DNA from: Devosia sp. 66-14
Lineage (GTDB): Bacteria; Pseudomonadota; Alphaproteobacteria; Rhizobiales; Devosiaceae
Length of the DNA: 64,000 nt
Assembly: GCA_001899085.1 (NCBI GenBank)
Contig: MKVB01000006.1
Location: 691,867-755,866 of the forward strand
Direction: 5' to 3'
The notes beneath the pieces are model-generated. The model was not told where the DNA came from. It was given only the letters and a program-made list of their open reading frames with translations, and did not search any database. The translations under genes and the position numbers were made by a program. Position 1 is the first letter of the stretch; the number at the start of each line of letters is the position of its first letter. Shown in pieces: positions 1 through 64,000 of the stretch.

Positions 1-1903
1 GTTGCGAGGGCTCGATGAAGCTCGCCAGCGGTTTGCCGACTATGTCCTCTTCGACATGGCCAAGCACGATGCGGCCGTGCAGCGATACCGAGGTGATGGT
101 GCCCGAGCGATCGGCCGCGAGGAAACCGTCATCGGTGGTCTCGGCCGCCAGCTCGGCAAAGCTGCGAACGGCAGCCTCGTGGCCGATGCGGTTCTCGGCG
201 ATGCCGGCCGACAGCATCAGCGCCGGACGGCCATGCCAGGTGATCGACTGCAACCGTGCATTGACCGAGGCGAGACTGCCGTCGCGACGCACCAGTCGCG
301 TCACCGGTCCGGCGCCGGCGGCGTCCTCGGAGGGGAAGATGGCGGTGAGGCCGGCGGCGCGCAGGCTCTCGATCGACTCGTAGCCGGTGAGATCGGTCAG
401 CGCACGGTTGGCAAACAATACCTGCTGATCGCGGAACACCAGGATGCCCAGCGGCAACCGGTTGAGGATGAAGGTCTCGCCGGTCAGGTTGATCAGCGCG
501 CCATCATTGGCGGCGGTCGGCGGAGCGGCAGGCTCTTCGACCGGCGGGGCAGCGGGATGGGCGCTGACACGGTCGGTGAGGATGCGGCTCAGTTCATCGA
601 AATTGTAGCGCGACACCCGCTCGACGGTCTCGGCGTCCGGGATCGCGGCAGCCGTCTCGGTCGCCTCGTCTTCGGCCGGCGGCGGCGCCGCGAGGGGAGC
701 TTCCGGCCCCTCCTCCGCAATGGCGGCGAAGCCACGGCCGATCACGCGCCATGTCGTCGGCAGCGCGGCCTGCGGCTCTTGCGGTTCCTCCGGCGCAGCG
801 GCGCGTCCTTCCTCGTCGGCGAAGTCGATCAGGGCAGCAATGACATCGGGCTCGGGGACGGGCGGAACCACGGCTGACGGCTCGGCCGGCGGTTCGGGAG
901 CCGGCGGCGCGGCTTCGATCTCGACCGGCTCGGGCACCAGCGGCTGTTCCACCGCTGCGGGCGGCGGGCCGGCGAAGTGTTCGTCGCCGGGGCTGAGCGC
1001 GGTGTAGAGGCCGCCGTCATCGGCAAGGCGATCGAACAGCGAGGCGAGCGTACCCGGCACCTCGGGCGCAGCGGGAATCGGCTCGACCCAGTTGTCTTCC
1101 TCGGCGAGCACCGGCTCGTCGTCGGCGCGCTCGAGGGGCGGCAGACCCATGGGCAGCAGCGGTTCCGGCTCGGGCTCACCGGGCGTCGGCCGCGGCTGCG
1201 CGTCCTCGAGTTCGACCATCCCTTCGTCGGCACGGATCTCGCTGATCAGCGGCGCGCTTTCAGTAGCGGGGGATACACGCTCGAACAGCACCAGCATGGC
1301 GTCGTGCGGGCTGGCCTTGAAGCGGGTCAGCCGCAGGTTCGTGCCGGCAAACGCGATCGGGGCGTCACCGGCCTCGGCAGGCAGGCCTTCGCTCTCGATG
1401 ATGGGGCCGTAGTGCTCGAGGGCGTAGCGCGAGCCGCCGGCGATCTGGCCATCTTCACTGATCAGCAGAAACTCGGCGCCATCGGGCAGGAGCTTCGCCG
1501 CCAGCGCGTCGACGCGCAGCGGATCGTGCGCCTCGAGCAACTCGGGCTCGATCGGGTCGACGCCGACGATCAGCAGGCCGGCGCCGCCATCGGCAAGTTC
1601 GAGCGGCGTGCATGTGCAGGTGGTCGAGATCGGCCGTTCGCCGGCGAGGAACTGGATGCGGCTCAAACTGGCGCGCCCCATCGAGCCGAGCCGGATCAGG
1701 CGGGCGATCTGCCCCTTGATCGGTACGGCTTCGGGCGCCAGCTTCAGCCCGTGTTTCTTGATCTTGCCGTGGAAGTAGCGGGCCGCGTCATTGCGCCAGA
1801 GCAGCGTTTCGCCGTCCTGCGACCACAGCCATGCGGGGCGCACGTCGGCCCAATGCACCAGCACCAGCCGGGCCGTCGGCGATTTGATCCACTCTGCCTG
1901 CAC
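1..1903 (-). CDS. PAS-domain sensor kinase, N-terminal part (PdhS-like), cut by window edge
   Basis: Reading from a GTG at 1903 the frame stays open to the window edge, giving about 634 residues. AGGAAAAGA lies about 8 bases upstream as ribosome binding site. The first 100 residues (LVHWADVRPAWLWSQDG then LLWRN) look like the degenerate N-terminal sensor region of alphaproteobacterial cell-cycle kinases. A Pro/Glu/Ala-rich, probably disordered linker follows (about 210-460). A PAS domain occupies about 470-570, including FILNRLPLGILVFRDQQVLF and a TGYESIESL segment, and a second PAS begins near 575. The histidine-kinase core would lie outside the window, so kinase function is inferred from layout. 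PdhS or CbrA of rhizobia are the nearest models I recognise; a generic PAS kinase is the alternative. Confidence 0.6.
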   Translation of the reverse strand, partial: MQAEWIKSPTARLVLVHWADVRPAWLWSQDGETLLWRNDAARYFHGKIKKHGLKLAPEAVPIKGQIARLIRLGSMGRASLSRIQFLAGERPISTTCTCTPLELADGGAGLLIVGVDPIEPELLEAHDPLRVDALAAKLLPDGAEFLLISEDGQIAGGSRYALEHYGPIIESEGLPAEAGDAPIAFAGTNLRLTRFKASPHDAMLVLFERVSPATESAPLISEIRADEGMVELEDAQPRPTPGEPEPEPLLPMGLPPLERADDEPVLAEEDNWVEPIPAAPEVPGTLASLFDRLADDGGLYTALSPGDEHFAGPPPAAVEQPLVPEPVEIEAAPPAPEPPAEPSAVVPPVPEPDVIAALIDFADEEGRAAAPEEPQEPQAALPTTWRVIGRGFAAIAEEGPEAPLAAPPPAEDEATETAAAIPDAETVERVSRYNFDELSRILTDRVSAHPAAPPVEEPAAPPTAANDGALINLTGETFILNRLPLGILVFRDQQVLFANRALTDLTGYESIESLRAAGLTAIFPSEDAAGAGPVTRLVRRDGSLASVNARLQSITWHGRPALMLSAGIAENRIGHEAAVRSFAELAAETTDDGFLAADRSGTITSVSLHGRIVLGHVEEDIVGKPLASFIEPSQ

Positions 1904-1919
1904 GCGTACTCTTTTCCTG

Positions 1920-1942
1920 CTTTGTGCCAAATCGACACAAAG
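1920..1942. promoter_or_regulatory. inverted repeat upstream of the PAS kinase
   Basis: Perfect 7-base arms CTTTGTG and CACAAAG are separated by 9 bases, 17 bases before the GTG start of the kinase gene. The size and position suit an operator for a dimeric regulator or a leader hairpin. I cannot name the regulator. Confidence 0.35.
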
Positions 1943-1954
1943 CGAACTCGGAAC

Positions 1955-1969
1955 TTAATCTTCTCTAAA
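1955..1969. promoter_or_regulatory. possible CtrA-type box (7 of 8 bases)
   Basis: TTAA, seven bases, then TAAA matches the alphaproteobacterial CtrA consensus TTAA-N7-TTAA at seven of eight positions. It lies about 50 bases upstream of a PdhS-like kinase gene, where cell-cycle control would make sense. A chance match is possible, although AT-rich words are rare in this GC-rich sequence. Confidence 0.25.
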
Positions 1970-2127
1970 TATCCCGGGGCTTTGGCGGGGTCCATATCGC
2001 CCAGACATGGGCGGCCGTCATTCGCTGCCGATGGTTAAACCGGGGCTCGTCAACAGGGGGTGAAAACAGGCCAAATCGGCGCTTGCCAGCAGCGATAAGT
2101 GAAACTATGGTCCGCCGCGCTTGCCGG

Positions 2128-2204
2128 GCCGCCTTAGCTCAGTTGGTTAGAGCGCTAGATTGTGGATCTAGAGGTCCCCCGTTCGATCCGGGGAGGCGGT
2201 ACCA
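2128..2204 (+). tRNA. tRNA-His (anticodon GTG)
   Basis: All arms fold. The acceptor is GCCGCCT against AGGCGGT with a G1:U72 wobble. The D arm is GCTC/GAGC and the anticodon stem is CTAGA/TCTAG with loop TTGTGGA, so the anticodon is GTG at 2162-2164. The variable loop is AGGTC and the T arm is CCCCG/CGGGG with TTCGATC. CCA is encoded at 2202-2204. The discriminator is A73, not the C73 usual in bacterial tRNA-His, and position 72 is U. The base before the acceptor (2127) is G in the genome. U72 and A73 are the alphaproteobacterial pattern, read by a divergent HisRS such as the hisS product at 9275. Confidence 0.96.
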
Positions 2205-2301
2205 TTCCCGCATTGGCCCGGCACCAAGCAAAAATCCCCCGCTGAACTGATCTAGCGCTGGCCCATCCGGGTCCGGCGTCACCCGCACATGGAGCGAGGC
2301 G

Positions 2302-2838
2302 ATGGCCCGCGAGTTCATTCTGACCGGCGCCCCGGGCGCCGGGAAAACCGTCATCCTCAGGGCACTCGAAGCCCGGAGCGTCGAGGTGACCGAGGAGGCG
2401 GCGACCGACGTGATTGCCCTCGACCAGGGGCGCGGCATCGCCGAATCGTGGCGGCGACCGCAGTTCATCAGCGATATCGCCGCGCTGCAGCTGCTTCGCG
2501 CGGCGCGCCCTGCGGCCGGGGCGCTGCGCGTTGCAGACCGCTCGCTGATCTGCACCCTGGCGCTGGCCGAGTACCTGGAGCACCCGGTACCGGACCAACT
2601 CATCGAATCGATAACCGCGATGGTGGCCTCGTCGCAGTACGAGCGGCGGGTGCTGTTCGTGGAGCTCCTGGGGTTCATCACCAGGACCGAGGCCCGGCGG
2701 ATCAGCCTCGAGGATTCGATACGGTTCGAGCGGTTCCACAGCGAGACGTATGAGCGGTTTGGGTTCGAACTGGTGCGGGTCCCGCCGCTGCCGGTGGACG
2801 AACGGGTCGCCATGGTGCTGTCGCTGATCGGTCACTGA
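2302..2838 (+). CDS. AAA family ATPase
   Basis: 178 residues. A Walker A motif GAPGAGKT is at residues 9-16, close to the N terminus, as in small P-loop NTPases of the AAA_28 type (predicted nucleotide or cofactor kinases). The middle (DQGRGIAESWRRPQF, then VADRSLICTLALAEYLEHPV) fits a switch or lid region, and LFVELLGFI is a hydrophobic strand that could carry Walker B. There is no transmembrane segment. It stands alone downstream of tRNA-His and is preceded by GGAGCGAGG. The exact substrate cannot be read from the sequence. Confidence 0.8.
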   Translation: MAREFILTGAPGAGKTVILRALEARSVEVTEEAATDVIALDQGRGIAESWRRPQFISDIAALQLLRAARPAAGALRVADRSLICTLALAEYLEHPVPDQLIESITAMVASSQYERRVLFVELLGFITRTEARRISLEDSIRFERFHSETYERFGFELVRVPPLPVDERVAMVLSLIGH

Positions 2839-3120
2839 CTTGCCGCGACGATGAATGCGGTCTGAACGGCGCGTTCGCGAGGGGTTCAAGCGGCAGAGGG
2901 CAAGACGAAGGCAAGACTTCGTTCACCATGCCGCCGGGGCGCCAGATGTCCAGCCCGTTCAGACTGCTCACCACCGTCATCACCAGCAACGGCTGCGAAG
3001 GCACCGTTCGCCCCAAGTTCGAACTGACGTGGATTTGACTGGAAAATGACCCGAGCTCGCAGCAACCCGCCATATGCTCACGGCGTTATCGAACTGCACC
3101 GCCCGCATGGAGTATTCGCA

Positions 3121-3345
3121 ATGGATCGCCGCGCTTCGAGATTGACCTCACCGGCCGCGAGCCGCAGGGCCAAGTCGTGGCTGGCGGCGGCGCATGACGA
3201 GCGGCTGCGGCCCACTCATCCGGTTGCGCCGATCGACGCGCCGGAGCTGCCGATGGCGATCAGCTTCGAGGGCCTGACCAAGGCTGAACAACGCGCCGCC
3301 CTTGCAGCCTTCCCCGGCGGCCGGCGCTTCGTGCTGCAGGGCTGA
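3121..3345 (+). CDS. small hypothetical protein, 74 aa
   Basis: The start at 3121 is preceded by TGGAG at about 8 bases; an in-frame ATG at 3046 would add 25 residues of less convincing sequence. The N-terminal half is rich in Arg, Ser and Ala. The C-terminal half reads EGLTKAEQRAALAAFPGG and is probably helical. I recognise no family. It ends two bases before the stop of the convergent vWA gene. From 2839 to 3120 I see no other gene or site. Confidence 0.35.
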   Translation: MDRRASRLTSPAASRRAKSWLAAAHDERLRPTHPVAPIDAPELPMAISFEGLTKAEQRAALAAFPGGRRFVLQG

Positions 3346-3346
3346 G

Positions 3347-5212
3347 CTACTGCGACAGCCTGAGGTCCGAAATATTCTCGCCGATCTGCCGGAAAGCCGT
3401 CACCAGCCCCGCATTGTCGTTGGCCAGCTTGGCTTTGTCGGCGTCTGACGCACATTTCTTCAGCAGGTCGACGGCGTTGCCGGTGGTGCCGAGATTGAAG
3501 CCGACCGTGTAAACAACGATCTTTTGCTGTTTCATGTTGTAGCAGAGGTCCTCGGCCTGGCCGAACGGACCGCTCATCGTGCCGGTCGTGCCGTCAGGCG
3601 CATTGCAACCGGCGGTGCCGGTGTCCACGCCCTTGCAGTAGTCCGTGTTGTACTCGCCGTCCGTCATGATGATGACGATCTTGAGGGTGTTCGGAGCGTC
3701 GTACGCTGCGGGCTTGCTCTCGCTGCCTGTGGGGAAGAGCTCGCCAAAGTTCGGCGATACCAGGTACCAGGCCCAGGCCGTACCGATCTGGCCCGCCGTG
3801 CCGCCGCTCGCCTTGAGCGCGTCCTTAACCGTGTAGGCGTTCAGCTTGGTCTTGTCCGCGGTCAAGGGCAGAATCTTGGCCGGGTTGCCTGAACAGCTGC
3901 CATCGGAAGTGTAGTTGATGGACAGACGTGTCGTGCTTGGCGCCGTATCGGTAAAGCTGTTGGTCATGCGCTCGGTCGCGCAGTTGGCCGTCGCGAGGTA
4001 GGGTTTGGCGGATTTATAGCGATAGCGCGTGCAGCCATACCGCAGGCAGTAGGCGGAGCCACTGGAGGTGTAGGTGCTGTACGCGCCACCGCTTCCGTCG
4101 GTGCCGGTCAGTGTGAACGCATTGTCGCTGACCTTGGTTATCGTGTAGATCGGCTTGTTGTAAGTCGACGACCTGGTGTCAGTCGTGTCGTCGTAATTCA
4201 GCTGCGTCATGCCCTTGATACTGAAGAACAAAACGTACTCGCCGGTCGCCATCCCGTGCGCGTTCGACGTGACCTGCAGATCGCAGGTTGCGGTGTAACA
4301 ACGCTGAATGGTTCCGGTGTTGTTCGTTACCTTCGTGTAGTTACTGCTGCTGACGGCAACGCCGGCGACGGTCTGCAGCGAAAACTGCGTTCCATTGATT
4401 ACGACCACCCTATATTTCTTGCTGTTGACTTCGGTCATGCCGCTGACGCCGCTGATGTAGACAAAGTCACCGGTGGTGTAGCCGTGGTTGGCAGTGGTCG
4501 TGACAACCGCCGGGTTCGCTTTCGTGATGGTGCTGACGTTGCGCGAGACGCCGTTCTTCCAGTCGATCGCGCTTACGGCCGTCGGAGCCACAACAGCCCC
4601 GCGAGCGGTGTCCGCATAGGTTCCGGTGTTCACCGCCGTGGAGTACGGCACCAGCGCCATCTTGGAATAGGTCGGAACCTGCTCGTCCTTGACCACCAGA
4701 GGAATGAGCGTCGAGAGCGCCGTCTGCAAAGTGGTGATGCCGGTGGAGCCCATCGAGCCTGTGGTATCAAGCGCCACGGCGACCTCGAGATTGATGGAGC
4801 CGCGGGTGGCCTCGGAGGCGAGCTTGGTGGTCATCGTGGAGATGCCGATCAACTGCACGAAGGCCATGGGAACGGTGATCGTGCCATCGAGCTTGAGCGT
4901 GCCGCTGCCGGTCGTTGCCTTGGCGGAGACGACCTTAACGTTCAGGGTGCTGTCGTTCAGGCGCTCCTTGACCAGGTCTTCGGCAGACTTGCGCAGCTGC
5001 TCTTCGGTCTGGGTGTAGATCTTGGGTGCGAGGCCGAGGGCGGCGGAGTCGAGGGCGATCTGCGCCTTGGCGCGAGCCGTCTCCATGCCGGAATAATCCA
5101 CCGCGGCCCCTGCCATCGCAACGAGGACGATGGCCAGCAGGCCGAAGATGACCGCGAACACGCCGCGTTCATCGGCGTGGAACCGTTTGAGAAGTTCGAA
5201 AATGCCGCGCAT
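3347..5212 (-). CDS. TadG-like pilus-assembly protein with vWA domain and two inserted FCCH-like repeats
   Basis: 621 residues. The N terminus (DERGVFAVIFGLLAIVLVAM, about 14-34, then a long helix) is the membrane anchor of TadE/TadG-type pseudopilin-like proteins. A von Willebrand A domain carries the metal site DTTGSMG at 149-155 and resumes near IVIIMTDGEYNTDYC. Between the halves are two copies of a roughly 50-60 residue unit (about 237-285 and 311-372) with the pattern aNHGyttGDfVyIsGvsGMT-x-N, then a Tyr-Val strand and a F-LQ or FTLTG end. That resembles the FCCH-type repeats seen in phage structural and surface proteins. The protein is probably exported, membrane anchored and involved in Flp/Tad-type surface structures or adhesion. 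The other tad genes are not in this window. Confidence 0.82.
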   Translation of the reverse strand: MRGIFELLKRFHADERGVFAVIFGLLAIVLVAMAGAAVDYSGMETARAKAQIALDSAALGLAPKIYTQTEEQLRKSAEDLVKERLNDSTLNVKVVSAKATTGSGTLKLDGTITVPMAFVQLIGISTMTTKLASEATRGSINLEVAVALDTTGSMGSTGITTLQTALSTLIPLVVKDEQVPTYSKMALVPYSTAVNTGTYADTARGAVVAPTAVSAIDWKNGVSRNVSTITKANPAVVTTTANHGYTTGDFVYISGVSGMTEVNSKKYRVVVINGTQFSLQTVAGVAVSSSNYTKVTNNTGTIQRCYTATCDLQVTSNAHGMATGEYVLFFSIKGMTQLNYDDTTDTRSSTYNKPIYTITKVSDNAFTLTGTDGSGGAYSTYTSSGSAYCLRYGCTRYRYKSAKPYLATANCATERMTNSFTDTAPSTTRLSINYTSDGSCSGNPAKILPLTADKTKLNAYTVKDALKASGGTAGQIGTAWAWYLVSPNFGELFPTGSESKPAAYDAPNTLKIVIIMTDGEYNTDYCKGVDTGTAGCNAPDGTTGTMSGPFGQAEDLCYNMKQQKIVVYTVGFNLGTTGNAVDLLKKCASDADKAKLANDNAGLVTAFRQIGENISDLRLSQ

Positions 5213-5214
5213 GA

Positions 5215-5241
5215 CGCCGGAAAGCCCCCAGAATTCCGGCG
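5215..5241 (-). promoter_or_regulatory. hairpin directly before the TadG-like start codon
   Basis: CGCCGGAA pairs with TTCCGGCG around an 11-base loop that contains GGGGG on the coding strand. The stem ends two bases before the ATG at 5212. It could be the terminator of the upstream L,D-transpeptidase gene, but there is no T-run. Alternatively it controls translation of the vWA gene, because the only G-rich ribosome-binding candidate sits in the loop. Confidence 0.45.
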
Positions 5242-5263
5242 TCAGTGTCGCTGAAAATCCTAA

Positions 5264-5893
5264 CTAAAGCACAATCACCTTCGCGCCAATTTTGACGCGG
5301 GCGTACAGGTCTTCGACATCATCATTGACCATGCGGATGCAACCTGACGAGACGTCCTGGCCGATGGTCCAGGGCTCGTTGGTGCCGTGGATGCGGTAAA
5401 GGGTCGAGCCGATATAGATGGCGCGGGCACCCAGCGGATTGTTGATGCCGCCCGGCATATAGTCCGGCAGGTTGGGCTGGCGGCGCTTCATTTCGGCGGG
5501 CGGAGTCCAACCGGGCCACTCGCGCTTGTTGGAAACCTTGTGCGTGCCGCTCCACTCGAAACCGTCACGGGCGGTGCCGATGCCGTAGCGCATGGCCTTG
5601 CCGTCGCCGAGCACCAGATAGAGGTGCTTTTCGCCGGTGTTGACGATGATGGTGCCGGGCTTCTGGTTGGACTGGTAGGCCACGATCTGGCGGCGGAACT
5701 CGGGCGCCAGGCGCACCTTGTTGCTCTTCACCTTGTAGCCGGGACGCGGCTTGGTATCGTGCAGCGACGGGCGCGACAGATCGAACATGAACAGACCCTG
5801 CGCAGCGCTGGCCGTATCGGCAAACACCGAGAAGGACAGAAGGCAGGCAACGGCGGCGAGCACCGCCCGGGACGAACGCAGCATGGCACACAC
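5264..5893 (-). CDS. L,D-transpeptidase (YkuD/ErfK family), exported
   Basis: 209 residues. The start is a GTG at 5893 or, equally possible, the ATG at 5884; a signal peptide (AVLAAVACLLSFSVFADTASA) follows. The YkuD catalytic block reads RIHGTNEPWTIG then SSGCIRMVNDDVEDLY, so the catalytic Cys and upstream His are both present. Such enzymes make 3-3 peptidoglycan crosslinks or attach proteins to meso-diaminopimelate in the periplasm. The preceding beta-strand region (TIIVNTGEKHLYLVLGDGKA) is the normal domain start. It is followed on the same strand, 51 bases later, by the vWA gene. Confidence 0.92.
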   Translation of the reverse strand: MCAMLRSSRAVLAAVACLLSFSVFADTASAAQGLFMFDLSRPSLHDTKPRPGYKVKSNKVRLAPEFRRQIVAYQSNQKPGTIIVNTGEKHLYLVLGDGKAMRYGIGTARDGFEWSGTHKVSNKREWPGWTPPAEMKRRQPNLPDYMPGGINNPLGARAIYIGSTLYRIHGTNEPWTIGQDVSSGCIRMVNDDVEDLYARVKIGAKVIVL

Positions 5894-6094
5894 TCATCAG
5901 AATTGCGCGGACGCCCGGGGGGAACCCGGGCGCCGCACAGTATTGATGACAATATCCAATGCCGGGTGAAGGAAGGTGGTTAAGTGGATGTGAGGGAACG
6001 GCTCCGGGTTGCTGTTGATCCCACCGAAGCCGATCGGTGAAAATGCGCCGCCAACTCGGCGCTGCTGCGCGCCTCGCCCGTCCGGCCGGATCTG

Positions 6095-6574
6095 CTATGC
6101 CACCTTCTCGGCGAGAAGCTCGTCGAGGCGGTCGTAGCTTTGCGCCATGCCGTCGGTCATGCCGGTGAGCAGCACCTGATCGCGCACGTCCTCGCTTTCG
6201 AAGCTCATGGTGAGGGTGAGCGTGGTGCGACCGGCGTGTTCCTCGAAGGTCGTGGTAACCAATGCTTCGCCCGGAGTACCGATCATCCCCTCGGTGTGAA
6301 CGATCCGGGTCGGCGCCGCAATCTCGCGGAACTGGCCGGTGAAGCCGAACTCGGAACCATCCGCCGCGCTGCGCCAGATGTAGCGGTAGGCGCCGCCGAC
6401 GCGCAGGTCGATCTCGCACACGGGCATGCTCCAGCCCGGCGGGCCGAGTTGCCAGCGCTGAACCAGCTGCGGTCTGGTGTGGCAGGCGAACACCAGGTCG
6501 GCCGGCGCATCGAAACTGCGCGAAACGGTGACGGCGTTGGCGGACGGCTGGGTGACAGTCAAAGTCGCGGACAT
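6095..6574 (-). CDS. SRPBCC family protein (AHSA1-like)
   Basis: 159 residues, starting at ATG 6574 with GGAG 10 bases upstream. The START-like fold is recognised from SRSFDAPADLVFACHTRPQL, then WQLGPPGWSMPVCEIDLRVG and GGAYRYIW, and TTTFEEHAGRTTLTLTMSFE near the end, the usual Activator-of-Hsp90-homology-1 pattern. These proteins bind hydrophobic ligands and are often encoded with an ArsR-type regulator. No ArsR gene is present here. The frame can be extended upstream, but the extension runs opposite and across the neighbouring gene and is not convincing. Confidence 0.85.
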   Translation of the reverse strand: MSATLTVTQPSANAVTVSRSFDAPADLVFACHTRPQLVQRWQLGPPGWSMPVCEIDLRVGGAYRYIWRSAADGSEFGFTGQFREIAAPTRIVHTEGMIGTPGEALVTTTFEEHAGRTTLTLTMSFESEDVRDQVLLTGMTDGMAQSYDRLDELLAEKVA

Positions 6575-6605
6575 GGCAGATCTCCATCTATAACCTGAAT
6601 GTTCT

Positions 6606-6621
6606 ATAACGTATCGGTTAT
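6606..6621. promoter_or_regulatory. short palindrome upstream of SRPBCC gene
   Basis: ATAAC and GTTAT flank a 6-base spacer, with a further TATAAC direct copy at about 6590. AT-rich words are rare in this GC-rich stretch. This may be the promoter or operator of the SRPBCC gene, which starts at 6574. Confidence 0.3.
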
Positions 6622-6636
6622 GTATGGTCAAGCGCT

Positions 6637-7071
6637 CTAGAGGAGCACCTGCCCCGCCTCGGGCTCCTCGGGAATCTGCCAGCCATCGGGCAACAGCCGG
6701 CCGAGGGCTGCTGCGGCATGGGCGACGGTGAAGGGTTTGGTGAGCACTTCGCTGGCCCCCAACGCCTTGGCGCGGGCGATGGTTTCGCGGTTGGGATAGG
6801 CCGTGATCATGACCACCGGGACGCGACCATTGGCGGAAAAGCGTGGGTCGCGCATCACCTCGAGCAAGGCCGCACCGTTCATTTCCGGCATGTACCAATC
6901 CATGAACACGATGTCGTAGCGCGTCGCCTGGATGGCCCCTACGGCGGGCGCGGCGCCCGAGAGTTCATCGATCGTGACAAGGCCGAGCTTGCGCAGGGTT
7001 GCGGCCACGGCGGCGCGCGCATACGCGTTGTCGTCGACGACGAGCGCCTTGAGGTCCTGTGGCAGGATCAT
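6637..7071 (-). CDS. single-domain response regulator (CheY-like)
   Basis: 144 residues, all one receiver domain. The acidic pair is D13/D14, the phospho-acceptor D58 lies in IVFMDWYMPEMNG, with T90 and K112 (LTKPF) completing the site. There is no output domain, so it should act by protein-protein contact. No kinase gene is adjacent, and the partner cannot be named. Confidence 0.9.
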   Translation of the reverse strand: MILPQDLKALVVDDNAYARAAVAATLRKLGLVTIDELSGAAPAVGAIQATRYDIVFMDWYMPEMNGAALLEVMRDPRFSANGRVPVVMITAYPNRETIARAKALGASEVLTKPFTVAHAAAALGRLLPDGWQIPEEPEAGQVLL

Positions 7072-7215
7072 TGGCGTTTGGCCCCCCAGCCGATTCGCCA
7101 GTTATGGTGTCGGCGGATCGAAAGCGTGCGGACTTCCGATCGCACGTGAACCGGAAGGTCTCGCGACTTTCCAGACCTCGCTTGTGCGGGCTCATCTATT
7201 TACCGGGAGTTAACC

Positions 7216-7818
7216 ATGTCAACGCCGACCGAGGTGACGCGCTGCAGCTGGGCGGGGAGCGATGCGCTCTACCAGCACTATCACGACCGCGAATGGGGCC
7301 GGCCGGTGACCGACGACACCAGGCTGTTCGAAAAGCTCTGCCTCGAAGGCTTTCAATCCGGGCTGGCCTGGATCACCATCCTGAGGAAGCGCGAGAATTT
7401 CCGCGCCGCGTTCCACGGCTTCGATCTGAAGAAGGTTGCGGCGATGGATGAGGCCGATATTGAACGGCTGCTCCAGGATGCCGGCATCATCCGGCATCGC
7501 GGTAAAATCGCTTCGACGATCAACAACGCCAAACGGGCGCTTGAGCTGCAGCAGGAATTCGGCTCGCTGGCCGCCTATTTCTGGAGCTTCGAGCCCGAGC
7601 CGGTGCAGGGGCCGGTCGTCTCGGGCAGCATTCCGGCGGAGACCGCTGCCTCCAAGGCAATGAGCAAGGACCTGAGGAAGCGTGGGTTCTCGTTCGTGGG
7701 CCCGACCACCAGCTATGCCTTCATGCAGGCAATGGGGTTGGTGAACGACCATGTCGACGGGTGCTTCTGCCGTCAGGAGGCGGAGACCGAGCGAAATGCG
7801 CTGAAGCGGCCGAAGTAA
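7216..7818 (+). CDS. tag: DNA-3-methyladenine glycosylase I
   Basis: 200 residues, the usual length. It excises 3-methyladenine from alkylated DNA. The N-terminal RCSWAG, YHDREWG and LFEKLCLEGFQSGLAWITIL blocks are the family signature, and HVDGCFC near the C terminus supplies the His/Cys ligands of the structural zinc along with the N-terminal Cys and His. GFSFVGPTTSYAFMQAMGLV is the conserved helix before it. The start at 7216 follows CCGGGAGTTAACC (GGAG). Confidence 0.96.
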   Translation: MSTPTEVTRCSWAGSDALYQHYHDREWGRPVTDDTRLFEKLCLEGFQSGLAWITILRKRENFRAAFHGFDLKKVAAMDEADIERLLQDAGIIRHRGKIASTINNAKRALELQQEFGSLAAYFWSFEPEPVQGPVVSGSIPAETAASKAMSKDLRKRGFSFVGPTTSYAFMQAMGLVNDHVDGCFCRQEAETERNALKRPK

Positions 7819-7830
7819 CCGACCGGCCCC

Positions 7831-7864
7831 GGCCCCACCTCGGTGCAATGCGAGAGATGGGGCC
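7831..7864. terminator. hairpin between convergent tag and the small-gene cluster
   Basis: GGCCCCA pairs with TGGGGCC, with CCTC/GAG pairing inside, between the stop of tag (7818) and the stop of the 44-residue gene (7878). It is symmetrical enough to serve both strands, but there is no U-tract. Confidence 0.45.
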
Positions 7865-7877
7865 GGCCACCGGAGGG

Positions 7878-8012
7878 CTACCTGATCAGCAGCAGCGCCA
7901 TCAGTTCGAGCTTGGACAGCCTGAGTTGCGGGCGCAGCTCATCGTCGGGGTTGAGGGGCTGCTTCGGCTTTTGCGGGCTGCGGCGCAGGCCCGGCTTGCG
8001 GGGGAAGAACAT
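7878..8012 (-). CDS. 44-residue protein, paralogue of the next gene
   Basis: ATG at 8012 is preceded by AGAGGA with a 7-base spacer. The peptide begins MFFPRKPGLRR, has a Pro/Lys/Arg-rich middle and ends LSKLELMALLLIR. The end matches the 46-residue gene upstream, which finishes GLELMALFMSR, and both begin with Met-Phe and basic residues. The pair therefore looks duplicated and coding. No known family is recognised. It is 26 bases downstream of its paralogue, probably cotranscribed. Confidence 0.6.
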   Translation of the reverse strand: MFFPRKPGLRRSPQKPKQPLNPDDELRPQLRLSKLELMALLLIR

Positions 8013-8038
8013 GGTGTCGTCCTCTGGATGGATACCGG

Positions 8039-8179
8039 TCATCGGCTCATGAACAGGGCCATGAGCTCGAGGCCGGTGATGTTGCCGAGCAGCGGCAGGC
8101 TATCCTTTTGCCGGTCGCGAGGCGGGAGATCGGGGAGTGGTTTCCGGCGGCTGTCGCCGGAGCGCTTGAACAAAAACAT
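8039..8179 (-). CDS. 46-residue protein, paralogue of the 44-residue gene
   Basis: ATG at 8179. The peptide starts MFLFKRSGDSRRK, has a charged Pro-rich middle (PPRDRQKDSLP) and ends GLELMALFMSR. The C-terminal helix LELMAL is shared with the neighbouring 44-residue protein. AAGGAG is separated from the ATG by a 21-base hairpin plus 8 bases (8188-8208), an arrangement repeated in the next two genes upstream. Function unknown. Confidence 0.55.
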   Translation of the reverse strand: MFLFKRSGDSRRKPLPDLPPRDRQKDSLPLLGNITGLELMALFMSR

Positions 8180-8187
8180 GTACGTGT

Positions 8188-8208
8188 CCGGACGCGGAAT
8201 CGCGCCGG
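8188..8208 (-). promoter_or_regulatory. hairpin between Shine-Dalgarno and start of the 46-residue gene
   Basis: On the coding strand CCGG-CGCG-ATTC-CGCG-T-CCGG forms eight pairs with one bulge. AAGGAG (8209-8214) abuts its 5' side and eight bases separate its 3' side from ATG 8179. When folded, the Shine-Dalgarno to start spacing is 8 bases; unfolded it is 29. Confidence 0.55.
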
Positions 8209-8288
8209 CTCCTTGATCGGTGAAACCGTGAGTGGGGGCGCCGGGCCGACCGAAGGCAAAGCCCTCGCCGGGACCGACGCCCTCCCGC

Positions 8289-8513
8289 CTACATCCGGAA
8301 ATCGGGCGGCAGCCCGATGTCCTTGAGCAGGTGTGGCGACAACGGGGCAGCGCTTCCCCGGCGATAAGGCCGGAGCACGCGACGCAGCATCGCATCGGCG
8401 CGACGCCGGGCGATGAACAGTCGGATACGACCGATGAGGCCGATCTGTCCGACGTCGAACTCGGGGGAATTGAGGACGCGCGACGTGGCGCGGTCCCGTA
8501 CGATGAGAACCAT
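8289..8513 (-). CDS. DUF1127-like small protein, 74 aa
   Basis: ATG at 8513. The C-terminal half reads RRRADAMLRRVLRPYRRG then LSPHLLKDIGLPPDF, the Arg-rich helix and L-x-D-I-G-L block of DUF1127 proteins. DUF1127 proteins in alphaproteobacteria are small, basic and linked to RNA turnover or phosphate and carbon adaptation. The N-terminal 25 residues are unlike the family. Its ribosome binding site AGAGGA lies 25 bases upstream and is separated by a hairpin. Confidence 0.7.
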   Translation of the reverse strand: MVLIVRDRATSRVLNSPEFDVGQIGLIGRIRLFIARRRADAMLRRVLRPYRRGSAAPLSPHLLKDIGLPPDFRM

Positions 8514-8521
8514 CTCAATTG

Positions 8522-8538
8522 CCGGGCGCGAAGCCCGG
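8522..8538 (-). promoter_or_regulatory. hairpin between Shine-Dalgarno and start of the 74-aa DUF1127-like gene
   Basis: CCGGGC (8522-8527) pairs perfectly with GCCCGG (8533-8538) around five bases. AGAGGA is the reverse complement of 8539-8544 and abuts the stem; the bases 8514-8521 separate the stem from ATG 8513, so the folded spacing is 8. Confidence 0.6.
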
Positions 8539-8560
8539 TCCTCTGATGCAAAGCAGAGGG
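8539..8560 (-). promoter_or_regulatory. alternative stem that would sequester the Shine-Dalgarno
   Basis: The coding-strand CAGAGGA can pair with an upstream TCCCTCTG (8554-8560 side) around eight bases. This stem would hide the ribosome binding site and would compete with translation from ATG 8513. Together with the neighbouring 8522-8538 stem it could form an on/off leader. Confidence 0.4.
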
Positions 8561-8571
8561 ACAGCGGTGGC

Positions 8572-8600
8572 TGCTGCGCCCCGCGAACGAGGGCGCAGCA
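8572..8600 (-). terminator. terminator-like hairpin after the 80-aa DUF1127-like gene
   Basis: TGCTGCGCCC and GGGCGCAGCA form a perfect 10-base-pair stem with a 9-base loop, a few bases after the stop of the gene at 8607-8849. There is no T-run. It may end that transcript or mark an RNA processing point. Confidence 0.45.
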
Positions 8601-8606
8601 AGCGCC

Positions 8607-8849
8607 TTACCGATAGTCCCAGTGGCTTGTCGGCTCCATCACCTCGGGCATCAGCCCGAGATCGCGACGGAGATGCGGCGGCACAGGTGGCGATCCGCGA
8701 GACTTGTAGCGTCTCGCCGCGCGCGCCAGCTGGGCGTTGGCAAGCATCGTGACAGCGGCTGAAACCAGCGCGCCGGCGACGCCAACATGGGTGTGCGCAG
8801 GTGCGCGGTTCAAACGTGCCGGGGCACGGGTTTCGAGTTCGAGAGTCAT
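8607..8849 (-). CDS. DUF1127-like small protein, 80 aa
   Basis: I choose the ATG at 8849; an in-frame TTG at 8867 lies inside the leader hairpin. A short hydrophobic stretch (HVGVAGALVSAAVTML, about 20-35) precedes an Arg-rich helix (RAARRYKSRG) and the VPPHLRRDLGL block, ending near HWDYR, a tail common in rhizobial DUF1127 proteins. It is related to the 74-residue protein downstream. AGAGGA, a hairpin and eight bases precede the start. Confidence 0.68.
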   Translation of the reverse strand: MTLELETRAPARLNRAPAHTHVGVAGALVSAAVTMLANAQLARAARRYKSRGSPPVPPHLRRDLGLMPEVMEPTSHWDYR

Positions 8850-8857
8850 GATCTCAT

Positions 8858-8877
8858 CCGGGCGCAATGCGGCCCGG
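8858..8877 (-). promoter_or_regulatory. hairpin between Shine-Dalgarno and start of the 80-aa gene
   Basis: CCGGGC (8858-8863) pairs with GCCCGG (8872-8877); GC/GC inside may extend it. AGAGGA (complement of 8878-8883) abuts the stem, and eight bases (8850-8857) lead to ATG 8849. Sequence and geometry match the leader at 8514-8544. Confidence 0.6.
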
Positions 8878-9014
8878 TCCTCTGGTTGAGAGACAATGGT
8901 GGTGGCGACGGAATCCGGACGCGCGAAGACGCCGAATGGCGATACCGGTGGCTGGAGTTCAGTCGAGGCTAGAAAAGGCTGGGACAGAAGACCCCGGGGA
9001 GGGGTCGGCGCGGG

Positions 9015-9077
9015 TTAGGCGCGATTGAGGCCAGCTTGGGTAACGCCAGGACCGGAAACGAACATCGAATGAATCAT
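9015..9077 (-). CDS. 20-residue open frame with a perfect Shine-Dalgarno
   Basis: ATG at 9077 follows AAGGAGG with a 6-base spacer, the strongest ribosome binding site in this region. The frame stops at 9015. The peptide starts MIHSMFVSGPG. It could be a real micropeptide, a leader peptide for the small genes downstream, or a remnant. Between 9078 and the hisS start at 9275 I see no further gene. Confidence 0.4.
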   Translation of the reverse strand: MIHSMFVSGPGVTQAGLNRA

Positions 9078-9274
9078 GCGTCGCCTCCTTCTGTGGTTGG
9101 CGTTGAACGAAGGGGCTGATACGCCGACTCGAAACCGAAGCCAACCCCCGATGCGGCAGCCTGACGCACCACGGATGTTACTGTTGCCGCAAAGACACAG
9201 GTGCTTTCCTTGAGTCGAAGGGGGCTTTCCGTTAGGAACCAGCCTCAGATTCCGGGCTCTGACCAGCAGACACC

Positions 9275-10735
9275 ATGACCGACAAGAAGAAGCTCATCGC
9301 GCCGCGGCTGCCGCGCGGCTTCGAGGACCGTTTGCCCGCCGATATTTCGGCGGTGAACGCGATGACGGCGAAGATCCGCGCGGTCTACGAGCGCTACGGA
9401 TTCGACCCGGTGGAGACGCCGCTGCTCGAATACACCGACACGCTCGGCAAATTCCTGCCCGACACCGACCGGCCGAATGCCGGCGTGTTCTCGCTGCAGG
9501 ACGATGACGAACAGTGGATGAGCCTCCGCTACGACCTGACGGCGCCGCTGGCCCGGCATTTCGCCGAGCACTTCCAGGATCTGGCCAAGCCCTATCGCAG
9601 CTACCGGGCCGGCTATGTGTTCCGCAATGAAAAGCCGGGCCCCGGGCGGTTCCGCCAGTTCATGCAGTTCGACGCCGACACGGTCGGCGCGGCAGGGCCG
9701 GAAGCCGATGCCGAGATGTGCATGATGATGGCCGACACCATGGATGCGCTGGGCCTCGCCGGCAAATACGTGGTGAAGGTGAACAACCGCAAGGTGCTCG
9801 ACGGCGTGCTGGCATCGGCCGGTGTTACCGACGATGGGCAGAAGCTTGCCGTGCTGCGTGCCATCGACAAGCTCGACAAGTTCGGCACCGATGGCGTGGC
9901 GCTCCTGCTCGGCGCCGGCCGCAAGGACGAGAGTGGCGACTTCACCAAGGGCGCGGAGCTCAGCGACGAACAGCGCGCCACGGTGTTGAACTACGTGCGG
10001 GGCGAAGCGCCTGAGCACAACGAGGGGATCGTCGAACTCAACGCCATGCAGGCGCTGTTCGATGCGGCCGGCTATGGCGCAGACAAGATCAAGATCGATC
10101 CGGCAGTGGTCCGCGGGCTCGAGTACTATACCGGACCGGTGTTCGAGATCGAACTGACCTTCAAGGTGCAGAACGAGAAGGGACAGGACGTGGTGTTCGG
10201 CGCCGTCGGCGGCGGCGGACGCTATGACGGGCTGGTGAGCAGGTTCCGCTCGGAGCCGGTACCGGCAACCGGGTTCTCGATCGGCGTGTCGCGGCTCGCG
10301 CACGCGCTGCGACTGACGGGCAATCTGGGAGCCGAGGAGCCCTTGGGGCCAGTGGTGGTGCTGGTGCTCGATAAGGATCAGACGGCACGCTACCAGGCGA
10401 TCACCTCGCGGCTGCGCCGGGCCGGCATCCGGGCCGAGATGTTCATGGGCAACACCAAGAACTTCGGCAAGCAGGTGGCCTATGCCGACAAGCGCAACGC
10501 CCCGGCGGTGATCATCGAAGGCACGCAGGAGCGCGAGCTCGGCAAGGTGCAGATCAAGGACCTGATCGCCGGCAAGGAGGCCGCCAAGGCGATCGCCGAC
10601 AATGCCGAGTACAAGGCCGCACGCCCCGGCCAGTTCGAGTGCGACGGCGACCTCGACGCGATCGTCGCGGCCATTTCCGAGCTGCCGGCGGTGGCCGCCT
10701 ACCTCGGCGCGAAATATCCGGACGCCGACAAGTGA
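9275..10735 (+). CDS. hisS: histidyl-tRNA synthetase
   Basis: 486 residues; charges tRNA-His with histidine. Class II motifs are visible: motif 2 around [20 protein letters not shown], the histidine loop [13 protein letters not shown] and the [10 protein letters not shown] block, then an anticodon-binding domain in the last 110 residues. It is longer than the E. coli enzyme (424) and has inserted segments typical of the alphaproteobacterial branch, which reads tRNA-His by U72/A73; the tRNA at 2128 has exactly those bases. No strong ribosome binding site precedes the ATG. Its stop overlaps the hisZ start. Confidence 0.97.
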
Positions 10736-11817
10736 AGACAGCATCCGAACGATATGCCGCGCTGGTGCGGCTGGTCGAGTCGCGCACCGTGACGCGCGCC
10801 ACGCCGGCGCTGCTGCTGCCGGCCGGGCCGTATTTCGACCTCGCCGGCGAAGAGTTCGGGCGCAACCTGCTGCTGACCACCACCAATAACGGGCTCGAGT
10901 ACTGCCTTCGGCCGGATTTCACGCTGCCGATCGCCCAGCAATATCTGGAAGACGGGTTGATCGGCGCGCCTGCCGCCTTCACCTATCTCGGACCGATCTT
11001 CCGGCAGCAGAACTCGACGCCGGTGGAGTTCGAGCAGGCCGGGCTGGAACTCCTGGGCCAGGCCGACGCCGACAACGCACTCGACCAGGTGCTGACCTTC
11101 GCGCGCTGGGCGCTCGCCATCTACGACATCACCGCGCCCAGCGTACGACTGGGTGGGGTCGGGCTGTTCGAGGCGTTTCTGGAAGCAGCTGAGATCCCGG
11201 TGGCATGGCGAAGCCGCATCCGCCACCGCTTCGGCCATCCCGAGGCGCTGGAGCGGCTGATGGAGCGGCTCAGCAACCCCGAGCAGAAGGTCGACGCCCC
11301 TGCCCCGGACAGCCGGGACACGGTGATCGAGATCGTCACCGATGCGATGCTGTCGGGCGGGCTGAGCCTGATCGGCAGCCGCACGCCGGAAGAGATCGCC
11401 GACCGCTACCTCGAAAAGCAGGCGCTGGAATCGGCGCCGATCCCGCCCGAGACGGTAGCGTTGCTGCAGAACTACCTGTCGGTGGCCGAGAGCACCGATA
11501 CGGCGTTCGAGCGCATCTCGGAGATGTGCAAGGAAGCCGGGTTCGATTTCGACGAGCCGCTCTACCAGGTGCGCAACCACGCCGCGGCGCTGGCGGCACT
11601 GTCGCCCAATGCCGACGTGATCTTCGATGCGAGCTTCTCGCCGCGGCTCGACTACTATACCGGCATCGTCTTCGAGATGACCGGGTCGGACGGTGAAGTG
11701 CTGGCTTCGGGCGGCGAGTATGACCGCATGCTGGAGCGCCTGGGCGCAGGCGAGCCGGTAAAGGCATCGGGCTGCGCGTTGTGGGTCGACCGGCTCGAAA
11801 GGGAGGCCGAACAATGA
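10732..11817 (+). CDS. hisZ: ATP phosphoribosyltransferase regulatory subunit
   Basis: 361 residues from a GTG at 10732 that overlaps the hisS stop (GTGA). HisZ is a HisRS-like protein without aminoacylation activity that combines with short-form HisG to carry out and regulate the first step of histidine synthesis. The HisRS fold shows in [42 protein letters not shown] and [12 protein letters not shown], while the anticodon-binding domain is absent. Its stop overlaps the hisG start by ATGA. Confidence 0.95.
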
Positions 11818-12548
11818 GCACCTTGCCCGGCGGCCTGACGCTCGCCATTCCCAGCAAGGGCCGGCTCGAAGAGCTGACCCGCAAGGCCTTTTCGACGGCA
11901 CGGATGAACATCGCCCGCCCTGGCGGGGCGCGCTCCTATGTCGGCTCGATCAAGAACCAGCCGCAGGTGACGGTACGGTTCTACCCGGCGGCCGAGATTG
12001 CCCGCGAGCTGATCCTCGGCGGCGTCGATATCGGGGTCACCGGTTCGGACCTGATCCACGAGGCCTCCGAGAACGGCGAAGAAAACGTGCTGTTCGTGCG
12101 TGGGCTCGGCTTCGGCGAGGCCAATGTGGTGGTCGCGATCCCGGACAGCTGGATCGACGTGCAGCAGATGACCGACCTCGCCGACGTGGCGTCGGATTTC
12201 CGTTCCCGGCACGGGCGCTGGCTGCGCGTCGCGACCAAGTATGTGAACCTGACGCGGCGGCACTTTGCCAAGTACGGTATCGCCGAATATCGCATCGTCG
12301 AGAGCGCCGGAGCGACCGAATCGGCGCCGGCCGCCGGCTCGGCCGACCTGATCGTCGACATCACCTCGACCGGCTCCACCCTCGCCGCCAACCAGCTGCG
12401 GGTGCTGGAGGACGGGCTGATCATGAAGTCGGAGGCGAACCTGATCGTGTCGCGCACCGCCGACTGGACGCCGCTCCGCAAGGCGCAGCTCGAGGCGCTG
12501 CTGTCGATCATGGGCGGGGTGCCGCCGGGGATCTCCACCCTGCTGTGA
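11814..12548 (+). CDS. hisG: ATP phosphoribosyltransferase, short form
   Basis: 244 residues from ATG 11814. It joins ATP and PRPP to form phosphoribosyl-ATP, the committed step of histidine biosynthesis. LAIPSKGRLEE is the N-terminal signature, DIGVTGSDLIHE the substrate loop and VDITSTGSTLAANQL the PRPP-binding region. The C-terminal regulatory domain of long HisG is missing, which fits the adjacent hisZ. The other his genes are not in the window. Confidence 0.96.
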   Translation: MSTLPGGLTLAIPSKGRLEELTRKAFSTARMNIARPGGARSYVGSIKNQPQVTVRFYPAAEIARELILGGVDIGVTGSDLIHEASENGEENVLFVRGLGFGEANVVVAIPDSWIDVQQMTDLADVASDFRSRHGRWLRVATKYVNLTRRHFAKYGIAEYRIVESAGATESAPAAGSADLIVDITSTGSTLAANQLRVLEDGLIMKSEANLIVSRTADWTPLRKAQLEALLSIMGGVPPGISTLL

Positions 12549-13297
12549 GCTTCGACCTGACGATCCTCGTCGCTTTGGGCTTTGTGGGGCTGCTCGCGGG
12601 GTTCGTCGATGCCATTGCCGGCGGCGGCGGGCTGATCGCGCTGCCGGTGCTGCTGTCCGTCGGCATTCCGCCGGTCACCGCGTTCGGCACCAACAAGCTG
12701 CAATCGGTGGTGGGAACGGCGATCGCCGCCTTCACCTACTGGCGCAAGGGCTTCGTGTCGCTGCAGCTCCTGGCACTTGCCATCCCACTGACCTTTATCG
12801 GCTCGTTCCTCGGGGCGCTGGCGGTCAAATCGATCGATACCACGGTGCTGCAATATGCGGTGCCGGTGGCGCTGATCGCTGTGGCGGTCTACTTCGCCTT
12901 CGCGCCCAAGCTCACCGACGAAGACAGCCAGGCCCGGCTCAGCACGGTGATCTTCGTGCCGGTGATGGGCTTTGCCATCGGGTTCTATGACGGCATTCTC
13001 GGGCCCGGGACCGGCTCGTTCCTCACCCTGGGCTTCGTCACCTTGTTCGGACTGGGTGTGACGCGCGCAGCCGGCCACACCAAGGTGCTGAACCTCACCT
13101 CGAACATCGGCGCGCTGGCCCTGTTCATCCCCTCGGGCAATGTGGTGCTGCCGGTAGCGATAGCGATGATCATCGGCCAGATCGTCGGTGGCTATCTGGG
13201 GGCGCTCACCGGCATCCGCTTCGGCGCCAGGCTGATCCGGCCGCTGGTGGTGCTGGTGTCGATCGCGCTGGCGATAAAGCTGCTGCTGTTTCCATAG
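12545..13297 (+). CDS. TSUP family (TauE/SafE) membrane transporter
   Basis: 250 residues, about eight membrane helices. GLLAGFVDAIAGGGGLIALPVLL and TNKLQSVVGT are the first TauE/SafE repeat; GFYDGILGPGTGSF and the TKVLNLTSN segment are the second. Members export or import sulfonates, sulfite or other organic anions; substrate unknown. The GTG start overlaps the hisG stop, so it is cotranscribed with the histidine genes, though I know of no functional link. Confidence 0.93.
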   Translation: MSFDLTILVALGFVGLLAGFVDAIAGGGGLIALPVLLSVGIPPVTAFGTNKLQSVVGTAIAAFTYWRKGFVSLQLLALAIPLTFIGSFLGALAVKSIDTTVLQYAVPVALIAVAVYFAFAPKLTDEDSQARLSTVIFVPVMGFAIGFYDGILGPGTGSFLTLGFVTLFGLGVTRAAGHTKVLNLTSNIGALALFIPSGNVVLPVAIAMIIGQIVGGYLGALTGIRFGARLIRPLVVLVSIALAIKLLLFP

Positions 13298-13400
13298 CAT
13301 CGCGGGCCCTCCATCTCGAGGGGGCGCCGATCGAGGATCGCGGCCGGTCTTTGCGTGAGCATTCGCGATTGAGCCGCGTCGGCATCGCCACCCACCGGCT

Positions 13401-13478
13401 GTCATCCCTGCGAAAGCAGGGACCCAACTATCGGCTGGTGCGGGCGGTGAAATGGGTCCCTGCTTTCGCAGGGATGAC
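13401..13478. repeat. long intergenic palindrome, GTCATCCCTGCG family
   Basis: Perfect 26-base arms (13401-13426 and 13453-13478) separated by 26 bases, starting GTCATCCCTGCGAAAGCAGG. The same element recurs at 16761 and, more divergent, at 22654. It carries no open frame. It lies between the ends of the TSUP gene and the convergent glycosyltransferase gene. Confidence 0.85.
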
Positions 13479-13512
13479 ACCGAGTGCGTTTCGGATCATT
13501 GGGAAAAACGAT

Positions 13513-14289
13513 CTACCGCCGAAATGTGAGTACCCGCCGCTCGAGCCGACCCTGCAATAGCGGCAGGACGAGACTCAGCGCATGCGCCAGCTGTCGCGGC
13601 ACGGCGCGCAGCTCGTTGAGCGCTCCGCGCAGGCCGCCGCGGCTCGACTGGCGCCTGCCGCGGATGTCGGAGGGCACGACAACCTGCTCCTGTTCGCAGA
13701 TCGCAGGTTCCAGAACATAGGGCGAGAGGCGCCCGAACAGGGCCGAGCGGCCTGGGTTGAACATCATCTGGTCGATCGGATCGTCGACCGCAGTGGTCGC
13801 GGCGAGCAACATGCGGGCGCCGGCGGCCGAGATGACATAGCCGGCAGTGCCCGCGCACTTGCCATAGAACCGACCGACGCGGCGGCCGTGCGCCGGCACC
13901 GTTTCGCGATCCATGAACATCGGACGCTTCCGGCCATAGCGCTCGAGCTTGACGACTGCGGCGCCGGGAGGAATCCAGCCGCTGTCGGCAAAGAAGGCGC
14001 CGCTGTCATCGGCGAGGATGGCATCGTCCTCGAGAACCACCGCGTAGGGCTCGCCGGTTTCGAGGAACGTTCGCCAGAACTTTCTGTGGCTCAGGGTGCA
14101 GGCGAGATCGCCCGTCGAAATGCGGCCATAGGCGCCGCTGCGCACCTCGATCTCGTTCAGGTTGGCGGTCGGCGATTGGGCATCGACGGCGTCGATGTAG
14201 TCGAACGTGAGGCCCAGCCGCTCCGCCTGTGCCTGCATGAAGGCCCGGCGATCGGGTCGGCGCGCCAGATTGATCACATAGACATGCAT
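13513..14289 (-). CDS. glycosyltransferase family 25
   Basis: 258 residues from ATG 14289, where MHVYVINLARRPDRR is the GT25 N terminus; the open frame continues upstream but unconvincingly. The nucleotide-sugar/metal motif is VVLEDDAIL, and LACTLSHRKFW is the conserved His-containing helix. GT25 enzymes add galactose or other sugars to lipopolysaccharide. No neighbouring LPS genes are visible, so the acceptor is unknown. The C terminus is Arg-rich. Confidence 0.88.
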   Translation of the reverse strand: MHVYVINLARRPDRRAFMQAQAERLGLTFDYIDAVDAQSPTANLNEIEVRSGAYGRISTGDLACTLSHRKFWRTFLETGEPYAVVLEDDAILADDSGAFFADSGWIPPGAAVVKLERYGRKRPMFMDRETVPAHGRRVGRFYGKCAGTAGYVISAAGARMLLAATTAVDDPIDQMMFNPGRSALFGRLSPYVLEPAICEQEQVVVPSDIRGRRQSSRGGLRGALNELRAVPRQLAHALSLVLPLLQGRLERRVLTFRR

Positions 14290-14464
14290 CGAGCACCGCA
14301 GGCTGGCCACGATTGGCGAGCAGTTTCTTGGCCAATGCCGGCCGCGATAGCAAGCACGGCGCGGCGACGGTTCAGGGTTTGTTGAGGACGCACGGAGAGT
14401 TGCGTCGGTCGTGGTCGCCAAAAATGCTATTATCCGGAACAACTTACATCAAACAGGTGAAATC

Positions 14465-15280
14465 ATGCGCGCACTTCTGAGCCTCGTTTCGGCCCTTTCG
14501 GGACTGCTGCTGCCGCTGCTCATCGCCGCTCCGGCGCAGGCCGCCAGCTTCGACTGCAGCAAGGCGACGGCGGCCGATGAGGTGGCGGTGTGCCGCGACG
14601 GCGTCACCTCGTCGCTCGACAGCGAGATGGGCGGGCTGTACTTCGCCTATGACAAGGTGCCGATGTTCATGGGCGCCAATGGCGCGAGGCATGACGACGC
14701 CGAGGCGTTCCTCGCGGCCCGCGGCAAGTGCGGCGCCGACATCACCTGCCTGCGCAAGGTCTATACCGACCGGATCGCGGCACTGAAGACCAGTATCGAA
14801 GCCTCGATGCAGCAGTTCTTCGCCCTGCAGAACGGCGAGCCTGCCGCCCCCGGCTTGCCGGCAGGCGTCGAAAAGGTGATCGCGGGCTATGCCGAGAGCT
14901 GCAAGCAACTGGGCGGCGCGCTGGTGGCGGGCGCCGACCGGCCGCTGACGATGAGCGCCGATCTCGATCGCGACGGCGTGGCCGACTATGTGCTCAACCC
15001 GCAAAACCTGCAGTGCAGCGCCGCGGCCACGGCGTTCTGCAGCAATGGCGGGTGTCAGATCGACATCGCGCTTTCAGGTGACGGCTTCGCCAAGCCGATC
15101 GAAGTGCTGGGCGGCGCACCGACCCTGACGCAGTCGGAGGCCGGGACCATCGCCAAGGTGTGGGTCGATGGCAGCAACTGCCCCAAGGCCGCCACCGATG
15201 ACGCCTGCTGGGCCACATATGAGTGGGCCGACGGCAAGCATACCGTGACCTATGCGGCGTCGCCGGCACCGGCGATGTGA
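14465..15280 (+). CDS. exported protein with LprI-like N-terminal region
   Basis: 271 residues. A clear signal peptide (MRALLSLVSALSGLLLPLLI, cleavage after AQAAS) is followed by FDCSKATAADEVAVCRD, a LDSEMGGLY helix and several Cys pairs, the pattern of the lysozyme-inhibitor LprI-type module. From about residue 140 comes a second region with an Asp-rich LDRDGVADYVLNP turn and Cys pairs (FCSNGGC, NCPK, DACW), perhaps a small beta domain. It is periplasmic or secreted; function unproven. Confidence 0.75.
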   Translation: MRALLSLVSALSGLLLPLLIAAPAQAASFDCSKATAADEVAVCRDGVTSSLDSEMGGLYFAYDKVPMFMGANGARHDDAEAFLAARGKCGADITCLRKVYTDRIAALKTSIEASMQQFFALQNGEPAAPGLPAGVEKVIAGYAESCKQLGGALVAGADRPLTMSADLDRDGVADYVLNPQNLQCSAAATAFCSNGGCQIDIALSGDGFAKPIEVLGGAPTLTQSEAGTIAKVWVDGSNCPKAATDDACWATYEWADGKHTVTYAASPAPAM

Positions 15281-15314
15281 CGCTGGGGGCGTCACTCCAT
15301 CAAGCAGCCGCCGA

Positions 15315-16619
15315 TCACCGCGTGTTGTGCAGCATGCCCTGGAAGGCGCGGTAGCTGGCCTTCGGTGTGCGCACCTGGGTGTCGTAGTCGACATGCACGA
15401 TGCCGAAGCGCGAGGTGTAGCCTTGCGACCATTCGTAGTTGTCGAGCAGCGACCAGGCGAAGAAGCCCCTGACGTCGGCGCCCTGCCCCTGTGCATTGGC
15501 GACGGCGCGCAGGTGATCGTCGTAGTATTTCACCCGGCGTTCGTCATTGGTCTCGCTCATGCCGGTTTCGGTGACATAGAGCGGCAGCTTGGTGTAGTCG
15601 CGGTTGACGCGGACCAGCAGGTCTTCGAGGCCCTTGGGGTAGATCTCCCAGCCGAGGTCACTCTGTTCGAGATCGCCGGAGCGGCGCTCGGCACCGAACA
15701 GACCGTTGGGGCCGGCGGCATAGAGGCCACGGGTGTAGTAGTTGATGCCCAGCCAATCGAGCGGACGGGAGACCACCTCCATGTCCTTCTCGAAGCCATC
15801 GGGAAGATAGGCCGCGAGGCGGCTGGTGAGTTCTTCGGGGTAGCGGCCCTTGAACACGCCATCGAGATACCAGCGGTTGAACAGCGCATCGCCGAGGTTC
15901 TGCGCCTCGAGATCGCCAGGTTGCTCGGAAGCGGCCTCGGCCTTTTCGAGGTTCAGGACGATGCCGAGGTTCTTGACGCTTTCGGCCCGCAGAGCGTCGA
16001 TGGCGGTGCCGTGGGCAAACAGCACGTGGTGCATGGCGTGCGCCGCCGCGCGCAGATCGCGGTAGCCCGGGGCGTGCACGCCGAGGAAGTGGCTGAGGAA
16101 GGCGACGCACCAGGGCTCGTTGATGGTGGCCGTCGCGGCGAGCCGATCGCCGAAGTGATGGCCGACCAGGGTCGCGTATTCGGCGAACCAGTTGGCGACG
16201 TCGCGGTTCATCCAGCCGCCCTTGTCCTGCAGCGCGCTGGGCAAGTCCCAGTGATAGAGCGTCGCATAGGGCTTGATGCCGCGTTCGAGCATGCCGTCGA
16301 TCAGCCGATCGTAGAACTCGAGGCCCTTGGAATTCACCGCGCCGATCCCCTCCGGGATGAGGCGGGGCCAGGCGAAGGAGAAGCGGTAGGCGTCGAAGCC
16401 GCCGTCGCGGACCAGATCGAGGTCGCCGGGCCAGCGGTTGTAGTGGTCGCAGGCGATGGCGCCGGTATCGAGGTTCTTCACATTGCCGGGGGTCGACGAA
16501 AACGTGTCCCAGATCGAGGTGCCGCGGCCATCGGTCTGGCCGCCTTCGATCTGGTAGGCGGCCGTGGCGGCGCCGAAGGTGAAGTTGGGGCCGAGCTCGT
16601 CACGCGAAATCGAAAACAC
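15315..16619 (-). CDS. GH1 beta-glucosidase
   Basis: 434 residues from a GTG at 16619, preceded by AGGAG with a 9-base spacer. It hydrolyses beta-glucosides or related disaccharides, probably in the cytoplasm since there is no signal peptide. GAATAAYQIEGG is the N-terminal signature, TINEPW holds the acid/base E168 and YVTETGMSE the nucleophile E351. Most GH1 proteins have TENG there; this one has Thr in place of Asn. A LacI-type operator lies upstream (16702), but no transporter or regulator gene is adjacent. Confidence 0.94.
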   Translation of the reverse strand: MFSISRDELGPNFTFGAATAAYQIEGGQTDGRGTSIWDTFSSTPGNVKNLDTGAIACDHYNRWPGDLDLVRDGGFDAYRFSFAWPRLIPEGIGAVNSKGLEFYDRLIDGMLERGIKPYATLYHWDLPSALQDKGGWMNRDVANWFAEYATLVGHHFGDRLAATATINEPWCVAFLSHFLGVHAPGYRDLRAAAHAMHHVLFAHGTAIDALRAESVKNLGIVLNLEKAEAASEQPGDLEAQNLGDALFNRWYLDGVFKGRYPEELTSRLAAYLPDGFEKDMEVVSRPLDWLGINYYTRGLYAAGPNGLFGAERRSGDLEQSDLGWEIYPKGLEDLLVRVNRDYTKLPLYVTETGMSETNDERRVKYYDDHLRAVANAQGQGADVRGFFAWSLLDNYEWSQGYTSRFGIVHVDYDTQVRTPKASYRAFQGMLHNTR

Positions 16620-16701
16620 GGGGGGTTCACTCCTCAACAGGGCGGCGCGTCTGCGCTCGTTGTGGTCGTTCCCGGGCGTCGATTCTCGACGTCCAGATCA
16701 A

Positions 16702-16715
16702 TGTAATCGATTGCA
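16702..16715. promoter_or_regulatory. LacI-family-type operator upstream of the GH1 gene
   Basis: TGTAATCGATTGCA is a 14-base near-perfect palindrome centred on CG (one mismatch between the half sites), the classic LacI/GalR-family shape. It is 83 bases upstream of the beta-glucosidase start. No LacI-type gene is in the window. Confidence 0.6.
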
Positions 16716-16760
16716 TAACAGTGGAGCGATCGACTGTCACCTCAGCTTGCCCACACTCGA

Positions 16761-16830
16761 TGTCATCCCTGCGAAAGGCAGGGATCCATCTCGCCGCCGG
16801 CAGCGGTCCCTGCTTTCACAGGGATGACAC
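16761..16830. repeat. intergenic palindrome, GTCATCCCTGCG family, second copy
   Basis: Arms beginning TGTCATCCCTGCGAAAGGCA and ending TGCTTTCACAGGGATGACA pair around a short GC-rich centre. The arms differ from the 13401 copy by a few bases. It sits between the GH1 promoter and the end of the GNAT gene. Confidence 0.8.
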
Positions 16831-16845
16831 CGTCGTTGGGCCGAG

Positions 16846-17280
16846 TCAGTGCCCCTCGACCGGCCACCTGAGAAAGATCAGCTCCGGATCGCCCTCGTCG
16901 AGGTGTTCGAACAGGCCGGTCTGCTCGAAGCCCAGCTGTGGCAGCAGAGCCCGCATCGGGGCGTTCGACTCGTTGGTCGAGGTCCAGAGCTTCTGCTCGG
17001 GCGGCGTGAGCCCGATGCAGTGCTCGACCAGGGCGCGACCGATGCCGATGCGACGGAAGGCGGCGCCGACCATCAGCATTTCAATGAACGGCGAACGGAA
17101 GAAGCTGCGGGTGAGCGCAACGTAGCCGGCAACCGCGCCATCGCGTGCGGCGAGGTGGCACTGGCCCAGCGCCACCCATTCGGCGATGGCGTCGCGGCGG
17201 TCGGCACTATGAACAGCGACGTGATCGGTACCGATCAGCGCGTCGAGGTCGGCGGCTGTCGCAGGCCGGATCGACAGCAT
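16846..17280 (-). CDS. GNAT family N-acetyltransferase
   Basis: 144 residues. IRPATAADLDALI at the N terminus, VAGYVALTRSFF for the central strand, the acetyl-CoA loop FRRIGIGRALVEHCI and NAPMRALLPQLGFEQTG near the end are the GNAT motifs in order. The substrate is unknown. It starts three bases after the stop of the upstream Mrp-type gene, so the two are probably cotranscribed. Confidence 0.87.
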   Translation of the reverse strand: MLSIRPATAADLDALIGTDHVAVHSADRRDAIAEWVALGQCHLAARDGAVAGYVALTRSFFRSPFIEMLMVGAAFRRIGIGRALVEHCIGLTPPEQKLWTSTNESNAPMRALLPQLGFEQTGLFEHLDEGDPELIFLRWPVEGH

Positions 17281-17283
17281 GGC

Positions 17284-18363
17284 TCAGGGCTTCAGCTGCG
17301 GGCTGGCGGCGAGGATGGCGCGAACGATCGAACGGAAGGCCTGCGCCTCGGGCCCCTCGGGATCGGTGGCGACGACCGGGCGACCGGCATCGGAACTCTC
17401 GCGGATCGACATCACCAGCGGGATCTCGCCGAGGAAGGGAATATCGAAGGTAGCGGCCGCGGCCCTGGCGCCGCCGTGGCCGAAGATGTCGTAGCGCTTG
17501 CCGGTATCGGGGGCGACGAAATAGCTCATGTTCTCGACGAGGCCGAGGATCGGCACGTCGGTCCTCAGCAGCATGTCCATCGCCTTCTTGGCATCGATCA
17601 GCGCCAGGTCCTGCGGCGTGGAAACGATGACCGCGCCGAGCAGCGGCACCTGCTGGACCAGCGAGATCTGGATATCGCCGGTGCCGGGCGGCAGATCGAC
17701 CACCAGCACGTCGAGCCCGCCCCAGTCGCTCTCGCGCAGCAGCTGCCGGAGGGCCGAGGTGGCCATCGGGCCGCGCCACACCACCGCCTGGTTGGCGGTA
17801 AGCATCGAGCCGATCGACATCGCCTTGAGGCCATACGCCTCGTGCGGAGCGAAGATGCCGTCGTCGCGGACGGCGGGCTTGCCCTCGAGGCCGAGCAGCT
17901 TGGGGATCGAGGGGCCGTAGAGATCGGCATCGAGGATGCCGGTCCTCAGCCCTTCGGCGGCAAAGCCGAGCGCCAGGTTGACGGCGACGGTGGATTTGCC
18001 GACGCCGCCCTTGCCGGAGCCGACGGCAACGATATGGCGGACGCCGGGGACGGCCTCGCGCGGCGGCGGGCCGGGACGGCCCTGCGCCTTGGCCTGGCCG
18101 GTGGCGGCCTGGGCGCGGTCGGAGGTCAGCGACACCATGACCTTGCGGCCCTCGGCGACCTTCTCGGCGGCCGCCTGGGCAGCGACGCGCGCCGGGCCGA
18201 AGGCGGCCTCCATGCCAGGAGCAACGGAAATGGCGAAGGCCACGGCGCCGGTGGTGACGATGATCTCGCTCAGACCGCCATAGCCGGCAAGGTCGCCGCC
18301 GCCGGGGATTTCGACGGTGGCGAGCGCGTTACGGACGGCGGTGGCGATGAGTTCATTGGCCAT
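17284..18363 (-). CDS. mrp: Mrp/ApbC-type P-loop ATPase without cysteines
   Basis: 359 residues. Residues 1-80 form a DUF59-like (MIP18) domain, then a Pro/Gly linker, and the ATPase follows with the deviant Walker A SGKGGVGKST at 116-125, VVDLPPGTGD at 221-230 and STPQDLALIDAKKAMDM. These proteins load or transfer Fe-S clusters. The usual C-terminal CxxC that bridges the cluster in the dimer is replaced by VAPDTGKRYDIFG (about 283-295), and I find no Cys anywhere in the protein. It may act as a non-cluster-binding ATPase. Confidence 0.92.
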   Translation of the reverse strand: MANELIATAVRNALATVEIPGGGDLAGYGGLSEIIVTTGAVAFAISVAPGMEAAFGPARVAAQAAAEKVAEGRKVMVSLTSDRAQAATGQAKAQGRPGPPPREAVPGVRHIVAVGSGKGGVGKSTVAVNLALGFAAEGLRTGILDADLYGPSIPKLLGLEGKPAVRDDGIFAPHEAYGLKAMSIGSMLTANQAVVWRGPMATSALRQLLRESDWGGLDVLVVDLPPGTGDIQISLVQQVPLLGAVIVSTPQDLALIDAKKAMDMLLRTDVPILGLVENMSYFVAPDTGKRYDIFGHGGARAAAATFDIPFLGEIPLVMSIRESSDAGRPVVATDPEGPEAQAFRSIVRAILAASPQLKP

Positions 18364-18379
18364 GGACTGATGGTCTCGC

Positions 18380-18736
18380 TTACCACGCGGGTGTGAAGGG
18401 GCTCAGGAGTAAAACGTCATCCCCGCCGAGCCTGCTCTCGCCGCTACATTGGCGAAGTTCGATTTGAGCGCCGCGATCAATCCATTCACAGGTGACCGGG
18501 CTGGTTTGCCAGGGCCAAGCCTCGGCAACTGCACCCTCAGCATCGAAACGAATATCGCTCCCATCTCGGGAATAGCTGCCGCTTGCCTCAAAGAACTCGC
18601 CGACGGCATCGTAGAAGGTCACATTACCCAGTTCACCCAGGCACATGTGGCGACTCTGAAACGCCCAGCAGGCGTCCGCAGCACTCGCCGCGCCGGGCAG
18701 AAGCCCCAACAGCGCGGCGCCGCGGAAGAGCAGCAC
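18380..18736 (-). CDS. small exported protein, start codon uncertain
   Basis: 118 residues from GTG 18736. The better biological start seems to be seven codons upstream: AAAGGAGG, five bases, then a GTA codon at 18757 followed by KPPASAVLLFRGAALLGLL, which makes a complete signal peptide cleaved near ASA. GTA is not a normal start, so this may be a mutated start or a sequence error. The mature part has four Cys (DACWAF, MCLG, VTCEW, RQCSG) and no recognised family. Confidence 0.6.
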   Translation of the reverse strand: MLLFRGAALLGLLPGAASAADACWAFQSRHMCLGELGNVTFYDAVGEFFEASGSYSRDGSDIRFDAEGAVAEAWPWQTSPVTCEWIDRGAQIELRQCSGESRLGGDDVLLLSPFTPAW

Positions 18737-18768
18737 AGCGCTGGCGGGTGGCTTTACCGTCGCCTCCT

Positions 18769-19422
18769 TTAGAGGATCGACTGGCCCGTGCCCTTCCAGT
18801 CCTTGACGAACTGCTCGAGGCCCGACTTGGTCAGCGGGTGGTCGGCCAGCTTGTAGATCACCGCCGGCGGGATGGTCGCGACGTCGGCGCCGGCCAAAGC
18901 CACTTCGGTGATGTGGTTCGGGGTACGGATCGAGGCCGCGAGGATCTCGGTGGCGAACGAGTAGTTGTCGTAGATGGTGCGGATGTTCTCGATCAGCTCG
19001 ACGCCGTCGGCGTTGATGTCATCGAGGCGGCCGATGAACGGCGAGATGTAGGTGGCGCCGACCTTGGCCGCCAGCAGCGCCTGGTTGGGCGAGAAGCAGA
19101 GCGTGACGTTGGTCTTGATGCCTTCCTTCGAGAAGGTCTTGCAGGCCTTGAGGCCGTCGATGGTCAGCGGCAGCTTGACGACGACATTCTCGGCGAGCTT
19201 GGCCAGCACGTGGCCCTCGGCGATCATGCCGTCATAGTCGGTGGCGGCGACTTCGGCCGACACCGGACCCGGGACGATCGAGCAGATTTCCTTGATCACG
19301 TCCTTGAACTGACGGCCGGACTTGGCGATCAGCGAGGGATTCGTCGTCACGCCGTCCAGCAGGCCGGTTTCATAGAGATCGCGGATGTCCTTGATCTCGG
19401 CGGTATCGACGAAGAACTTCAT
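18769..19422 (-). CDS. fsa: transaldolase / fructose-6-phosphate aldolase-like protein
   Basis: 217 residues from ATG 19422, the short TalC/FSA length. [13 protein letters not shown] and [14 protein letters not shown] are the N-terminal signatures. The Schiff-base lysine is K83 in VVVKLPLT, and [29 protein letters not shown] follows as separate strands. It transfers dihydroxyacetone units in the pentose phosphate pathway or cleaves fructose 6-phosphate; the sequence alone does not decide. Confidence 0.94.
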
Positions 19423-19504
19423 TTCGGTCCCCTCCAAGGGAGATGGTTTAGCTGCTCTTTAGGTAGTCACAATCGGGACGCCAGACAACGCCCGACCATC
19501 GGCT

Positions 19505-20689
19505 TTAGCGGATCGCGGCAAGCATCTTGTCGGCTAGTTCGCCGATGCGATCCTCGGGGATTCCCGCGACGTTGATGCGACTGTCGTTGATCATGTAGAC
19601 GCCGTCATCGAGCTTCAACTTGGTGACGACATCCTCGGGCAGGCCGAGCAGCGAAAACATGCCGGTGTGCTCGGCGATGAAATCGAAATCCGTCGAGTTC
19701 GAGCGCTGCCGGATGGCGTCGGCAAGTTTGACGCGCAGGCGCTTCATCCGTTCCCGCATCTCGGTGAGTTCGGCTTCCCACTCGGCGCGCAGCTCCTTGT
19801 CCTCGAGGATGACGCGGACGATCTCCGCACCATGGTCGGGGGTCTGGCTGATGGTGGCGCGGATGACGTTCTGCATCTGCGAGGAGACCACGTCGGCACT
19901 GTCGGAATCCCGGGCGATCGCGATGGCGACGCCGGCGCGCTCACGGTAGAGGCCGAAATTCTTCGACGCCGAGAAGGCGACCATCGCCTCGGGCACCGAC
20001 GAGACGACCTTGCGCACCCCGTAGGCATCGGCCTCGAGGCCGTCACCGAAGCCGAGATAGGCGAGATCGACCAGCGGGAAGGCGCCGGTGCGCTTCAGGC
20101 TCGCGACCACCTGGTCCCACTGCGCATTGGTGAGGCTGGCGCCGGTCGGGTTGTGGCAACAGCCATGCAGCAGGACGATATCGTCGGAGGTGAGGGTATC
20201 GAGTGCCGCCAGCATGGCCGGGAAATCGACGATGCGGGTCTTGTGATCGAAATACGGGTAGTAGACCGGGGTCAGGCCGGCGAGTTCGGCCATCGGCCAG
20301 TGGTTCGGCCAGCTCGGGTCGGAAATGAAGATCCGGCCCTTGGGACGAGCGCGACCGAGCACGTTCATCAGGATCGACAGCGCGCCGGTGCCGCCGGCGC
20401 CGTTGACGCAGCGGATGCGCTTGTTATCGACCACGCCACCGAGCGCCAGGTCGACGATGGCGGCGGAGAATTCCTTGTTTCCGACCACGCCCTTGTAGGT
20501 CTTGGTCTTGGCGCTATCGAGGATGCGCTGCTCGGCCTTCTTCACCGAACTCATGACGGGCGTGACGCCCTTGGGATCTTTGTAGACGCCGACGCCGAGG
20601 TCGATCTTTCCGTCACGGGGATCGGCGGCATACTCGGCCATCAGCACGAAAATCTTGTCGAGCGTGGCCTTCTTCAGGGTCTCAAACAT
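19505..20689 (-). CDS. aromatic/aspartate aminotransferase (class I)
   Basis: 394 residues, PLP-dependent. The Schiff-base lysine is K243 in FSASKNFGLYRERAG. HGCCHNPTGASL and VDLAYLGFGDGLE are the cofactor-binding segments, and the N-terminal IDLGVGVYKD is characteristic of the AspC/TyrB branch. It interconverts aspartate or aromatic amino acids with their keto acids using 2-oxoglutarate. It has its own promoter region; the gene upstream is 177 bases away. Confidence 0.94.
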   Translation of the reverse strand: MFETLKKATLDKIFVLMAEYAADPRDGKIDLGVGVYKDPKGVTPVMSSVKKAEQRILDSAKTKTYKGVVGNKEFSAAIVDLALGGVVDNKRIRCVNGAGGTGALSILMNVLGRARPKGRIFISDPSWPNHWPMAELAGLTPVYYPYFDHKTRIVDFPAMLAALDTLTSDDIVLLHGCCHNPTGASLTNAQWDQVVASLKRTGAFPLVDLAYLGFGDGLEADAYGVRKVVSSVPEAMVAFSASKNFGLYRERAGVAIAIARDSDSADVVSSQMQNVIRATISQTPDHGAEIVRVILEDKELRAEWEAELTEMRERMKRLRVKLADAIRQRSNSTDFDFIAEHTGMFSLLGLPEDVVTKLKLDDGVYMINDSRINVAGIPEDRIGELADKMLAAIR

Positions 20690-20776
20690 CAGGTCTGTCC
20701 GGGGAAAACGAGAGCGGGGGTGTTATAGGCGGTGGCGAAGGAATTGCAACGGGGCGGATAGTCGGGGGGTTGGCAT

Positions 20777-20852
20777 GTGGCCCCACCCCACCAACGCTGC
20801 AGTGAGCGTCTCCCTCCCCCTTGTGGGGAGGGATCAAGGGTGGGGGTGAGCC
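20777..20852. repeat. intergenic palindrome, CTCCCCCTTG family, copy 1
   Basis: A CTCCCTCCCCC / GGGGAGGG hairpin flanked by GTGGCCCCACC and GGTGGGGGTGAGCCAC. Related elements occur at 36503, 42787, 51278 and 55461, always between genes. It lies between the aminotransferase promoter and the end of etfA. Confidence 0.7.
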
Positions 20853-20865
20853 ACAGGCACCAGCC

Positions 20866-21792
20866 CTACCGTTTCAACCCGGCGATCAGCTGCGGCACCA
20901 CTTCGAACAGATCGCCCACCAGCGCAATGTCCGCGATTTTCATCAGCGGCGCCTCCGGATCCTTGTTGATGGCGATGATCTTCTTCGCGCCCTGGATGCC
21001 GGCGAGATGCTGCAGCGCGCCGGAAATGCCGATGGCAATGTAGAGATCGGGCGCGATGATCTTGCCGGTCTGGCCGACCTGCCAGTCGTTGGGGGCGTAC
21101 CCGGCATCGACCGCGGCGCGGGTGGCGCCGACGGCGGCGCCGAGCACCTTGGCGAGCTCCGAGACCAGCGCGAACTTTTCCGCCGACCCGAAGGAGACAC
21201 CGCCGGCGACGACGATCTGGGCCGTCGAGAGCTCCGGCAGATCGCTCTCGGTGCGATGTGCGGCGAGGAAGCGAGCGACTGCCGCGACGCCGGCTTCGAC
21301 CGGATGGATCGGGGCATCATTGCCCGTAACCGCCGGGCGGAAGGCCGAGGCGCGGATGGTGAGCAGGTGCTTATTCTGCCCGGATGACACCGTCTCGATG
21401 GCGTTGCCGGCATAGATCGGCCGGTCGAAGCGGGTCGGGCCGTGGATGGCGACGACGTCGGTGACCGGCATGAGATCGAGTTTGGCGGCGAGGCGCGGGA
21501 TCGCATCGCGACCGGTCGCAGCGGCGGCCGCAACGATGTGGGTGTAGGGCTCGGCGAGCCGGGCGAGCAGCGCCGCGACGGCCTCGGGAGACAAACTGGC
21601 GAGGGCGGCGCTGTCCGCCACAAGCACCTTCTCGACGCCGGCAAGCTTTGCAGCCTCGGCCGCAACGGAGGAGACGCCCTGCCCTGCGACCAGCAGGTCG
21701 ACCGGACCCAGCGTTTCGGCCGCAGCGACGATGCGGGCAGTGGCGGCGGAGAGCGTGCCGAGATCGTGTTCGGCAAGGACCAGGACAGCCAT
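20866..21792 (-). CDS. etfA: electron transfer flavoprotein alpha subunit
   Basis: 308 residues from ATG 21792, overlapping the etfB stop (TGATG); a GTG three bases earlier is also possible. The FAD-binding C-terminal half is recognised by IVVAGGVSFGS, DAGYAPNDWQVGQTGKIIAP and YIAIGISGALQHLAGIQ, then INKDPEAPLMKIADIALVGD. With EtfB it carries electrons from acyl-CoA and other dehydrogenases to ETF:quinone oxidoreductase. Confidence 0.96.
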   Translation of the reverse strand: MAVLVLAEHDLGTLSAATARIVAAAETLGPVDLLVAGQGVSSVAAEAAKLAGVEKVLVADSAALASLSPEAVAALLARLAEPYTHIVAAAAATGRDAIPRLAAKLDLMPVTDVVAIHGPTRFDRPIYAGNAIETVSSGQNKHLLTIRASAFRPAVTGNDAPIHPVEAGVAAVARFLAAHRTESDLPELSTAQIVVAGGVSFGSAEKFALVSELAKVLGAAVGATRAAVDAGYAPNDWQVGQTGKIIAPDLYIAIGISGALQHLAGIQGAKKIIAINKDPEAPLMKIADIALVGDLFEVVPQLIAGLKR

Positions 21793-22550
21793 CACAGGGC
21801 CTCCAGCTCGGAGAGTTCAGACTGAACTGCTGCGGTCAGTTCGGCAGCATCGGCGACCCGGTGCCCGGCCACGCGTTCGGCCGGCGGGCTCACTTTCTCC
21901 AGCTTGAGCCTCGGCGTGAGATCGATGCCGAACGCGGCGGCAGGGCGCACGGCGAGTGGCTTCGAACGCGCCTTCATCACCATGGGGAGCGCAGCGTTGC
22001 GCGGGGTGTTGAGGCGGAGGTCGGCCGTGACGATGGCGGGCAGCGAAACGCCGATGGTGGCGCGGCCGTAGTCAACCTCGCGGGTGACCTCGAGCCCGTC
22101 GCCCACCACCCTGATCTCGGAGGCGAAGGTTGCCTGGGGCCAGCTGAGCAGGCCAGCCAGCATCTGGCCGACCTGGTTGGAATCGTCGTCCACGGCTTGC
22201 TTGCCAAGCAGCACCAGGTCGGGCTTTTCCTCGGCGACGACGGCCCTGAGGAGCTTTGCTACCGCCAGGGTTTCGACCCGGCCGTCAGCTTCGATCAGGA
22301 TGCCGCGATGGGCGCCCATGGCGAGGGCGGTGAGGATGACGTCGTTGCTCTGCTTTGGCCCGATCGAGACGACGACGATCTCGCTGGCGTGCCCGGCCTC
22401 GCCCAACTGCACGGCAGCTTCCACGGCGTGCTTGTCGAACGGGTTCATCGACATGCGGACGTTCTCGGTCTCGACGCCCGAGCCATCGGGACGGACACGG
22501 ACGCGCACAGCGTGATCGACGACGCGCTTTACGGCAACGAGGATTTTCAT
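21792..22550 (-). CDS. etfB: electron transfer flavoprotein beta subunit
   Basis: 252 residues from ATG 22550, with GGAGG five bases upstream. MKILVAVKRVVD at the N terminus, MNPFDKHAVEAAVQL and the VLLGKQAVDDDSNQVGQMLA block near residue 120 are the EtfB signatures; the C terminus is the extended loop of alphaproteobacterial EtfB. It binds AMP and forms a dimer with EtfA, encoded directly downstream. Confidence 0.96.
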   Translation of the reverse strand: MKILVAVKRVVDHAVRVRVRPDGSGVETENVRMSMNPFDKHAVEAAVQLGEAGHASEIVVVSIGPKQSNDVILTALAMGAHRGILIEADGRVETLAVAKLLRAVVAEEKPDLVLLGKQAVDDDSNQVGQMLAGLLSWPQATFASEIRVVGDGLEVTREVDYGRATIGVSLPAIVTADLRLNTPRNAALPMVMKARSKPLAVRPAAAFGIDLTPRLKLEKVSPPAERVAGHRVADAAELTAAVQSELSELEAL

Positions 22551-22653
22551 CGGTTCCTCCAGTGTTGCCGGGTGTTTGGCAAATATGACGGAGAGGGGCA
22601 AGTTCAGGCGGGGAAATTCTGACTAGCGAGAGGGAAGTTGAGAGAATGAAGTG

Positions 22654-22775
22654 CCCCCACCCACCGGCGTCATTCCCGCGCAGGCGGGAACCCAGGGGAT
22701 CTCTCAAAGAGCTGTGGACCCAGAGACATCGCACTGGGTCCCCGCCTGCGCGGGGATGACGCCGGTGGGTGGGGC
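22654..22775. repeat. large intergenic palindrome, GTCATTCCCGCG variant
   Basis: Imperfect arms of about 40 bases (CCCCCACCCACCGGCGTCAT side and GATGACGCCGGTGGGTGGGG side) flank a centre that contains CTCTCAAAGAG. It is a diverged copy of the family at 13401 and 16761. It fills most of the 325-base gap between etfB and the M20 gene; I see no gene in that gap. Confidence 0.8.
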
Positions 22776-22875
22776 CCATCTTGAGTGCCACGCCACCGCA
22801 AGATCGTACCTTCGGCGGGTTGACGCCCTACCCTCGTCCCCGCACAGTGCGTGCTTACTAGCATTCAGGTTTTCC

Positions 22876-24036
22876 ATGCCCGTTATCAATCGTATCGCGG
22901 AATTCGCCGACGAGGTCGCCGAATGGCGCCGCGACTTCCACGTTCATCCCGAACTTCAGTACGACCTGCCCCGCACATCGGGGAAAGTTGCCGACCTGCT
23001 CCGCTCCTTCGGCGTCGACGAGGTGGTGACCGGCATCGCCCAAAGCGGCGTGGTCGGAGTGATCAGGGGGCGCGGACCGGGCAAGACCATCGGCATTCGC
23101 GCCGATATGGACGCGCTGCCGATCCTCGAACGGACCGGGCTCGACTATGCCAGCCAGACGCCCGGACGAATGCACGCCTGCGGACATGACGGACACACCG
23201 CGATCCTGCTCGGCACGGCGAAATACCTGGCCGAGACGCGCAATTTCGACGGCAATGCCGTGATGATCTTCCAGCCGGCCGAAGAAGGCGGCGCCGGCGG
23301 ACGCGCCATGGTGGAAGCCGGGATCATGGACCGCTTCGGCGTCGACGAGGTCTATGGCCTGCACAACATGCCGGGGCAGGACGCGGGCAGCATCGCCATG
23401 CGGGTCGGCGGCCTGATGGCGGCGAGCGACGAATTCAACATCGTGGTCGAAGGTCAGGGCGGGCACGCCGCCTGGCCGCAGAACACGGTGGACCCGGTGA
23501 TGATCACCGCCCAGCTGATCACCGCGCTGCACACCATCGTCTCCCGCGATATCGACCCGATCCGCTCGGCAGTGCTGTCGGTGACGATGATGCAGGGTGG
23601 CGAGGCGTTCAACATCATCCCGCAGAAGGTGAAGCTCACCGGCACGGTGCGGTCGCTGAACGACGAAGTGCGCGACCTGATGGAAGAGCGGCTGAAGGCC
23701 GTGACCAAGGGCATCGTCGAGACCTTTGGCGGCAAGGCCGAGGTCACCTATCGCCGCGGCTATCCGGTGGTCGAAAACACGCCGGACGAGACCGCCTATG
23801 CGGCGGCGATCGCCGCCACGGTCGTGGGCGAGGATCGGGTGGATGCCAATGTCGACCCCAAGATGGGCGGCGAGGATTTCTCCTACATGCTGCAGGCCCG
23901 GCCAGGCGCCTATGTGTTCCTGGGAAACGGGCCGAGCTCGGAGCTGCACTCGGACACCTACAACTTCAACGACGAGATTATCCCGGTGGGGGTGAGCTTC
24001 TTCGTCAAGCTGGTCGAGGGCGCCTCGCAAAGATAG
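22876..24036 (+). CDS. M20 family amidohydrolase (hippurate hydrolase-like)
   Basis: 386 residues from ATG 22876. It hydrolyses N-acyl amino acids or similar amides. IGIRADMDALPI then MHACGHDGHTAILLG supply metal ligands, IFQPAEEGGAGGRAMVEAG holds the catalytic Glu, and DPKMGGEDFSYML the C-terminal ligand. The dimerisation (lid) domain is about residues 180-290. There is no signal peptide, so it is probably cytoplasmic. Confidence 0.94.
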   Translation: MPVINRIAEFADEVAEWRRDFHVHPELQYDLPRTSGKVADLLRSFGVDEVVTGIAQSGVVGVIRGRGPGKTIGIRADMDALPILERTGLDYASQTPGRMHACGHDGHTAILLGTAKYLAETRNFDGNAVMIFQPAEEGGAGGRAMVEAGIMDRFGVDEVYGLHNMPGQDAGSIAMRVGGLMAASDEFNIVVEGQGGHAAWPQNTVDPVMITAQLITALHTIVSRDIDPIRSAVLSVTMMQGGEAFNIIPQKVKLTGTVRSLNDEVRDLMEERLKAVTKGIVETFGGKAEVTYRRGYPVVENTPDETAYAAAIAATVVGEDRVDANVDPKMGGEDFSYMLQARPGAYVFLGNGPSSELHSDTYNFNDEIIPVGVSFFVKLVEGASQR

Positions 24037-24136
24037 CAGTGGGTGGAGCACTCGATATTCGCCCAACGGCCTGCTTCCCGCCGCCCGCAGACTCGTCGAT
24101 AGTTAGCGTCCTAGCCATCGCGAATTACCCTGCCAG

Positions 24137-25189
24137 ATGACCGCCTCCCCTTCCGCCGGCACCGTCGTTCGCCGGACCCTTGTCACATTGCTGATCTCGG
24201 CGGCCGGCGGCGGTGTTGCGGCGCTGGTCAACCTGCCCGCGGCGTGGCTGATGGGCGGCGCACTGGCGGTGGCGATCGCGGCACTGATGGGCGTCAAGGT
24301 GATGCTGCCGACCTGGCTGCGCGACGCCACCTTCGTCCTCACCGGGCTGTCGATGGGCGCGGCAGTGGCGCGCGACTCGCTGGCGCTGATGGTGCAATGG
24401 CCGGTGACGCTGGCGGCGCTGGCGGTCGAACTGATCCTCATCATCACGCTCACCGGGTTTCTGCTGCGCAAGCTGTTCGGGCTCGACCGTGGCACCGCCT
24501 ATCTCAGCTCGTTCCCCGGGCACCTGAGCTTCGTGATGTCGATCGCGGCGGCGGGCGTCGGGGATTCACGGCAGATCATCATCATCCAGGTGATCCGCAT
24601 CCTGATCCTCACCATCTGCGTACCGATCGGGGCGCTGTTCCTGCCGATCGGCCATTACGAAGGCGCGCCCGTGCAGGCGCCGATGGGGTTCGAAACGCTG
24701 CTGCCGGTAGGGCTCGCCTGCGCCGTCGCCGGCTTCATCCTGACCAAGCTGCGCGCGCCGGCCGGCTATGTGCTCGGTGCCATGGCGGTGGCGATCTGCG
24801 CCAAGTTTGCCGGGCTGTTCGAGGGCGCGATGCCGCAGCCGCTGCTGATCGCGACGTTCATCCTGATCGGCGCGTTGATCGGCTCGCGCTTCAACGGCAT
24901 CACCCGGGCCGAGTTCAGCCAGGCGGCGATCGGCGGCCTCGCCGGCACGGCGCTGACGGTCGCCATTGCCACGGTGGTGACGCTGGCGGTGGCGCCGTTT
25001 GTCGACATGCCGTTCGGCCAGATCTGGCTCGGGCTGTCGCCGGGGGCGCTCGAAGGCATGGGCGCGCTCGGTATCGCGCTGGGCTTCGATACGGCGTTCA
25101 TCGCCGCGCATCACGTCAGCCGGCTGCTGATGCTGACCTTCGCCATCCCGGTGGTCGCGATGCTCATTCGCGACAAGGAGTTGCCGTAA
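24137..25189 (+). CDS. AbrB family membrane protein
   Basis: 350 residues, about ten hydrophobic helices. LPAAWLMGGALAVAIAAL and LTGLSMGAAVARDSL are the first AbrB repeat; the second includes RAPAGYVLGAMAVAICAKF and IGALIGSRFNGI. FPGHLSFVMSIAAAGVGDSRQI is the conserved central loop, and LSPGALEGMGALGIALGFDTAFIAAHHVSR near the end is its counterpart (quoted in parts). Often labelled a putative ammonia monooxygenase, but members look like transporters or membrane regulators. Confidence 0.88.
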   Translation: MTASPSAGTVVRRTLVTLLISAAGGGVAALVNLPAAWLMGGALAVAIAALMGVKVMLPTWLRDATFVLTGLSMGAAVARDSLALMVQWPVTLAALAVELILIITLTGFLLRKLFGLDRGTAYLSSFPGHLSFVMSIAAAGVGDSRQIIIIQVIRILILTICVPIGALFLPIGHYEGAPVQAPMGFETLLPVGLACAVAGFILTKLRAPAGYVLGAMAVAICAKFAGLFEGAMPQPLLIATFILIGALIGSRFNGITRAEFSQAAIGGLAGTALTVAIATVVTLAVAPFVDMPFGQIWLGLSPGALEGMGALGIALGFDTAFIAAHHVSRLLMLTFAIPVVAMLIRDKELP

Positions 25190-25308
25190 GTCTCCGGATC
25201 GGACAGGAAACCCTGCGACTTTTGCCGAAAGCGCCCCGGCCGACTTGCGGGAAGCCGCAAGCCCGCCCAAATTCTCCGGCAAACGCCTCCCGACCCACGG
25301 AGATTCAC

Positions 25309-25629
25309 ATGCTGCGTCCGCTTGCCCTTGCCGCCGTCGCCACCACCCTGTTCATCGCCGGCCCCGCAATGGCGCGCGAGAACTGCGACATGAACGGCAC
25401 CCGCCCTGGGCTGACGGTGGAGTTCGGTATTTCGATCGGCGGAAAGAAGGGCGGCGACGGCGACAGCTTCAACCAGGACATCGTCAAGATGGAACTGCGC
25501 AAGCGCGGCGTGAACGCCCGTTCGGTCAGCAAGGCCTCGGACGGCTGCATCGAAGCCTTTGTGCAGTACCCGGATGGCTCCTGGCACAGCGACTATTACG
25601 ACCCGGACACCTGGGAACAGGTGGACTGA
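25309..25629 (+). CDS. small exported hypothetical protein, 106 aa
   Basis: ATG 25309 follows CACGGAGATTCAC. A signal peptide (LRPLALAAVATTLFIAGPAMA) precedes a mature part of about 83 residues with two Cys (ENCDMNG and DGCIEAF), a Gly-rich turn (IGGKKGGDGDSF), a helix (DIVKMELRKRGVNA) and a C-terminal aromatic, acidic segment. It looks like a small folded periplasmic protein with one disulfide. No family recognised. It ends 9 bases from the convergent GH13 gene. Confidence 0.7.
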   Translation: MLRPLALAAVATTLFIAGPAMARENCDMNGTRPGLTVEFGISIGGKKGGDGDSFNQDIVKMELRKRGVNARSVSKASDGCIEAFVQYPDGSWHSDYYDPDTWEQVD

Positions 25630-25638
25630 GGTTTCGGA

Positions 25639-27282
25639 CTAGCGCTTCGGTTTCCTCCTGAACGCCACGCCCAGCTCGGATGTCGAGAAGAAGGCAAAGC
25701 CGTTGGCCTCTAACCGGAGCTTGCTCTTGCGGCGCTCGGCGCCGTGCGACAGCTCCAGCGGTTCGAGAGCTTCCCCACCGGACAGCGTGACGATGATCGG
25801 ATCGGCCGACAGGTTGAACAGGCAGGTGATGGCGCCATCCTTGCCGATGCGCCGGAAGGCGAGCAGCGGTTCGGCGACCTTCAGGAACTCGATATCGCCT
25901 GAGGCGAAGACCGGGTGCGCCCGGCGGAAGGCCAGCGCCCGGCGGTAGAAGTTCAGCGTCGAGTCGGGGTCGGCGTTCTGCGTCGCGACATTGAGGGCTG
26001 AGTGGTTCGGCTTCACCGGCAACCACGGTTTGCCGGAGGAGAAACCGTTCGGGGCCTCCCCTTCCTCCCATGGCATCGGGGTGCGGGCGCCGTCGCGCCC
26101 CTTGTACTCGGGCCAGAAGCGGATGCCGGGCGGGTCGGTCAGTTCCTCGAACAGGATGTCGGCCTCGGGCAGGCCCAGTTCCTCGCCCTGGTAAAGGCAG
26201 ACCGATCCCTTGAAGCTCAGCAGCATCGCGGCAGCCTGCCGGGCCAGGTCGGCGAGGTTCTGCGCGTACGGGGCCCAGCGGGTCAGATGGCGGTTGACGT
26301 CGTGGTTGGAAAAGCTCCAGCACGGCCAGCCGTTCGGCGCCCCGGCGAAGAATTTTGCCATCTTGGTGCGGAAGTGTTCGGCGGTGAATTCCGGGCCGAG
26401 CATGTCGAAAGTATAGGCCATGTGCAGCTTGTCGCCGCCGGACGTATACTCCTCCATCAGTTGCAGGCCGCGATGACTGTCGCCGACTTCGCCGACCGTG
26501 GTGGTGCCGGGATACTGGTCGAGCAGTTGGCGCACCCGCTTCAGGAACCCGACGTTCTCAGGCTGGCTCTTGCCGAACTTGTGGTCCTGCATGTCGTAGG
26601 GGTTGACGGCATATGGCAGGTGCCTCGGGCGGCGAGCCGGCGGATTGCTGCGCAGTTGCCGGTCGTGGAAATAATAGTTCACGGTGTCCAGCCGGAAGCC
26701 GTCGACGCCGCGTTCAAGCCAGAAGCGCATGACATCGAGCACCGCATCCTGGACGTCCGGATTGTGGAAGTTCAGATCGGGCTGCTCGATCAGGAAATTG
26801 TGGAAGTAGTACTGCCCGCGGCTGGGGTTCCACTCCCAGGCGCGGCCGCCGAATACGCTGGGCCAGTTGTTGGGCGGCGAGCCGTCGCGCTTGGGGTCGG
26901 CCCAGACATACCAGTCGGCCTTGGCATTGGTGCGGTTGAGCCGGCTCTCGCGGAACCATGGATGCATATCCGAGGAGTGGGAAAGCACCTGGTCGATGAT
27001 CACCTTGAGGCCCAGCGCGTGGGCGCGCTCGATCAACTGGTCGAAATCCTCGAGGCTGCCGAACAGGCGGTCGACTTCCTTGTAGTCGGAGACGTCATAG
27101 CCCATGTCCTTCTGCGGCGACTGGTTGATGGGCGAGAGCCAGATGCAATCGACGCCGAGGCTGGCGATATGGTCGAGCCGGCGCATGATGCCCGGCAGAT
27201 CGCCGATTCCGTCGCCATTACTGTCCTGAAACGAGCGCGGGTAGACCTGATAGATCACCGCGCCGCGCCACCAATCCGTCAT
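25639..27282 (-). CDS. GH13 alpha-glucosidase
   Basis: 547 residues. It hydrolyses alpha-glucosides such as sucrose, maltose or isomaltose, probably in the cytoplasm. YQVYPRSFQDSNGDGIGDLP is the start of the barrel; the nucleophile is D199 (GFRLDTVNYYF), acid/base E265 (TTVGEVGD) and transition-state D328 (FSNHDVNR). The C-terminal beta domain begins near SALNVATQNADPDS. The organisation is that of proteobacterial AglA-type enzymes. No alpha-glucoside transporter is adjacent. Confidence 0.95.
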   Translation of the reverse strand: MTDWWRGAVIYQVYPRSFQDSNGDGIGDLPGIMRRLDHIASLGVDCIWLSPINQSPQKDMGYDVSDYKEVDRLFGSLEDFDQLIERAHALGLKVIIDQVLSHSSDMHPWFRESRLNRTNAKADWYVWADPKRDGSPPNNWPSVFGGRAWEWNPSRGQYYFHNFLIEQPDLNFHNPDVQDAVLDVMRFWLERGVDGFRLDTVNYYFHDRQLRSNPPARRPRHLPYAVNPYDMQDHKFGKSQPENVGFLKRVRQLLDQYPGTTTVGEVGDSHRGLQLMEEYTSGGDKLHMAYTFDMLGPEFTAEHFRTKMAKFFAGAPNGWPCWSFSNHDVNRHLTRWAPYAQNLADLARQAAAMLLSFKGSVCLYQGEELGLPEADILFEELTDPPGIRFWPEYKGRDGARTPMPWEEGEAPNGFSSGKPWLPVKPNHSALNVATQNADPDSTLNFYRRALAFRRAHPVFASGDIEFLKVAEPLLAFRRIGKDGAITCLFNLSADPIIVTLSGGEALEPLELSHGAERRKSKLRLEANGFAFFSTSELGVAFRRKPKR

Positions 27283-27433
27283 CGAAGTCTCCGTCGTTCG
27301 CGCCCGAGTGTCGCGACGGGCGGCCAGAAAGGCAATCGCTTTGACGGCATGGGAGTTCCGCGCCGATTGCGGCGCAGTTAGCTTCGGCGCTAGAACTTAT
27401 CCGGTGGCGCGAGGGCGCCGCGGGGGACTCGAG

Positions 27434-27841
27434 ATGCAACAGATTCCAATCAACTGGCTGGCCGTCATCGTGGCGGCAATCATCCGACTGGCCGTGGGCA
27501 CCGTCTGGTATTCGCCCGCCCTGTTCGTGAAGCCATGGCAGGCGCTGACCGGCGTGACGCCGGAGAGCATGAAGGCGGGGCTCGGGCGTGCCGTCGCCGT
27601 CGACGCGGTGCTGTCGCTGATCATGGCGTTCATCCTGCTGCACGCCGTGACCTATGCGGGCGCAACCGACATTTTCAGCGGCGCCGCGGTTGGTGCGCTC
27701 AACTGGCTGGGCTTCGTCGCCACCACCTTTCTGGGTCTCTGGCTCTATGAAAACCGGCCGCTGAAGCTGATCTCGATCAATCTGGGCGCGCTGCTGGTGT
27801 CGCTGGTGCTGATGGGGGCTCTGCTGGCGGTCTGGCGCTAG
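27434..27841 (+). CDS. DUF1761 membrane protein, copy 1
   Basis: 135 residues from ATG 27434, four predicted helices. INWLAVIVAAIIRLAVGTVWY then the conserved LFVKPWQALTGVTPESM loop, LSLIMAFIL, and GALNWLGFVATTFLGLWLYENRPLKL are the family blocks (given in parts). It closely matches the protein at 29327, including the identical ending LMGALLAVWR. Function unknown. Confidence 0.88.
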   Translation: MQQIPINWLAVIVAAIIRLAVGTVWYSPALFVKPWQALTGVTPESMKAGLGRAVAVDAVLSLIMAFILLHAVTYAGATDIFSGAAVGALNWLGFVATTFLGLWLYENRPLKLISINLGALLVSLVLMGALLAVWR

Positions 27842-27867
27842 CCCGGCCACCACGCCAACGCGACCTG

Positions 27868-27900
27868 CCCCTGTCATTTCCCGACGGGAAGAGACAGGGG
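27868..27900. terminator. hairpin between convergent DUF1761 and SRPBCC genes
   Basis: CCCCTGTC pairs with GACAGGGG, and TCCC/GGGA pairs inside. It lies between two convergent stops and could terminate both; no clear T-run. Confidence 0.5.
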
Positions 27901-27928
27901 ACGGCTTTGCCAGAAGGCGCGTCGCAGC

Positions 27929-28354
27929 TCAGCTCAGCAGCGATTTCAGCGCTTCTAGGGTCATCGCCCAGTTGCCTTGCGCGGCAGTGGCGGCCTCCTC
28001 GGAGGAATTGCCGGCCTGCGATACGGTGAGCCGTGTGCCCGTGCCACTCGCGGCCAGCGCGTAGGTGATGAGCTGCCGGTTCTCCGGGGCATCCGGCAAG
28101 CCGCTCAGGGCGCTGTAATAATTGACCTGCAGCAGGCGCGGCGGATCGATTTCCACGATGTCGCCCTTATCCTCGAACGGCACGCCCTCCCACTCGCCGC
28201 GATAGGTGACGGAGCCGTGCTTCACCCAGTCGCCGCTGAGTTCGGCGCCGAACATATACTGTTTCACCATCGCGGGGTCGGTGAGCGCCGACCACACCTG
28301 CGCCGGCGATGCGGGGAGGTCGAGGCTGGTGGTGGCCGTGAAAGTTGCGGACAT
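27929..28354 (-). CDS. SRPBCC family protein (polyketide cyclase-like)
   Basis: 141 residues. FTATTSLDLPASPAQVWSAL then TDPAMVKQYMFGAEL, VTYRGEWEGVPFEDKGDIVEI and a C-terminal helix (MTLEALKSLLS) give the START-like fold. It is a different branch from the SRPBCC protein at 6095. The gene is divergent from the AraC-type regulator at 28413 with only 58 bases between starts, so the regulator probably controls it. Confidence 0.85.
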   Translation of the reverse strand: MSATFTATTSLDLPASPAQVWSALTDPAMVKQYMFGAELSGDWVKHGSVTYRGEWEGVPFEDKGDIVEIDPPRLLQVNYYSALSGLPDAPENRQLITYALAASGTGTRLTVSQAGNSSEEAATAAQGNWAMTLEALKSLLS

Positions 28355-28412
28355 GGTAGGTCTCCTCTGCTTGATGGTCGGGCGAACCTAGGGACGAGGC
28401 CGGGAGGCGCGC

Positions 28413-29258
28413 TTGCAAAAACCCGCAAAGCGGTTCGAGGAAAAGCGCGACGACTTTGCCGGCATCCTCGACCCGGCCGGATCGGCGCGCAGCTATGGGC
28501 TCAACCGCTACCGGCCCTCGCCGGCGCTGGCGCCGTTCGTCGAACATTATTGGGTGGTCAGTTGGGAACTGCCCGAAGGCGCCTCGTACCTGGCCGAGGT
28601 GTTGCCGCACCCCAACCTGAACCTTGCCTTCACCCGCGAGCGCGGCTGGATCACCGGCGTGACCACGGGGCGTTACGACTACGAGGTGAAGGGAGCCGGC
28701 GCGGTGTTCGGCGTGATGTTCCGACCGGGCGGCTTCCGGCCGTTCTTCGGCCGGGCGGTTGCCGAGTTGACGGACGCCACGCTCGACGCAGCGACGATCT
28801 TCCCCCGGGCGACCGAGACGGCGCGGGCCACACTGATGGGCGAGCCCGATCGCCAGCAGATGATCGCCCTGGCGGAGGCGATCCTGACGGATGGCGGATT
28901 ACCGGCGACCGACCCGAACACCGAACTGGCAGCCGGCATCGTCGAGCTGGCGCGGACGGACCGGGAGATCGTCAGCGTCGCGGCTTTGGCGCGGCGCGCC
29001 GGGGTCAACGAGCGGACGCTGCAGCATCTGTTCCAGCACTATGTGGGGAGCTCGCCCAAATGGGTGATCCGTCTCTATCGCCTGGTGGAGGCGGCAGCGC
29101 GGGCGACTGCCGAAGACGCGCCAAACTGGACGGAGGTGGCGCACGAACTCGGCTATGCCGACCAGGCGCATTTCAGCAATGATTTTCGCCGCATCGTCGG
29201 ACGGGCGCCGACCGAGTACCAGCGCGACGTTCGGCAGAGCGCTACGCGGGCGCCCTGA
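28413..29258 (+). CDS. AraC family transcriptional regulator
   Basis: 281 residues from a TTG at 28413 with GGGAGG six bases upstream. The C-terminal AraC/XylS domain (about 170-268) shows the first helix-turn-helix in VSVAALARRAGVNERTLQHLF and the second at WTEVAHELGYADQAHFSNDF, then GRAPTEYQRD. The N-terminal domain (YRPSPALAPFVEHYWVVSWE) is of the type found in regulators beside SRPBCC or DUF1761 genes. Likely target: the divergent SRPBCC gene and perhaps both DUF1761 genes. Confidence 0.9.
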   Translation: MQKPAKRFEEKRDDFAGILDPAGSARSYGLNRYRPSPALAPFVEHYWVVSWELPEGASYLAEVLPHPNLNLAFTRERGWITGVTTGRYDYEVKGAGAVFGVMFRPGGFRPFFGRAVAELTDATLDAATIFPRATETARATLMGEPDRQQMIALAEAILTDGGLPATDPNTELAAGIVELARTDREIVSVAALARRAGVNERTLQHLFQHYVGSSPKWVIRLYRLVEAAARATAEDAPNWTEVAHELGYADQAHFSNDFRRIVGRAPTEYQRDVRQSATRAP

Positions 29259-29326
29259 TTGCGAGACGGCTGGCCTCGGCGGTAGCATTTGCCGGCAGGC
29301 GCGAGGGGCGCCCGGGGAGTTGGAAG

Positions 29327-29728
29327 ATGCTGCCGATCAACTGGCTGGCCGTGCTTGTCGCGGCGATCATTCGCATGGCCGTGGGTTTTGCCTGGTACTC
29401 GCCGCCGCTGTTCCTGAAGCCCTGGCAGGCGAGCACCGGGATCACGCCGGAGACGATGCGCGCGGGCCTGGGCAAGGCGATGGTGGTCGACATCATCGCT
29501 TCGCTGATCATGGCCTTCGCGCTGGGCAACATCATTGTCGGCGCCAACATCACCGACTGGCTCAACGGTGCGCTGGCCGGCTTCTGGGTGTGGCTCGGCT
29601 TCATGGCGACGCTGATGGTGTCGCTGTGGGGATACGAGAACCGCTCGCTCAAGCTGATCGCCATCAACCTCGGCAACAACCTGATCGCACTGATACTGAT
29701 GGGGGCGCTGCTGGCCGTCTGGCGCTAG
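29327..29728 (+). CDS. DUF1761 membrane protein, copy 2
   Basis: 133 residues, four predicted helices, aligned end to end with the protein at 27434: MLPINWLAVLVAAIIRMAVG, LFLKPWQASTGITPETM, GYENRSLKLIAINLG and the same LMGALLAVWR ending. The segment near residues 65-80 has diverged most. It lies 68 bases downstream of the AraC gene on the same strand and may be cotranscribed. Function unknown. Confidence 0.88.
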   Translation: MLPINWLAVLVAAIIRMAVGFAWYSPPLFLKPWQASTGITPETMRAGLGKAMVVDIIASLIMAFALGNIIVGANITDWLNGALAGFWVWLGFMATLMVSLWGYENRSLKLIAINLGNNLIALILMGALLAVWR

Positions 29729-29739
29729 ACGCCGAACGA

Positions 29740-29772
29740 GGGGGGAGCACGCCGGAGCCCGGCGCGCCCCCC
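29740..29772. terminator. strong hairpin between convergent DUF1761 and SDR genes
   Basis: GGGGGG pairs with CCCCCC, and CGCCGG with CCGGCG inside, seven bases before the SDR stop at 29779. The symmetry suits a two-way terminator, without a T-run. Confidence 0.55.
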
Positions 29773-29778
29773 TGCCCT

Positions 29779-30561
29779 TCAGCTTTCGTAGGCCGCAGAC
29801 GGGAACTGCGTGGCGTATTTGCCGCCGGAGCAATCGATCGAGGCGCCGGTGATGTAGTGGGCCTGGTCGGAGGCGAGGAAGCAGATGAGGTTTGCGACGT
29901 CCTCCGGATTGCCCCAGCGCCGCAGCGTCAGGGTGTCGAGCAGGCGCTCCTGGCGCGCATCGGGCAGCTTGGCGAAACCGTTCATCTCGGTGGGGATCAT
30001 GCCCGGCGAATAGGAGTTCACCGTCACGTTGAACGGGCCGAGTTCGCCGGCGAGCACCCGGCTGAACTGCACCACCGCCGATTTCGACGCGGCATAGGCC
30101 GCACCACCAACCGACGGGATGATGGCGGCAAAGGACGCGGCGTTGAGGATTCGACCGACGGCCTGGCGCTGCATGATCGGCGCCACCGCCTGGCACATCA
30201 GGAAAGTGCCCTTGGTGTTGGTATCGAAATTGGCGTCCCACACCGCCTCGGCGAGCTTGTCGACCCGCGCGCCGCTCGCCACCCCGGCATTGTTGACGAG
30301 GATATCGATCCGACCGAACGCCTCATCAACGGCGCCCACCGCCGCATTGACCTGCGCCGCCTCGCGCACATCACAGAGGATGCGCAGACCAGGCCAGCCG
30401 GCCTCGGTCCACTCCATGGCCGCGTCATCGAGCAGATCCTGACGGAAATCGACGATCGCGACGGTGACGCCTTCGGCAGCGAGCGTGCGCGCAATGGCCC
30501 GGCCAATGCCGCGACCGGCCCCGGTTACGACGGCGACTTTGCCTTTGAGATCGATCAGCAT
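29779..30561 (-). CDS. SDR family oxidoreductase
   Basis: 260 residues. The classical short-chain dehydrogenase has the NAD(P) loop VTGAGRGIGRAIA (about 11-23), NNAGVASG, and the catalytic YAASKSAVVQF. The substrate is unknown. It starts two bases after the stop of the upstream 2-hydroxyacid dehydrogenase gene, so the two form an operon and may act on the same acid or sugar acid. Confidence 0.93.
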   Translation of the reverse strand: MLIDLKGKVAVVTGAGRGIGRAIARTLAAEGVTVAIVDFRQDLLDDAAMEWTEAGWPGLRILCDVREAAQVNAAVGAVDEAFGRIDILVNNAGVASGARVDKLAEAVWDANFDTNTKGTFLMCQAVAPIMQRQAVGRILNAASFAAIIPSVGGAAYAASKSAVVQFSRVLAGELGPFNVTVNSYSPGMIPTEMNGFAKLPDARQERLLDTLTLRRWGNPEDVANLICFLASDQAHYITGASIDCSGGKYATQFPSAAYES

Positions 30562-30563
30562 GA

Positions 30564-31502
30564 TCAGACCACCGCGCTGAGCAGGGGTTCGCCGGCGAAA
30601 TGCGCGACGATATTGGCAACTACGAGGTCGCCCATCTTGTTGCGGGTCTGGTGGGTGGCGCTGCCCTGGTGCGGCGACAGCACGACGTTGTCGAGGGCGA
30701 AGAAGCCCTCGGGCACCTGCGGCTCCTTCTCGAACACGTCCAGCGCCGCGCCGCCCAGCTTCTTGCTCTTGAGCAGTTCGAGCATGGCGGCCTCATCGAT
30801 CAGCGTGCCGCGGGCGACGTTGACGATGAAGCCCTCGGGGCCGAGCGCCTCGAGCACTTCGCGCGAGACGATCTTCTCGGTGCCCTTGCCGCCTGGCGCG
30901 ATGATCACCAGCCAGTCGCAGTCGCGCGCCATGTCGATCAGCTTATCGTAGAAGACATAGGGTTCGTCATGCTGGCGCGACCGGCCGTGATAGACGACGC
31001 GCATCTTCATGGCCTGGCAGCGGGTGGCGATCTCCTTGCCGATGCGGCCCAGCCCGAGGATGCCGACGGTCTTGCCGTTGAGCTCGGTGAGCAGCGGGAA
31101 GCCCGAATTCGGCCACTTGCCCTGGCGGACGAACTGGTCGCCCTGCGGAATGCGGCGGGCGAGGCCGATCATCAGCCCCAGGGTCAGCTCGGCCACCGCG
31201 TCGTTGAGGACATTCGGGGTGTTGGTGACGCGGATATTGCGCTCTTTGGCTGCCTTGGTATCGATCGAGTCGTAGCCGACGCCGAAATTGGCGATGATCT
31301 CCAGCTTGGGCAGCTTGTCCATCAAGGCGCCGTCGACATTGCCGCCGGCGATGGCGCGGACCTTGCCGGCCACCGATTTGATCAGCGCGTCCTTGTCGGC
31401 CGCCTCGTGCAGCTTGTGCACGGTGTAGCGCGCCGCCAGCGCCTGTTCGCAACGATCGAGCAGCTTGTGAGTCTGGAGAATCTCTTCCGGCATTGGTCCC
31501 AT
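30564..31502 (-). CDS. D-isomer 2-hydroxyacid dehydrogenase
   Basis: 312 residues; Met at position 4 (31493) is an alternative start. NAD(P)-binding GLGRIGKEIATRCQAM is in the centre. Catalytic residues are an Arg in NVARGTLIDE, a Glu in EKEPQVPE and the His in LSPHQGSATHQTR. It resembles glyoxylate/hydroxypyruvate reductases. FGVGYDSIDTKAAKERNI is the conserved substrate loop. It is the first gene of a two-gene operon with the SDR downstream. Confidence 0.93.
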   Translation of the reverse strand: MGPMPEEILQTHKLLDRCEQALAARYTVHKLHEAADKDALIKSVAGKVRAIAGGNVDGALMDKLPKLEIIANFGVGYDSIDTKAAKERNIRVTNTPNVLNDAVAELTLGLMIGLARRIPQGDQFVRQGKWPNSGFPLLTELNGKTVGILGLGRIGKEIATRCQAMKMRVVYHGRSRQHDEPYVFYDKLIDMARDCDWLVIIAPGGKGTEKIVSREVLEALGPEGFIVNVARGTLIDEAAMLELLKSKKLGGAALDVFEKEPQVPEGFFALDNVVLSPHQGSATHQTRNKMGDLVVANIVAHFAGEPLLSAVV

Positions 31503-31596
31503 CCCTATTCGGGGGACGGTTGTATGGCAGTTTTGCGCGAGGGTGAAGGCGACGTTGGTGGCACAACCGGCGGGCCGGATGGCCTGCCGGTAGCGG

Positions 31597-33083
<1,487 letters not shown>

Positions 33084-33087
<4 letters not shown>

Positions 33088-34610
33088 TGTCTCTTCCCCA
33101 TTCCAGCGAGGCGCTCAGCCATGTACCTGGCCAGTTCCGCCGTCTCGTGTGCGTTGAATCGCAGGCCCTGCTTGGAGCGACGCCATAGCACGTCGTCAGC
33201 GGTCACCGCCCATTCCCGATCCATCAGATAATCGACCTCGCGGGCATAAAGCGTGGTGCCGAAATGCGCGCCGAGCTCGGCAGTGCTTTGCGCCTCGCCC
33301 AGCACATCGGCCGCCAGCGTGCCATAGGCGCGCACCAGCCGTCGGATGAAGGCCGGATCGAGACTGGATTTGCGCGCCGCGAGCTTCCGTACCTCGGCGT
33401 CGAAGGCGGTGGGCGGAAAGTCGCCGCCCGGCAAGTGGGCATCGCGGGTCCAGCGCGGCCCCTTCTTGCCCAGCAACCCGTCGATCCGGTCGACCACCTG
33501 CTCGCTGAGCCGGCGGTGCGTCGTCAGCTTGCCGCCGAAGATATTGATCAGCGGGGCCTCGCCGCCCTCCCCTTCGGTCTTCAGCACGTAATCGCGCGTC
33601 GCCTCCTGCGCGGCGCTGGCGCCATCGTCGAACAGCGGCCGGACGCCGGAATAGGTCCAGACGATCTCGGCCCGCGTCACCGGCTTGATGAAGTACTCGC
33701 TGGCGGCGGCGCACAGATAATCGATCTCCTCGTCGCTGATGCGGACGCCGGTGGGATCGCCGTCGAAATCCATGTCGGTGGTGCCGATCAGCGTGTAGTC
33801 GCCCTCATAGGGGATGGCGAAGAAGATGCGGCCGTCGGCGTTCTGGAAGAAATAGCAGCGGTCGTGGTCGAACAGCTTGTTGACCACGATGTGGCTGCCC
33901 TTCACCAGCCGCACGTGATGGGCCTCGGTGCGGCCGACAGTGTCGCGGATCACGTGATCGACCCATGGACCGGCGGCGTTGACCAGCAGGCGGGCCGACA
34001 CCGTCTCGGTCCCGTTCGGCCCCTGCAGCTGAACCTGCCACAGCGCGCCGGCGCGATGGGCGGTGACCACCTTGGTGCGGGTCACCACCCGGGCGCCGCG
34101 GTCGGCGGCATCGCGCGCGTTGAGCGCCACCAGCCGCGCGTCGTCCACCCAGCCATCGGAATACTCGAAGGCCACCTTGTGCCCTGGTTTCAGCGGCCGC
34201 CCCGCCGGATCCCTGGTCAGGTCCAGTGTCCTGGTGCCGGGCAGGAGCTTGCGGCCGCCCAGGTGGTCGTAGAGGAACAGCCCGAGCCGCAGCAGCCAGG
34301 CCGGCCTGAGGTTCTTCTCGTAGGGCAGCACGAAGCGCAACGGCCAGATGATGTGCGGCGCCGAGGCCCACAGCACTTCGCGCTCGACCAGCGACTCGTG
34401 CACCAGCCGGAATTCGTAATGTTCGAGATAGCGCAGGCCGCCATGCACCAGCTTGGTCGCCGCCGACGATGTGCCGGAAGCGAGGTCATGCATCTCGGCC
34501 AGCATCACGGTGTGGCCGCGCCCCACCGCGTCGCGGGCGATGCCGGTGCCGTTCACGCCCCCGCCGATGACGAAGACGTCGACCGGCGCCTGCTGCTGGG
34601 TGTCGTTCAT
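33084..34610 (-). CDS. glpD: glycerol-3-phosphate dehydrogenase (FAD, respiratory)
   Basis: 508 residues. It oxidises glycerol 3-phosphate to dihydroxyacetone phosphate at the membrane and passes electrons to quinone. The FAD-binding motif [19 protein letters not shown] is at the N terminus, [14 protein letters not shown] and [19 protein letters not shown] are conserved blocks, and a C-terminal helical domain follows. It overlaps glpR upstream and glpK downstream by four bases each. Confidence 0.97.
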
Positions 34611-35416
34611 TGGACGGGTTGCCCTTCGGTTGCGATATCGAGCGTCACGCCGGCGGCGCTGCAGATGGCGGCGATGGCAGGCGGAGGCGGCTCGTCGGTG
34701 ACAAAGATGTCGATCTGTTCGAGGTGGCCGATCCGTACCGGCGCGGTGCGGCCGAACTTCATGGCATCGGCCACGAGGATGGTCTTGCGCGCCGTTTCGA
34801 TGATCGCCTGCGCCACCTTCACCTCGCGAAAATCGAAGTCCAGCAGCGTGCCATCGGCATCGATCGCCGAAGCGCCGATCACTGCATAGTCGACCCGGAA
34901 CTGCCGGATGAAATCCACTGCCGCCTCACCCACCACGCCGCCATCGGCATGCCGCACCACGCCGCCTGCGATCACCACCTCGGCGCTCGGCACCTCGCGC
35001 AGGATGTTGGCGGCATTGATGTTATTGGTCACCACCATCAAGCCCGTGTGACGGCGCAGCGCCATCGCCACCTGCTCGGTGGTGGTGCCGATGTTGAGGA
35101 TCAGCGAAGACTCGTCGGGGATCATCGCCGCCGCGGCGAGCCCGATCCGGCGCTTGCCGTCGGCGGCCAGCAGGCGGCGCGCCTCATAGGCGTAGTTGCT
35201 GACCCCGGAGGGATAGGCGGCACCGCCATGCAGGCGGTTCAGCAGCTTCCTGTCGCAAAGCTCGTTGAGGTCCTTGCGGATCGTCTGCGGCGTCACCGCG
35301 AACTGCTGCGCCAGCGCGTCGACATCCACCCGCCCGTGCTGCCGGGCGAGTGCCATGATGTCGTCCTGGCGCTGAGTGAGCGCGTCCAATCCGTCCCCCC
35401 CCTGATATGCTTTCAC
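34607..35416 (-). CDS. glpR: DeoR family regulator of glycerol genes
   Basis: 269 residues from GTG 35416; a TTG nine codons on (35389) is another possible start. The winged helix covers TQRQDDIMALARQHGRVDVD and FAVTPQTIRKDLNELCDR. The sugar-phosphate sensor domain carries LILNIGTTTEQVAMAL and VVIAGGVVRHADGGVVG. As first gene of glpR-glpD-glpK it should repress the operon until glycerol 3-phosphate binds. No glycerol facilitator or ABC importer gene is within the window. Confidence 0.93.
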   Translation of the reverse strand: MKAYQGGDGLDALTQRQDDIMALARQHGRVDVDALAQQFAVTPQTIRKDLNELCDRKLLNRLHGGAAYPSGVSNYAYEARRLLAADGKRRIGLAAAAMIPDESSLILNIGTTTEQVAMALRRHTGLMVVTNNINAANILREVPSAEVVIAGGVVRHADGGVVGEAAVDFIRQFRVDYAVIGASAIDADGTLLDFDFREVKVAQAIIETARKTILVADAMKFGRTAPVRIGHLEQIDIFVTDEPPPPAIAAICSAAGVTLDIATEGQPVQ

Positions 35417-35419
35417 CTA

Positions 35420-35470
35420 TACGCGAAAAAGGTTCGTTTCGGTAGCGAAATGTTCGGATAGGTTTCGTTA
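35420..35470. promoter_or_regulatory. candidate GlpR operator region
   Basis: Five TTCG/CGAA half-sites crowd into about 50 bases just upstream of glpR: GCGAAAA, GGTTCG, TTTCGG, GCGAAATGTTCGG and GGTTTCG. ATGTTCG at 35450-35456 equals the half site of the E. coli GlpR operator. The region also separates glpR from the divergent AEC transporter gene at 35563. Confidence 0.5.
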
Positions 35471-35562
35471 TGCAGCCTAAGATGATGACGCCTCGCTCAG
35501 TCCGTCATTGACCCCCGCCATCATCCCGTGCATCAGGAACAACCCCTCCCGCCGGGCCGACC

Positions 35563-36498
35563 ATGCTCGCTATTCTCAACGTCATCCTGCCGGTTTTCGC
35601 CCTGCTGGCGCTGGGCTATGGCGCCGTGCGGCTCAGGTTGTTCCCCTCCGAGGGGGTGCGCGGGCTGGTGGTGTTCGTGAACAATTTCGCGACCCCGTGC
35701 CTGTTGTTCTACGCCATGCTGAACACCGACTTCGCGACGACGTTCAACTGGGGCGTCATCGTGCCGTTCTATGTCGGGGCGATCGCGGTGTTCGTCATCG
35801 GCATCATCCTGTCGGCCAAGCTGTTCCGCAACAAGCCGGGCGAGGCCGTCGCCTCGGGCTTTTCGGCGATGTTCACCAACACCGTGCTGGTCGGCATCCC
35901 GGTGGTGCAGCGCGCTTACGGGCAGGAAGCGCTGGCGACCGCCTTCTCGATCATCGCCTTCCACGCGCCGGTGCTGATCACCGCCGGCATGGTCACCATG
36001 GAACTGCTCCGCCGCGATGGCGCGCCGCTGCTGAAGACCCTCGGGGTGGCGCTGATGCGGGTCGTCGCCAACCCGCTGCTCTGGGGCATCGCGCTGGGCG
36101 CCGCCGCCAACCTGATGCAGATCAAGCTGATCGAGCCAGCCGAGGCCTTCATCACCATGATGGCGGCCGCCGTCACGCCCGCCGCGCTGTTCGGCCTTGG
36201 CGGCGCGCTGAACGACTACAAGCTGAGCGAGAGCTGGGGCCAGTCGCTGGCCATGGCGCTGCTGAAGCTGATCGTCCAGCCGGCCATCGCCTGGGTGATC
36301 ATGGTGCCGATGCTCCACATCGACCATGACCTCGCCCGCTACGGCGTGCTGCTCGCCGCCATGCCCGCCGGCATCAATGTCTATGTCTTTGCCACCTACT
36401 ACAACCGCAGCGTCCACATCGCCGCCAACACCATCCTGATCTCGACGGTGCTGAGCGTGCTGACGGTAAGCGGGTGGTTGTACCTGTTGGGGCTCTGA
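35563..36498 (+). CDS. AEC family transporter
   Basis: 311 residues, about ten membrane helices in two halves of five, as in auxin-efflux-carrier family proteins. VILPVFALLALGYGAVR starts the first half; GFSAMFTNTVLVGIPVVQRAYG is the conserved crossover region, and AAMPAGINVYVFATYYNR marks the second. Substrates of bacterial members are small organic acids. It is divergent from glpR. Confidence 0.93.
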   Translation: MLAILNVILPVFALLALGYGAVRLRLFPSEGVRGLVVFVNNFATPCLLFYAMLNTDFATTFNWGVIVPFYVGAIAVFVIGIILSAKLFRNKPGEAVASGFSAMFTNTVLVGIPVVQRAYGQEALATAFSIIAFHAPVLITAGMVTMELLRRDGAPLLKTLGVALMRVVANPLLWGIALGAAANLMQIKLIEPAEAFITMMAAAVTPAALFGLGGALNDYKLSESWGQSLAMALLKLIVQPAIAWVIMVPMLHIDHDLARYGVLLAAMPAGINVYVFATYYNRSVHIAANTILISTVLSVLTVSGWLYLLGL

Positions 36499-36502
36499 TC
36501 TT

Positions 36503-36617
36503 CACCTCTCCCTTGGGGGAGAGGTCGGCCGGAGGCCGGGTGAGGAGGCCTTCTTCACGCTCGGTTCTTGCGGCAAGGCCCCCTCACCCTGACCCTCTCC
36601 CCCAAAAGGGAGAGGGG
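36503..36617. repeat. intergenic palindrome, CTCCCCCTTG family, copy 2
   Basis: The arms CCTCTCCCTTGGGGGAGAGG and CCCTCTCCCCCAAAAGGGAG enclose GGCCGGAGGCCGGGTGAGG and GCCCCCTCACC, which also pair. It lies between the convergent ends of the AEC gene and the transglutaminase-like gene. Confidence 0.75.
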
Positions 36618-36640
36618 ACGCTGCGGCCCTCTCCTTATCT

Positions 36641-37434
36641 CTACTGCGCCGCCTCGACGCTCATGGCAAGCACCTGCGGCTCGCCGGCCACCGGGATGGA
36701 GCGGACCGGCATGGTGGAGGTGGCGTCGAGCCCGACGGCGACCCGCACGTGCCTGTCGGTGGGGCAGAGCAGCAGCATCGCATCGAAGCCGATCCAGCCG
36801 AGCCCATCGTCCCAGGCCTCGGCCCAGGCATGCAGCGCCGGCTGCTCGCTGTCGCTGCCGTGGAGATAGCCGGTGACGTAGCGCGCCGGGATTTCCAGCG
36901 CCCGCGCCGCACCGATGAAGCCGTGAGCGTAGTCGCTGGCCGGCGCATGCACGGCGTTGGCCTGCGACTGGCTCTGGCCCTGCCCATCCTCTGCTCAGTG
37001 CCGCCCACCACCTCGGCCACCCGCGCCATCAGGGCGTGCAGCAGCGCGATCCGGTCCTGCCCGGTCCGTGGTGATGCACGGAACTTCGAGGTAATGGCGC
37101 CGGCCGCCTTGGTGGCGGCGGTGGGGCGACGGTAGAGCGCCGGCGGGATGTCGCCGGGGACCCGGCCGATCACCCCGTTGCGGTCGATGGTTTCAACGAC
37201 ACCGGAGACGGTGATCAGCAGCTCAGGCTCGGGCTTGATCTGGTTGACCAGCCGCGCCCGGTTGCCGAACGCATCGGTGAAACTGGCCGCTGTCTCGATG
37301 CCAGGCATCTCGATCGACCATTCGCGCACCGCCTGGGTCGGCCCGCTCACCGGCGTCAGCAGCACGTGCTGCACACCGCGGTTGAGGCCGGGGCCGAGCG
37401 TCAGGCTCATCGAATGTCGGATGGCGATCTTCAT
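36641..37434 (-). pseudogene. transglutaminase-like protein, frameshifted
   Basis: Two frames together make one protein of about 264 residues. The first, from ATG 37434, has the N-terminal transglutaminase-like beta region (MKIAIRHSMSLTLGPG) and LLHALMARVAEVVGGTEQRM; the second continues VHAPASDYAHGFIGAARALE, IPARYVTGYL and LHAWAEAWDDGLGWIGFDA. Restoring one G in the GGG run at 36983-36985 joins them as RMGQGQSQSQANAV. The catalytic His and Asp are present, but the usual Cys (GVCQD) position is Ala. It is the third gene of an ATP-grasp/alpha-E cluster and abuts the alpha-E gene. Confidence 0.8.
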
Positions 37435-38378
37435 CAGTAGAAGTTGTAGCTTTCGGCGAGCGCGTCCGTCATCCGGTTATTGCGGTTGATGAACTCGGTC
37501 AGGAACTCGTGCAGGCCATGCTCGAAGATCTGGTCGACGCTGGCGTCCATCAGCAGCGCCGTCACCGCATCGGCGGCGTCGTGCCCGGCGGTGCGCTCGC
37601 CGTAGATCTCCTCGAGCATGTCGATGGTGCGGTTGATCCATTGCACGCAAAAGATCAGCGAGCGCGGCATTTCGGGCCGGAGGATCAGGTAGTCGGCGAT
37701 GTTCCAGGCCTTGTAGCGGTCATGGTAGACATGCCGGTAGCTGCGATGCGCCGAGGCGGCGCGCAGGATCATCGTCCATTGCTGGATATCGACGTCGCCG
37801 CCGACCATGGTGGCGCGCGGCAGCAGCACGTAATACTTCATGTCGAGAATGCGGGCGGTGTTGTCGGCCCGCTCGACGAAATTGCCGATCTGGCTGAAGG
37901 CATAGCCGGCATCGCGAAGGAAGGTCGAGAGCAGCGCGCCGCGATAGCGGTGGCTCACCTGCTTGACCCAGAACAGCAGTTCCTGGAGCTTGGCGCCGGA
38001 AATGTCGCGCGGCCGGATGGCGGAGAACTCGAGCCAGGCCGCGTTGATCGATTCCCACATTTCGGTGGTCAGCGCCGTCCGCACCGAGCGCGCATTGGTG
38101 CGCGCGGCGAGCAGGCAGGATTTCACCGAGGAATAGTTCTCCTCGTCGAACAGCATGTAATGGGCGACGCTCTGGACGTCGGCCTGCTTGTGCTTGAGGT
38201 TGAAGCCCTCGTCGGCTTCGGCCGCCTGCAGCATCGAGACCAGATGCTCGGATGCGCCGCCTTCGCGCCGCGAGGTGAGGCTCATCCGATAGCCCACCTC
38301 GAACATCCGGGCCATGTTCTCGGCCCGCTCGATGTAACGCGAGAGCCAGAACAGGTTCTGGGCGGTTCTACCGAGCAT
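37434..38378 (-). CDS. alpha-E domain protein
   Basis: 314 residues, almost entirely helical. MLGRTAQNLFWLSRYIERAENMAR is the family's invariant N terminus (quoted in parts), and GNFVERADNTARILDMKYYVLL is the internal repeat of the same R-A-E/D-N motif. It is always found with a circularly permuted ATP-grasp protein and often a transglutaminase-like protein, as here. The cluster is predicted to ligate or modify a peptide, but its product is unknown. The stop and next start share one base. Confidence 0.93.
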   Translation of the reverse strand: MLGRTAQNLFWLSRYIERAENMARMFEVGYRMSLTSRREGGASEHLVSMLQAAEADEGFNLKHKQADVQSVAHYMLFDEENYSSVKSCLLAARTNARSVRTALTTEMWESINAAWLEFSAIRPRDISGAKLQELLFWVKQVSHRYRGALLSTFLRDAGYAFSQIGNFVERADNTARILDMKYYVLLPRATMVGGDVDIQQWTMILRAASAHRSYRHVYHDRYKAWNIADYLILRPEMPRSLIFCVQWINRTIDMLEEIYGERTAGHDAADAVTALLMDASVDQIFEHGLHEFLTEFINRNNRMTDALAESYNFY

Positions 38379-38420
38379 GGTGCACCTCGCGACGAACGCC
38401 GGCAGTCAGCGCAAACATCC

Positions 38421-39842
38421 TCAATCCTCCAGCACCCAGGTATCCTTGGTCCCGCCGCCCTGCGACGAGTTCACCACCAGCGAGCCCTTCTTCAGCGCCA
38501 CGCGCGTCAGGCCGCCGGGGGTGATGCGGATGTCGTCGCCGCACAGCACATACGGCCGCAAATCTACATGCCGTGGGGCGATGCCCTTGTCGACGAAGGT
38601 CGGGCAGGTCGAAAGCGCCAGTGTCGGCTGCACGATATAATTGTCCGGCCGGGCGAGAATCTTCTTTCGGAACTCCTCGCGCATCGCCTTGGTCGAGGCC
38701 GGCCCCACCAGCATGCCGTAACCGCCCGAGCCGTGCACTTCCTTCACCACCAGTTCCTCGAGGTGCTCGAGCACATAGGCCCGCTCGTCGTCATTGGTGC
38801 AGTTATAGGTCGGGACGTTCTTCAGCAGCGCCTTCTCGCCGAGGTAGAACTCGATGATTTCCGGCACGTAGACATAGACTGCCTTGTCATCGGCGATGCC
38901 GGTGCCCGGCGCGTTGACCAACGTCACGTTCCCCGCCCGATAGGCATCGAACAGCCCCGGCACGCCCAGCATGGAATCGGGACGGAAGGTCAGGGGATCG
39001 AGGAAATCGTCGTCGATGCGGCGGTAGATCACGTCCACCCGCTCGGGCCCCTTGGTGGTCCGCATGTAGACCTTGCCGCCATCGACGAACAGGTCCTGGC
39101 CCTCGCACAGCTCGGCGCCCATCTGGTCGGCGAGGAACGAGTGCTCGAAATAGGCCGAGTTGTGAATGCCGGGGGTCAGCACCACGAGGTTGGGCGAGCC
39201 GTTGACGCCGGCCGGCGCGACACTCTCCATCGTCCGCCGGAGCGTTTCGGGGTAGGTCTCGACCGGCGCCACCTTGTAGCGCTGGAACAGTTCGGGGGCG
39301 AGTTGCAGCATCGCCTCGCGGTTCTCCAGCATGTAGCTGACGCCCGACGGGGTGCGCAGGTTGTCCTCGAGCACGTAGAAATCGTCCGGCCCGGTCCTGA
39401 CGATGTCGACGCCGATAATGTGCGAGTAGACGCCGCGCGCCGGATCCAGCCCCATCATCTCGGGACAGAAGGCCGAGTTGTTGAGGATCAGCTTTTCCGG
39501 CACCCGCCCGGCCTTGAGGATCTCCTGGCGATGATAGATGTCGTAGAGAAAGGCGTTGAGCGCCCGCACCCGCTGCTCGATGCCCTTCGAAAGCCGCCGC
39601 CACTCCATCGCCGAGATGATGCGGGGGATGATGTCGAAGGGGATGAGCTTTTCGGTGCCTTCGTTGCTGCCGTAAACGGCGAAGGTAATCCCCAGGCGCC
39701 GGAACAGGGCTTCGGCGTCAGCCGACATCAGACCCAGGGCTTGCGGAGGCTGTTCCTTCAGCCACTCTTCCAGGATGTGGTAGGGCGTGCGGACAGAGGC
39801 ATCCGCATTGGTCATTTCGTCAAACGGCGTTGCGGACATCAA
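38421..39842 (-). CDS. circularly permuted ATP-grasp type 2 protein
   Basis: 473 residues. FDIIPRIISAMEWRRLSKGIEQR, then FCPEMMGLDPARGVYSHIIGVDI and FYVLEDNLRTPSGVSYMLENR are the family blocks in order (each in part). VVKEVHGSGGYGMLVG is the ATP-binding glycine loop and LRPYVLCGDDIRITPGGLTRVAL the C-terminal metal-site region. It is probably an amide-bond-forming ligase. First gene of the cluster with alpha-E and the broken transglutaminase-like gene. From 39843 to 39987 I see no gene. Confidence 0.93.
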   Translation of the reverse strand: MMSATPFDEMTNADASVRTPYHILEEWLKEQPPQALGLMSADAEALFRRLGITFAVYGSNEGTEKLIPFDIIPRIISAMEWRRLSKGIEQRVRALNAFLYDIYHRQEILKAGRVPEKLILNNSAFCPEMMGLDPARGVYSHIIGVDIVRTGPDDFYVLEDNLRTPSGVSYMLENREAMLQLAPELFQRYKVAPVETYPETLRRTMESVAPAGVNGSPNLVVLTPGIHNSAYFEHSFLADQMGAELCEGQDLFVDGGKVYMRTTKGPERVDVIYRRIDDDFLDPLTFRPDSMLGVPGLFDAYRAGNVTLVNAPGTGIADDKAVYVYVPEIIEFYLGEKALLKNVPTYNCTNDDERAYVLEHLEELVVKEVHGSGGYGMLVGPASTKAMREEFRKKILARPDNYIVQPTLALSTCPTFVDKGIAPRHVDLRPYVLCGDDIRITPGGLTRVALKKGSLVVNSSQGGGTKDTWVLED

Positions 39843-39987
39843 CTCCCAAGGGCTTGCGGCCTATCCCACTCGAGCCTCATTGGTACACTTTTGTCGAAAG
39901 GCCACAAGCGCTTCGCTGCGGCTTCGGCGGGATTGTTGAGCGGCGATCTCCGGCGGTTCATTGCCGGCCCTCGCCGCTCGTCGCCGG

Positions 39988-40665
39988 TCAGAAGTGATAA
40001 CTCGCGCGGGCGCGAACGGCGTGGCTGGTGAGGTCGTAGGTGGCGTCGGTGAAGTCGGGCCAGGCGAAATCGCGGTCGCCAAGGTCCGTGTAGCGGTATT
40101 CTGCGCCGATCGACCAGGCGTCCGACACCCTTGCCTCGAGGCCGAGGCCGGCGGTCCAGCCGACATAGAGCTGGCTTTCCTCGTTGCTGGTGAAGGGAGC
40201 GAAGTCCAGCACCGAGGTGGCGGTCACGTCGGCAACGGCGAGGCCGGCGGTGGCGTAAAACAGCAGGCCCCCGGCGTCGTAGCCGAGCCGGCCGCGCAGC
40301 GAGGCCTGCGTACCAATGGTGATGGTTTCGGTGGCGTCGCCATTGCCGGCGTCGTCGCCGGTGATGTTGGCGAAATCGAGATCGGCCTCCACGCCGAGCA
40401 CCAGTTGGTCAATGCTGGTGGCAGCGCCGGCATGGACGCCAACGAGACCGCCGCTCAGATCCCAAGCGTTACGAAACTCGCCGGTTGAAGTGAAGTACTT
40501 GTCCGTCGCGCCTCCGCCGGCACCGGCATGGATGCCGGCGTAAAAGCCATCCCAGAAGCTGTCGGGCGCCACCGGGGCGGGGGCGATACCGAGATCGGCA
40601 GCGTTCGCGGCAGAGCCGCCGCCGAGCAATAGCAGCAGGCCGGTCAGGATTCGGAATTTGGTCAT
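39988..40665 (-). CDS. outer-membrane beta-barrel protein (Omp25/31-like)
   Basis: 225 residues. A signal peptide (FRILTGLLLLLGGGSAANA) is followed by alternating strands typical of an eight-stranded barrel: WDGFYAGIHAGAGGG, VGVHAGAATSIDQLVLGVEA, LRGRLGYDAGGLLFYATAGL, and SIGAEYRYTDLG near the end. The last residue is Phe (VRARASYHF), the signal for outer-membrane insertion. Monocistronic. Confidence 0.92.
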   Translation of the reverse strand: MTKFRILTGLLLLLGGGSAANAADLGIAPAPVAPDSFWDGFYAGIHAGAGGGATDKYFTSTGEFRNAWDLSGGLVGVHAGAATSIDQLVLGVEADLDFANITGDDAGNGDATETITIGTQASLRGRLGYDAGGLLFYATAGLAVADVTATSVLDFAPFTSNEESQLYVGWTAGLGLEARVSDAWSIGAEYRYTDLGDRDFAWPDFTDATYDLTSHAVRARASYHF

Positions 40666-40787
40666 CGTGGTGCCCCAGTGACGAGTTCGTATGGAACGAC
40701 CCTATGATCAGGCACCGGGCGATCAATCGGGCGCAGCGCAGGCGCCCTGAAGAGCCACCTGATGTCCCGTGTTGCCCGGTGGATTCC

Positions 40788-41315
40788 TCAGCGCCAGGCT
40801 TCGAACGGCCCGCCGGCGATGAACGACCAGTACGTCCGGTACTTGCTCGGGCGGTTGGCCGGCACCGTGGCGACGGCGAGGCCGAACTCCTGGAACTTGG
40901 TCGACAGCAGGGTGTCGCGGTGCGCCGGAGACGCCAGCCAGCCCTCGATCGCCTGTTCGAGCGTCGATTGCCCCCCGGCCACGTTCTCGCCCACAGCGCC
41001 TTCGTAACCCGCATTGGTGACGCGCTGGCGCAGGGTGACGCCCAGATCGTGCGACAGGGTATCCTTGGCCGCCATCAGGTTCGACTGGGAGCGCGCGGCG
41101 TTCTCGAGCTTGATGTTGTAGCGCAGCGGCGGCTTGCCGGCAGCGGCACGGGTGCCGTTGATGGCCGCGAGGATGCTGCCCTGGGTCAGCTGGATCGGAG
41201 TGATGCTGGCGGGGCTGCTGCTGCCGGGCGGCTTGGCCGGCGGCACCACCGATGTACAGGCCGAGAGCAATGTCAGGGTAAGAAGAGCAAGAAAACCGCA
41301 GCGCAAAAGCGTCAT
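40788..41315 (-). CDS. CAP/SCP-domain lipoprotein
   Basis: 175 residues from ATG 41315. The signal peptide ends in a lipobox (LTLLSACTS), so the protein should be lipid-anchored. The CAP domain covers ILAAINGTRAAAGKPPLRYN, LSHDLGVTLRQRVTNAGYE, GENVAGGQSTLEQAIEGWLAS and HRDTLLSTKFQEFGLAV. The active-site-like pair of His residues is present (LSHDLG and SPAHRDTLL). Function of bacterial members is unclear. Confidence 0.92.
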   Translation of the reverse strand: MTLLRCGFLALLTLTLLSACTSVVPPAKPPGSSSPASITPIQLTQGSILAAINGTRAAAGKPPLRYNIKLENAARSQSNLMAAKDTLSHDLGVTLRQRVTNAGYEGAVGENVAGGQSTLEQAIEGWLASPAHRDTLLSTKFQEFGLAVATVPANRPSKYRTYWSFIAGGPFEAWR

Positions 41316-41518
41316 AGGCGAGTGTTCCAGAGCAAGGCGGCGGCAGAAGCGCGTAAATCGTGGCGGTGGAATGGCGTTCCACCGGTGTGCAGCACACGGT
41401 TGCGCGAGCCGGGCGCAACTACAAGGCATTTGAAGCTAATTAAGCATGATTTTGCATAGCGCTGGCTGAAGCGAGCCCATGCGCGCACCCTTTGGGTCGC
41501 AGCTGAGGGGCTCGCATC

Positions 41519-41677
41519 ATGCTCGACCAGGAATTCGAACATTTCGACGTCCGCGCCATCACCCGGCACGAGTTGGCACGGCAGGTCCACTACGCCCGCA
41601 ACATGCTGTTCGCGGCGAGCGCCGCATCGCTGACGATCCTGGGCGCCGGCGCCTTTTTCCTGAGCCTGCTGCTGTAG
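41519..41677 (+). CDS. 52-residue membrane peptide
   Basis: ATG 41519 is preceded by TGAGGGG at about 8 bases. Residues 1-28 are charged (EFEHFDVRAITRHELARQVH), then one long hydrophobic helix (MLFAASAASLTILGAGAFFL) runs to the C terminus. That layout, with a good ribosome binding site, supports a real single-span protein. It converges with the sugar-phosphate transferase gene. No family recognised. Confidence 0.55.
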   Translation: MLDQEFEHFDVRAITRHELARQVHYARNMLFAASAASLTILGAGAFFLSLLL

Positions 41678-41701
41678 AACCCGCGACGAGGCCGCGAGGC
41701 T

Positions 41702-42730
41702 CTACGCCTCTGCCTGGCCGTCTTCCGTCAGCGGGGCCCCTGCCCCCGCCCACAAGGCGGCAGCAACCAGCGCCGCGCCGGTCAGCGCCGCGATCACAAA
41801 ACCCCATTCGCGGTAAGCCCCCGCCAGCCAGGCGAGCGGCAGCAGCACCAGCACATTGATGCCGACATAAAGTAGCGTCGCCGTCAGGTGCGAGCCGAAA
41901 CGGCGTTGCAGCGCCTGGTAGGCATGGCGCTTGTGCCCCTCCCAGAAGCGCTCGCGCCTGAGCACGCGACGCGCCAGGGTGGTGAGGCTGTCGGCAAGGA
42001 ACAGGCCGGCGAGGATCAGCCACTGCCAGAGGGTGAGCCAGAAGCTGAGCATGGTGGTGAGGGCGAAGAAGGCCAGCATCAGACCCAGATAGGTGCTGCC
42101 GGCGTCGCCCATGAAAATCCTGGCGGGCGGCCAGTTGAGCAGCAGGAAGCCGAGGCATGCGGCGGCAAGGCCGAGCATCCACCACAGCCGCGGATCGTCG
42201 ATGATGCCGGGTTCGAACAGGTAGGCGAGCAGCGCAGCGCCGGCGAGGAGGAAGATCGCCTCCGACGCAGCCAGGCCATCGATGCCGTCCATGAAGTTGA
42301 ACAGGTTGATCCACAGCGCGCCGCCCAGGGTCAGGAGCACCAGCAGCACCGATTCCGGGACCGGCAGGCCAAGCTGGTCGATCGGCAGCACCGCGACGAT
42401 GGCGCCCATCAGCAGGACCTGCGCGCCCAGCCGCCAGCGCGCCGCGATCGGGCGCTTGTCGTCGGAATAGCCGATAAAGGCGAGCAGGATGCCCGCCATG
42501 ATCACCGGCACCCCGAGCCAGGGCAACAGCAGCGCCATCAGCAGCCCGGCGACCGAACCGCCGGCGACGATGCCCACCCCGCCCCCGCCCGGCGTCGGGG
42601 CCACGTGCGAAGAACGACCGTTCGGCTGCTGCATCAGCCCGAGCTTGCCTGCCCGGCGCAAGATGAACCACGTAGTGAAGAACGAAACGAGCGCCGCGAT
42701 GGCAGCGATGGCAAGGCCGAGTGTGGGCAT
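41702..42730 (-). CDS. MraY/WecA-like glycosyl-1-phosphate transferase
   Basis: 342 residues from ATG 42730; upstream extensions run into repeat DNA. About ten helices. NLFNFMDGIDGLAASEAIF and ARIFMGDAGSTYLGLML hold the catalytic Asp and Mg-binding residues, and EGHKRHAYQALQRRFG the C-terminal His motif. It transfers a sugar-1-phosphate to undecaprenyl phosphate to start a surface polysaccharide or O-antigen. No polysaccharide gene cluster is nearby. Confidence 0.93.
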   Translation of the reverse strand: MPTLGLAIAAIAALVSFFTTWFILRRAGKLGLMQQPNGRSSHVAPTPGGGGVGIVAGGSVAGLLMALLLPWLGVPVIMAGILLAFIGYSDDKRPIAARWRLGAQVLLMGAIVAVLPIDQLGLPVPESVLLVLLTLGGALWINLFNFMDGIDGLAASEAIFLLAGAALLAYLFEPGIIDDPRLWWMLGLAAACLGFLLLNWPPARIFMGDAGSTYLGLMLAFFALTTMLSFWLTLWQWLILAGLFLADSLTTLARRVLRRERFWEGHKRHAYQALQRRFGSHLTATLLYVGINVLVLLPLAWLAGAYREWGFVIAALTGAALVAAALWAGAGAPLTEDGQAEA

Positions 42731-42786
42731 GGGCGCTCCGGGTAACACACCCCAAAGCGGTAATGGCGCAAGCGGAGGGTCCGCAA

Positions 42787-42968
42787 CCCCCTCTCTTGCA
42801 GTTTCTAAGGACTTGGCTGCGCCAAGCCCAAGAAACTGCTTTCTCCCCCGCCAAGGGGGAGAGGGTGCGCGCTGCACGTCCCCGGAACTCCATCTCCCCC
42901 TCGGCGGGGGAGAAAGCGAAATCTTGGGCTTAGCGTTTGCTAAGCCTTAGATTTCGCAAGAGAGGGGG
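42787..42968. repeat. nested intergenic palindrome, CTCCCCC family, copy 3
   Basis: Outer 13-base arms CCCCCTCTCTTGC and GCAAGAGAGGGGG enclose three further hairpins: CTTTCTCCCCCGCC/AAGGGGGAGAG, TCTCCCCCTCGGCGGGGGAGA, and GGCTTAGC/GCTAAGCC. It is the most elaborate copy. It lies between the WecA-like gene and the SDR, both on the minus strand. Confidence 0.8.
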
Positions 42969-42988
42969 TCGTTTCATCCGACAGGAAA

Positions 42989-43798
42989 TCAGCCCGCGTA
43001 AAGCTGCAATCCGCCGTCGACGCGCAGCAGCTGGCCGTGGATGAACTTGGCTTCCGGCGAGCAGAGGAACACCACCGCATCGGCGATTTCCTCGGGCTCG
43101 GCGTAGCGGTCCATCGAGACCTTGTTGGAGTTCATCTTGTCCGGGTCAACCGTACGGGTGGCCTGGAACCGGGCGGTCTTGGCGGGGCCCGGGCTCACCA
43201 CGTTGACGCGCACGCCATGCTCGCGGACCTCGTCGGCGAGGCAGCGGGTATAGTGGGTCACGGCGGCTTTCAGCGTCGCATAGATGCCGCCGCCGCTCAC
43301 CCCGATGTGGGCAGCGACCGAGGCGATGTTGACGACGATGCCGTGCTGGCGCTCGACCATCTGCGGCACGAAGGCCTGGGTCACCAGCATGGTGCCGATC
43401 AGGTTGTTGTTGGTCAGCGTGATCAGGTCGTCATAGGTGATGCCGAGGATGTTGTTGGGCACCGGCTTGCCGCCCGCCGCGCCGATATCGCCGCCGGCGC
43501 AGTTGACGAGGATTTCGACCGGGCCGAACTTCTCCTCGATCTCCTTCTTCATATTGTTGACCGCGTCGCGGTCGCCGATATTGCCGGTGACGCCCATCGA
43601 GCGGACACCCAGCCCCTCGATGGTCTTGATCATGACGCCGAGGTTGTCGCCCTCGTTGTATTTGGCGGGGGCGTCCCAGCTCAGGTCATGCACCACGACA
43701 TCGGCGCCGCGCGCGGCGAGCTTCTTCGCCATGACGCTGCCAAGCCCACGGCCCGAGCCGGTCACGAAAGCGATTTTGCCTGAAAGATCCTTTGCCAT
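42989..43798 (-). CDS. SDR oxidoreductase, sugar operon
   Basis: 269 residues from ATG 43798, with GGAGG six bases upstream. The NAD(P) loop is VTGSGRGLGSVMA, NCAGG the structural motif and YATLKAAVTHY the catalytic Tyr-Lys. The C-terminal segment (FIHGQLLRVDGGLQLYAG) is standard. Last gene of a minus-strand block with a sugar isomerase and an ABC transporter, so it probably oxidises the imported sugar or polyol. Confidence 0.93.
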   Translation of the reverse strand: MAKDLSGKIAFVTGSGRGLGSVMAKKLAARGADVVVHDLSWDAPAKYNEGDNLGVMIKTIEGLGVRSMGVTGNIGDRDAVNNMKKEIEEKFGPVEILVNCAGGDIGAAGGKPVPNNILGITYDDLITLTNNNLIGTMLVTQAFVPQMVERQHGIVVNIASVAAHIGVSGGGIYATLKAAVTHYTRCLADEVREHGVRVNVVSPGPAKTARFQATRTVDPDKMNSNKVSMDRYAEPEEIADAVVFLCSPEAKFIHGQLLRVDGGLQLYAG

Positions 43799-43810
43799 AG
43801 CGGCCTCCAA

Positions 43811-44794
43811 TCACATTAGTCCAAGGGCCTTGAGGTTCGCGGCGCTCTTCCGGTACTGCCCAAGCTCGTAATCGATCAATTCGTGGTCGGCATTGCGCTG
43901 CCACGGGGTGCGCCATTCCTCGCCCACTTCGAACCGGTTCTTCTGCACGGCGAGCAGGCATGCGGCGAGGTCTTCGGCCTGCTTGGGGGCGTAGCCGTGC
44001 CACCACTCGGGCGTATAGAGCTTGACGTGCCGGTCCTCGAGCGCACCGATCTCGATACAGGCGAGCATCTCGTCATTGTGCTCGGCGAGGATGTCGAACA
44101 TCTGCTTGTGCGGCACGCAACCGTCGCCCGAAGGGCAACGGACCAGGCGGAAGCCGTCGGGCTCGATCACCGCACGGTAATCCTTGACGTGGCAGTGGCG
44201 CACATAGGGCGCGATCACCCGGGTGAAATCGAGCGGCGACTCGCCCACCGGGAAGGTGTTGGCCATATCGAAGACGATGCGGACATTGGGACCGTACTCG
44301 TCGCAGAAATTGACCAGCTCGCGCGAGGTGAAATCCTGGTGGTTCTCGATCAGCAGCACGACGCCGGCGGCGGTCAGCTTGGGCACGGCGGCCTCGAGCT
44401 TCTCGTGCACCGAGGCTACGAGATCGTGCCACTTCTGGCCGGCCGCGGCGCGATCACCGCAGAGGATCGGGGTCAGGGCGACGCGGATATATCTGGCATC
44501 GAGCGCGGTGGCGGCGTGGATCAGCATGTCCATGTCGCCATGCTGCAGTCCGGAACTGACGATGCGTTTCCAGCCAAGACCGTCGAGGCGCTGCTTCAAG
44601 GCCGCGAGTTCGGCGTCGGACTTGTCCTTCAGCCAGCCTTCCCACAGCTCGATGGCCTTGCCGCCCAGTTCCTCGGTCAGCTTGATGAAGCCCTCGAGGC
44701 CGACCCCGTCGGGGTTGTGGCGCGGTGTGCCGGAGCCCTGCAGGCCGAGATAATAGGTGAGGCCATAGGGGTTGAGGCCGGTCGTGAGTTTCAT
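43811..44794 (-). CDS. sugar phosphate isomerase/epimerase (TIM barrel)
   Basis: 327 residues. LLIENHQDFTSRELVNFC, VRIVFDMANTFPVGESPLDF and YVRHCHVKDYRAVI supply the Glu, Asp and His metal ligands of the xylose-isomerase-like fold, with a further His near LQHGDMDMLIHA. It likely isomerises or epimerises the keto-sugar formed by one of the two SDRs. It is encoded 12 bases upstream of the downstream SDR. Confidence 0.9.
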   Translation of the reverse strand: MKLTTGLNPYGLTYYLGLQGSGTPRHNPDGVGLEGFIKLTEELGGKAIELWEGWLKDKSDAELAALKQRLDGLGWKRIVSSGLQHGDMDMLIHAATALDARYIRVALTPILCGDRAAAGQKWHDLVASVHEKLEAAVPKLTAAGVVLLIENHQDFTSRELVNFCDEYGPNVRIVFDMANTFPVGESPLDFTRVIAPYVRHCHVKDYRAVIEPDGFRLVRCPSGDGCVPHKQMFDILAEHNDEMLACIEIGALEDRHVKLYTPEWWHGYAPKQAEDLAACLLAVQKNRFEVGEEWRTPWQRNADHELIDYELGQYRKSAANLKALGLM

Positions 44795-44822
44795 CTGGTC
44801 ACCGCCTTCGAGTCAGTGAGAG

Positions 44823-45536
44823 TTAGCGCAATCCAGCATCTACAGTAATCGACTGCTTGGTGATCATTCGACTGTCGTCGGATGCGAGGAACAGCACCAT
44901 ACGGGCGATCTCGTCGCCGAGCAGTACCTGCTGGATGGTCTGGCGCGACACGACATGGTCGATCGAGGCCTGATCCTTGAACCACAGCCGCTTCTGCCGC
45001 TCGGTGATCACGGCGCCGGGTTCGATGGCGTTGACGCGGATATTGTCGACACCGAAACCGCGGCCAAGGGCGCGCGTCAGGCCGATGATCGCCGACTTGG
45101 CGGTGGCGTAGACCGGCATGTTCGAGGCACCGCCGCGCCAGGCGATCGAAGAGAAGTTGATGATCGAGCCGCCGCCTTCCGCCTTCATCTGCTCGCGCAC
45201 CGCCTGGGCAGCGAAGAATTGCGGCCTGAGATTCAGGTCGAGCGAGGCATCCCAGTATTCTTCGGTGACGGTGTCGATCTCGTGCCGATCGTCATTGGCG
45301 GCGTTGTTGACCAGCACGGTGATATTGCCGAGCCGGTTCCTGACCACGTCGATGGCGGCCTTCAGCCCGGTGACATCGGTGATGTCGCAGTTGATGAAGT
45401 GCGCCCCGGTCTCGTCGGCGATGGCTTGTCCGTCCTGATCGAGGATATCGACGAAGCCGACCTTAGCCCCCTGCCCGGCGAAGGCGCGGACGATATCGGC
45501 GCCGATGCCGGAGGCGCCGCCGGTGACGAAAACCAC
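44823..45536 (-). CDS. SDR oxidoreductase, sugar operon, start uncertain
   Basis: 237 residues from GTG 45536, beginning right at VFVTGGASGIGADIV. Thirteen codons upstream in the same frame an ATT at 45575 would give a normal SDR N terminus (TKFAKYPSLEGRV), 10 bases after AGAGG; no ATG, GTG or TTG exists between the in-frame stop and the GTG. ATT is a rare start, so either is possible. NNAAND and YATAKSAIIGL are the other SDR motifs. It lies between the isomerase and transporter genes. Confidence 0.88.
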   Translation of the reverse strand: MVFVTGGASGIGADIVRAFAGQGAKVGFVDILDQDGQAIADETGAHFINCDITDVTGLKAAIDVVRNRLGNITVLVNNAANDDRHEIDTVTEEYWDASLDLNLRPQFFAAQAVREQMKAEGGGSIINFSSIAWRGGASNMPVYATAKSAIIGLTRALGRGFGVDNIRVNAIEPGAVITERQKRLWFKDQASIDHVVSRQTIQQVLLGDEIARMVLFLASDDSRMITKQSITVDAGLR

Positions 45537-45588
45537 CCGCCCCTCGAGACTGGGGTATTTTGCAAACTTGGTAATTTCGGGTCCGCCT

Positions 45589-46695
45589 CTAGATCAGTCG
45601 CGTCGTCGCCGGATCGAACAGGCAGGCGCGGGTCATGTCGACGGCGAGCGGCATGTCCTCGCCGGTCCTGGGTGCCTCGTCCGGGGAGAAGCGGCCGACC
45701 ACTTCGCGATCGCCGAACTTCAGCACCGCCATGGTCTCGGCGCCGGTCGGCTCCACCACTTCCACCGGAGCCGACATGGTGGCGAAACCCTGCTTGCCGC
45801 TGTTGCTGGCGGACTGACGGCTGAGATGCTCGGGCCGGATGCCGAGGATCACCTTCTTGCTCTGGGCCCGATCGGCGACGCCATTGTGCAGCGGCAGGCT
45901 GGCAACGCCGCCGCCCGACAGCGGGAAGTTGACCGCCGGGGCGCCACCCGACGAGGTGATCTCGGCGTCGATGAAGTTCATCGACGGCGAGCCCATGAAC
46001 CCGGCGACGAAGATATTGGCCGGACGGTTGTAGACGGTGTCGGGATCGGCGAATTGCTGCACCTCGCCCTGGTGCATCACGGCGATGCGCGAGGCCAGCG
46101 TCATGGCTTCGACCTGGTCATGGGTGACATAGATCGTGGTCTTGCCGATGCGCTGATGCAGCTTCTTGATCTCGGTGCGCATGTCGACGCGCAGCTTGGC
46201 ATCGAGGTTGCTGAGCGGCTCGTCGAACAGGAACAGCGCCGGATCGCGCACCAGGGCGCGGCCCATGGCGACGCGCTGGCGCTGACCACCCGAGAGCTGG
46301 CCCGGCTTGCGCTTCAAAAACGGCTCGATCTGCAGCAGGGCAGCGACGCGCGCGATGGTCTTTTCCTGCTCGGCCTTGGGCACGCCTCGGCTTTCCATGC
46401 CGAAGGCCATGTTCTCCTTGACCGTCATGGTCGGATAGAGCGCATAGGACTGGAACACCATGGCGATGTCGCGGTCCTTGGGCTGCACCGAGTTGACCAG
46501 CCGGTCGCCGATATAGATCTCGCCGGAGGTCACCGTCTCGAGGCCGGCGATCATCGCCAGCAAGGTGGATTTGCCGCAGCCCGAAGGCCCGACCAGGGCG
46601 ATGAACTCGCCGGTATTGGCCTCGAGGTCGACACCCTTCAGCACTTCGACGACGCCGAAGCTCTTACGCAGGTTCCTGATGGTCAAGGACGCCAT
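45589..46695 (-). CDS. sugar ABC transporter ATP-binding protein (UgpC/MsmK-like)
   Basis: 368 residues. Walker A is GPSGCGKST, the signature LSGGQRQRVAMGRALV and Walker B LFLFDEPLSNLDAKL. A C-terminal OB/TOBE domain of about 120 residues (VILGIRPEHLS) marks it as the ATPase of a carbohydrate CUT1 importer. It energises the two permeases encoded directly upstream, with one base between the stop and start. Confidence 0.95.
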   Translation of the reverse strand: MASLTIRNLRKSFGVVEVLKGVDLEANTGEFIALVGPSGCGKSTLLAMIAGLETVTSGEIYIGDRLVNSVQPKDRDIAMVFQSYALYPTMTVKENMAFGMESRGVPKAEQEKTIARVAALLQIEPFLKRKPGQLSGGQRQRVAMGRALVRDPALFLFDEPLSNLDAKLRVDMRTEIKKLHQRIGKTTIYVTHDQVEAMTLASRIAVMHQGEVQQFADPDTVYNRPANIFVAGFMGSPSMNFIDAEITSSGGAPAVNFPLSGGGVASLPLHNGVADRAQSKKVILGIRPEHLSRQSASNSGKQGFATMSAPVEVVEPTGAETMAVLKFGDREVVGRFSPDEAPRTGEDMPLAVDMTRACLFDPATTRLI

Positions 46696-47604
46696 TTACT
46701 TGATTGCTCCCTGGGTAAGGCCGCGGACGAAGTATTTTCCGCCGAAGAAATAGACGAGCAGCGGCGGCAGCGCGCCGATCAGCACGGCCGCACTCATCAC
46801 GTCGTAGGTACGGACGGTGGTGCCGCTCATCGAGAGGGCGACCAGTGCCGCGGTGATAGGCTGGTTGGAACCCGAGTTGAGCACCACGCCGAACAGGTAT
46901 TCGTTCCAGATGCCGGTGAACTGCCAGATCACCGTGACGATGATGATCGGCGGCGACAGCGGGATCATGATCTTCCAGAAGATGCGCCAGAAGCCGGCGC
47001 CGTCGATGCGCGCCGCCTTCAGCAGATCGTCCGGGATCGAAACGTAGTAGTTGCGGAAGAACAGGGTGGTGAAGCTCAGGCCCTGGATGCAATGCACCAG
47101 GATCAGGCCGTAGACCGAGTTGGCGAGGCCGATCTGGCCCAGCGTGAACGCCCAGGGCAGCAGCGCGATCTGACCGGGCATGAACACGCCGAGCAGCATG
47201 CAGCCGAAGACGATCTCGGAGCCCGGGAACTTCCACTTCGAAAGGATGTAGCCGTTGATGGCGCCGAGCGCGGTGGAAATGATGGTCGCCGGGATGACCA
47301 TCGCCACCGAGTTCCAGAAGTAGCGGGCCACGCCGTTGCACTGGCCGCCGATGCAGAAATCGCTCCACGCCTGCGGCCAGGCATCGAGGCGGAAACTCTG
47401 CGGCAACGAGATCAGGCCATTGGCGCCGATCTCGATGTTGGTCCGGAACGAGTTGAGGAACACCACCAGGAACGGAACGATGTAGACGATCGAGATCAGG
47501 CCGAGCAGGCCGTAGATGACGATGCGCGAGATCAGCCGGCGCCGGCTGGCTATTCCCGCCTCTCGGTCCTCGACCGCGGCGGTACCGTAAACAGCGTCAG
47601 CCAT
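46696..47604 (-). CDS. sugar ABC transporter permease, MalG-like
   Basis: 302 residues, six membrane helices. The first is IVIYGLLGLISIVYIVPFLV; the EAA loop is KAARIDGAGFWRIFWKIMIPL. There is a longer N-terminal tail (about 22 residues) before the first helix. Its start overlaps the stop of the other permease by eight bases. Confidence 0.94.
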   Translation of the reverse strand: MADAVYGTAAVEDREAGIASRRRLISRIVIYGLLGLISIVYIVPFLVVFLNSFRTNIEIGANGLISLPQSFRLDAWPQAWSDFCIGGQCNGVARYFWNSVAMVIPATIISTALGAINGYILSKWKFPGSEIVFGCMLLGVFMPGQIALLPWAFTLGQIGLANSVYGLILVHCIQGLSFTTLFFRNYYVSIPDDLLKAARIDGAGFWRIFWKIMIPLSPPIIIVTVIWQFTGIWNEYLFGVVLNSGSNQPITAALVALSMSGTTVRTYDVMSAAVLIGALPPLLVYFFGGKYFVRGLTQGAIK

Positions 47605-48517
47605 TGCGAGCCTCCCGGCGCCGACGCCACACGAGATAGAGCGAGTAGGGCACGAGGACGATGGCCAGTGCCGCCAGCACCATCATGGCTGCTGCAGCGC
47701 CCTGCCCGATCTCGCCACGCTGGAACATGAAGTCGTAGACGTAAGTGGCGGGGAAGGTGGTCGAGATGCCCGGACCGGAATTGGTCAGCGCCACGGCGAG
47801 GTCGAAGGTCTTGATGGCAAATTGCAGCAGCACCACCGCGACGGCGATGAAGATAGGCCCGATGGTGGGCAGGATCACCTTGCGATAGGTGCGGAACCAA
47901 CTGGCGCCGTCGATCTGCGCCGCCTTGATGATGTCGGGGTCGACCGAGCGGAGGCCGGCGAGGAACAGCGCCATCGAGAAGCCCGCGGAGCCCCAGATGC
48001 CGGTGATGATGATGGCCCAGATGGCGTTCTTGCGGTCGGAGGTGAGGGCGAACTGGAAGTCGGTCCAGCCCCACGAATTGACCAGGAACTGGATGCCGCT
48101 CGAGGGATTGTAAAGCCACTGCCACACGGTACCGGTGGCGATGAAGCTGACGGCGAGGGGGTAGAGGAAAATCGTGCGCCAGAACGACTCGGCGCGGATC
48201 CTCTGGTCGATCAGGATGGCCAGCAGCAGGCCGAATGCCATCGAGATGGTGACGTAAAAGAGCGAGAAGAACAGCAGGTTGTTGTAGGCCACGCTCCAGC
48301 GGCGGTTGGTCCAGAGCGAGACGTAGTTCTCAAAACCCTTGAAACCGTAGCTGGGCAGCAGGGTGGAGTCGCTGAGCGAGATATAGAATGTCCAGCCCGC
48401 GAAGACGAAGACGTAGATGAAGGACGCAAGGATGGACGGCGCGATGATGAATATCGGGGTCCACTTCTTGATGCGGTCCCAGGTGCTCGTGCCAGCCGAA
48501 ACGGCCTGACCTGCCAT
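47597..48517 (-). CDS. sugar ABC transporter permease, MalF-like
   Basis: 306 residues from ATG 48517; a TTG two codons upstream has the better spacing from GGGAGGG. Six helices, the first IKKWTPIFIIAPSILASFIY. The EAA loop is KAAQIDGASWFRTYRKVILP. It forms a heterodimer with the MalG-like protein and receives substrate from the binding protein encoded upstream. Confidence 0.93.
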   Translation of the reverse strand: MAGQAVSAGTSTWDRIKKWTPIFIIAPSILASFIYVFVFAGWTFYISLSDSTLLPSYGFKGFENYVSLWTNRRWSVAYNNLLFFSLFYVTISMAFGLLLAILIDQRIRAESFWRTIFLYPLAVSFIATGTVWQWLYNPSSGIQFLVNSWGWTDFQFALTSDRKNAIWAIIITGIWGSAGFSMALFLAGLRSVDPDIIKAAQIDGASWFRTYRKVILPTIGPIFIAVAVVLLQFAIKTFDLAVALTNSGPGISTTFPATYVYDFMFQRGEIGQGAAAAMMVLAALAIVLVPYSLYLVWRRRREARNG

Positions 48518-48597
48518 TGCCAACGGAATACCCTCCCAACCGGCCACCAAAGGGAACCGGCCGCGGGCTGGAGGCCCGCGGCCGGATCGTCAGATGG

Positions 48598-49872
48598 TTA
48601 CATCTGAGCTTCAACGGCGTCGGCCATCAGGTTGGCCGCCTCTTCCGAAGTCATTTCCGGCGTGTTCACGAACTCGGTGATGAGGTCCATCATCGCGCCG
48701 CGATACTTCTGGAGCACGGTCATGTTGTGCGCCATGGAGCGGACCAGCGCGCCATCCTCGATCGAGGCCTTCAGCGCGACCTGGCTTTCCTGCTGGCAGA
48801 CGTTGAAGCCGTCCGACAGGTCGACATCGAGACGCGCCGGGATCGAGCCCTTCGAGATGTTGAAGGTCTTCTGGAACTCAGGCGACAGGATCAGGCTGGC
48901 GAGCAGCTTCTGGCCTTCCTGGTAGTCCGGGTCGTTCTGCTTGAAGAACACCACGGAGTCGGAGTTCAGGATGAAGCCCGGCTTGCCCCAGTCGGTCGGA
49001 GCCTGGCCGCACAGGATGTCGACGCCCGGCTCCTTGCCGACCGACTTGATGGTGCCCAGTTCCCAGTCGCCCATGATGAAGAACAGCGCGTCGCCGTTGA
49101 CCATCATGTTGGAGGCGGTGTCGTAGTCGCGGCCGGCGATGGCCGGGTCCATGTACTTCGAAACCATCAGGCGCATCTGGTCGAAGGCCTTGATCATGCC
49201 CGGCGAACGCAGGGCGTCGACGTCGGCTTCGACGAACGCCTTGCGGTAGAGATCGAGATCCTGCCCGTAGACGATGTTTTCGAAGGTGGTGGCGTCGGTC
49301 CAGTCGGCCGAGAGGTGGGCAAGGCAGATCTTGCCACCGGCAATGGCCTTGTCGCAGGCGGCGTTGAAGTCGGCCCAGGTCTTGGGCAGCTCGGTCACGC
49401 CGACGGCTTCCATCGCCGCCTTGTTGCCCCAGATCCAGTTGATGCGGTGGATGTTCATCGGGGCGGCGACCCACTTGCCGTCCGGCTTCATCACCGGCAG
49501 CAGTTCAGGGGCGACGACGGCATCCCAGTTCTCGGCCTTGGCCAGTTCGTCCATGTCGGCGGTGCCGCCGGTGGCGTTCCACTCGGCGATTTCCGGACCC
49601 TTCAGCTGCACGGCGGCCGGGGCGTTGCCGGCGACGACGTCGGCGCGGAGCTTGGCGAGGGTGTTGGCGGTGTGACCGGCAATGGCGGTCTGCTCCCAGG
49701 TGCCGCCGGCTGCGGTGAACATCTCACCGAGCTTGGCAATGGAGGCGGCGTCGTTGCCGGACGCCCACTGGTGCAGCATCAGCACCTTGGGGGCGGCCAT
49801 CGCCGTGCCCGAAAGCAAGGCGGCAGCAAGCATCGTGGTCGCGGCAGCCGCGACCTTGGTCGTGAAGGTCAT
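48598..49872 (-). CDS. extracellular sugar-binding protein (SBP_bac_1)
   Basis: 424 residues from ATG 49872. The signal peptide TKVAAAATTMLAAALLSGTA is cleaved near AMA. The mature protein has the two-lobe family-1 pattern: QWASGNDAASIAKLGEMF, LPKTWADFNAACDKAIAGG, ALFFIMGDWELGTI and FNISKGSIPARLDVDLSD. A CxxE-like VCQQESQ and a lone DILCGQ suggest one disulfide. First gene of the minus-strand transport block. The sugar cannot be deduced. Confidence 0.94.
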   Translation of the reverse strand: MTFTTKVAAAATTMLAAALLSGTAMAAPKVLMLHQWASGNDAASIAKLGEMFTAAGGTWEQTAIAGHTANTLAKLRADVVAGNAPAAVQLKGPEIAEWNATGGTADMDELAKAENWDAVVAPELLPVMKPDGKWVAAPMNIHRINWIWGNKAAMEAVGVTELPKTWADFNAACDKAIAGGKICLAHLSADWTDATTFENIVYGQDLDLYRKAFVEADVDALRSPGMIKAFDQMRLMVSKYMDPAIAGRDYDTASNMMVNGDALFFIMGDWELGTIKSVGKEPGVDILCGQAPTDWGKPGFILNSDSVVFFKQNDPDYQEGQKLLASLILSPEFQKTFNISKGSIPARLDVDLSDGFNVCQQESQVALKASIEDGALVRSMAHNMTVLQKYRGAMMDLITEFVNTPEMTSEEAANLMADAVEAQM

Positions 49873-49986
49873 AATTGTCTCTCTCCCTTGAAAGCGCCTG
49901 TCGCCACCCCGGCTCTCCCTGCCGGCCCCTGTGGCTACTTGCGCTTTTCTCCCGGCGGTGCACATCCTCCTGCGCACCGTCGTATT

Positions 49987-50002
49987 AGTTCTATGGTGAA
50001 CT
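49987..50002. promoter_or_regulatory. candidate operator for the ROK regulator
   Basis: AGTTC and GAACT flank a 6-base spacer inside an AT-rich patch, between the divergent binding-protein and ROK genes. It is the only AT-rich inverted repeat in that gap and suits control of both promoters by the ROK protein. Confidence 0.45.
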
Positions 50003-50038
50003 TATTCGGCTTGTCAACGCGCTTGGGGAGGGGGAGGC

Positions 50039-51238
50039 GTGAATCGGATCGAGCTCAAATCTCTACTTGCTGACAGTGCTTTAGCGACTCCCGCGGGGAG
50101 AATTGTGCGCACCCTGAGCGAGCGGGGCGCGCTGAGCGCGACACAGCTTGCGCGGCTCACCGGGCTGGCCAAGTCGACGGTTTCGACAGCTCTCGCCGAG
50201 CTCCGACGCTCGCAGATGGTGGTGGAAATCGGCAGCGAATCCGTCGGCGGCGTCGGTCGTCCGGCCACGGCGCTGACGCTCAATCCGCGCGCCGGCACCT
50301 GCATCGGCATCCTGATCGGCTCGACCGAAATCCAGGTCATCCTGGCCGACGTGGCGCACACGATTCTGTCGGACAAGACCATCAACCTCGAGGTGGACTA
50401 CTCGCCTCAGACCGCCATCCAGCATGTGCGCCAGCTGATCACCGAGGCCTATGAGGGGCAGTGGCAGCGCCAGGACGGCCTGCTCGGGGTCGGCATAGCG
50501 GTGGGTGGTCCGGTCAACCCGGTGACCGGCACGGTGCTGCGGGCCGGCGGCATGCCGACCTGGGCCGGGGTCGACATGCGCGAGCTGTTCGGCCCGATCT
50601 TCCCCGACGTGCCGATCTTCTGCGACAACGAATCCAACTGCTCGGCCATCGCCGAGATGACCTGGGGAGCGGCGCAGGGACACGACGATTTCGTGGTCTA
50701 TACGCTCGATCTGGGCATTGGCGGCGCCATCGTCGCCGGCGGCCGGGTGCTGCGCGGCATTGCCGGCGGCGCCGGCGAGTTCGGCCATGTGGTGCTCGAT
50801 CCGCAGGGCCCGCTCTGCCGCTGCGGCAACCGCGGCTGCATCGAGGTCTATGCCAGCTTCCGCGAACCGCTGGCCGAAGCGGAGCGACATTTCGGCCGCT
50901 CGCTGCGGCTGACCGACGTGGTCGAGCTGGCGATGGGCGGCGATGAACTGTGCAGCCGCCTGATCGCGCGCGCCGGCGAAGCGGGCGGGCACGGTCTCGG
51001 CCTGATCGGCTCGGTGTTCAACCCGACGCTGGTGGTGGTGAGCGGCCGGCTGGCCGCGGCCGGCGACATCCTGATGAAGCCGCTCGCCGAGAGCTTCGAG
51101 CGCTATACGCTGGTCAAGCATGGGGACGTTCCCGACGTAGCCCGCACCGTGCTTCGCCCCAGCCGGTTCTCCGACAATGGCGCCTGCATGGGCGCCGTCG
51201 GGCTGGTGCTGCGGCACCACGGACGGCTGGTGAACTAG
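50039..51238 (+). CDS. ROK family transcriptional regulator
   Basis: 399 residues from GTG 50039, with a long GGGAGGGGGAGG before it. The N-terminal winged helix (LSATQLARLTGLAKSTVSTAL) precedes a ROK sugar-kinase-like domain with the CxCG...C zinc site in LCRCGNRGCIEVYAS. It senses a sugar or sugar phosphate and should repress the divergent transport operon. The sugar-kinase Asp (IFCDNESNCSAIAE) is present, though ROK regulators generally do not phosphorylate. Confidence 0.93.
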   Translation: MNRIELKSLLADSALATPAGRIVRTLSERGALSATQLARLTGLAKSTVSTALAELRRSQMVVEIGSESVGGVGRPATALTLNPRAGTCIGILIGSTEIQVILADVAHTILSDKTINLEVDYSPQTAIQHVRQLITEAYEGQWQRQDGLLGVGIAVGGPVNPVTGTVLRAGGMPTWAGVDMRELFGPIFPDVPIFCDNESNCSAIAEMTWGAAQGHDDFVVYTLDLGIGGAIVAGGRVLRGIAGGAGEFGHVVLDPQGPLCRCGNRGCIEVYASFREPLAEAERHFGRSLRLTDVVELAMGGDELCSRLIARAGEAGGHGLGLIGSVFNPTLVVVSGRLAAAGDILMKPLAESFERYTLVKHGDVPDVARTVLRPSRFSDNGACMGAVGLVLRHHGRLVN

Positions 51239-51277
51239 AGCGAGCGGTTGGTGAACTGGGCCCCCCGGCCGACAGGG

Positions 51278-51410
51278 CGGTGCGGGAAGAGTACCCCTTC
51301 CCCTGTCCCCTCCCCGCAAGGGGGAGGGAGACGCCTACACTGATGCCGGTGTTTTGGTCTCCTCCCCCCTTGCGGGGGAGGGACAGGGTGGGGGTGCTCT
51401 TCCCGCACCG
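51278..51410. repeat. intergenic palindrome, CTCCCCC family, copy 4
   Basis: Outer 14-base arms CGGTGCGGGAAGAG and CTCTTCCCGCACCG are perfect. Inside, CCCTGTCCCCTCCCC and GGGGAGGGACAGGG pair, with a central CTCCCCC/GGGGGAG hairpin pair. It lies between the ROK gene and the SDR-like gene at 51520. Confidence 0.8.
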
Positions 51411-51519
51411 AGCTATCCCACGTGCGACAGCCCTCACGCGCAGCGGCAATCTTACGCCTTGCTCCTCGCCGCCGTCTCGAACACCCTCCCGCCTCTCTCG
51501 CAAAAAGGAGTCGCGCGGC

Positions 51520-52488
51520 ATGACCATCGCAATCATCGGAGGGACGGGCTTTCTCGGCACCGCCACGGCGAAACGGCTCAGGCAGCGCGGCGCCGATGTG
51601 CTGGTGGTGGCGCGCGGCCAGCACCAGGTGGCGCTGCCCGACGGTGTCAGGTTCGAGAAGGCCGACCGCATGGACGGCGAGACACTGACGCGGCTGCTGA
51701 AGGACAACGGCGTCACCGCAGTCATCGACATTTTCACGATCAGCCTGCGCAACACGCAGCCGGTGATCGAGGCCGCAGGCAAGGCCGGCGCGCGCTATGT
51801 GCTGGTGAGCTCGACCGACGTCTATTCGAACTATGGCGGGCTGCTGAAAAAGGAGAGCCCGGCGATCCGCCCGGAGCCGGCAACCGAGGACTCGCCGCTG
51901 AGGACGCTGCGCTACCCCTACCGGCAGAACGAGCGCCGGCCCAAGGGGATCGAGGACAACCTGTTCGAGGAATACGACAAGATCCCGATCGAGGAATTCG
52001 CCATGGCCGCCGGCGCTCCGCAGGCGACGGTGCTGCGGCTGCCGATGATCTTCGGGCCCGACGACAAGCAGCACCGCTTTGCCTGGGCGATCAGGGGCGC
52101 CAAACGGGGCGAGCCGTTCCGGCTGGACCGGCGCGGCGCCGGCTGGCTCAATTCCTACGCCTATATCGACGACGTGGCGGAAGCGCTGGCATTGGCCGCC
52201 ACCCTGCCCGAGGCCGAAGGTCGGATCTACAACGTGGCGCAACCCTATGTGCGGACGCAGGCGGACTGGGCCCGCACCGTGCTGACGCTGATGGGGGTCG
52301 ACAGCGAGATCGTGCTGGTCGATGCCGATGCCGGCGGGATCCTCGCCGACCGTGCCGACAGCAGCGACCTCAGCTATCCGCTGACACTGGATTCCGCTCG
52401 TATTCGGGCCGAACTGGGCTACAGTGAGATCGTTCCCGAAGAGCAGGCGCTGCGCCGCACCATCGAATGGGAGCTCAGCCAGGGCTAG
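51520..52488 (+). CDS. NAD-dependent epimerase/dehydratase-like protein
   Basis: 322 residues from ATG 51520, preceded by AAAAAGGAG. IAIIGGTGFLGTATAKRL is the extended-SDR nucleotide loop, YVLVSSTDVYSNYGG the Ser/Thr-containing active-site strand, and LRLPMIFGPDDKQHRF and YAYIDDVAEALALA later conserved blocks. The usual catalytic Tyr-x3-Lys is not evident: where it should be, the sequence reads RYPYRQNERRP. It may be a non-catalytic or differently acting member. Confidence 0.85.
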   Translation: MTIAIIGGTGFLGTATAKRLRQRGADVLVVARGQHQVALPDGVRFEKADRMDGETLTRLLKDNGVTAVIDIFTISLRNTQPVIEAAGKAGARYVLVSSTDVYSNYGGLLKKESPAIRPEPATEDSPLRTLRYPYRQNERRPKGIEDNLFEEYDKIPIEEFAMAAGAPQATVLRLPMIFGPDDKQHRFAWAIRGAKRGEPFRLDRRGAGWLNSYAYIDDVAEALALAATLPEAEGRIYNVAQPYVRTQADWARTVLTLMGVDSEIVLVDADAGGILADRADSSDLSYPLTLDSARIRAELGYSEIVPEEQALRRTIEWELSQG

Positions 52489-52553
52489 CTTCCAGACGAT
52501 ACGATCACCTGCCGGGCAAACTCTTGGGTGGGATTGACTCGGGCGCGCGCTAC

Positions 52554-52568
52554 TTTAGTGTCACTAAA
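52554..52568. promoter_or_regulatory. perfect palindromic operator of the XRE-cupin gene
   Basis: TTTAGTG-T-CACTAAA, 15 bases and perfect apart from the central base, lies 15 bases before the GTG start of the XRE-cupin regulator. XRE-cupin proteins commonly repress their own promoter, and this is the strongest short palindrome in the region. Confidence 0.65.
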
Positions 52569-52583
52569 ATCGCGAGGGCGCCT

Positions 52584-53192
52584 GTGCCAGTCTTGAAGTT
52601 TGAAAAGCGTTCCGATCCGGCCGAGGTTGCGGCTCCGATCGACCCCAGCCTTGGGCAGCGTCTGCGCGACCGCCGCAAGGAACTGGGCAAGACGCAGCAA
52701 CAGGTGGCCGAAGAGGCGTCGCTGACGGTCGGTTTCATCTCGCAGATCGAGCGCGGCATCTCCACGCCGTCGCTGGCCTCGCTCTACAATGTGGCCAAGG
52801 CGCTCGAAAGCACGGTGGACATGTTCGTGTCCGCCGCGCCGGCCCGTCATCACAGCGTGGTCAGCCATTCCGGCCAGCGCCAGACCTACAAGGTCGGCGG
52901 CACCTCGCGCTTCTACGAGTTCCTCGAGCGCGGCTTTCCCGACGCCAAGCTCAATGCCTGCCTGTCGCACGTGCCACCCGGACACGCCTCCGAGATGATG
53001 AGCCACGAGGGCGAGGACTTCGTCTATCTCGTCTCGGGCGAGATGCTGTACGAGGTCGATGGCGTCGAATATCGCCTCGGCCCCGGCGACACGCTGCATT
53101 TCGACAGCCGCCGGCCGCATCGCGGCACCAATATCGGCCCCGGCACGGCGCTCGAACTCTGGGTCGGGACGATGCAGCTGTTCCCCGAATGA
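52584..53192 (+). CDS. XRE family regulator with C-terminal cupin
   Basis: 202 residues from GTG 52584. The helix-turn-helix spans LGQRLRDRRKELGKTQQQVA, EEASLTVGFISQIERGISTP. The cupin (about 125-195) has HASEMMSHEGEDFVYLVSGE and LGPGDTLHFDSRRPHRG, giving His ligands for a small-molecule site. Such PuuR-like proteins control amine, amino-acid or peptide uptake. It overlaps the GAF-like gene by four bases and precedes a peptide-type ABC transporter. Confidence 0.94.
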   Translation: MPVLKFEKRSDPAEVAAPIDPSLGQRLRDRRKELGKTQQQVAEEASLTVGFISQIERGISTPSLASLYNVAKALESTVDMFVSAAPARHHSVVSHSGQRQTYKVGGTSRFYEFLERGFPDAKLNACLSHVPPGHASEMMSHEGEDFVYLVSGEMLYEVDGVEYRLGPGDTLHFDSRRPHRGTNIGPGTALELWVGTMQLFPE

Positions 53193-53707
53193 CCGTGATC
53201 GATGCTGCCACCGCCATGAAACTTGCCACGGCCCTCGCGGCCGGACCGACAGAGCTGTTCGCCGTGCTGTCGGGGCTGTTCACCGGCATTCCGGGGGTCC
53301 GCACCGCGACGTTCATCGCGACGGCGCCGGACAAATCGGTGACCCATCGCATCGGCACGTCCAACCCTGTCGACTTCCCGGTGGGCAATGTCGACCCGGT
53401 CGGCGACGATGTGTGGAACAACACCATCCTGGGCGCGATGCGGCCGGTCATCGGCGACAGCGTCGCCGGCATGGCGGCTTTCCTGCCCGAGACGGAGGGG
53501 CTCGTCGCCATGGGCTATGGCGCCTGCTCGTGCTTTCCGATCGTGATTGCGGGCGAGACGCGCGGCGTGGTGGCGCTGCTCGGCGATGCCGGCATCTTCA
53601 CCCCGGCCACGCTGGCCCGAATTGATACCCTTCTACCCATCGCTGCGCTGACCTTCACCTTTGAGGGGATCAGTAAGCTGCCCGATCGGGGCAGCGGACT
53701 GCCCTGA
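53189..53707 (+). CDS. GAF-like domain protein
   Basis: 172 residues. One probable GAF domain: TELFAVLSGLFTGIPGVRTA, then FPVGNVDPVGDDVWNNTI and CFPIVIAGETRGVVALLGDA, then a long helix (ATLARIDTLLPIAAL). No effector domain and no transmembrane segment. Its start overlaps the XRE-cupin stop (ATGA), so both are made together. It might sense the same solute as the cupin regulator or relay a signal to it. Confidence 0.7.
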   Translation: MTVIDAATAMKLATALAAGPTELFAVLSGLFTGIPGVRTATFIATAPDKSVTHRIGTSNPVDFPVGNVDPVGDDVWNNTILGAMRPVIGDSVAGMAAFLPETEGLVAMGYGACSCFPIVIAGETRGVVALLGDAGIFTPATLARIDTLLPIAALTFTFEGISKLPDRGSGLP

Positions 53708-53787
53708 GGGATCAGCGAGAGGTGACGCCTGCGACGACAACCGGCCGCATCAGCCGGAGACTAACGACTTCAACCAGGGAGACTGTC

Positions 53788-55398
53788 ATGCGTTTGTTCA
53801 AGACGCTTATGGCGGTCGCCGTCGGCGCGGTGATGACCGCGTCCGGAGCGATCGCCGAAACGCCCAAGAATACCCTCGTCATCGCCGATGCGATCGACGA
53901 CATCATCACGCTCGATCCGGCCGAAGTGTCGGAAGTCGGCGGCGTGCTGGCCAGCCAGCAGATCTACCAGCCGCTGGTGAGCTTCGACCCGGCCGACCCG
54001 ACCAAGATCACCGGCGTGCTCGCCGAAAGCTGGTCGGTGTCGGAAGACGGCAAGACCTTCACCTTCAAGATGAACCCGAACGCCAAGTTCGCTTCGGGCA
54101 ATCCGGTGACTGCCGCCGACGCCGAGTATTCGCTGCGCCGCGTTATCCTGCTCGACAGCCGCATCTCGTTCATCCTCACCCAGTTCGGCCTGAACAAGGA
54201 CAATGTCGAGGCGAACATCAAGGCGATCGACCCCTCGACCCTGCAGATCGTCGTCGACCAGAAATACGCCCCGAGCTTCGTGCTCTACGTGCTCTCGGGC
54301 TATACCGGCGGCATCGTCGACTCGACCATCGTCAAGCAGCATGAAGGCAAGACCGAAGCCGGCGCCAACGACTACGGCAACGCCTGGCTGAAGGCCGACA
54401 ACTCGGCCGGTTCGGGCCCGTATGTGCTGACCAAGTGGGACCCGAAGGTCTCGATCCTGCTCAGCCGCAACGAGAACTACTGGGGCACCGCCCCGGGCGT
54501 CGACCGCATCTTCCTGCAGCACATGCCGGAATCGGCGACGCAGCGCCTGGCGCTCGAGAAGGGCGATATCGACATCGCCAACAAGCTCGGGCCCGATGAT
54601 ATCGGCGCCGTGTCGGCCAACCCCAATGTGAAGATCCTCGAGGGCGTGTCCTCGACGATGTACTATTTCGGCCTCAACATGCGTAACCCGGCGCTGAGCA
54701 ACCCCAAGGTCGTCGAAGCCATCAAGTATGGCGTCGATTACCAGGGCATCGCCGACACCATCGGCAAGGGCACCATCAAGGTGCACCAGACCATGATCCC
54801 GGATGGGTTCCTGGGCGGTGGCATCAACTACAACCCCTACTCGCTCGACATCGAGAAGGCCAAGGCGCTGATCGCCGAGTCGGGCGTCGCGACGCCGATC
54901 AAGCTGGCGACCGTGGTCTGGAACGTGCCGCCCTACCCCGATTACGCGCAGGCCGTGCAGGCCACCCTCAGCCAGATCGGCGTCGATCTCGACCTGCAGG
55001 TGGTGGATGGCGGCCCGTGGCTCGATCGCTACCGCTCGCACGATCTCGACGTCTGGTTCGGCCTGTGGGGTCCGGACTATCCCGATCCGCACTCCAACGC
55101 CAAGGCGTTCGGCAACCATGACCCGTCCGATCCGGATGGCCAGAAGGGCAACCTCGCCGACCGCTTCGGCTGGAACTCGGGCAAGGTCTCCGAGCTGATC
55201 AACCAGGCCGTGCAGGAGCAGGACGTCGAAAAGCGCAAGGCGCTGTACGACGAGGCACAGCGGCTGCACACCGATACCTCGCCGTTCGTGTTCATGTTCC
55301 AGGACAGCCGCAAGGTTGCCATGCGCTCGAATGTCAACGGCGTCGTGCTCGGCATCACCTTCTCGGACGACCGCTACGGCGGCGTGACCAAGGAATAA
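53788..55398 (+). CDS. peptide/solute-binding protein (SBP_bac_5)
   Basis: 536 residues from ATG 53788, with AGGGAG eight bases before. The signal peptide LFKTLMAVAVGAVMTASGAI is cleaved near AIA. ITLDPAEVSEVGGVLASQQI, GVLAESWSVSEDGKTFTFKM, NSAGSGPYVL-type blocks and LAADLF-like C-terminal order fit the DppA/OppA cluster (here NSAGSG at SAGSGPYVLTKWDPKV). It delivers peptides, nickel or similar solutes to the permeases downstream. Confidence 0.94.
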   Translation: MRLFKTLMAVAVGAVMTASGAIAETPKNTLVIADAIDDIITLDPAEVSEVGGVLASQQIYQPLVSFDPADPTKITGVLAESWSVSEDGKTFTFKMNPNAKFASGNPVTAADAEYSLRRVILLDSRISFILTQFGLNKDNVEANIKAIDPSTLQIVVDQKYAPSFVLYVLSGYTGGIVDSTIVKQHEGKTEAGANDYGNAWLKADNSAGSGPYVLTKWDPKVSILLSRNENYWGTAPGVDRIFLQHMPESATQRLALEKGDIDIANKLGPDDIGAVSANPNVKILEGVSSTMYYFGLNMRNPALSNPKVVEAIKYGVDYQGIADTIGKGTIKVHQTMIPDGFLGGGINYNPYSLDIEKAKALIAESGVATPIKLATVVWNVPPYPDYAQAVQATLSQIGVDLDLQVVDGGPWLDRYRSHDLDVWFGLWGPDYPDPHSNAKAFGNHDPSDPDGQKGNLADRFGWNSGKVSELINQAVQEQDVEKRKALYDEAQRLHTDTSPFVFMFQDSRKVAMRSNVNGVVLGITFSDDRYGGVTKE

Positions 55399-55460
55399 CC
55401 TTGGCGAGGGCATCGCCCTTCGCTACCGCTCAGGTCGCGCGGCCAAGGCCGCGTGATCCG

Positions 55461-55626
55461 TCATCCGGCGCTGCGCGCCACCTTCTCCCGCAAGGGGAGA
55501 AGGCAAACGCGGAGAGGCAAGTGGCTTCTCGGAGATGCATTTGACGAAGATCGTGGCCCGCTTTCACGCCGCACTATCCGCCATCCCTTCTCCCCTTGCG
55601 GGAGAAGGTGCCCGAAGGGCGGATGA
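55461..55626. repeat. intergenic palindrome, CTCCC family, copy 5
   Basis: TCATCCG and CGGATGA are outermost. Within, a 23-base unit beginning CCTTCTCCCGCAAGGGGAGA faces CCTTCTCCCCTTGCGGGAGA, each also able to fold alone. It fills most of the 306-base gap between the binding-protein gene and the first permease gene, where I see no other gene. Inside an operon it may lower downstream expression. Confidence 0.8.
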
Positions 55627-55704
55627 GGGGTCTGCATCGCGACGCGATGCACGCTACGAGCGCAAGCGAGGAGCGATTGCTCGACCGGTTGAAGGGGCAA
55701 CCCA

Positions 55705-56739
55705 ATGAACCGCCCCCTCCGCCTGTTCATCGGCATCGGCTCATGGCTAATCACGGTGGCCATCACGCTGATCGGCCTGGCCGCCCTCACCTTCTTCATC
55801 GGCCGCGTGCTGCCGATCGATCCGGTGCTCTCGATCGTGGGCGAGAAGGCGACGCCGGAAGTGTACCAGAAGGTCTATCTCGAGTTGGGGCTCGACAAGC
55901 CGATCTGGCTGCAATTCTGGGATTATCTCGGCAAGCTGCTGCGCGGCGATTTCGGCACCTCGTTCTCGACTTCGCGACCGGTGCTCACCGACCTGATGAA
56001 TTTCTTCCCCGCAACGCTCGAGCTTTCGACCATCGGGCTGATCATCGGTGTCGTGCTGGGCGTGCCGATGGGTGTCGCCTCGGCCTACTGGCATGAGAAG
56101 TGGCCCGACCATGTGCTGCGCGTCATCGGGCTGGTCGGCTATTCGGTGCCGGTGTTCTGGCTCGGCCTCGTGGGCCTGTTCATCTTCTACTACCTGCTCG
56201 GCTGGGTGTCGGGTCCGGGCCAGCTCGACGTGTTCTATGTCGGGGTGGTCAAGCGGATCACCGGCTCGATCCTGATCGACAGCGCCATTGCCGGCGAGTG
56301 GGAGATCTTCTTCAACGCCATCAGCCACATGGCGCTGCCGGCCATGCTGCTGGGCTATTACAGCCTCGCCTATATTTCGCGCATGACGCGTTCGGTGATG
56401 CTGGACCAGCTGAGCCGCGAGTATGTGCTGACCGCCCGGCTCAAGGGCGCCAGCGAGTTCCGCGCCGTCGCCGGGCATGCGCTGCGCAACGCGGCGATCC
56501 CGCTGGTGACGGTGATCGCGCTCAGCTATGGCGGGCTGCTCGAAGGCTCGGTGCTGATCGAGACGATCTTCTCGTGGCCGGGCATCGGCAACTACATCTA
56601 TTCCTCGCTGTTCGCCGCCGACATGAACGCGGTGCTGGGTGGCACGCTGCTGGTCGGCGTGGTGTTCGTTTTCCTCAACATGCTGAGCGACGTGCTGTAT
56701 CGCGCACTCGATCCGCGCTCACGGGAGTTCGCCAAATGA
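55705..56739 (+). CDS. peptide-type ABC transporter permease, DppB-like
   Basis: 344 residues, six helices. TVAITLIGLAALTFFIGRVL is the first helix, and LDKPIWLQFWDYLGKLLRGD the periplasmic loop after it. The EAA loop is RLKGASEFRAVAGHALRNAA, preceded by MTRSVMLDQLSREYV. It overlaps the next permease by four bases (ATGA). Confidence 0.95.
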   Translation: MNRPLRLFIGIGSWLITVAITLIGLAALTFFIGRVLPIDPVLSIVGEKATPEVYQKVYLELGLDKPIWLQFWDYLGKLLRGDFGTSFSTSRPVLTDLMNFFPATLELSTIGLIIGVVLGVPMGVASAYWHEKWPDHVLRVIGLVGYSVPVFWLGLVGLFIFYYLLGWVSGPGQLDVFYVGVVKRITGSILIDSAIAGEWEIFFNAISHMALPAMLLGYYSLAYISRMTRSVMLDQLSREYVLTARLKGASEFRAVAGHALRNAAIPLVTVIALSYGGLLEGSVLIETIFSWPGIGNYIYSSLFAADMNAVLGGTLLVGVVFVFLNMLSDVLYRALDPRSREFAK

Positions 56740-57638
56740 GCGTCACCCCCGATCTCGTCGACGATCCGAAGCGCGCGGTGCGCGCCGCTCGCTGGGCCGA
56801 GTTCAAGGTCTTCACCCGCCGCTTCATGCGCAACCCGCTCGGCGTGGTCGGGCTGGTCATCGTGGTGCTGCTGCTGGTCTGCGCCGCCTTCGCGCCGCTG
56901 CTGGCGACGCACGATCCGTATCTGCCGAGCCTTGCCGACCGCCTCGCCGCCCCGGGCGCCAATTACTGGCTGGGCGCCGACGAGCTCGGCCGCGACATCT
57001 ATTCGCGCATCCTCTACGGCTCGCGCCTGACGCTGCTGATCGTGGCGCTGGTGATCGTCACTTCGGCGCCGATCGGGCTGATCATCGGCGCCGTCTCGGG
57101 CACGGTCGGCGGCTGGGTCGACGTGATCTTCATGCGCGTCACCGACGTGTTCCTCGCCATCCCCAAGCTGCTGCTGGCGCTGGCCTTCGTTGCGGCACTC
57201 GGGCCAGGCATCGTCAACGCGGCGCTGGCCATCACGCTCACTGCCTGGCCACCCTATGCGCGGCTGGCGCGGGCCGAAGCGCTGATCGTGCGCAACTCGG
57301 ACTATGTCAACGCGGTGCGGCTGGCCGGGGCCAGCGAGTTCCGCATCATCGTGTTCCACGTCATCCCGATGTGCCTGAGCTCGGTCATCGTGCGCATGAC
57401 CTTCGACATGGCGGGCATCATTCTGACCGCTGCAGGCCTGGGCTTCATCGGGCTCGGGGCGCAGCCGCCGCTGCCCGAGTGGGGCGCGATGATTTCCACC
57501 GGCCGCAAGTTCATCTTCGACCAGTGGTGGGTGGCGACGATGCCCGGCATCGCGATCTTCACCGTGTCGCTCGGCTTCAACCTGCTGGGCGACGCCATGC
57601 GCGACCTGCTCGATCCGCATCTGAGGCAGCGCAAATGA
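56736..57638 (+). CDS. peptide-type ABC transporter permease, DppC-like
   Basis: 300 residues from ATG 56736. The first helix is GVVGLVIVVLLLVCAAFAPL. The conserved YWLGADELGRDIYSRILYGSR loop (quoted in part) is the DppC/OppC marker and RLAGASEFRIIVFHVIPMCL the EAA loop. It pairs with the DppB-like permease; its stop overlaps the start of the first ATPase gene. Confidence 0.95.
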   Translation: MSVTPDLVDDPKRAVRAARWAEFKVFTRRFMRNPLGVVGLVIVVLLLVCAAFAPLLATHDPYLPSLADRLAAPGANYWLGADELGRDIYSRILYGSRLTLLIVALVIVTSAPIGLIIGAVSGTVGGWVDVIFMRVTDVFLAIPKLLLALAFVAALGPGIVNAALAITLTAWPPYARLARAEALIVRNSDYVNAVRLAGASEFRIIVFHVIPMCLSSVIVRMTFDMAGIILTAAGLGFIGLGAQPPLPEWGAMISTGRKFIFDQWWVATMPGIAIFTVSLGFNLLGDAMRDLLDPHLRQRK

Positions 57639-58480
57639 GTGCACTGGTCGAGATCGAAAATCTCCACGTCGCCTTCCGCAACGACGAAGGCGGTTACAAT
57701 GACGCGGTGCGCGGCGTGACGCTGTCGCTCGGCCGCGAGAAGCTGGGTATCGTCGGCGAGAGCGGCTCGGGCAAGAGCCTCACCGGCCGCGCCCTGCTTG
57801 GCGTGCTGCCGCCCTATGCGCGGATCAGCGTCGACAAGATGAACTTCGACGGTATCGACCTGAGGTCGGCCAGCCCGAAGCTGCGCCGCTCGCTGCGCGG
57901 CGGACGCATGGGGATGATCCTGCAGGACCCGAAATTCTCGCTGAACCCGGTGATGACCGTCGGCAAGCAGATCGTCGAAGCGATCCGCATCGGCGACCGC
58001 CGGATCTCGGGCAGCGACGCCAGGAAGAAGGCGCTGGGCATTCTGGAGGCGGTGCATATCCGTGAGCCGGAGCGGGTGTTTTCGCTCTACCCGCACGAAT
58101 TGTCGGGCGGCATGGGGCAGCGGGTGATGATCGGCATGATGGTGGTTCGCGAGCCGGACCTGCTGATCGCGGACGAACCCACCTCGGCGCTCGACGTGAC
58201 GGTGCGCACCCAGGTGCTGTCGATCCTCGACGAGCTGGTGACGCGGCGCGGCATGGGGCTGATCTTCATCAGCCACGACCTGAACCTCGTGTCGAAATTC
58301 TGCGACAGGGTGATCGTCATGTATGCCGGCCGCATCGTCGAGAGCATCGAGGCGAGCCGGCTCAGCGAAGCGACCCATCCCTATACTCGGGGGCTGCTGT
58401 CCTGCCTGCCGCATATCGATGGCTCGCTGGAGCCGCTACCGGTGCTCAACCGCGAAGCCAGCTGGGCGGGAGCCGCGTGA
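57635..58480 (+). CDS. peptide-type ABC transporter ATPase, DppD-like
   Basis: 281 residues from ATG 57635, overlapping the permease stop. Walker A is GESGSGKS, the signature LSGGMGQRVMIGMMVV (the usual Q after LSGG is M) and Walker B LLIADEPTSALDVTV. GMGLIFISHDLNLVSKFCDR holds the switch His. It is about 40 residues shorter than E. coli DppD at the C-terminal end, retaining only a short oligopeptide-transporter tail. Confidence 0.95.
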   Translation: MSALVEIENLHVAFRNDEGGYNDAVRGVTLSLGREKLGIVGESGSGKSLTGRALLGVLPPYARISVDKMNFDGIDLRSASPKLRRSLRGGRMGMILQDPKFSLNPVMTVGKQIVEAIRIGDRRISGSDARKKALGILEAVHIREPERVFSLYPHELSGGMGQRVMIGMMVVREPDLLIADEPTSALDVTVRTQVLSILDELVTRRGMGLIFISHDLNLVSKFCDRVIVMYAGRIVESIEASRLSEATHPYTRGLLSCLPHIDGSLEPLPVLNREASWAGAA

Positions 58481-59199
58481 TGCTCGAGATACGTGATCTC
58501 AACGTCGAATTCTCCGGCAAGCTGGCGGTCCGCAACACCAGCTTTTCGGTAGAGGCGGGCGAGAGTTTCGGGCTCGTCGGCGAAAGCGGCTCGGGCAAAT
58601 CGACGATCCTGCGCACCGTGATGGGGCTCAACGCCAACTGGAACGGCAGCATCAGCGTCGACGGCCTCGACGTCCGCAAGATCCCGCGCAAGCAACTGGC
58701 CAGGATGGTCCAGATGGTGTTCCAGGACCCCTACTCGTCGCTGCATCCGCGCTATGTCATCGGCCAGCAGATCGCCGAGCCGATGAAGATCAACGGCATC
58801 GCCAACCCGGAGCGGCGCACGGCGGAACTGCTGGAGCTGATCGGGCTCGGCGCAAAGTTCCAGTTCCGCTTCCCGCACGAACTTTCGGGCGGGCAGCGAC
58901 AGCGCGTCGCCATTGCCCGCGCCCTGGCGCTCAGCCCCAAGCTCCTGCTGCTGGACGAGCCGACCTCGGCGCTGGATGTGTCGATCCAGGCGGAAATCCT
59001 CAACCTGCTCAATCGCCTGCGCAAGGAGCTGGGCCTCACCTTCGTCATCGTCAGCCACGACCTGGCGGTGATCAGCTACATGTGCGAGCGGCTGATGGTG
59101 ATGCGCAATGCCCAGCCGGTCGAGACGCTGACCCGCGAGCAATTGCGATCCGGCGCCATCGCCGAGGACTATACCAAGGCGCTGATCGCCGCGGCCTGA
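58480..59199 (+). CDS. peptide-type ABC transporter ATPase, DppF-like, short
   Basis: 239 residues from ATG 58480. Walker A is GESGSGKST, signature LSGGQRQRVAIARAL, Walker B LLLLDEPTSALDVSIQ. It ends just after YTKALIAA, so the roughly 80-residue C-terminal tail of typical DppF is missing. The core ATPase is complete, so it should still work with the DppD-like partner. Start and upstream stop overlap. Last gene of the transport operon. Confidence 0.93.
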   Translation: MLEIRDLNVEFSGKLAVRNTSFSVEAGESFGLVGESGSGKSTILRTVMGLNANWNGSISVDGLDVRKIPRKQLARMVQMVFQDPYSSLHPRYVIGQQIAEPMKINGIANPERRTAELLELIGLGAKFQFRFPHELSGGQRQRVAIARALALSPKLLLLDEPTSALDVSIQAEILNLLNRLRKELGLTFVIVSHDLAVISYMCERLMVMRNAQPVETLTREQLRSGAIAEDYTKALIAAA

Positions 59200-59211
59200 C
59201 GCGAGGCCTTC

Positions 59212-60921
59212 TCAGGCGGGAGCCTTGTCTGCCATACGGGCAAGGCAGCGCGCCGCGTCGCGCGGACGGCCCAGTTCGCCATAGCGCGAGGCGGCCTCGT
59301 CGAAGGCGGCAAGGGCCCGGACCTCGTGGCCCTGGGCCCGGCGCTGCACGCCTCGGGCCTCCCAGAGCGCGGCCGCCCACGGCCCGCCGTGCCACATGCC
59401 GGCAATGCGCTCGGCATCGGCGAGCCGGCGATCGACTTCCTGCAGCTGCCCCGCCTCGACCAGCGCGATGACCGAGGCCGTGCGGAGCGCCATCGAGCAG
59501 GGCTGGCACGCGCCGTTGGTCAGCAGCCGATCCCCCGCCAGGATGGCCTCGGCCGCCTTCTCGCGGCTGGTGGCGGCGCGCACCGCCAGCGCCTGCATGC
59601 GCATGTTGAGATGCGGCGACAGCCAGGTGGCCTCGGCCTCGCCGAGCCCGCGCTGGATCAGCCGATTGGCGCGCCATTTCTGGCCGCGTTCGAGGGCAAT
59701 CTCGGCGAGCCGTTCGAGCGCCAGGACGCGACCGGCAACGGCGCCGGCTTCCAGCAACAGGTCTTCGGCATCCTCGAGCAGCGCCTCGGCCGCGTCGAGT
59801 TCTCCCGAAAACAGCGCCACTTCGCCGAGCAGCAGGTTGGCCAGACCGCGACCGGCCACGGAGTCGGCCTCGGTGGCGACGGCCAGCAGCTCGCGCGACT
59901 GCTCGGCGATCCCGGCATGGCCATGGGCGCTGCAGAGGCAGAACTCGGACAGGCAGAGATGGCCATCGAAGACGTGGCGCACGAAAGCCGGGCGCGCCCG
60001 CACCCACTCGATGAACTCGGAGCGGAACAGTTCCGGCCAGCGTTGCTGCATATTGGCCGACAGGCCGAGCAGCGCGCTGGCCTGGCCGACTTCCCGCGCC
60101 AGGTTGGCGCCGAGCGCCTGGTCGCGCGTCTCGCGGGCGATCTCGCTGGCCCGGTCGAACTCACCGCTCTGCAGGTGCACCAGGCCCCAGGCGAGCGAGG
60201 CGCGGATGCGGTCGGACGGGTCCGCCTGCTGCGTGCTGGAAAGCGCCAGAGCCTTCTCGTAGAGCGCGATCGCCGCTGCACTGGGCCCCACCCCGAGTTC
60301 GGCGTGCAGATTGTCGCGCAACTGGTTGAACTGGCGGATCGCCTCGACCCGGTTGCCGGCATCGAGGGCCCGCTGCATCAGGGCGCACTGCGCCTGCTCG
60401 TCGGTGGGATCGTGGGCGATCAGCCGCTGCCACAGCCCGCCGGCGCGGAGCAACTCGGCGTAGCGCTGCTGCAGCTGGTAGCGCGGGCCATCGAGCCAAT
60501 CGACATAGATGTCATCGGGCAGCAGCTGGCCGCCATAGAGGTCGGCGGCCCGCTCGAACTCGGCAGGGTCGCGGGATTTCAGCGCCGCCTTGGTGGCAGC
60601 CTCGAACTGCTCGGCGTCGATACTGAGCTCGGCCCCCGGAGCCAGTGAAACGACGTCGTTGCCGAGGGTGATCAATTCCGGCGCGCCCAGGGTGCGGCGG
60701 GCGAAATGCACGGCTTTGCGCAGATTGGCGCCCGCGGCTTCGGCCTCGAGCTCGGGCCAGAACGCCTCCATCAGCTGTTCACGGTGGAGGCGATGCGTCG
60801 GGGTGATGGCGAGGAACTTCACCAGCGCGGCAGCGCGGTCGCGCCGCCAGTCGGCAACCGGGATCGGGCGGCCATCGACGCTGACGCCGAAACGGCCGAG
60901 CAAAGTAATCGAAATACGCAA
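59212..60921 (-). CDS. BTAD-domain (SARP-like) transcriptional regulator
   Basis: 569 residues. The first 95 residues are an OmpR/SARP-type winged helix (MRISITLLGRFGVSVDGRPI, LHREQLMEAFWPE, LRKAVHFARRTLG). A bacterial transcriptional activation domain follows (FERAADLYGGQLLPDDIYVDW and ELGVGPSAAAIALYEKALAL). The remaining 300 residues are TPR-like helices rich in Leu and Ala. It is divergent from the peroxiredoxin gene, suggesting control of the oxidant-defence genes. SARP-like proteins are better known from actinomycetes, but occur in alphaproteobacteria. Confidence 0.88.
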   Translation of the reverse strand: MRISITLLGRFGVSVDGRPIPVADWRRDRAAALVKFLAITPTHRLHREQLMEAFWPELEAEAAGANLRKAVHFARRTLGAPELITLGNDVVSLAPGAELSIDAEQFEAATKAALKSRDPAEFERAADLYGGQLLPDDIYVDWLDGPRYQLQQRYAELLRAGGLWQRLIAHDPTDEQAQCALMQRALDAGNRVEAIRQFNQLRDNLHAELGVGPSAAAIALYEKALALSSTQQADPSDRIRASLAWGLVHLQSGEFDRASEIARETRDQALGANLAREVGQASALLGLSANMQQRWPELFRSEFIEWVRARPAFVRHVFDGHLCLSEFCLCSAHGHAGIAEQSRELLAVATEADSVAGRGLANLLLGEVALFSGELDAAEALLEDAEDLLLEAGAVAGRVLALERLAEIALERGQKWRANRLIQRGLGEAEATWLSPHLNMRMQALAVRAATSREKAAEAILAGDRLLTNGACQPCSMALRTASVIALVEAGQLQEVDRRLADAERIAGMWHGGPWAAALWEARGVQRRAQGHEVRALAAFDEAASRYGELGRPRDAARCLARMADKAPA

Positions 60922-61057
60922 GACAGCACCGTCCAGAGCTGTTGCCGCGGCCAGATCGACGGGCCGTCACCAAGCGTTCCCCGACGAGGAACGCTGGCGG
61001 AACATAGATTTCCTAAGGTGTGCGGGCAATCGAATTTCCCAACCACAGGACACCGAA

Positions 61058-61723
61058 ATGACCCTCAATATCAATGTGATGGCTCCCGACTTCAGCGCCG
61101 ATACGACAATGGGGCGGATCTCGTTCCATCAATGGCTGGGCAATGACTGGGGGATCATCTTCTCCCACCCCAAGGATTTCACGCCGGTCTGCACCACCGA
61201 GCTCGGCTACATGGCGCGGCTGAAGCCGGAATTCGACAAGCGCGGCGTCAAGGTGATCGGGCTGTCGGTCGACCCGGTGGAAAAGCATGCCGGCTGGGCC
61301 ATGGATATCGCGGAGACGCAGGGCACGGCACCGAACTTCCCGATGATCGGCGATCCGACGCTGGCGATCAGCCAGCTTTATGACATGCTGCCCGCTTCGG
61401 CCGGCTCGAGTTCGGACGGCCGTACCGCGGTCGACAACCAGACGGTGCGCAATGTCTACATCATCGGGCCGGACAAGAAGATCAAGCTGGTGATCTCCTA
61501 CCCGATGACCACCGGCCGGAACTTCGACGAGGTGCTGCGGGTGATCGACTCGCTGCAGCTCACCGCCAAGCACCGGCTCGCGACCCCGGTGAACTGGCGG
61601 CCCGGCGACGACGTGATCATCGCCGGCTCGGTGTCGAACGACGAGGCCAAGACGCTCTACCCGCAGGGCTGGAAGGAGCCCAAGCCCTACATCCGGATCG
61701 TGCCGCAGCCGGTGCTGACCTGA
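61058..61723 (+). CDS. 1-Cys peroxiredoxin (Prx6 type)
   Basis: 221 residues from ATG 61058. It reduces peroxides via a single Cys: C45 in HPKDFTPVCTTELGYMARL, and no second Cys is present. PMIGDPTLAISQLYDML and VRNVYIIGPDKKIKLVISYP are the later family blocks, and the long C terminus fits the Prx6 branch. It is divergent from the BTAD regulator and followed by an oxidoreductase gene. Confidence 0.95.
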   Translation: MTLNINVMAPDFSADTTMGRISFHQWLGNDWGIIFSHPKDFTPVCTTELGYMARLKPEFDKRGVKVIGLSVDPVEKHAGWAMDIAETQGTAPNFPMIGDPTLAISQLYDMLPASAGSSSDGRTAVDNQTVRNVYIIGPDKKIKLVISYPMTTGRNFDEVLRVIDSLQLTAKHRLATPVNWRPGDDVIIAGSVSNDEAKTLYPQGWKEPKPYIRIVPQPVLT

Positions 61724-61731
61724 ACCACGAC

Positions 61732-61752
61732 GGGGGCGCTTCACGCGCCCCC
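61732..61752 (+). terminator. hairpin after the peroxiredoxin gene
   Basis: GGGGGCGC and GCGCCCCC pair perfectly around TTCAC, nine bases after the peroxiredoxin stop and 34 before the next ATG. No T-run follows, so it may only attenuate reading into the oxidoreductase gene. Confidence 0.5.
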
Positions 61753-61785
61753 TGACGTCCGCAACCCCGCCCACCGAGAAATGAC

Positions 61786-62922
61786 ATGAGCATCAAACCC
61801 CGCATCCTTGTGCTTGGCGCCGGCTTCGGCGGCCTCGAACTGACGACGTTGCTGTCCGAGCAACTGGGCGACGGCATCGACGTGACGCTGATCGACAAAT
61901 CGGATTCCTTCATGTTCGGCTTTTCCAAGCTCGACGTGATGTTCGGCCATGCCGAAGCCGACGCGGTGCGCATGCCCTACAGCGCCTATGCCAAGCCGGG
62001 AGTGAAGCTGCTCAAGCGCACCATCACGGCGATCGATCCGGTGGCGCGGCGGGTCACCACCGACAATGGGGTGTTCGAAGCGGATCATCTCGTGATGGCG
62101 CTGGGCGCGGAGTACGATTTCGATGCGACGCCGGGACTGGCGGGGACCACCGAATTCTACTCGATCCCGGGGGCGGAACGGCTGCGCGGGCTGCTGCCGT
62201 ATTTCACCAGTGGCCACGCGATCATCGGGGTGTGCGGCGCGCCCTACAAGTGCCCGCCGGCGCCGAGCGAATGCGCGCTGATGCTGCACGATTACCTGGT
62301 GGAGCGTGGGGTGCGGCAGAACTGCAAGATTTCGCTGGTGCTGCCGCTCGGCAGCCCGGTGCCGCCGTCGCCCGAGACGTCGCGGGCACTGCTCGAAGCC
62401 TTTGCGGAACGTGATATCGCGTTCATCCCGAGCCGCCGCGTCGCCTCGGTGGACAACGCGCGCAACGTCGCCGTTCTCGACGACGGACAGGAGATGCCGT
62501 TCGATTTGTTCCTCGGCGTGCCCAAGCACCGGGTGCCGCCGGTGGTGCTGGAAAGCGGCATGTCCGAGAATGGCTGGATCCCGGTCAATCCGCGAACCCT
62601 CGAGACGAAATACGAGAACGTCTACGCCGTGGGCGATGGCGCGGCGACCGGCACGCCCAAGGCCGGGGTGTTCGCCGAAGGCGCAGCCAAGGCCGTGGCG
62701 AGCGCCCTGGTGGCGAAGCTGCGGCAGAGCGGAGACGCCGTGGAGTATAACGGCTTCGGCACCTGCTACATCGAGTTCGGCGGCGGCCGTATCGGCAAGG
62801 TGGAGGTGGATTTCTTCTCCGGCCCGCAGCCGACCGGCAACTATTACGAACCCTCGGTGAACCTGCGTACCGACAAGCAGCATTTCGGTTCGTCGCGGCG
62901 GGCACGCTGGTTCGGGTTGTGA
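61786..62922 (+). CDS. FAD/NAD-dependent oxidoreductase (NDH-2 / SQR-like)
   Basis: 378 residues. The N-terminal FAD loop is ILVLGAGFGGLELTTLL; YENVYAVGDGAATGTPKAGVF is the second FAD block, and the C terminus has a substrate or quinone-facing segment (GFGTCYIEFGGGRIGKVEVD). Two Cys in VCGAPYKCPPAPSECAL (about 146-160) are spaced as in sulfide:quinone oxidoreductases. NADH or sulfide dehydrogenase activity are both possible. It is 62 bases downstream of the peroxiredoxin gene. Confidence 0.88.
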   Translation: MSIKPRILVLGAGFGGLELTTLLSEQLGDGIDVTLIDKSDSFMFGFSKLDVMFGHAEADAVRMPYSAYAKPGVKLLKRTITAIDPVARRVTTDNGVFEADHLVMALGAEYDFDATPGLAGTTEFYSIPGAERLRGLLPYFTSGHAIIGVCGAPYKCPPAPSECALMLHDYLVERGVRQNCKISLVLPLGSPVPPSPETSRALLEAFAERDIAFIPSRRVASVDNARNVAVLDDGQEMPFDLFLGVPKHRVPPVVLESGMSENGWIPVNPRTLETKYENVYAVGDGAATGTPKAGVFAEGAAKAVASALVAKLRQSGDAVEYNGFGTCYIEFGGGRIGKVEVDFFSGPQPTGNYYEPSVNLRTDKQHFGSSRRARWFGL

Positions 62923-62981
62923 GGGGTGCACTGGCGGGCTAGCCTTGGGTTCTGCGCCGCCACCTTGCACGGGATATCATC

Positions 62982-63809
62982 TTGCTCGATCCACGACTGA
63001 CACTGGCCCGGGACGGGATCGCCGCGCGGGCGCTCGAGGGGATCGTCCCGGCGGAGCGCTACGTCGACACCATCTTGCGTCAGGCTCGGTTGCCTGCTGC
63101 GGCGCTGCGCCGTGCCCCCTCGCCGGAGGCCGAGCAGCTCGACCAGCTGCTGTTCGGCGAGCTGTTCGAGGTGCTGGCCGAGGCAGACGGGTGGGCCTTC
63201 GGCCAGGCCAGGCGGGACGGCTATGTCGGCTATGTCGCAAGCGAGGCGCTGGGGGCGCCCGGCGCGGCGCCGACCCACACGGTGCGGGCGCTCCGGACCT
63301 ATGGCTTCAGCGCGCCGAGCATCAAGGCGGCGCCGATCGGGCTTTACTCGATGAACACGCCGGTCGCCGAAGAGGGGCGCGAGGGGCGTTTCGTCAAGAC
63401 AGCGGGCGGCTGGATCGTCGAGGAGCATCTGGCGGCGCTCGGCGATGACGCACCGGATTATGTGGCGGTTGCCGAGCGCTTGGTCGGCACGCCCTATCAG
63501 TGGGGCGGGCGGGAAAGCCTGGGGCTCGATTGCTCCGGCCTGGTGCAGCAGGCGCTCTATGCCGCCGGCCGCGCTTCTCCGCGCGACAGCGACCAGCAGG
63601 CGGCGATGGGCGAGCCGGTCGAGGGCACGGCCTTGCGGCGCGGCGACCTGGTGTTCTGGCGCGGGCACGTGGCGATGCTGACCAGCCCGACCGACATCGT
63701 CCACGCCAACTCCACCCATATGGCAGTGGTGATCGAGCCGCTGGCCGAGGCCGTGACGCGCACTGCCAACCGCGGCGGCGGCGAACCGACCGGATATCGG
63801 CGGATCTGA
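62982..63809 (+). CDS. C40 (NlpC/P60) peptidase
   Basis: 275 residues from TTG 62982. The catalytic Cys lies in LGLDCSGLVQQALYAAG, the His in FWRGHVAMLTSPTDIVHANS, and the third residue follows in THMAVVIEPL. Two N-terminal SH3-like segments (about 30-150; GWAFGQARRDGYVGYVASEA) should bind the cell wall. It would cleave peptide stems of peptidoglycan. No signal peptide is evident, as in many rhizobial members. Confidence 0.92.
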   Translation: MLDPRLTLARDGIAARALEGIVPAERYVDTILRQARLPAAALRRAPSPEAEQLDQLLFGELFEVLAEADGWAFGQARRDGYVGYVASEALGAPGAAPTHTVRALRTYGFSAPSIKAAPIGLYSMNTPVAEEGREGRFVKTAGGWIVEEHLAALGDDAPDYVAVAERLVGTPYQWGGRESLGLDCSGLVQQALYAAGRASPRDSDQQAAMGEPVEGTALRRGDLVFWRGHVAMLTSPTDIVHANSTHMAVVIEPLAEAVTRTANRGGGEPTGYRRI

Positions 63810-63880
63810 GCGACTTTCCGTCCCGCCTTGGCGGGTGGGGCGAGGTCGTGGCAAACCCTCGACCGGCAAAATGACGACGG

Positions 63881-64000
63881 CTATGCAGGCATCGGCCGGA
63901 TGAAGTGCCTCGGCCCGACTTCGCGCACCTCGGCCTGTTCCAGCGCCGACTGCCGACGGATCAGGTCGATGCGGTCGAGCTCGTCGCTGAAGCGGGTATC
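63881..64000 (-). CDS. C-terminal end of a gene cut by the window edge
   Basis: Reading the minus strand from the edge, 39 codons end at a TAG (63881). The tail reads DTRFSDELDRIDLIRRQSAL, then EQAEVREVGPRHFIRPMPA. The helical, charged character and base composition look coding. There is too little to name it. Between 63810 and 63880 I see only a short CCCGCC/GGCGGG hairpin. Confidence 0.5.
   Translation of the reverse strand, partial: DTRFSDELDRIDLIRRQSALEQAEVREVGPRHFIRPMPA

Follow-up and report, generated by a model that had tools for sequence, protein, structure and literature searches.

Five small ORFs lie in a run on the minus strand of the window (the whole stretch of 64,000 nucleotides that was analyzed), with starts at 9077, 8849, 8513, 8179, and 8012, and the run is divergent from hisS, which lies on the plus strand from 9275. 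The first ORF codes for only 20 aa (9015–9077), and has a strong near Shine-Dalgarno sequence (SD) and no hairpin. Gene 8849 (8607–8849, ATG at 8849–8847) codes for an 80-aa DUF1127-like protein (PPHLRRDLGL...HWDYR), and gene 8513 (8289–8513, ATG at 8513–8511) for a 74-aa DUF1127-like protein with the motif SPHLLKDIGL. Gene 8179 (8039–8179, ATG at 8179–8177) codes for a 46-aa protein with the C-terminus GLELMALFMSR, which resembles the 44-aa protein of gene 8012 (7878–8012, or up to 8025 with its near SD, AGAGGA at 8020–8025); this last gene has no hairpin. A C-terminal L-E-L-M-A-L motif is common to these two short proteins, and related genomes of the genus encode counterparts of both. None of the four proteins compared with Pfam scores above the curated cut-off for DUF1127 (PF06568): the protein of gene 8513 has a weak match (14.1 bits, for a cut-off of 23.3), and those of genes 8849, 8179, and 8012 have no Pfam hit at E 1, the protein of gene 8849 aligning with DUF1127-like relatives. 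Hence, these proteins are named here DUF1127-like only.

The starts of the three middle genes share one arrangement, all of it on the minus strand. Upstream of gene 8849, the distal SD AGAGGA (8878–8883) is followed by the putative bridging hairpin CCGGGC-CGCATTGC-GCCCGG (8858–8877), which has counterparts in five relatives (G003, G011, G013, G014, and G015), and by the 8-nt spacer ATGAGATC (8850–8857). Upstream of gene 8513, one finds AGAGGA (8539–8544), the hairpin CCGGGC-TTCGC-GCCCGG (8522–8538), and the 8-nt spacer CAATTGAG (8514–8521). Upstream of gene 8179, the corresponding elements are AAGGAG (8209–8214), the hairpin CCGG-CGCG-ATTC-CGCG-(T bulge)-CCGG (8188–8208), and the 8-nt spacer ACACGTAC (8180–8187). 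An earlier, sequence-only reading of this DNA had placed an SD 25–29 nt from each of these ATGs, with a hairpin starting directly after it and ending exactly 8 nt before the ATG. Its coordinates agree with the sequence, this geometry is found at all three genes, and none of them has a near SD. Its description of the hairpins as perfect or nearly so needs one qualification, as the stem of gene 8179 is imperfect, with one bulged base. The same reading had set apart the neighbors 9077 and 8012, and in a scan of leaders these indeed have a near SD and lack a hairpin. Their near SDs suggest ordinary anti-SD usage; the 3′ end of the 16S rRNA was not found in this genome by two exact patterns.

The frequency of this geometry was assessed in a census of the window and 20 further stretches of the same genome (464 kb), with mechanically listed ORFs. 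Among the 1013 first ATGs of ORFs with 100 codons or more, three have an SD with an adjacent hairpin of 14–26 nt and a spacer of 7–9 nt, and two of these three lack a near SD. When every ATG is counted, the geometry is found 35 times in 12,921, a figure that includes the window trio. A looser scan, which admitted three start codons (ATG, GTG, and TTG) anywhere within the first 60 codons and spacers of 6–10 nt, gave 19 matches in 928 ORFs of at least 150 codons. Given such low frequencies, the occurrence of the geometry at three of five neighboring genes is far above chance. One could still suppose that hairpins arise fortuitously in GC-rich leaders, the GC content being high and the geometry being found at a few first ATGs, but the leader recurs at every one of the 41 Devosia-type loci, with compensatory changes and a fixed spacing (see below), and the probability of this explanation is practically negligible. 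A covariance model (R1), trained on 24 leaders including the window trio, scored the trio at 48.5, 43.4, and 41.4 bits in its own genome, the next best score being 19.9 bits. Because the trio is among the training rows, these scores are no proof of its significance; the search found no close copy elsewhere in the genome.

Distribution of the leader in the family

Close relatives of the same genus retain the leaders, with drift in both the length and the sequence of the loop. At an E value of 0.1 or lower, R1 matches 14 of the 19 genomes that make up the window genus, its own included; its candidate matches include G013:C195 (28 bits) and G017:C164 (26 bits). Reading of the region upstream of hisS revealed the leader also in G005, G006, G018, and G016. 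When methods are pooled, the leader is present in 18 of the 19 genomes; in the remaining one (G007), the scans of the genus genomes found no leader. Elsewhere in the family, the leader was found in genera g2 (G019), g5 (G022), g7 (G024 and G035), g13 (G030), g15, and g16 (G033 and G149); g11 (G028) has an imperfect version. The reading of the hisS-side genes on both strands at 16 loci is what added G016, G024, G030, and G035, and the imperfect G028. The leader is thus present in at least seven genera of a single bacterial family.

Genus g15 is taken as Devosia, given that the query protein from G098 is a 100% match to Devosia sediminis. Five g15 proteins were aligned and used to collect 41 Devosia-type loci from a set of species genomes, with protein similarity as the sole criterion. 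Of these loci, 37 have Devosia in their title, and the other four come from MAGs or isolates titled at a higher rank. All 41 have the leader, with the hairpin straight after the SD, and they contain 36 distinct hairpins of 20–26 nt. The distance from hairpin to ATG is 7 nt in 10 of them, 8 nt in 29, and 9 nt in 2. In these 41 loci, the DUF1127-like gene lies upstream of hisS and is co-directional with it, whereas the window gene is divergent from hisS; the hisS neighborhood is kept between the Devosia-type loci and the window, with its orientation inverted. Among 13 weaker DUF1127-like loci of the family, seven have the leader, one (L108) has it in imperfect form, and five (L105, L110, L111, L114, and L116) lack it. 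L108, in which the second pair is broken, and G028 are the imperfect hairpins.

In some genomes of the window genus the leader is repeated further. In G011 (L005, 1825–2257) and G003 (L006, 1798–2228), two tandem copies of the 8179-type gene are found, and a separate hairpin leader precedes each of them. These two genomes have five hairpin starts within one cluster. The tandem set of the window looks like a local multiplication, within its genus, of a leader that is single at each Devosia locus, a count that covers the matched gene only. This leader seems to be absent from the order's canonical short DUF1127 genes: a far SD followed by CC was found in none of the 13 loci that could be parsed out of 30 fetched, the other 17 being outside the count since the motif missed them. 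In an order-wide search with a model built from 21 leaders, 116 of 397 genomes had a match with an E value of 0.1 or lower. When 30 of the matched loci were read, seven were true leaders (at least 37.2 bits), all from genus g15, and no DUF1127-like protein starts at the other 23 (at most 32.1 bits). This search is insensitive, as it missed the leaders of the window genome and that of G108, which was a training row.

Compensatory change and folded distance

The sequence-only reading had proposed that selection acts on the structure, rather than mere duplication having spread it, and had pointed to compensatory stem changes in relatives as the evidence to look for. Such changes occur in alignment A8, whose 21 leaders have a stem that is continuous or almost so (19 from the 41 Devosia-type loci, L109 from g15, and L082 from g5). 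In this set, 97.6% of the cells pair, five of the eight pairs vary on both sides, and such two-sided changes are found in 17 cells. Of 500 shuffles, none reached the observed paired fraction, number of both-side cells, pair types, or covariation score, and one equaled the count of pairs that vary on both sides. When the partner is shifted by 1–3 columns, pairing falls from 97.6% to 19–55%. The two outermost pairs (C-G and C-G) are invariant among the 21 leaders and, hence, uninformative on covariation. Because kinship inflates covariation counts, changes were also counted on a tree of hisS from 20 of these loci, several nodes of which are poorly supported: parsimony requires six changes on each side of pair 14–22, and eight and five at pair 12–24. 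Among the 36 distinct hairpins, the arms fold better with their own partners (−13.4 kcal/mol) than when swapped (−9.7 kcal/mol), and none of 10,000 permutations reached the real mean, in a test that pools the stem classes and takes no account of relatedness. The 19 leaders whose stem is interrupted (alignment A9) are more uniform, with change on both sides at only one of seven pairs. Together, A8 and A9 cover 38 of the 41 Devosia-type leaders, L135, L154, and L156 being left out.

In some leaders, the replacement extends to whole stems. L109 has the stem CCGAAGCG/CGCTTCGG, with outer pairs CCGA/TCGG; the outer pairs are CCAG/CTGG in L075 and L106 (g16); and the inner stem of G030, ACATG/CATGT, is unrelated. 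The stems are thus kept by structure more than by sequence, which supports the earlier proposal of selection on structure.

These data also bear on the idea that the palindromes act as DNA, either as operators or as dispersed repeats. The CCGG core is self-complementary and recurrent. However, the distance between half-sites varies widely (hairpins of 14–26 nt), the position is locked to the SD and the ATG, and G-U pairs, which would break a DNA palindrome, are kept in 12 of the 168 cells of the 21 leaders. The pattern AGAGGACCGGGC-N(4-12)-GCCCGG occurs only twice in the window genome, at two of these leaders. We find a role as DNA hardly credible.

Distances were tabulated for 83 leaders from five genera (g1, g2, g5, g15, and g16). 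The table leaves out L107, L112, and L115 (which are the same as L122, L118, and L129), L108, G016, G024, G028, G030, and G035. The spacer from hairpin to ATG has a mean of 8.12 nt (sd 0.65), with 7 nt in 10 leaders, 8 nt in 56, 9 nt in 14, and 10 nt in 3. Hairpin length has a mean of 21.3 nt (sd 2.7, range 14–26), and its correlation with the spacer is −0.18. As the spacer is nearly constant while the hairpin varies in length, the conserved quantity is the collapsed distance between SD and AUG. For the 41 Devosia-type loci, the script demanded an SD followed directly by CC and took the best-folding end (a requirement that all 41 passed), and the remaining 42 hairpins had been chosen by eye before tabulation, so the flush junction between SD and hairpin is partly a matter of construction. 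The SD itself (GAGG, GGAG, and variants) lies 22–34 nt upstream of the start codon, and a near SD-like match is present in four of the 83 leaders. The folded distance is 7–10 nt, within the 5–11 nt at which such structures work in phage T4 (see below).

It could be argued that translation starts at a codon near the SD, inside the hairpin, and that the conserved ATG is internal. In 20 of the 83 leaders there is indeed an in-frame ATG, GTG, or TTG 4–12 nt past the SD with an open frame, and gene 8849 is among them, with a TTG 10 nt past its SD. Yet the other 63 leaders have no such alternative start, and the compensatory base changes also argue against this view. Moreover, the summed length of hairpin and spacer falls in all three frames (35, 33, and 15 leaders), and this stretch is therefore not a conserved coding frame. 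We consider an internal ATG very unlikely.

The relation between hairpin and SD can be followed in genes that have counterparts of both types. The 8012 type has a hairpin and a far SD in G003 and G011 (GGGAG-CCGGCG...CGCCGG-ACGACACG-ATG), and lacks the hairpin in the window, G013, and G014, where an SD lies at 8 nt (AGAGG-ACGACACC-ATG, with ACGACGCC in G013); the spacers are near-identical between the hairpin-plus and the hairpin-minus genomes. The 8513 type has the hairpin in the window, G003, G011, G013, G014, and G017, and has a near SD without hairpin in G001 (GAGG-GACAG-ATG) and G015 (GAGG-GATTCAAC-ATG). In both types, with orthology of the swapped starts established by protein similarity and position only, hairpin and far SD are gained or lost together, as a role in shortening the spacer predicts. 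The swap could also have come about by recombination between neighboring copies.

Probable bridging, possible regulation, and known systems

These observations make it likely that the leaders are hairpin-bridged ('accommodated' or 'split') ribosome binding sites. The geometry and its conservation are observed directly, and the bridging itself is what we infer from them. When unfolded, an SD 22–34 nt from the start codon would be too far for normal initiation. The intervening stretch would fold, with its first pair abutting the SD and its last pair 7–10 nt (mostly 8 nt) before the AUG. The 30S subunit would then pair with an SD some 8 nt from the AUG and take the AUG into the P site, the hairpin being looped out. 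Folding thus probably brings the SD to the right distance from the AUG. The earlier suggestion that folding restores the usual spacing holds as geometry, the collapsed distance being about 8 nt, and the need of translation for it would follow from the same model.

The comparison with gene 38 of phage T4, made by the sequence-only reading, is apt, judging from the available part of the source (PMC3014915). In T4, a structure between SD and AUG shortens their distance from 22 to 5 nt in gene 38 and from 27 to 11 nt in gene 25, weaker structures give less initiation in both genes, and the structure of gene 25 is conserved in close T-even phages, as far as that part of the article goes (PMC3014915). 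The Devosiaceae leaders share with these genes, as described there, a distant SD and an intervening RNA structure, and the working principle is the same. Unlike in T4, these leaders are chromosomal, occur in at least seven genera of one family, are tied to one gene family and its cluster neighbors, and are repeated at up to five starts per cluster. They also differ in that the hairpin abuts the SD and, in most cases, ends 8 nt before the AUG, and function was tested for T4 whereas the case made here is based on sequence. In the full-text literature searched, which mostly excludes subscription journals, an SD–AUG bridging hairpin is described for the two T4 genes only; the same literature returned no paper combining Devosia, Shine-Dalgarno, and hairpin, and none for the psbA case. 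The latter, the psbA leader of the Chlamydomonas chloroplast, is a related case that is chloroplastic and protein-regulated. In the thrS mRNA of Escherichia coli, the hairpin precedes the SD instead of separating it from the AUG. The thrS leader has a split ribosome binding site in which the ribosome is said to accommodate a long unmelted hairpin, according to the portion of the source at hand (PMC3936740); it thus resembles the Devosiaceae leaders in the accommodated hairpin and differs from them in its position.

If the bridging reading is true, bacteria maintain hairpin-bridged sites by selection, with stems being replaced through compensatory change. The hairpin-plus and hairpin-minus counterparts would then be ready material on the accommodation of a folded spacer by the 30S subunit, and start-site predictors based on SD spacing may misjudge these genes.

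Predicted folding is consistent with a stable hairpin. When the 83 hairpins are folded alone at 37 °C, their outer pairs have a mean predicted probability of 0.975 (lowest 0.646), and in a 63-nt context this probability exceeds 0.5 in 76 leaders and not in the other seven. In the same context, the SD is itself predicted to be paired (mean 0.71), with values below 0.5 in only 12 of the 83. Leaders are pyrimidine-rich, which lets many SDs pair with upstream bases, and by these predictions the SD may often be hidden. At gene 8513, CCTCTG (8554–8559, minus strand) could pair with CAGAGG (8540–8545) and mask the SD next to the bridging hairpin; the same pairing is possible in G011, G013, and G014, and not in G003. 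By eye, alignment A10 shows no clear conserved upstream partner that would mask the SD. An upstream box resembling GGATTCCG was considered and dropped, as it is present in only 12 of the 41 leaders. An RNA thermometer was likewise discarded, as the hairpins alone are predicted to stay largely paired at temperatures as high as 75 °C (mean 0.88, lowest 0.475; outer pairs of the window trio 0.84–0.93) and neither the SD nor the AUG lies inside the hairpin; the predictions thus make thermometers unlikely.

Such masking is one of the arguments for a different view, in which the hairpin is chiefly regulatory (recognized by a protein, for example a DUF1127 protein acting on the mRNA that encodes it, cleaved by a double-strand RNase, or belonging to a switch with an upstream anti-SD) and bridging is a by-product. 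Two studies of other bacteria point the same way: in the accessible parts of these articles, the DUF1127 protein CcaF1 of Rhodobacter binds RNA (PMC12501420), and a DUF1127 gene of Sinorhizobium is under the control of its mRNA leader (PMC12218461). For the Salmonella protein YjiS, the consulted portion of the former reports no evidence of RNA binding (PMC12501420). On the other hand, 36 distinct hairpins among 41 loci, with variable loop and inner stem, leave nothing conserved beyond the outer CC..GG, and the predicted persistence of pairing at 75 °C speaks against a thermometer. In addition, a mere binding site accounts neither for the constant 8-nt distance nor for the absence of a far SD from the starts that lack the hairpin. 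A chiefly regulatory hairpin is, hence, unlikely.

Bridging and control could also be combined. Given the flush junction, the SD:anti-SD helix may stack coaxially on the hairpin. If translation requires folding, the state or accessibility of the hairpin would set the output of the DUF1127-like genes. In a stronger version, which we consider rather unlikely, SD helix and flush hairpin would form one rod that sets the SD–AUG distance throughout the family, and the hairpin would be an on/off control of small, possibly stress-related proteins. The hairpin would then be opened, cut, or bound, by the DUF1127 protein or by stalled or scarce ribosomes. By analogy with the leader control in S. meliloti and with the RNA-binding DUF1127 protein, feedback or a sensing of ribosome supply is therefore possible.

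No match above the Rfam gathering score was found at eight loci of relatives, and positions 7000–10000 of the window gave four sub-threshold hits only. A far sub-threshold Rfam match aligns the hairpin of gene 8513 (8522–8538, minus strand) with part of the SorX sRNA at 15.2 bits, for a threshold of 46.6, and was taken as chance. In S. meliloti, the gene duf1127_1 is controlled by transcription attenuation via an upstream ORF in its mRNA leader; it resembles the window genes in being a DUF1127 gene with an mRNA leader, and no SD–AUG hairpin is described for it in the part of the article available (PMC12218461). By analogy, the 20-aa ORF that heads the cluster, MIHSMFVSGPGVTQAGLNRA, may be an upstream ORF controlling it. 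Near-identical copies of this ORF are present in G003, G011, G013, and G014.
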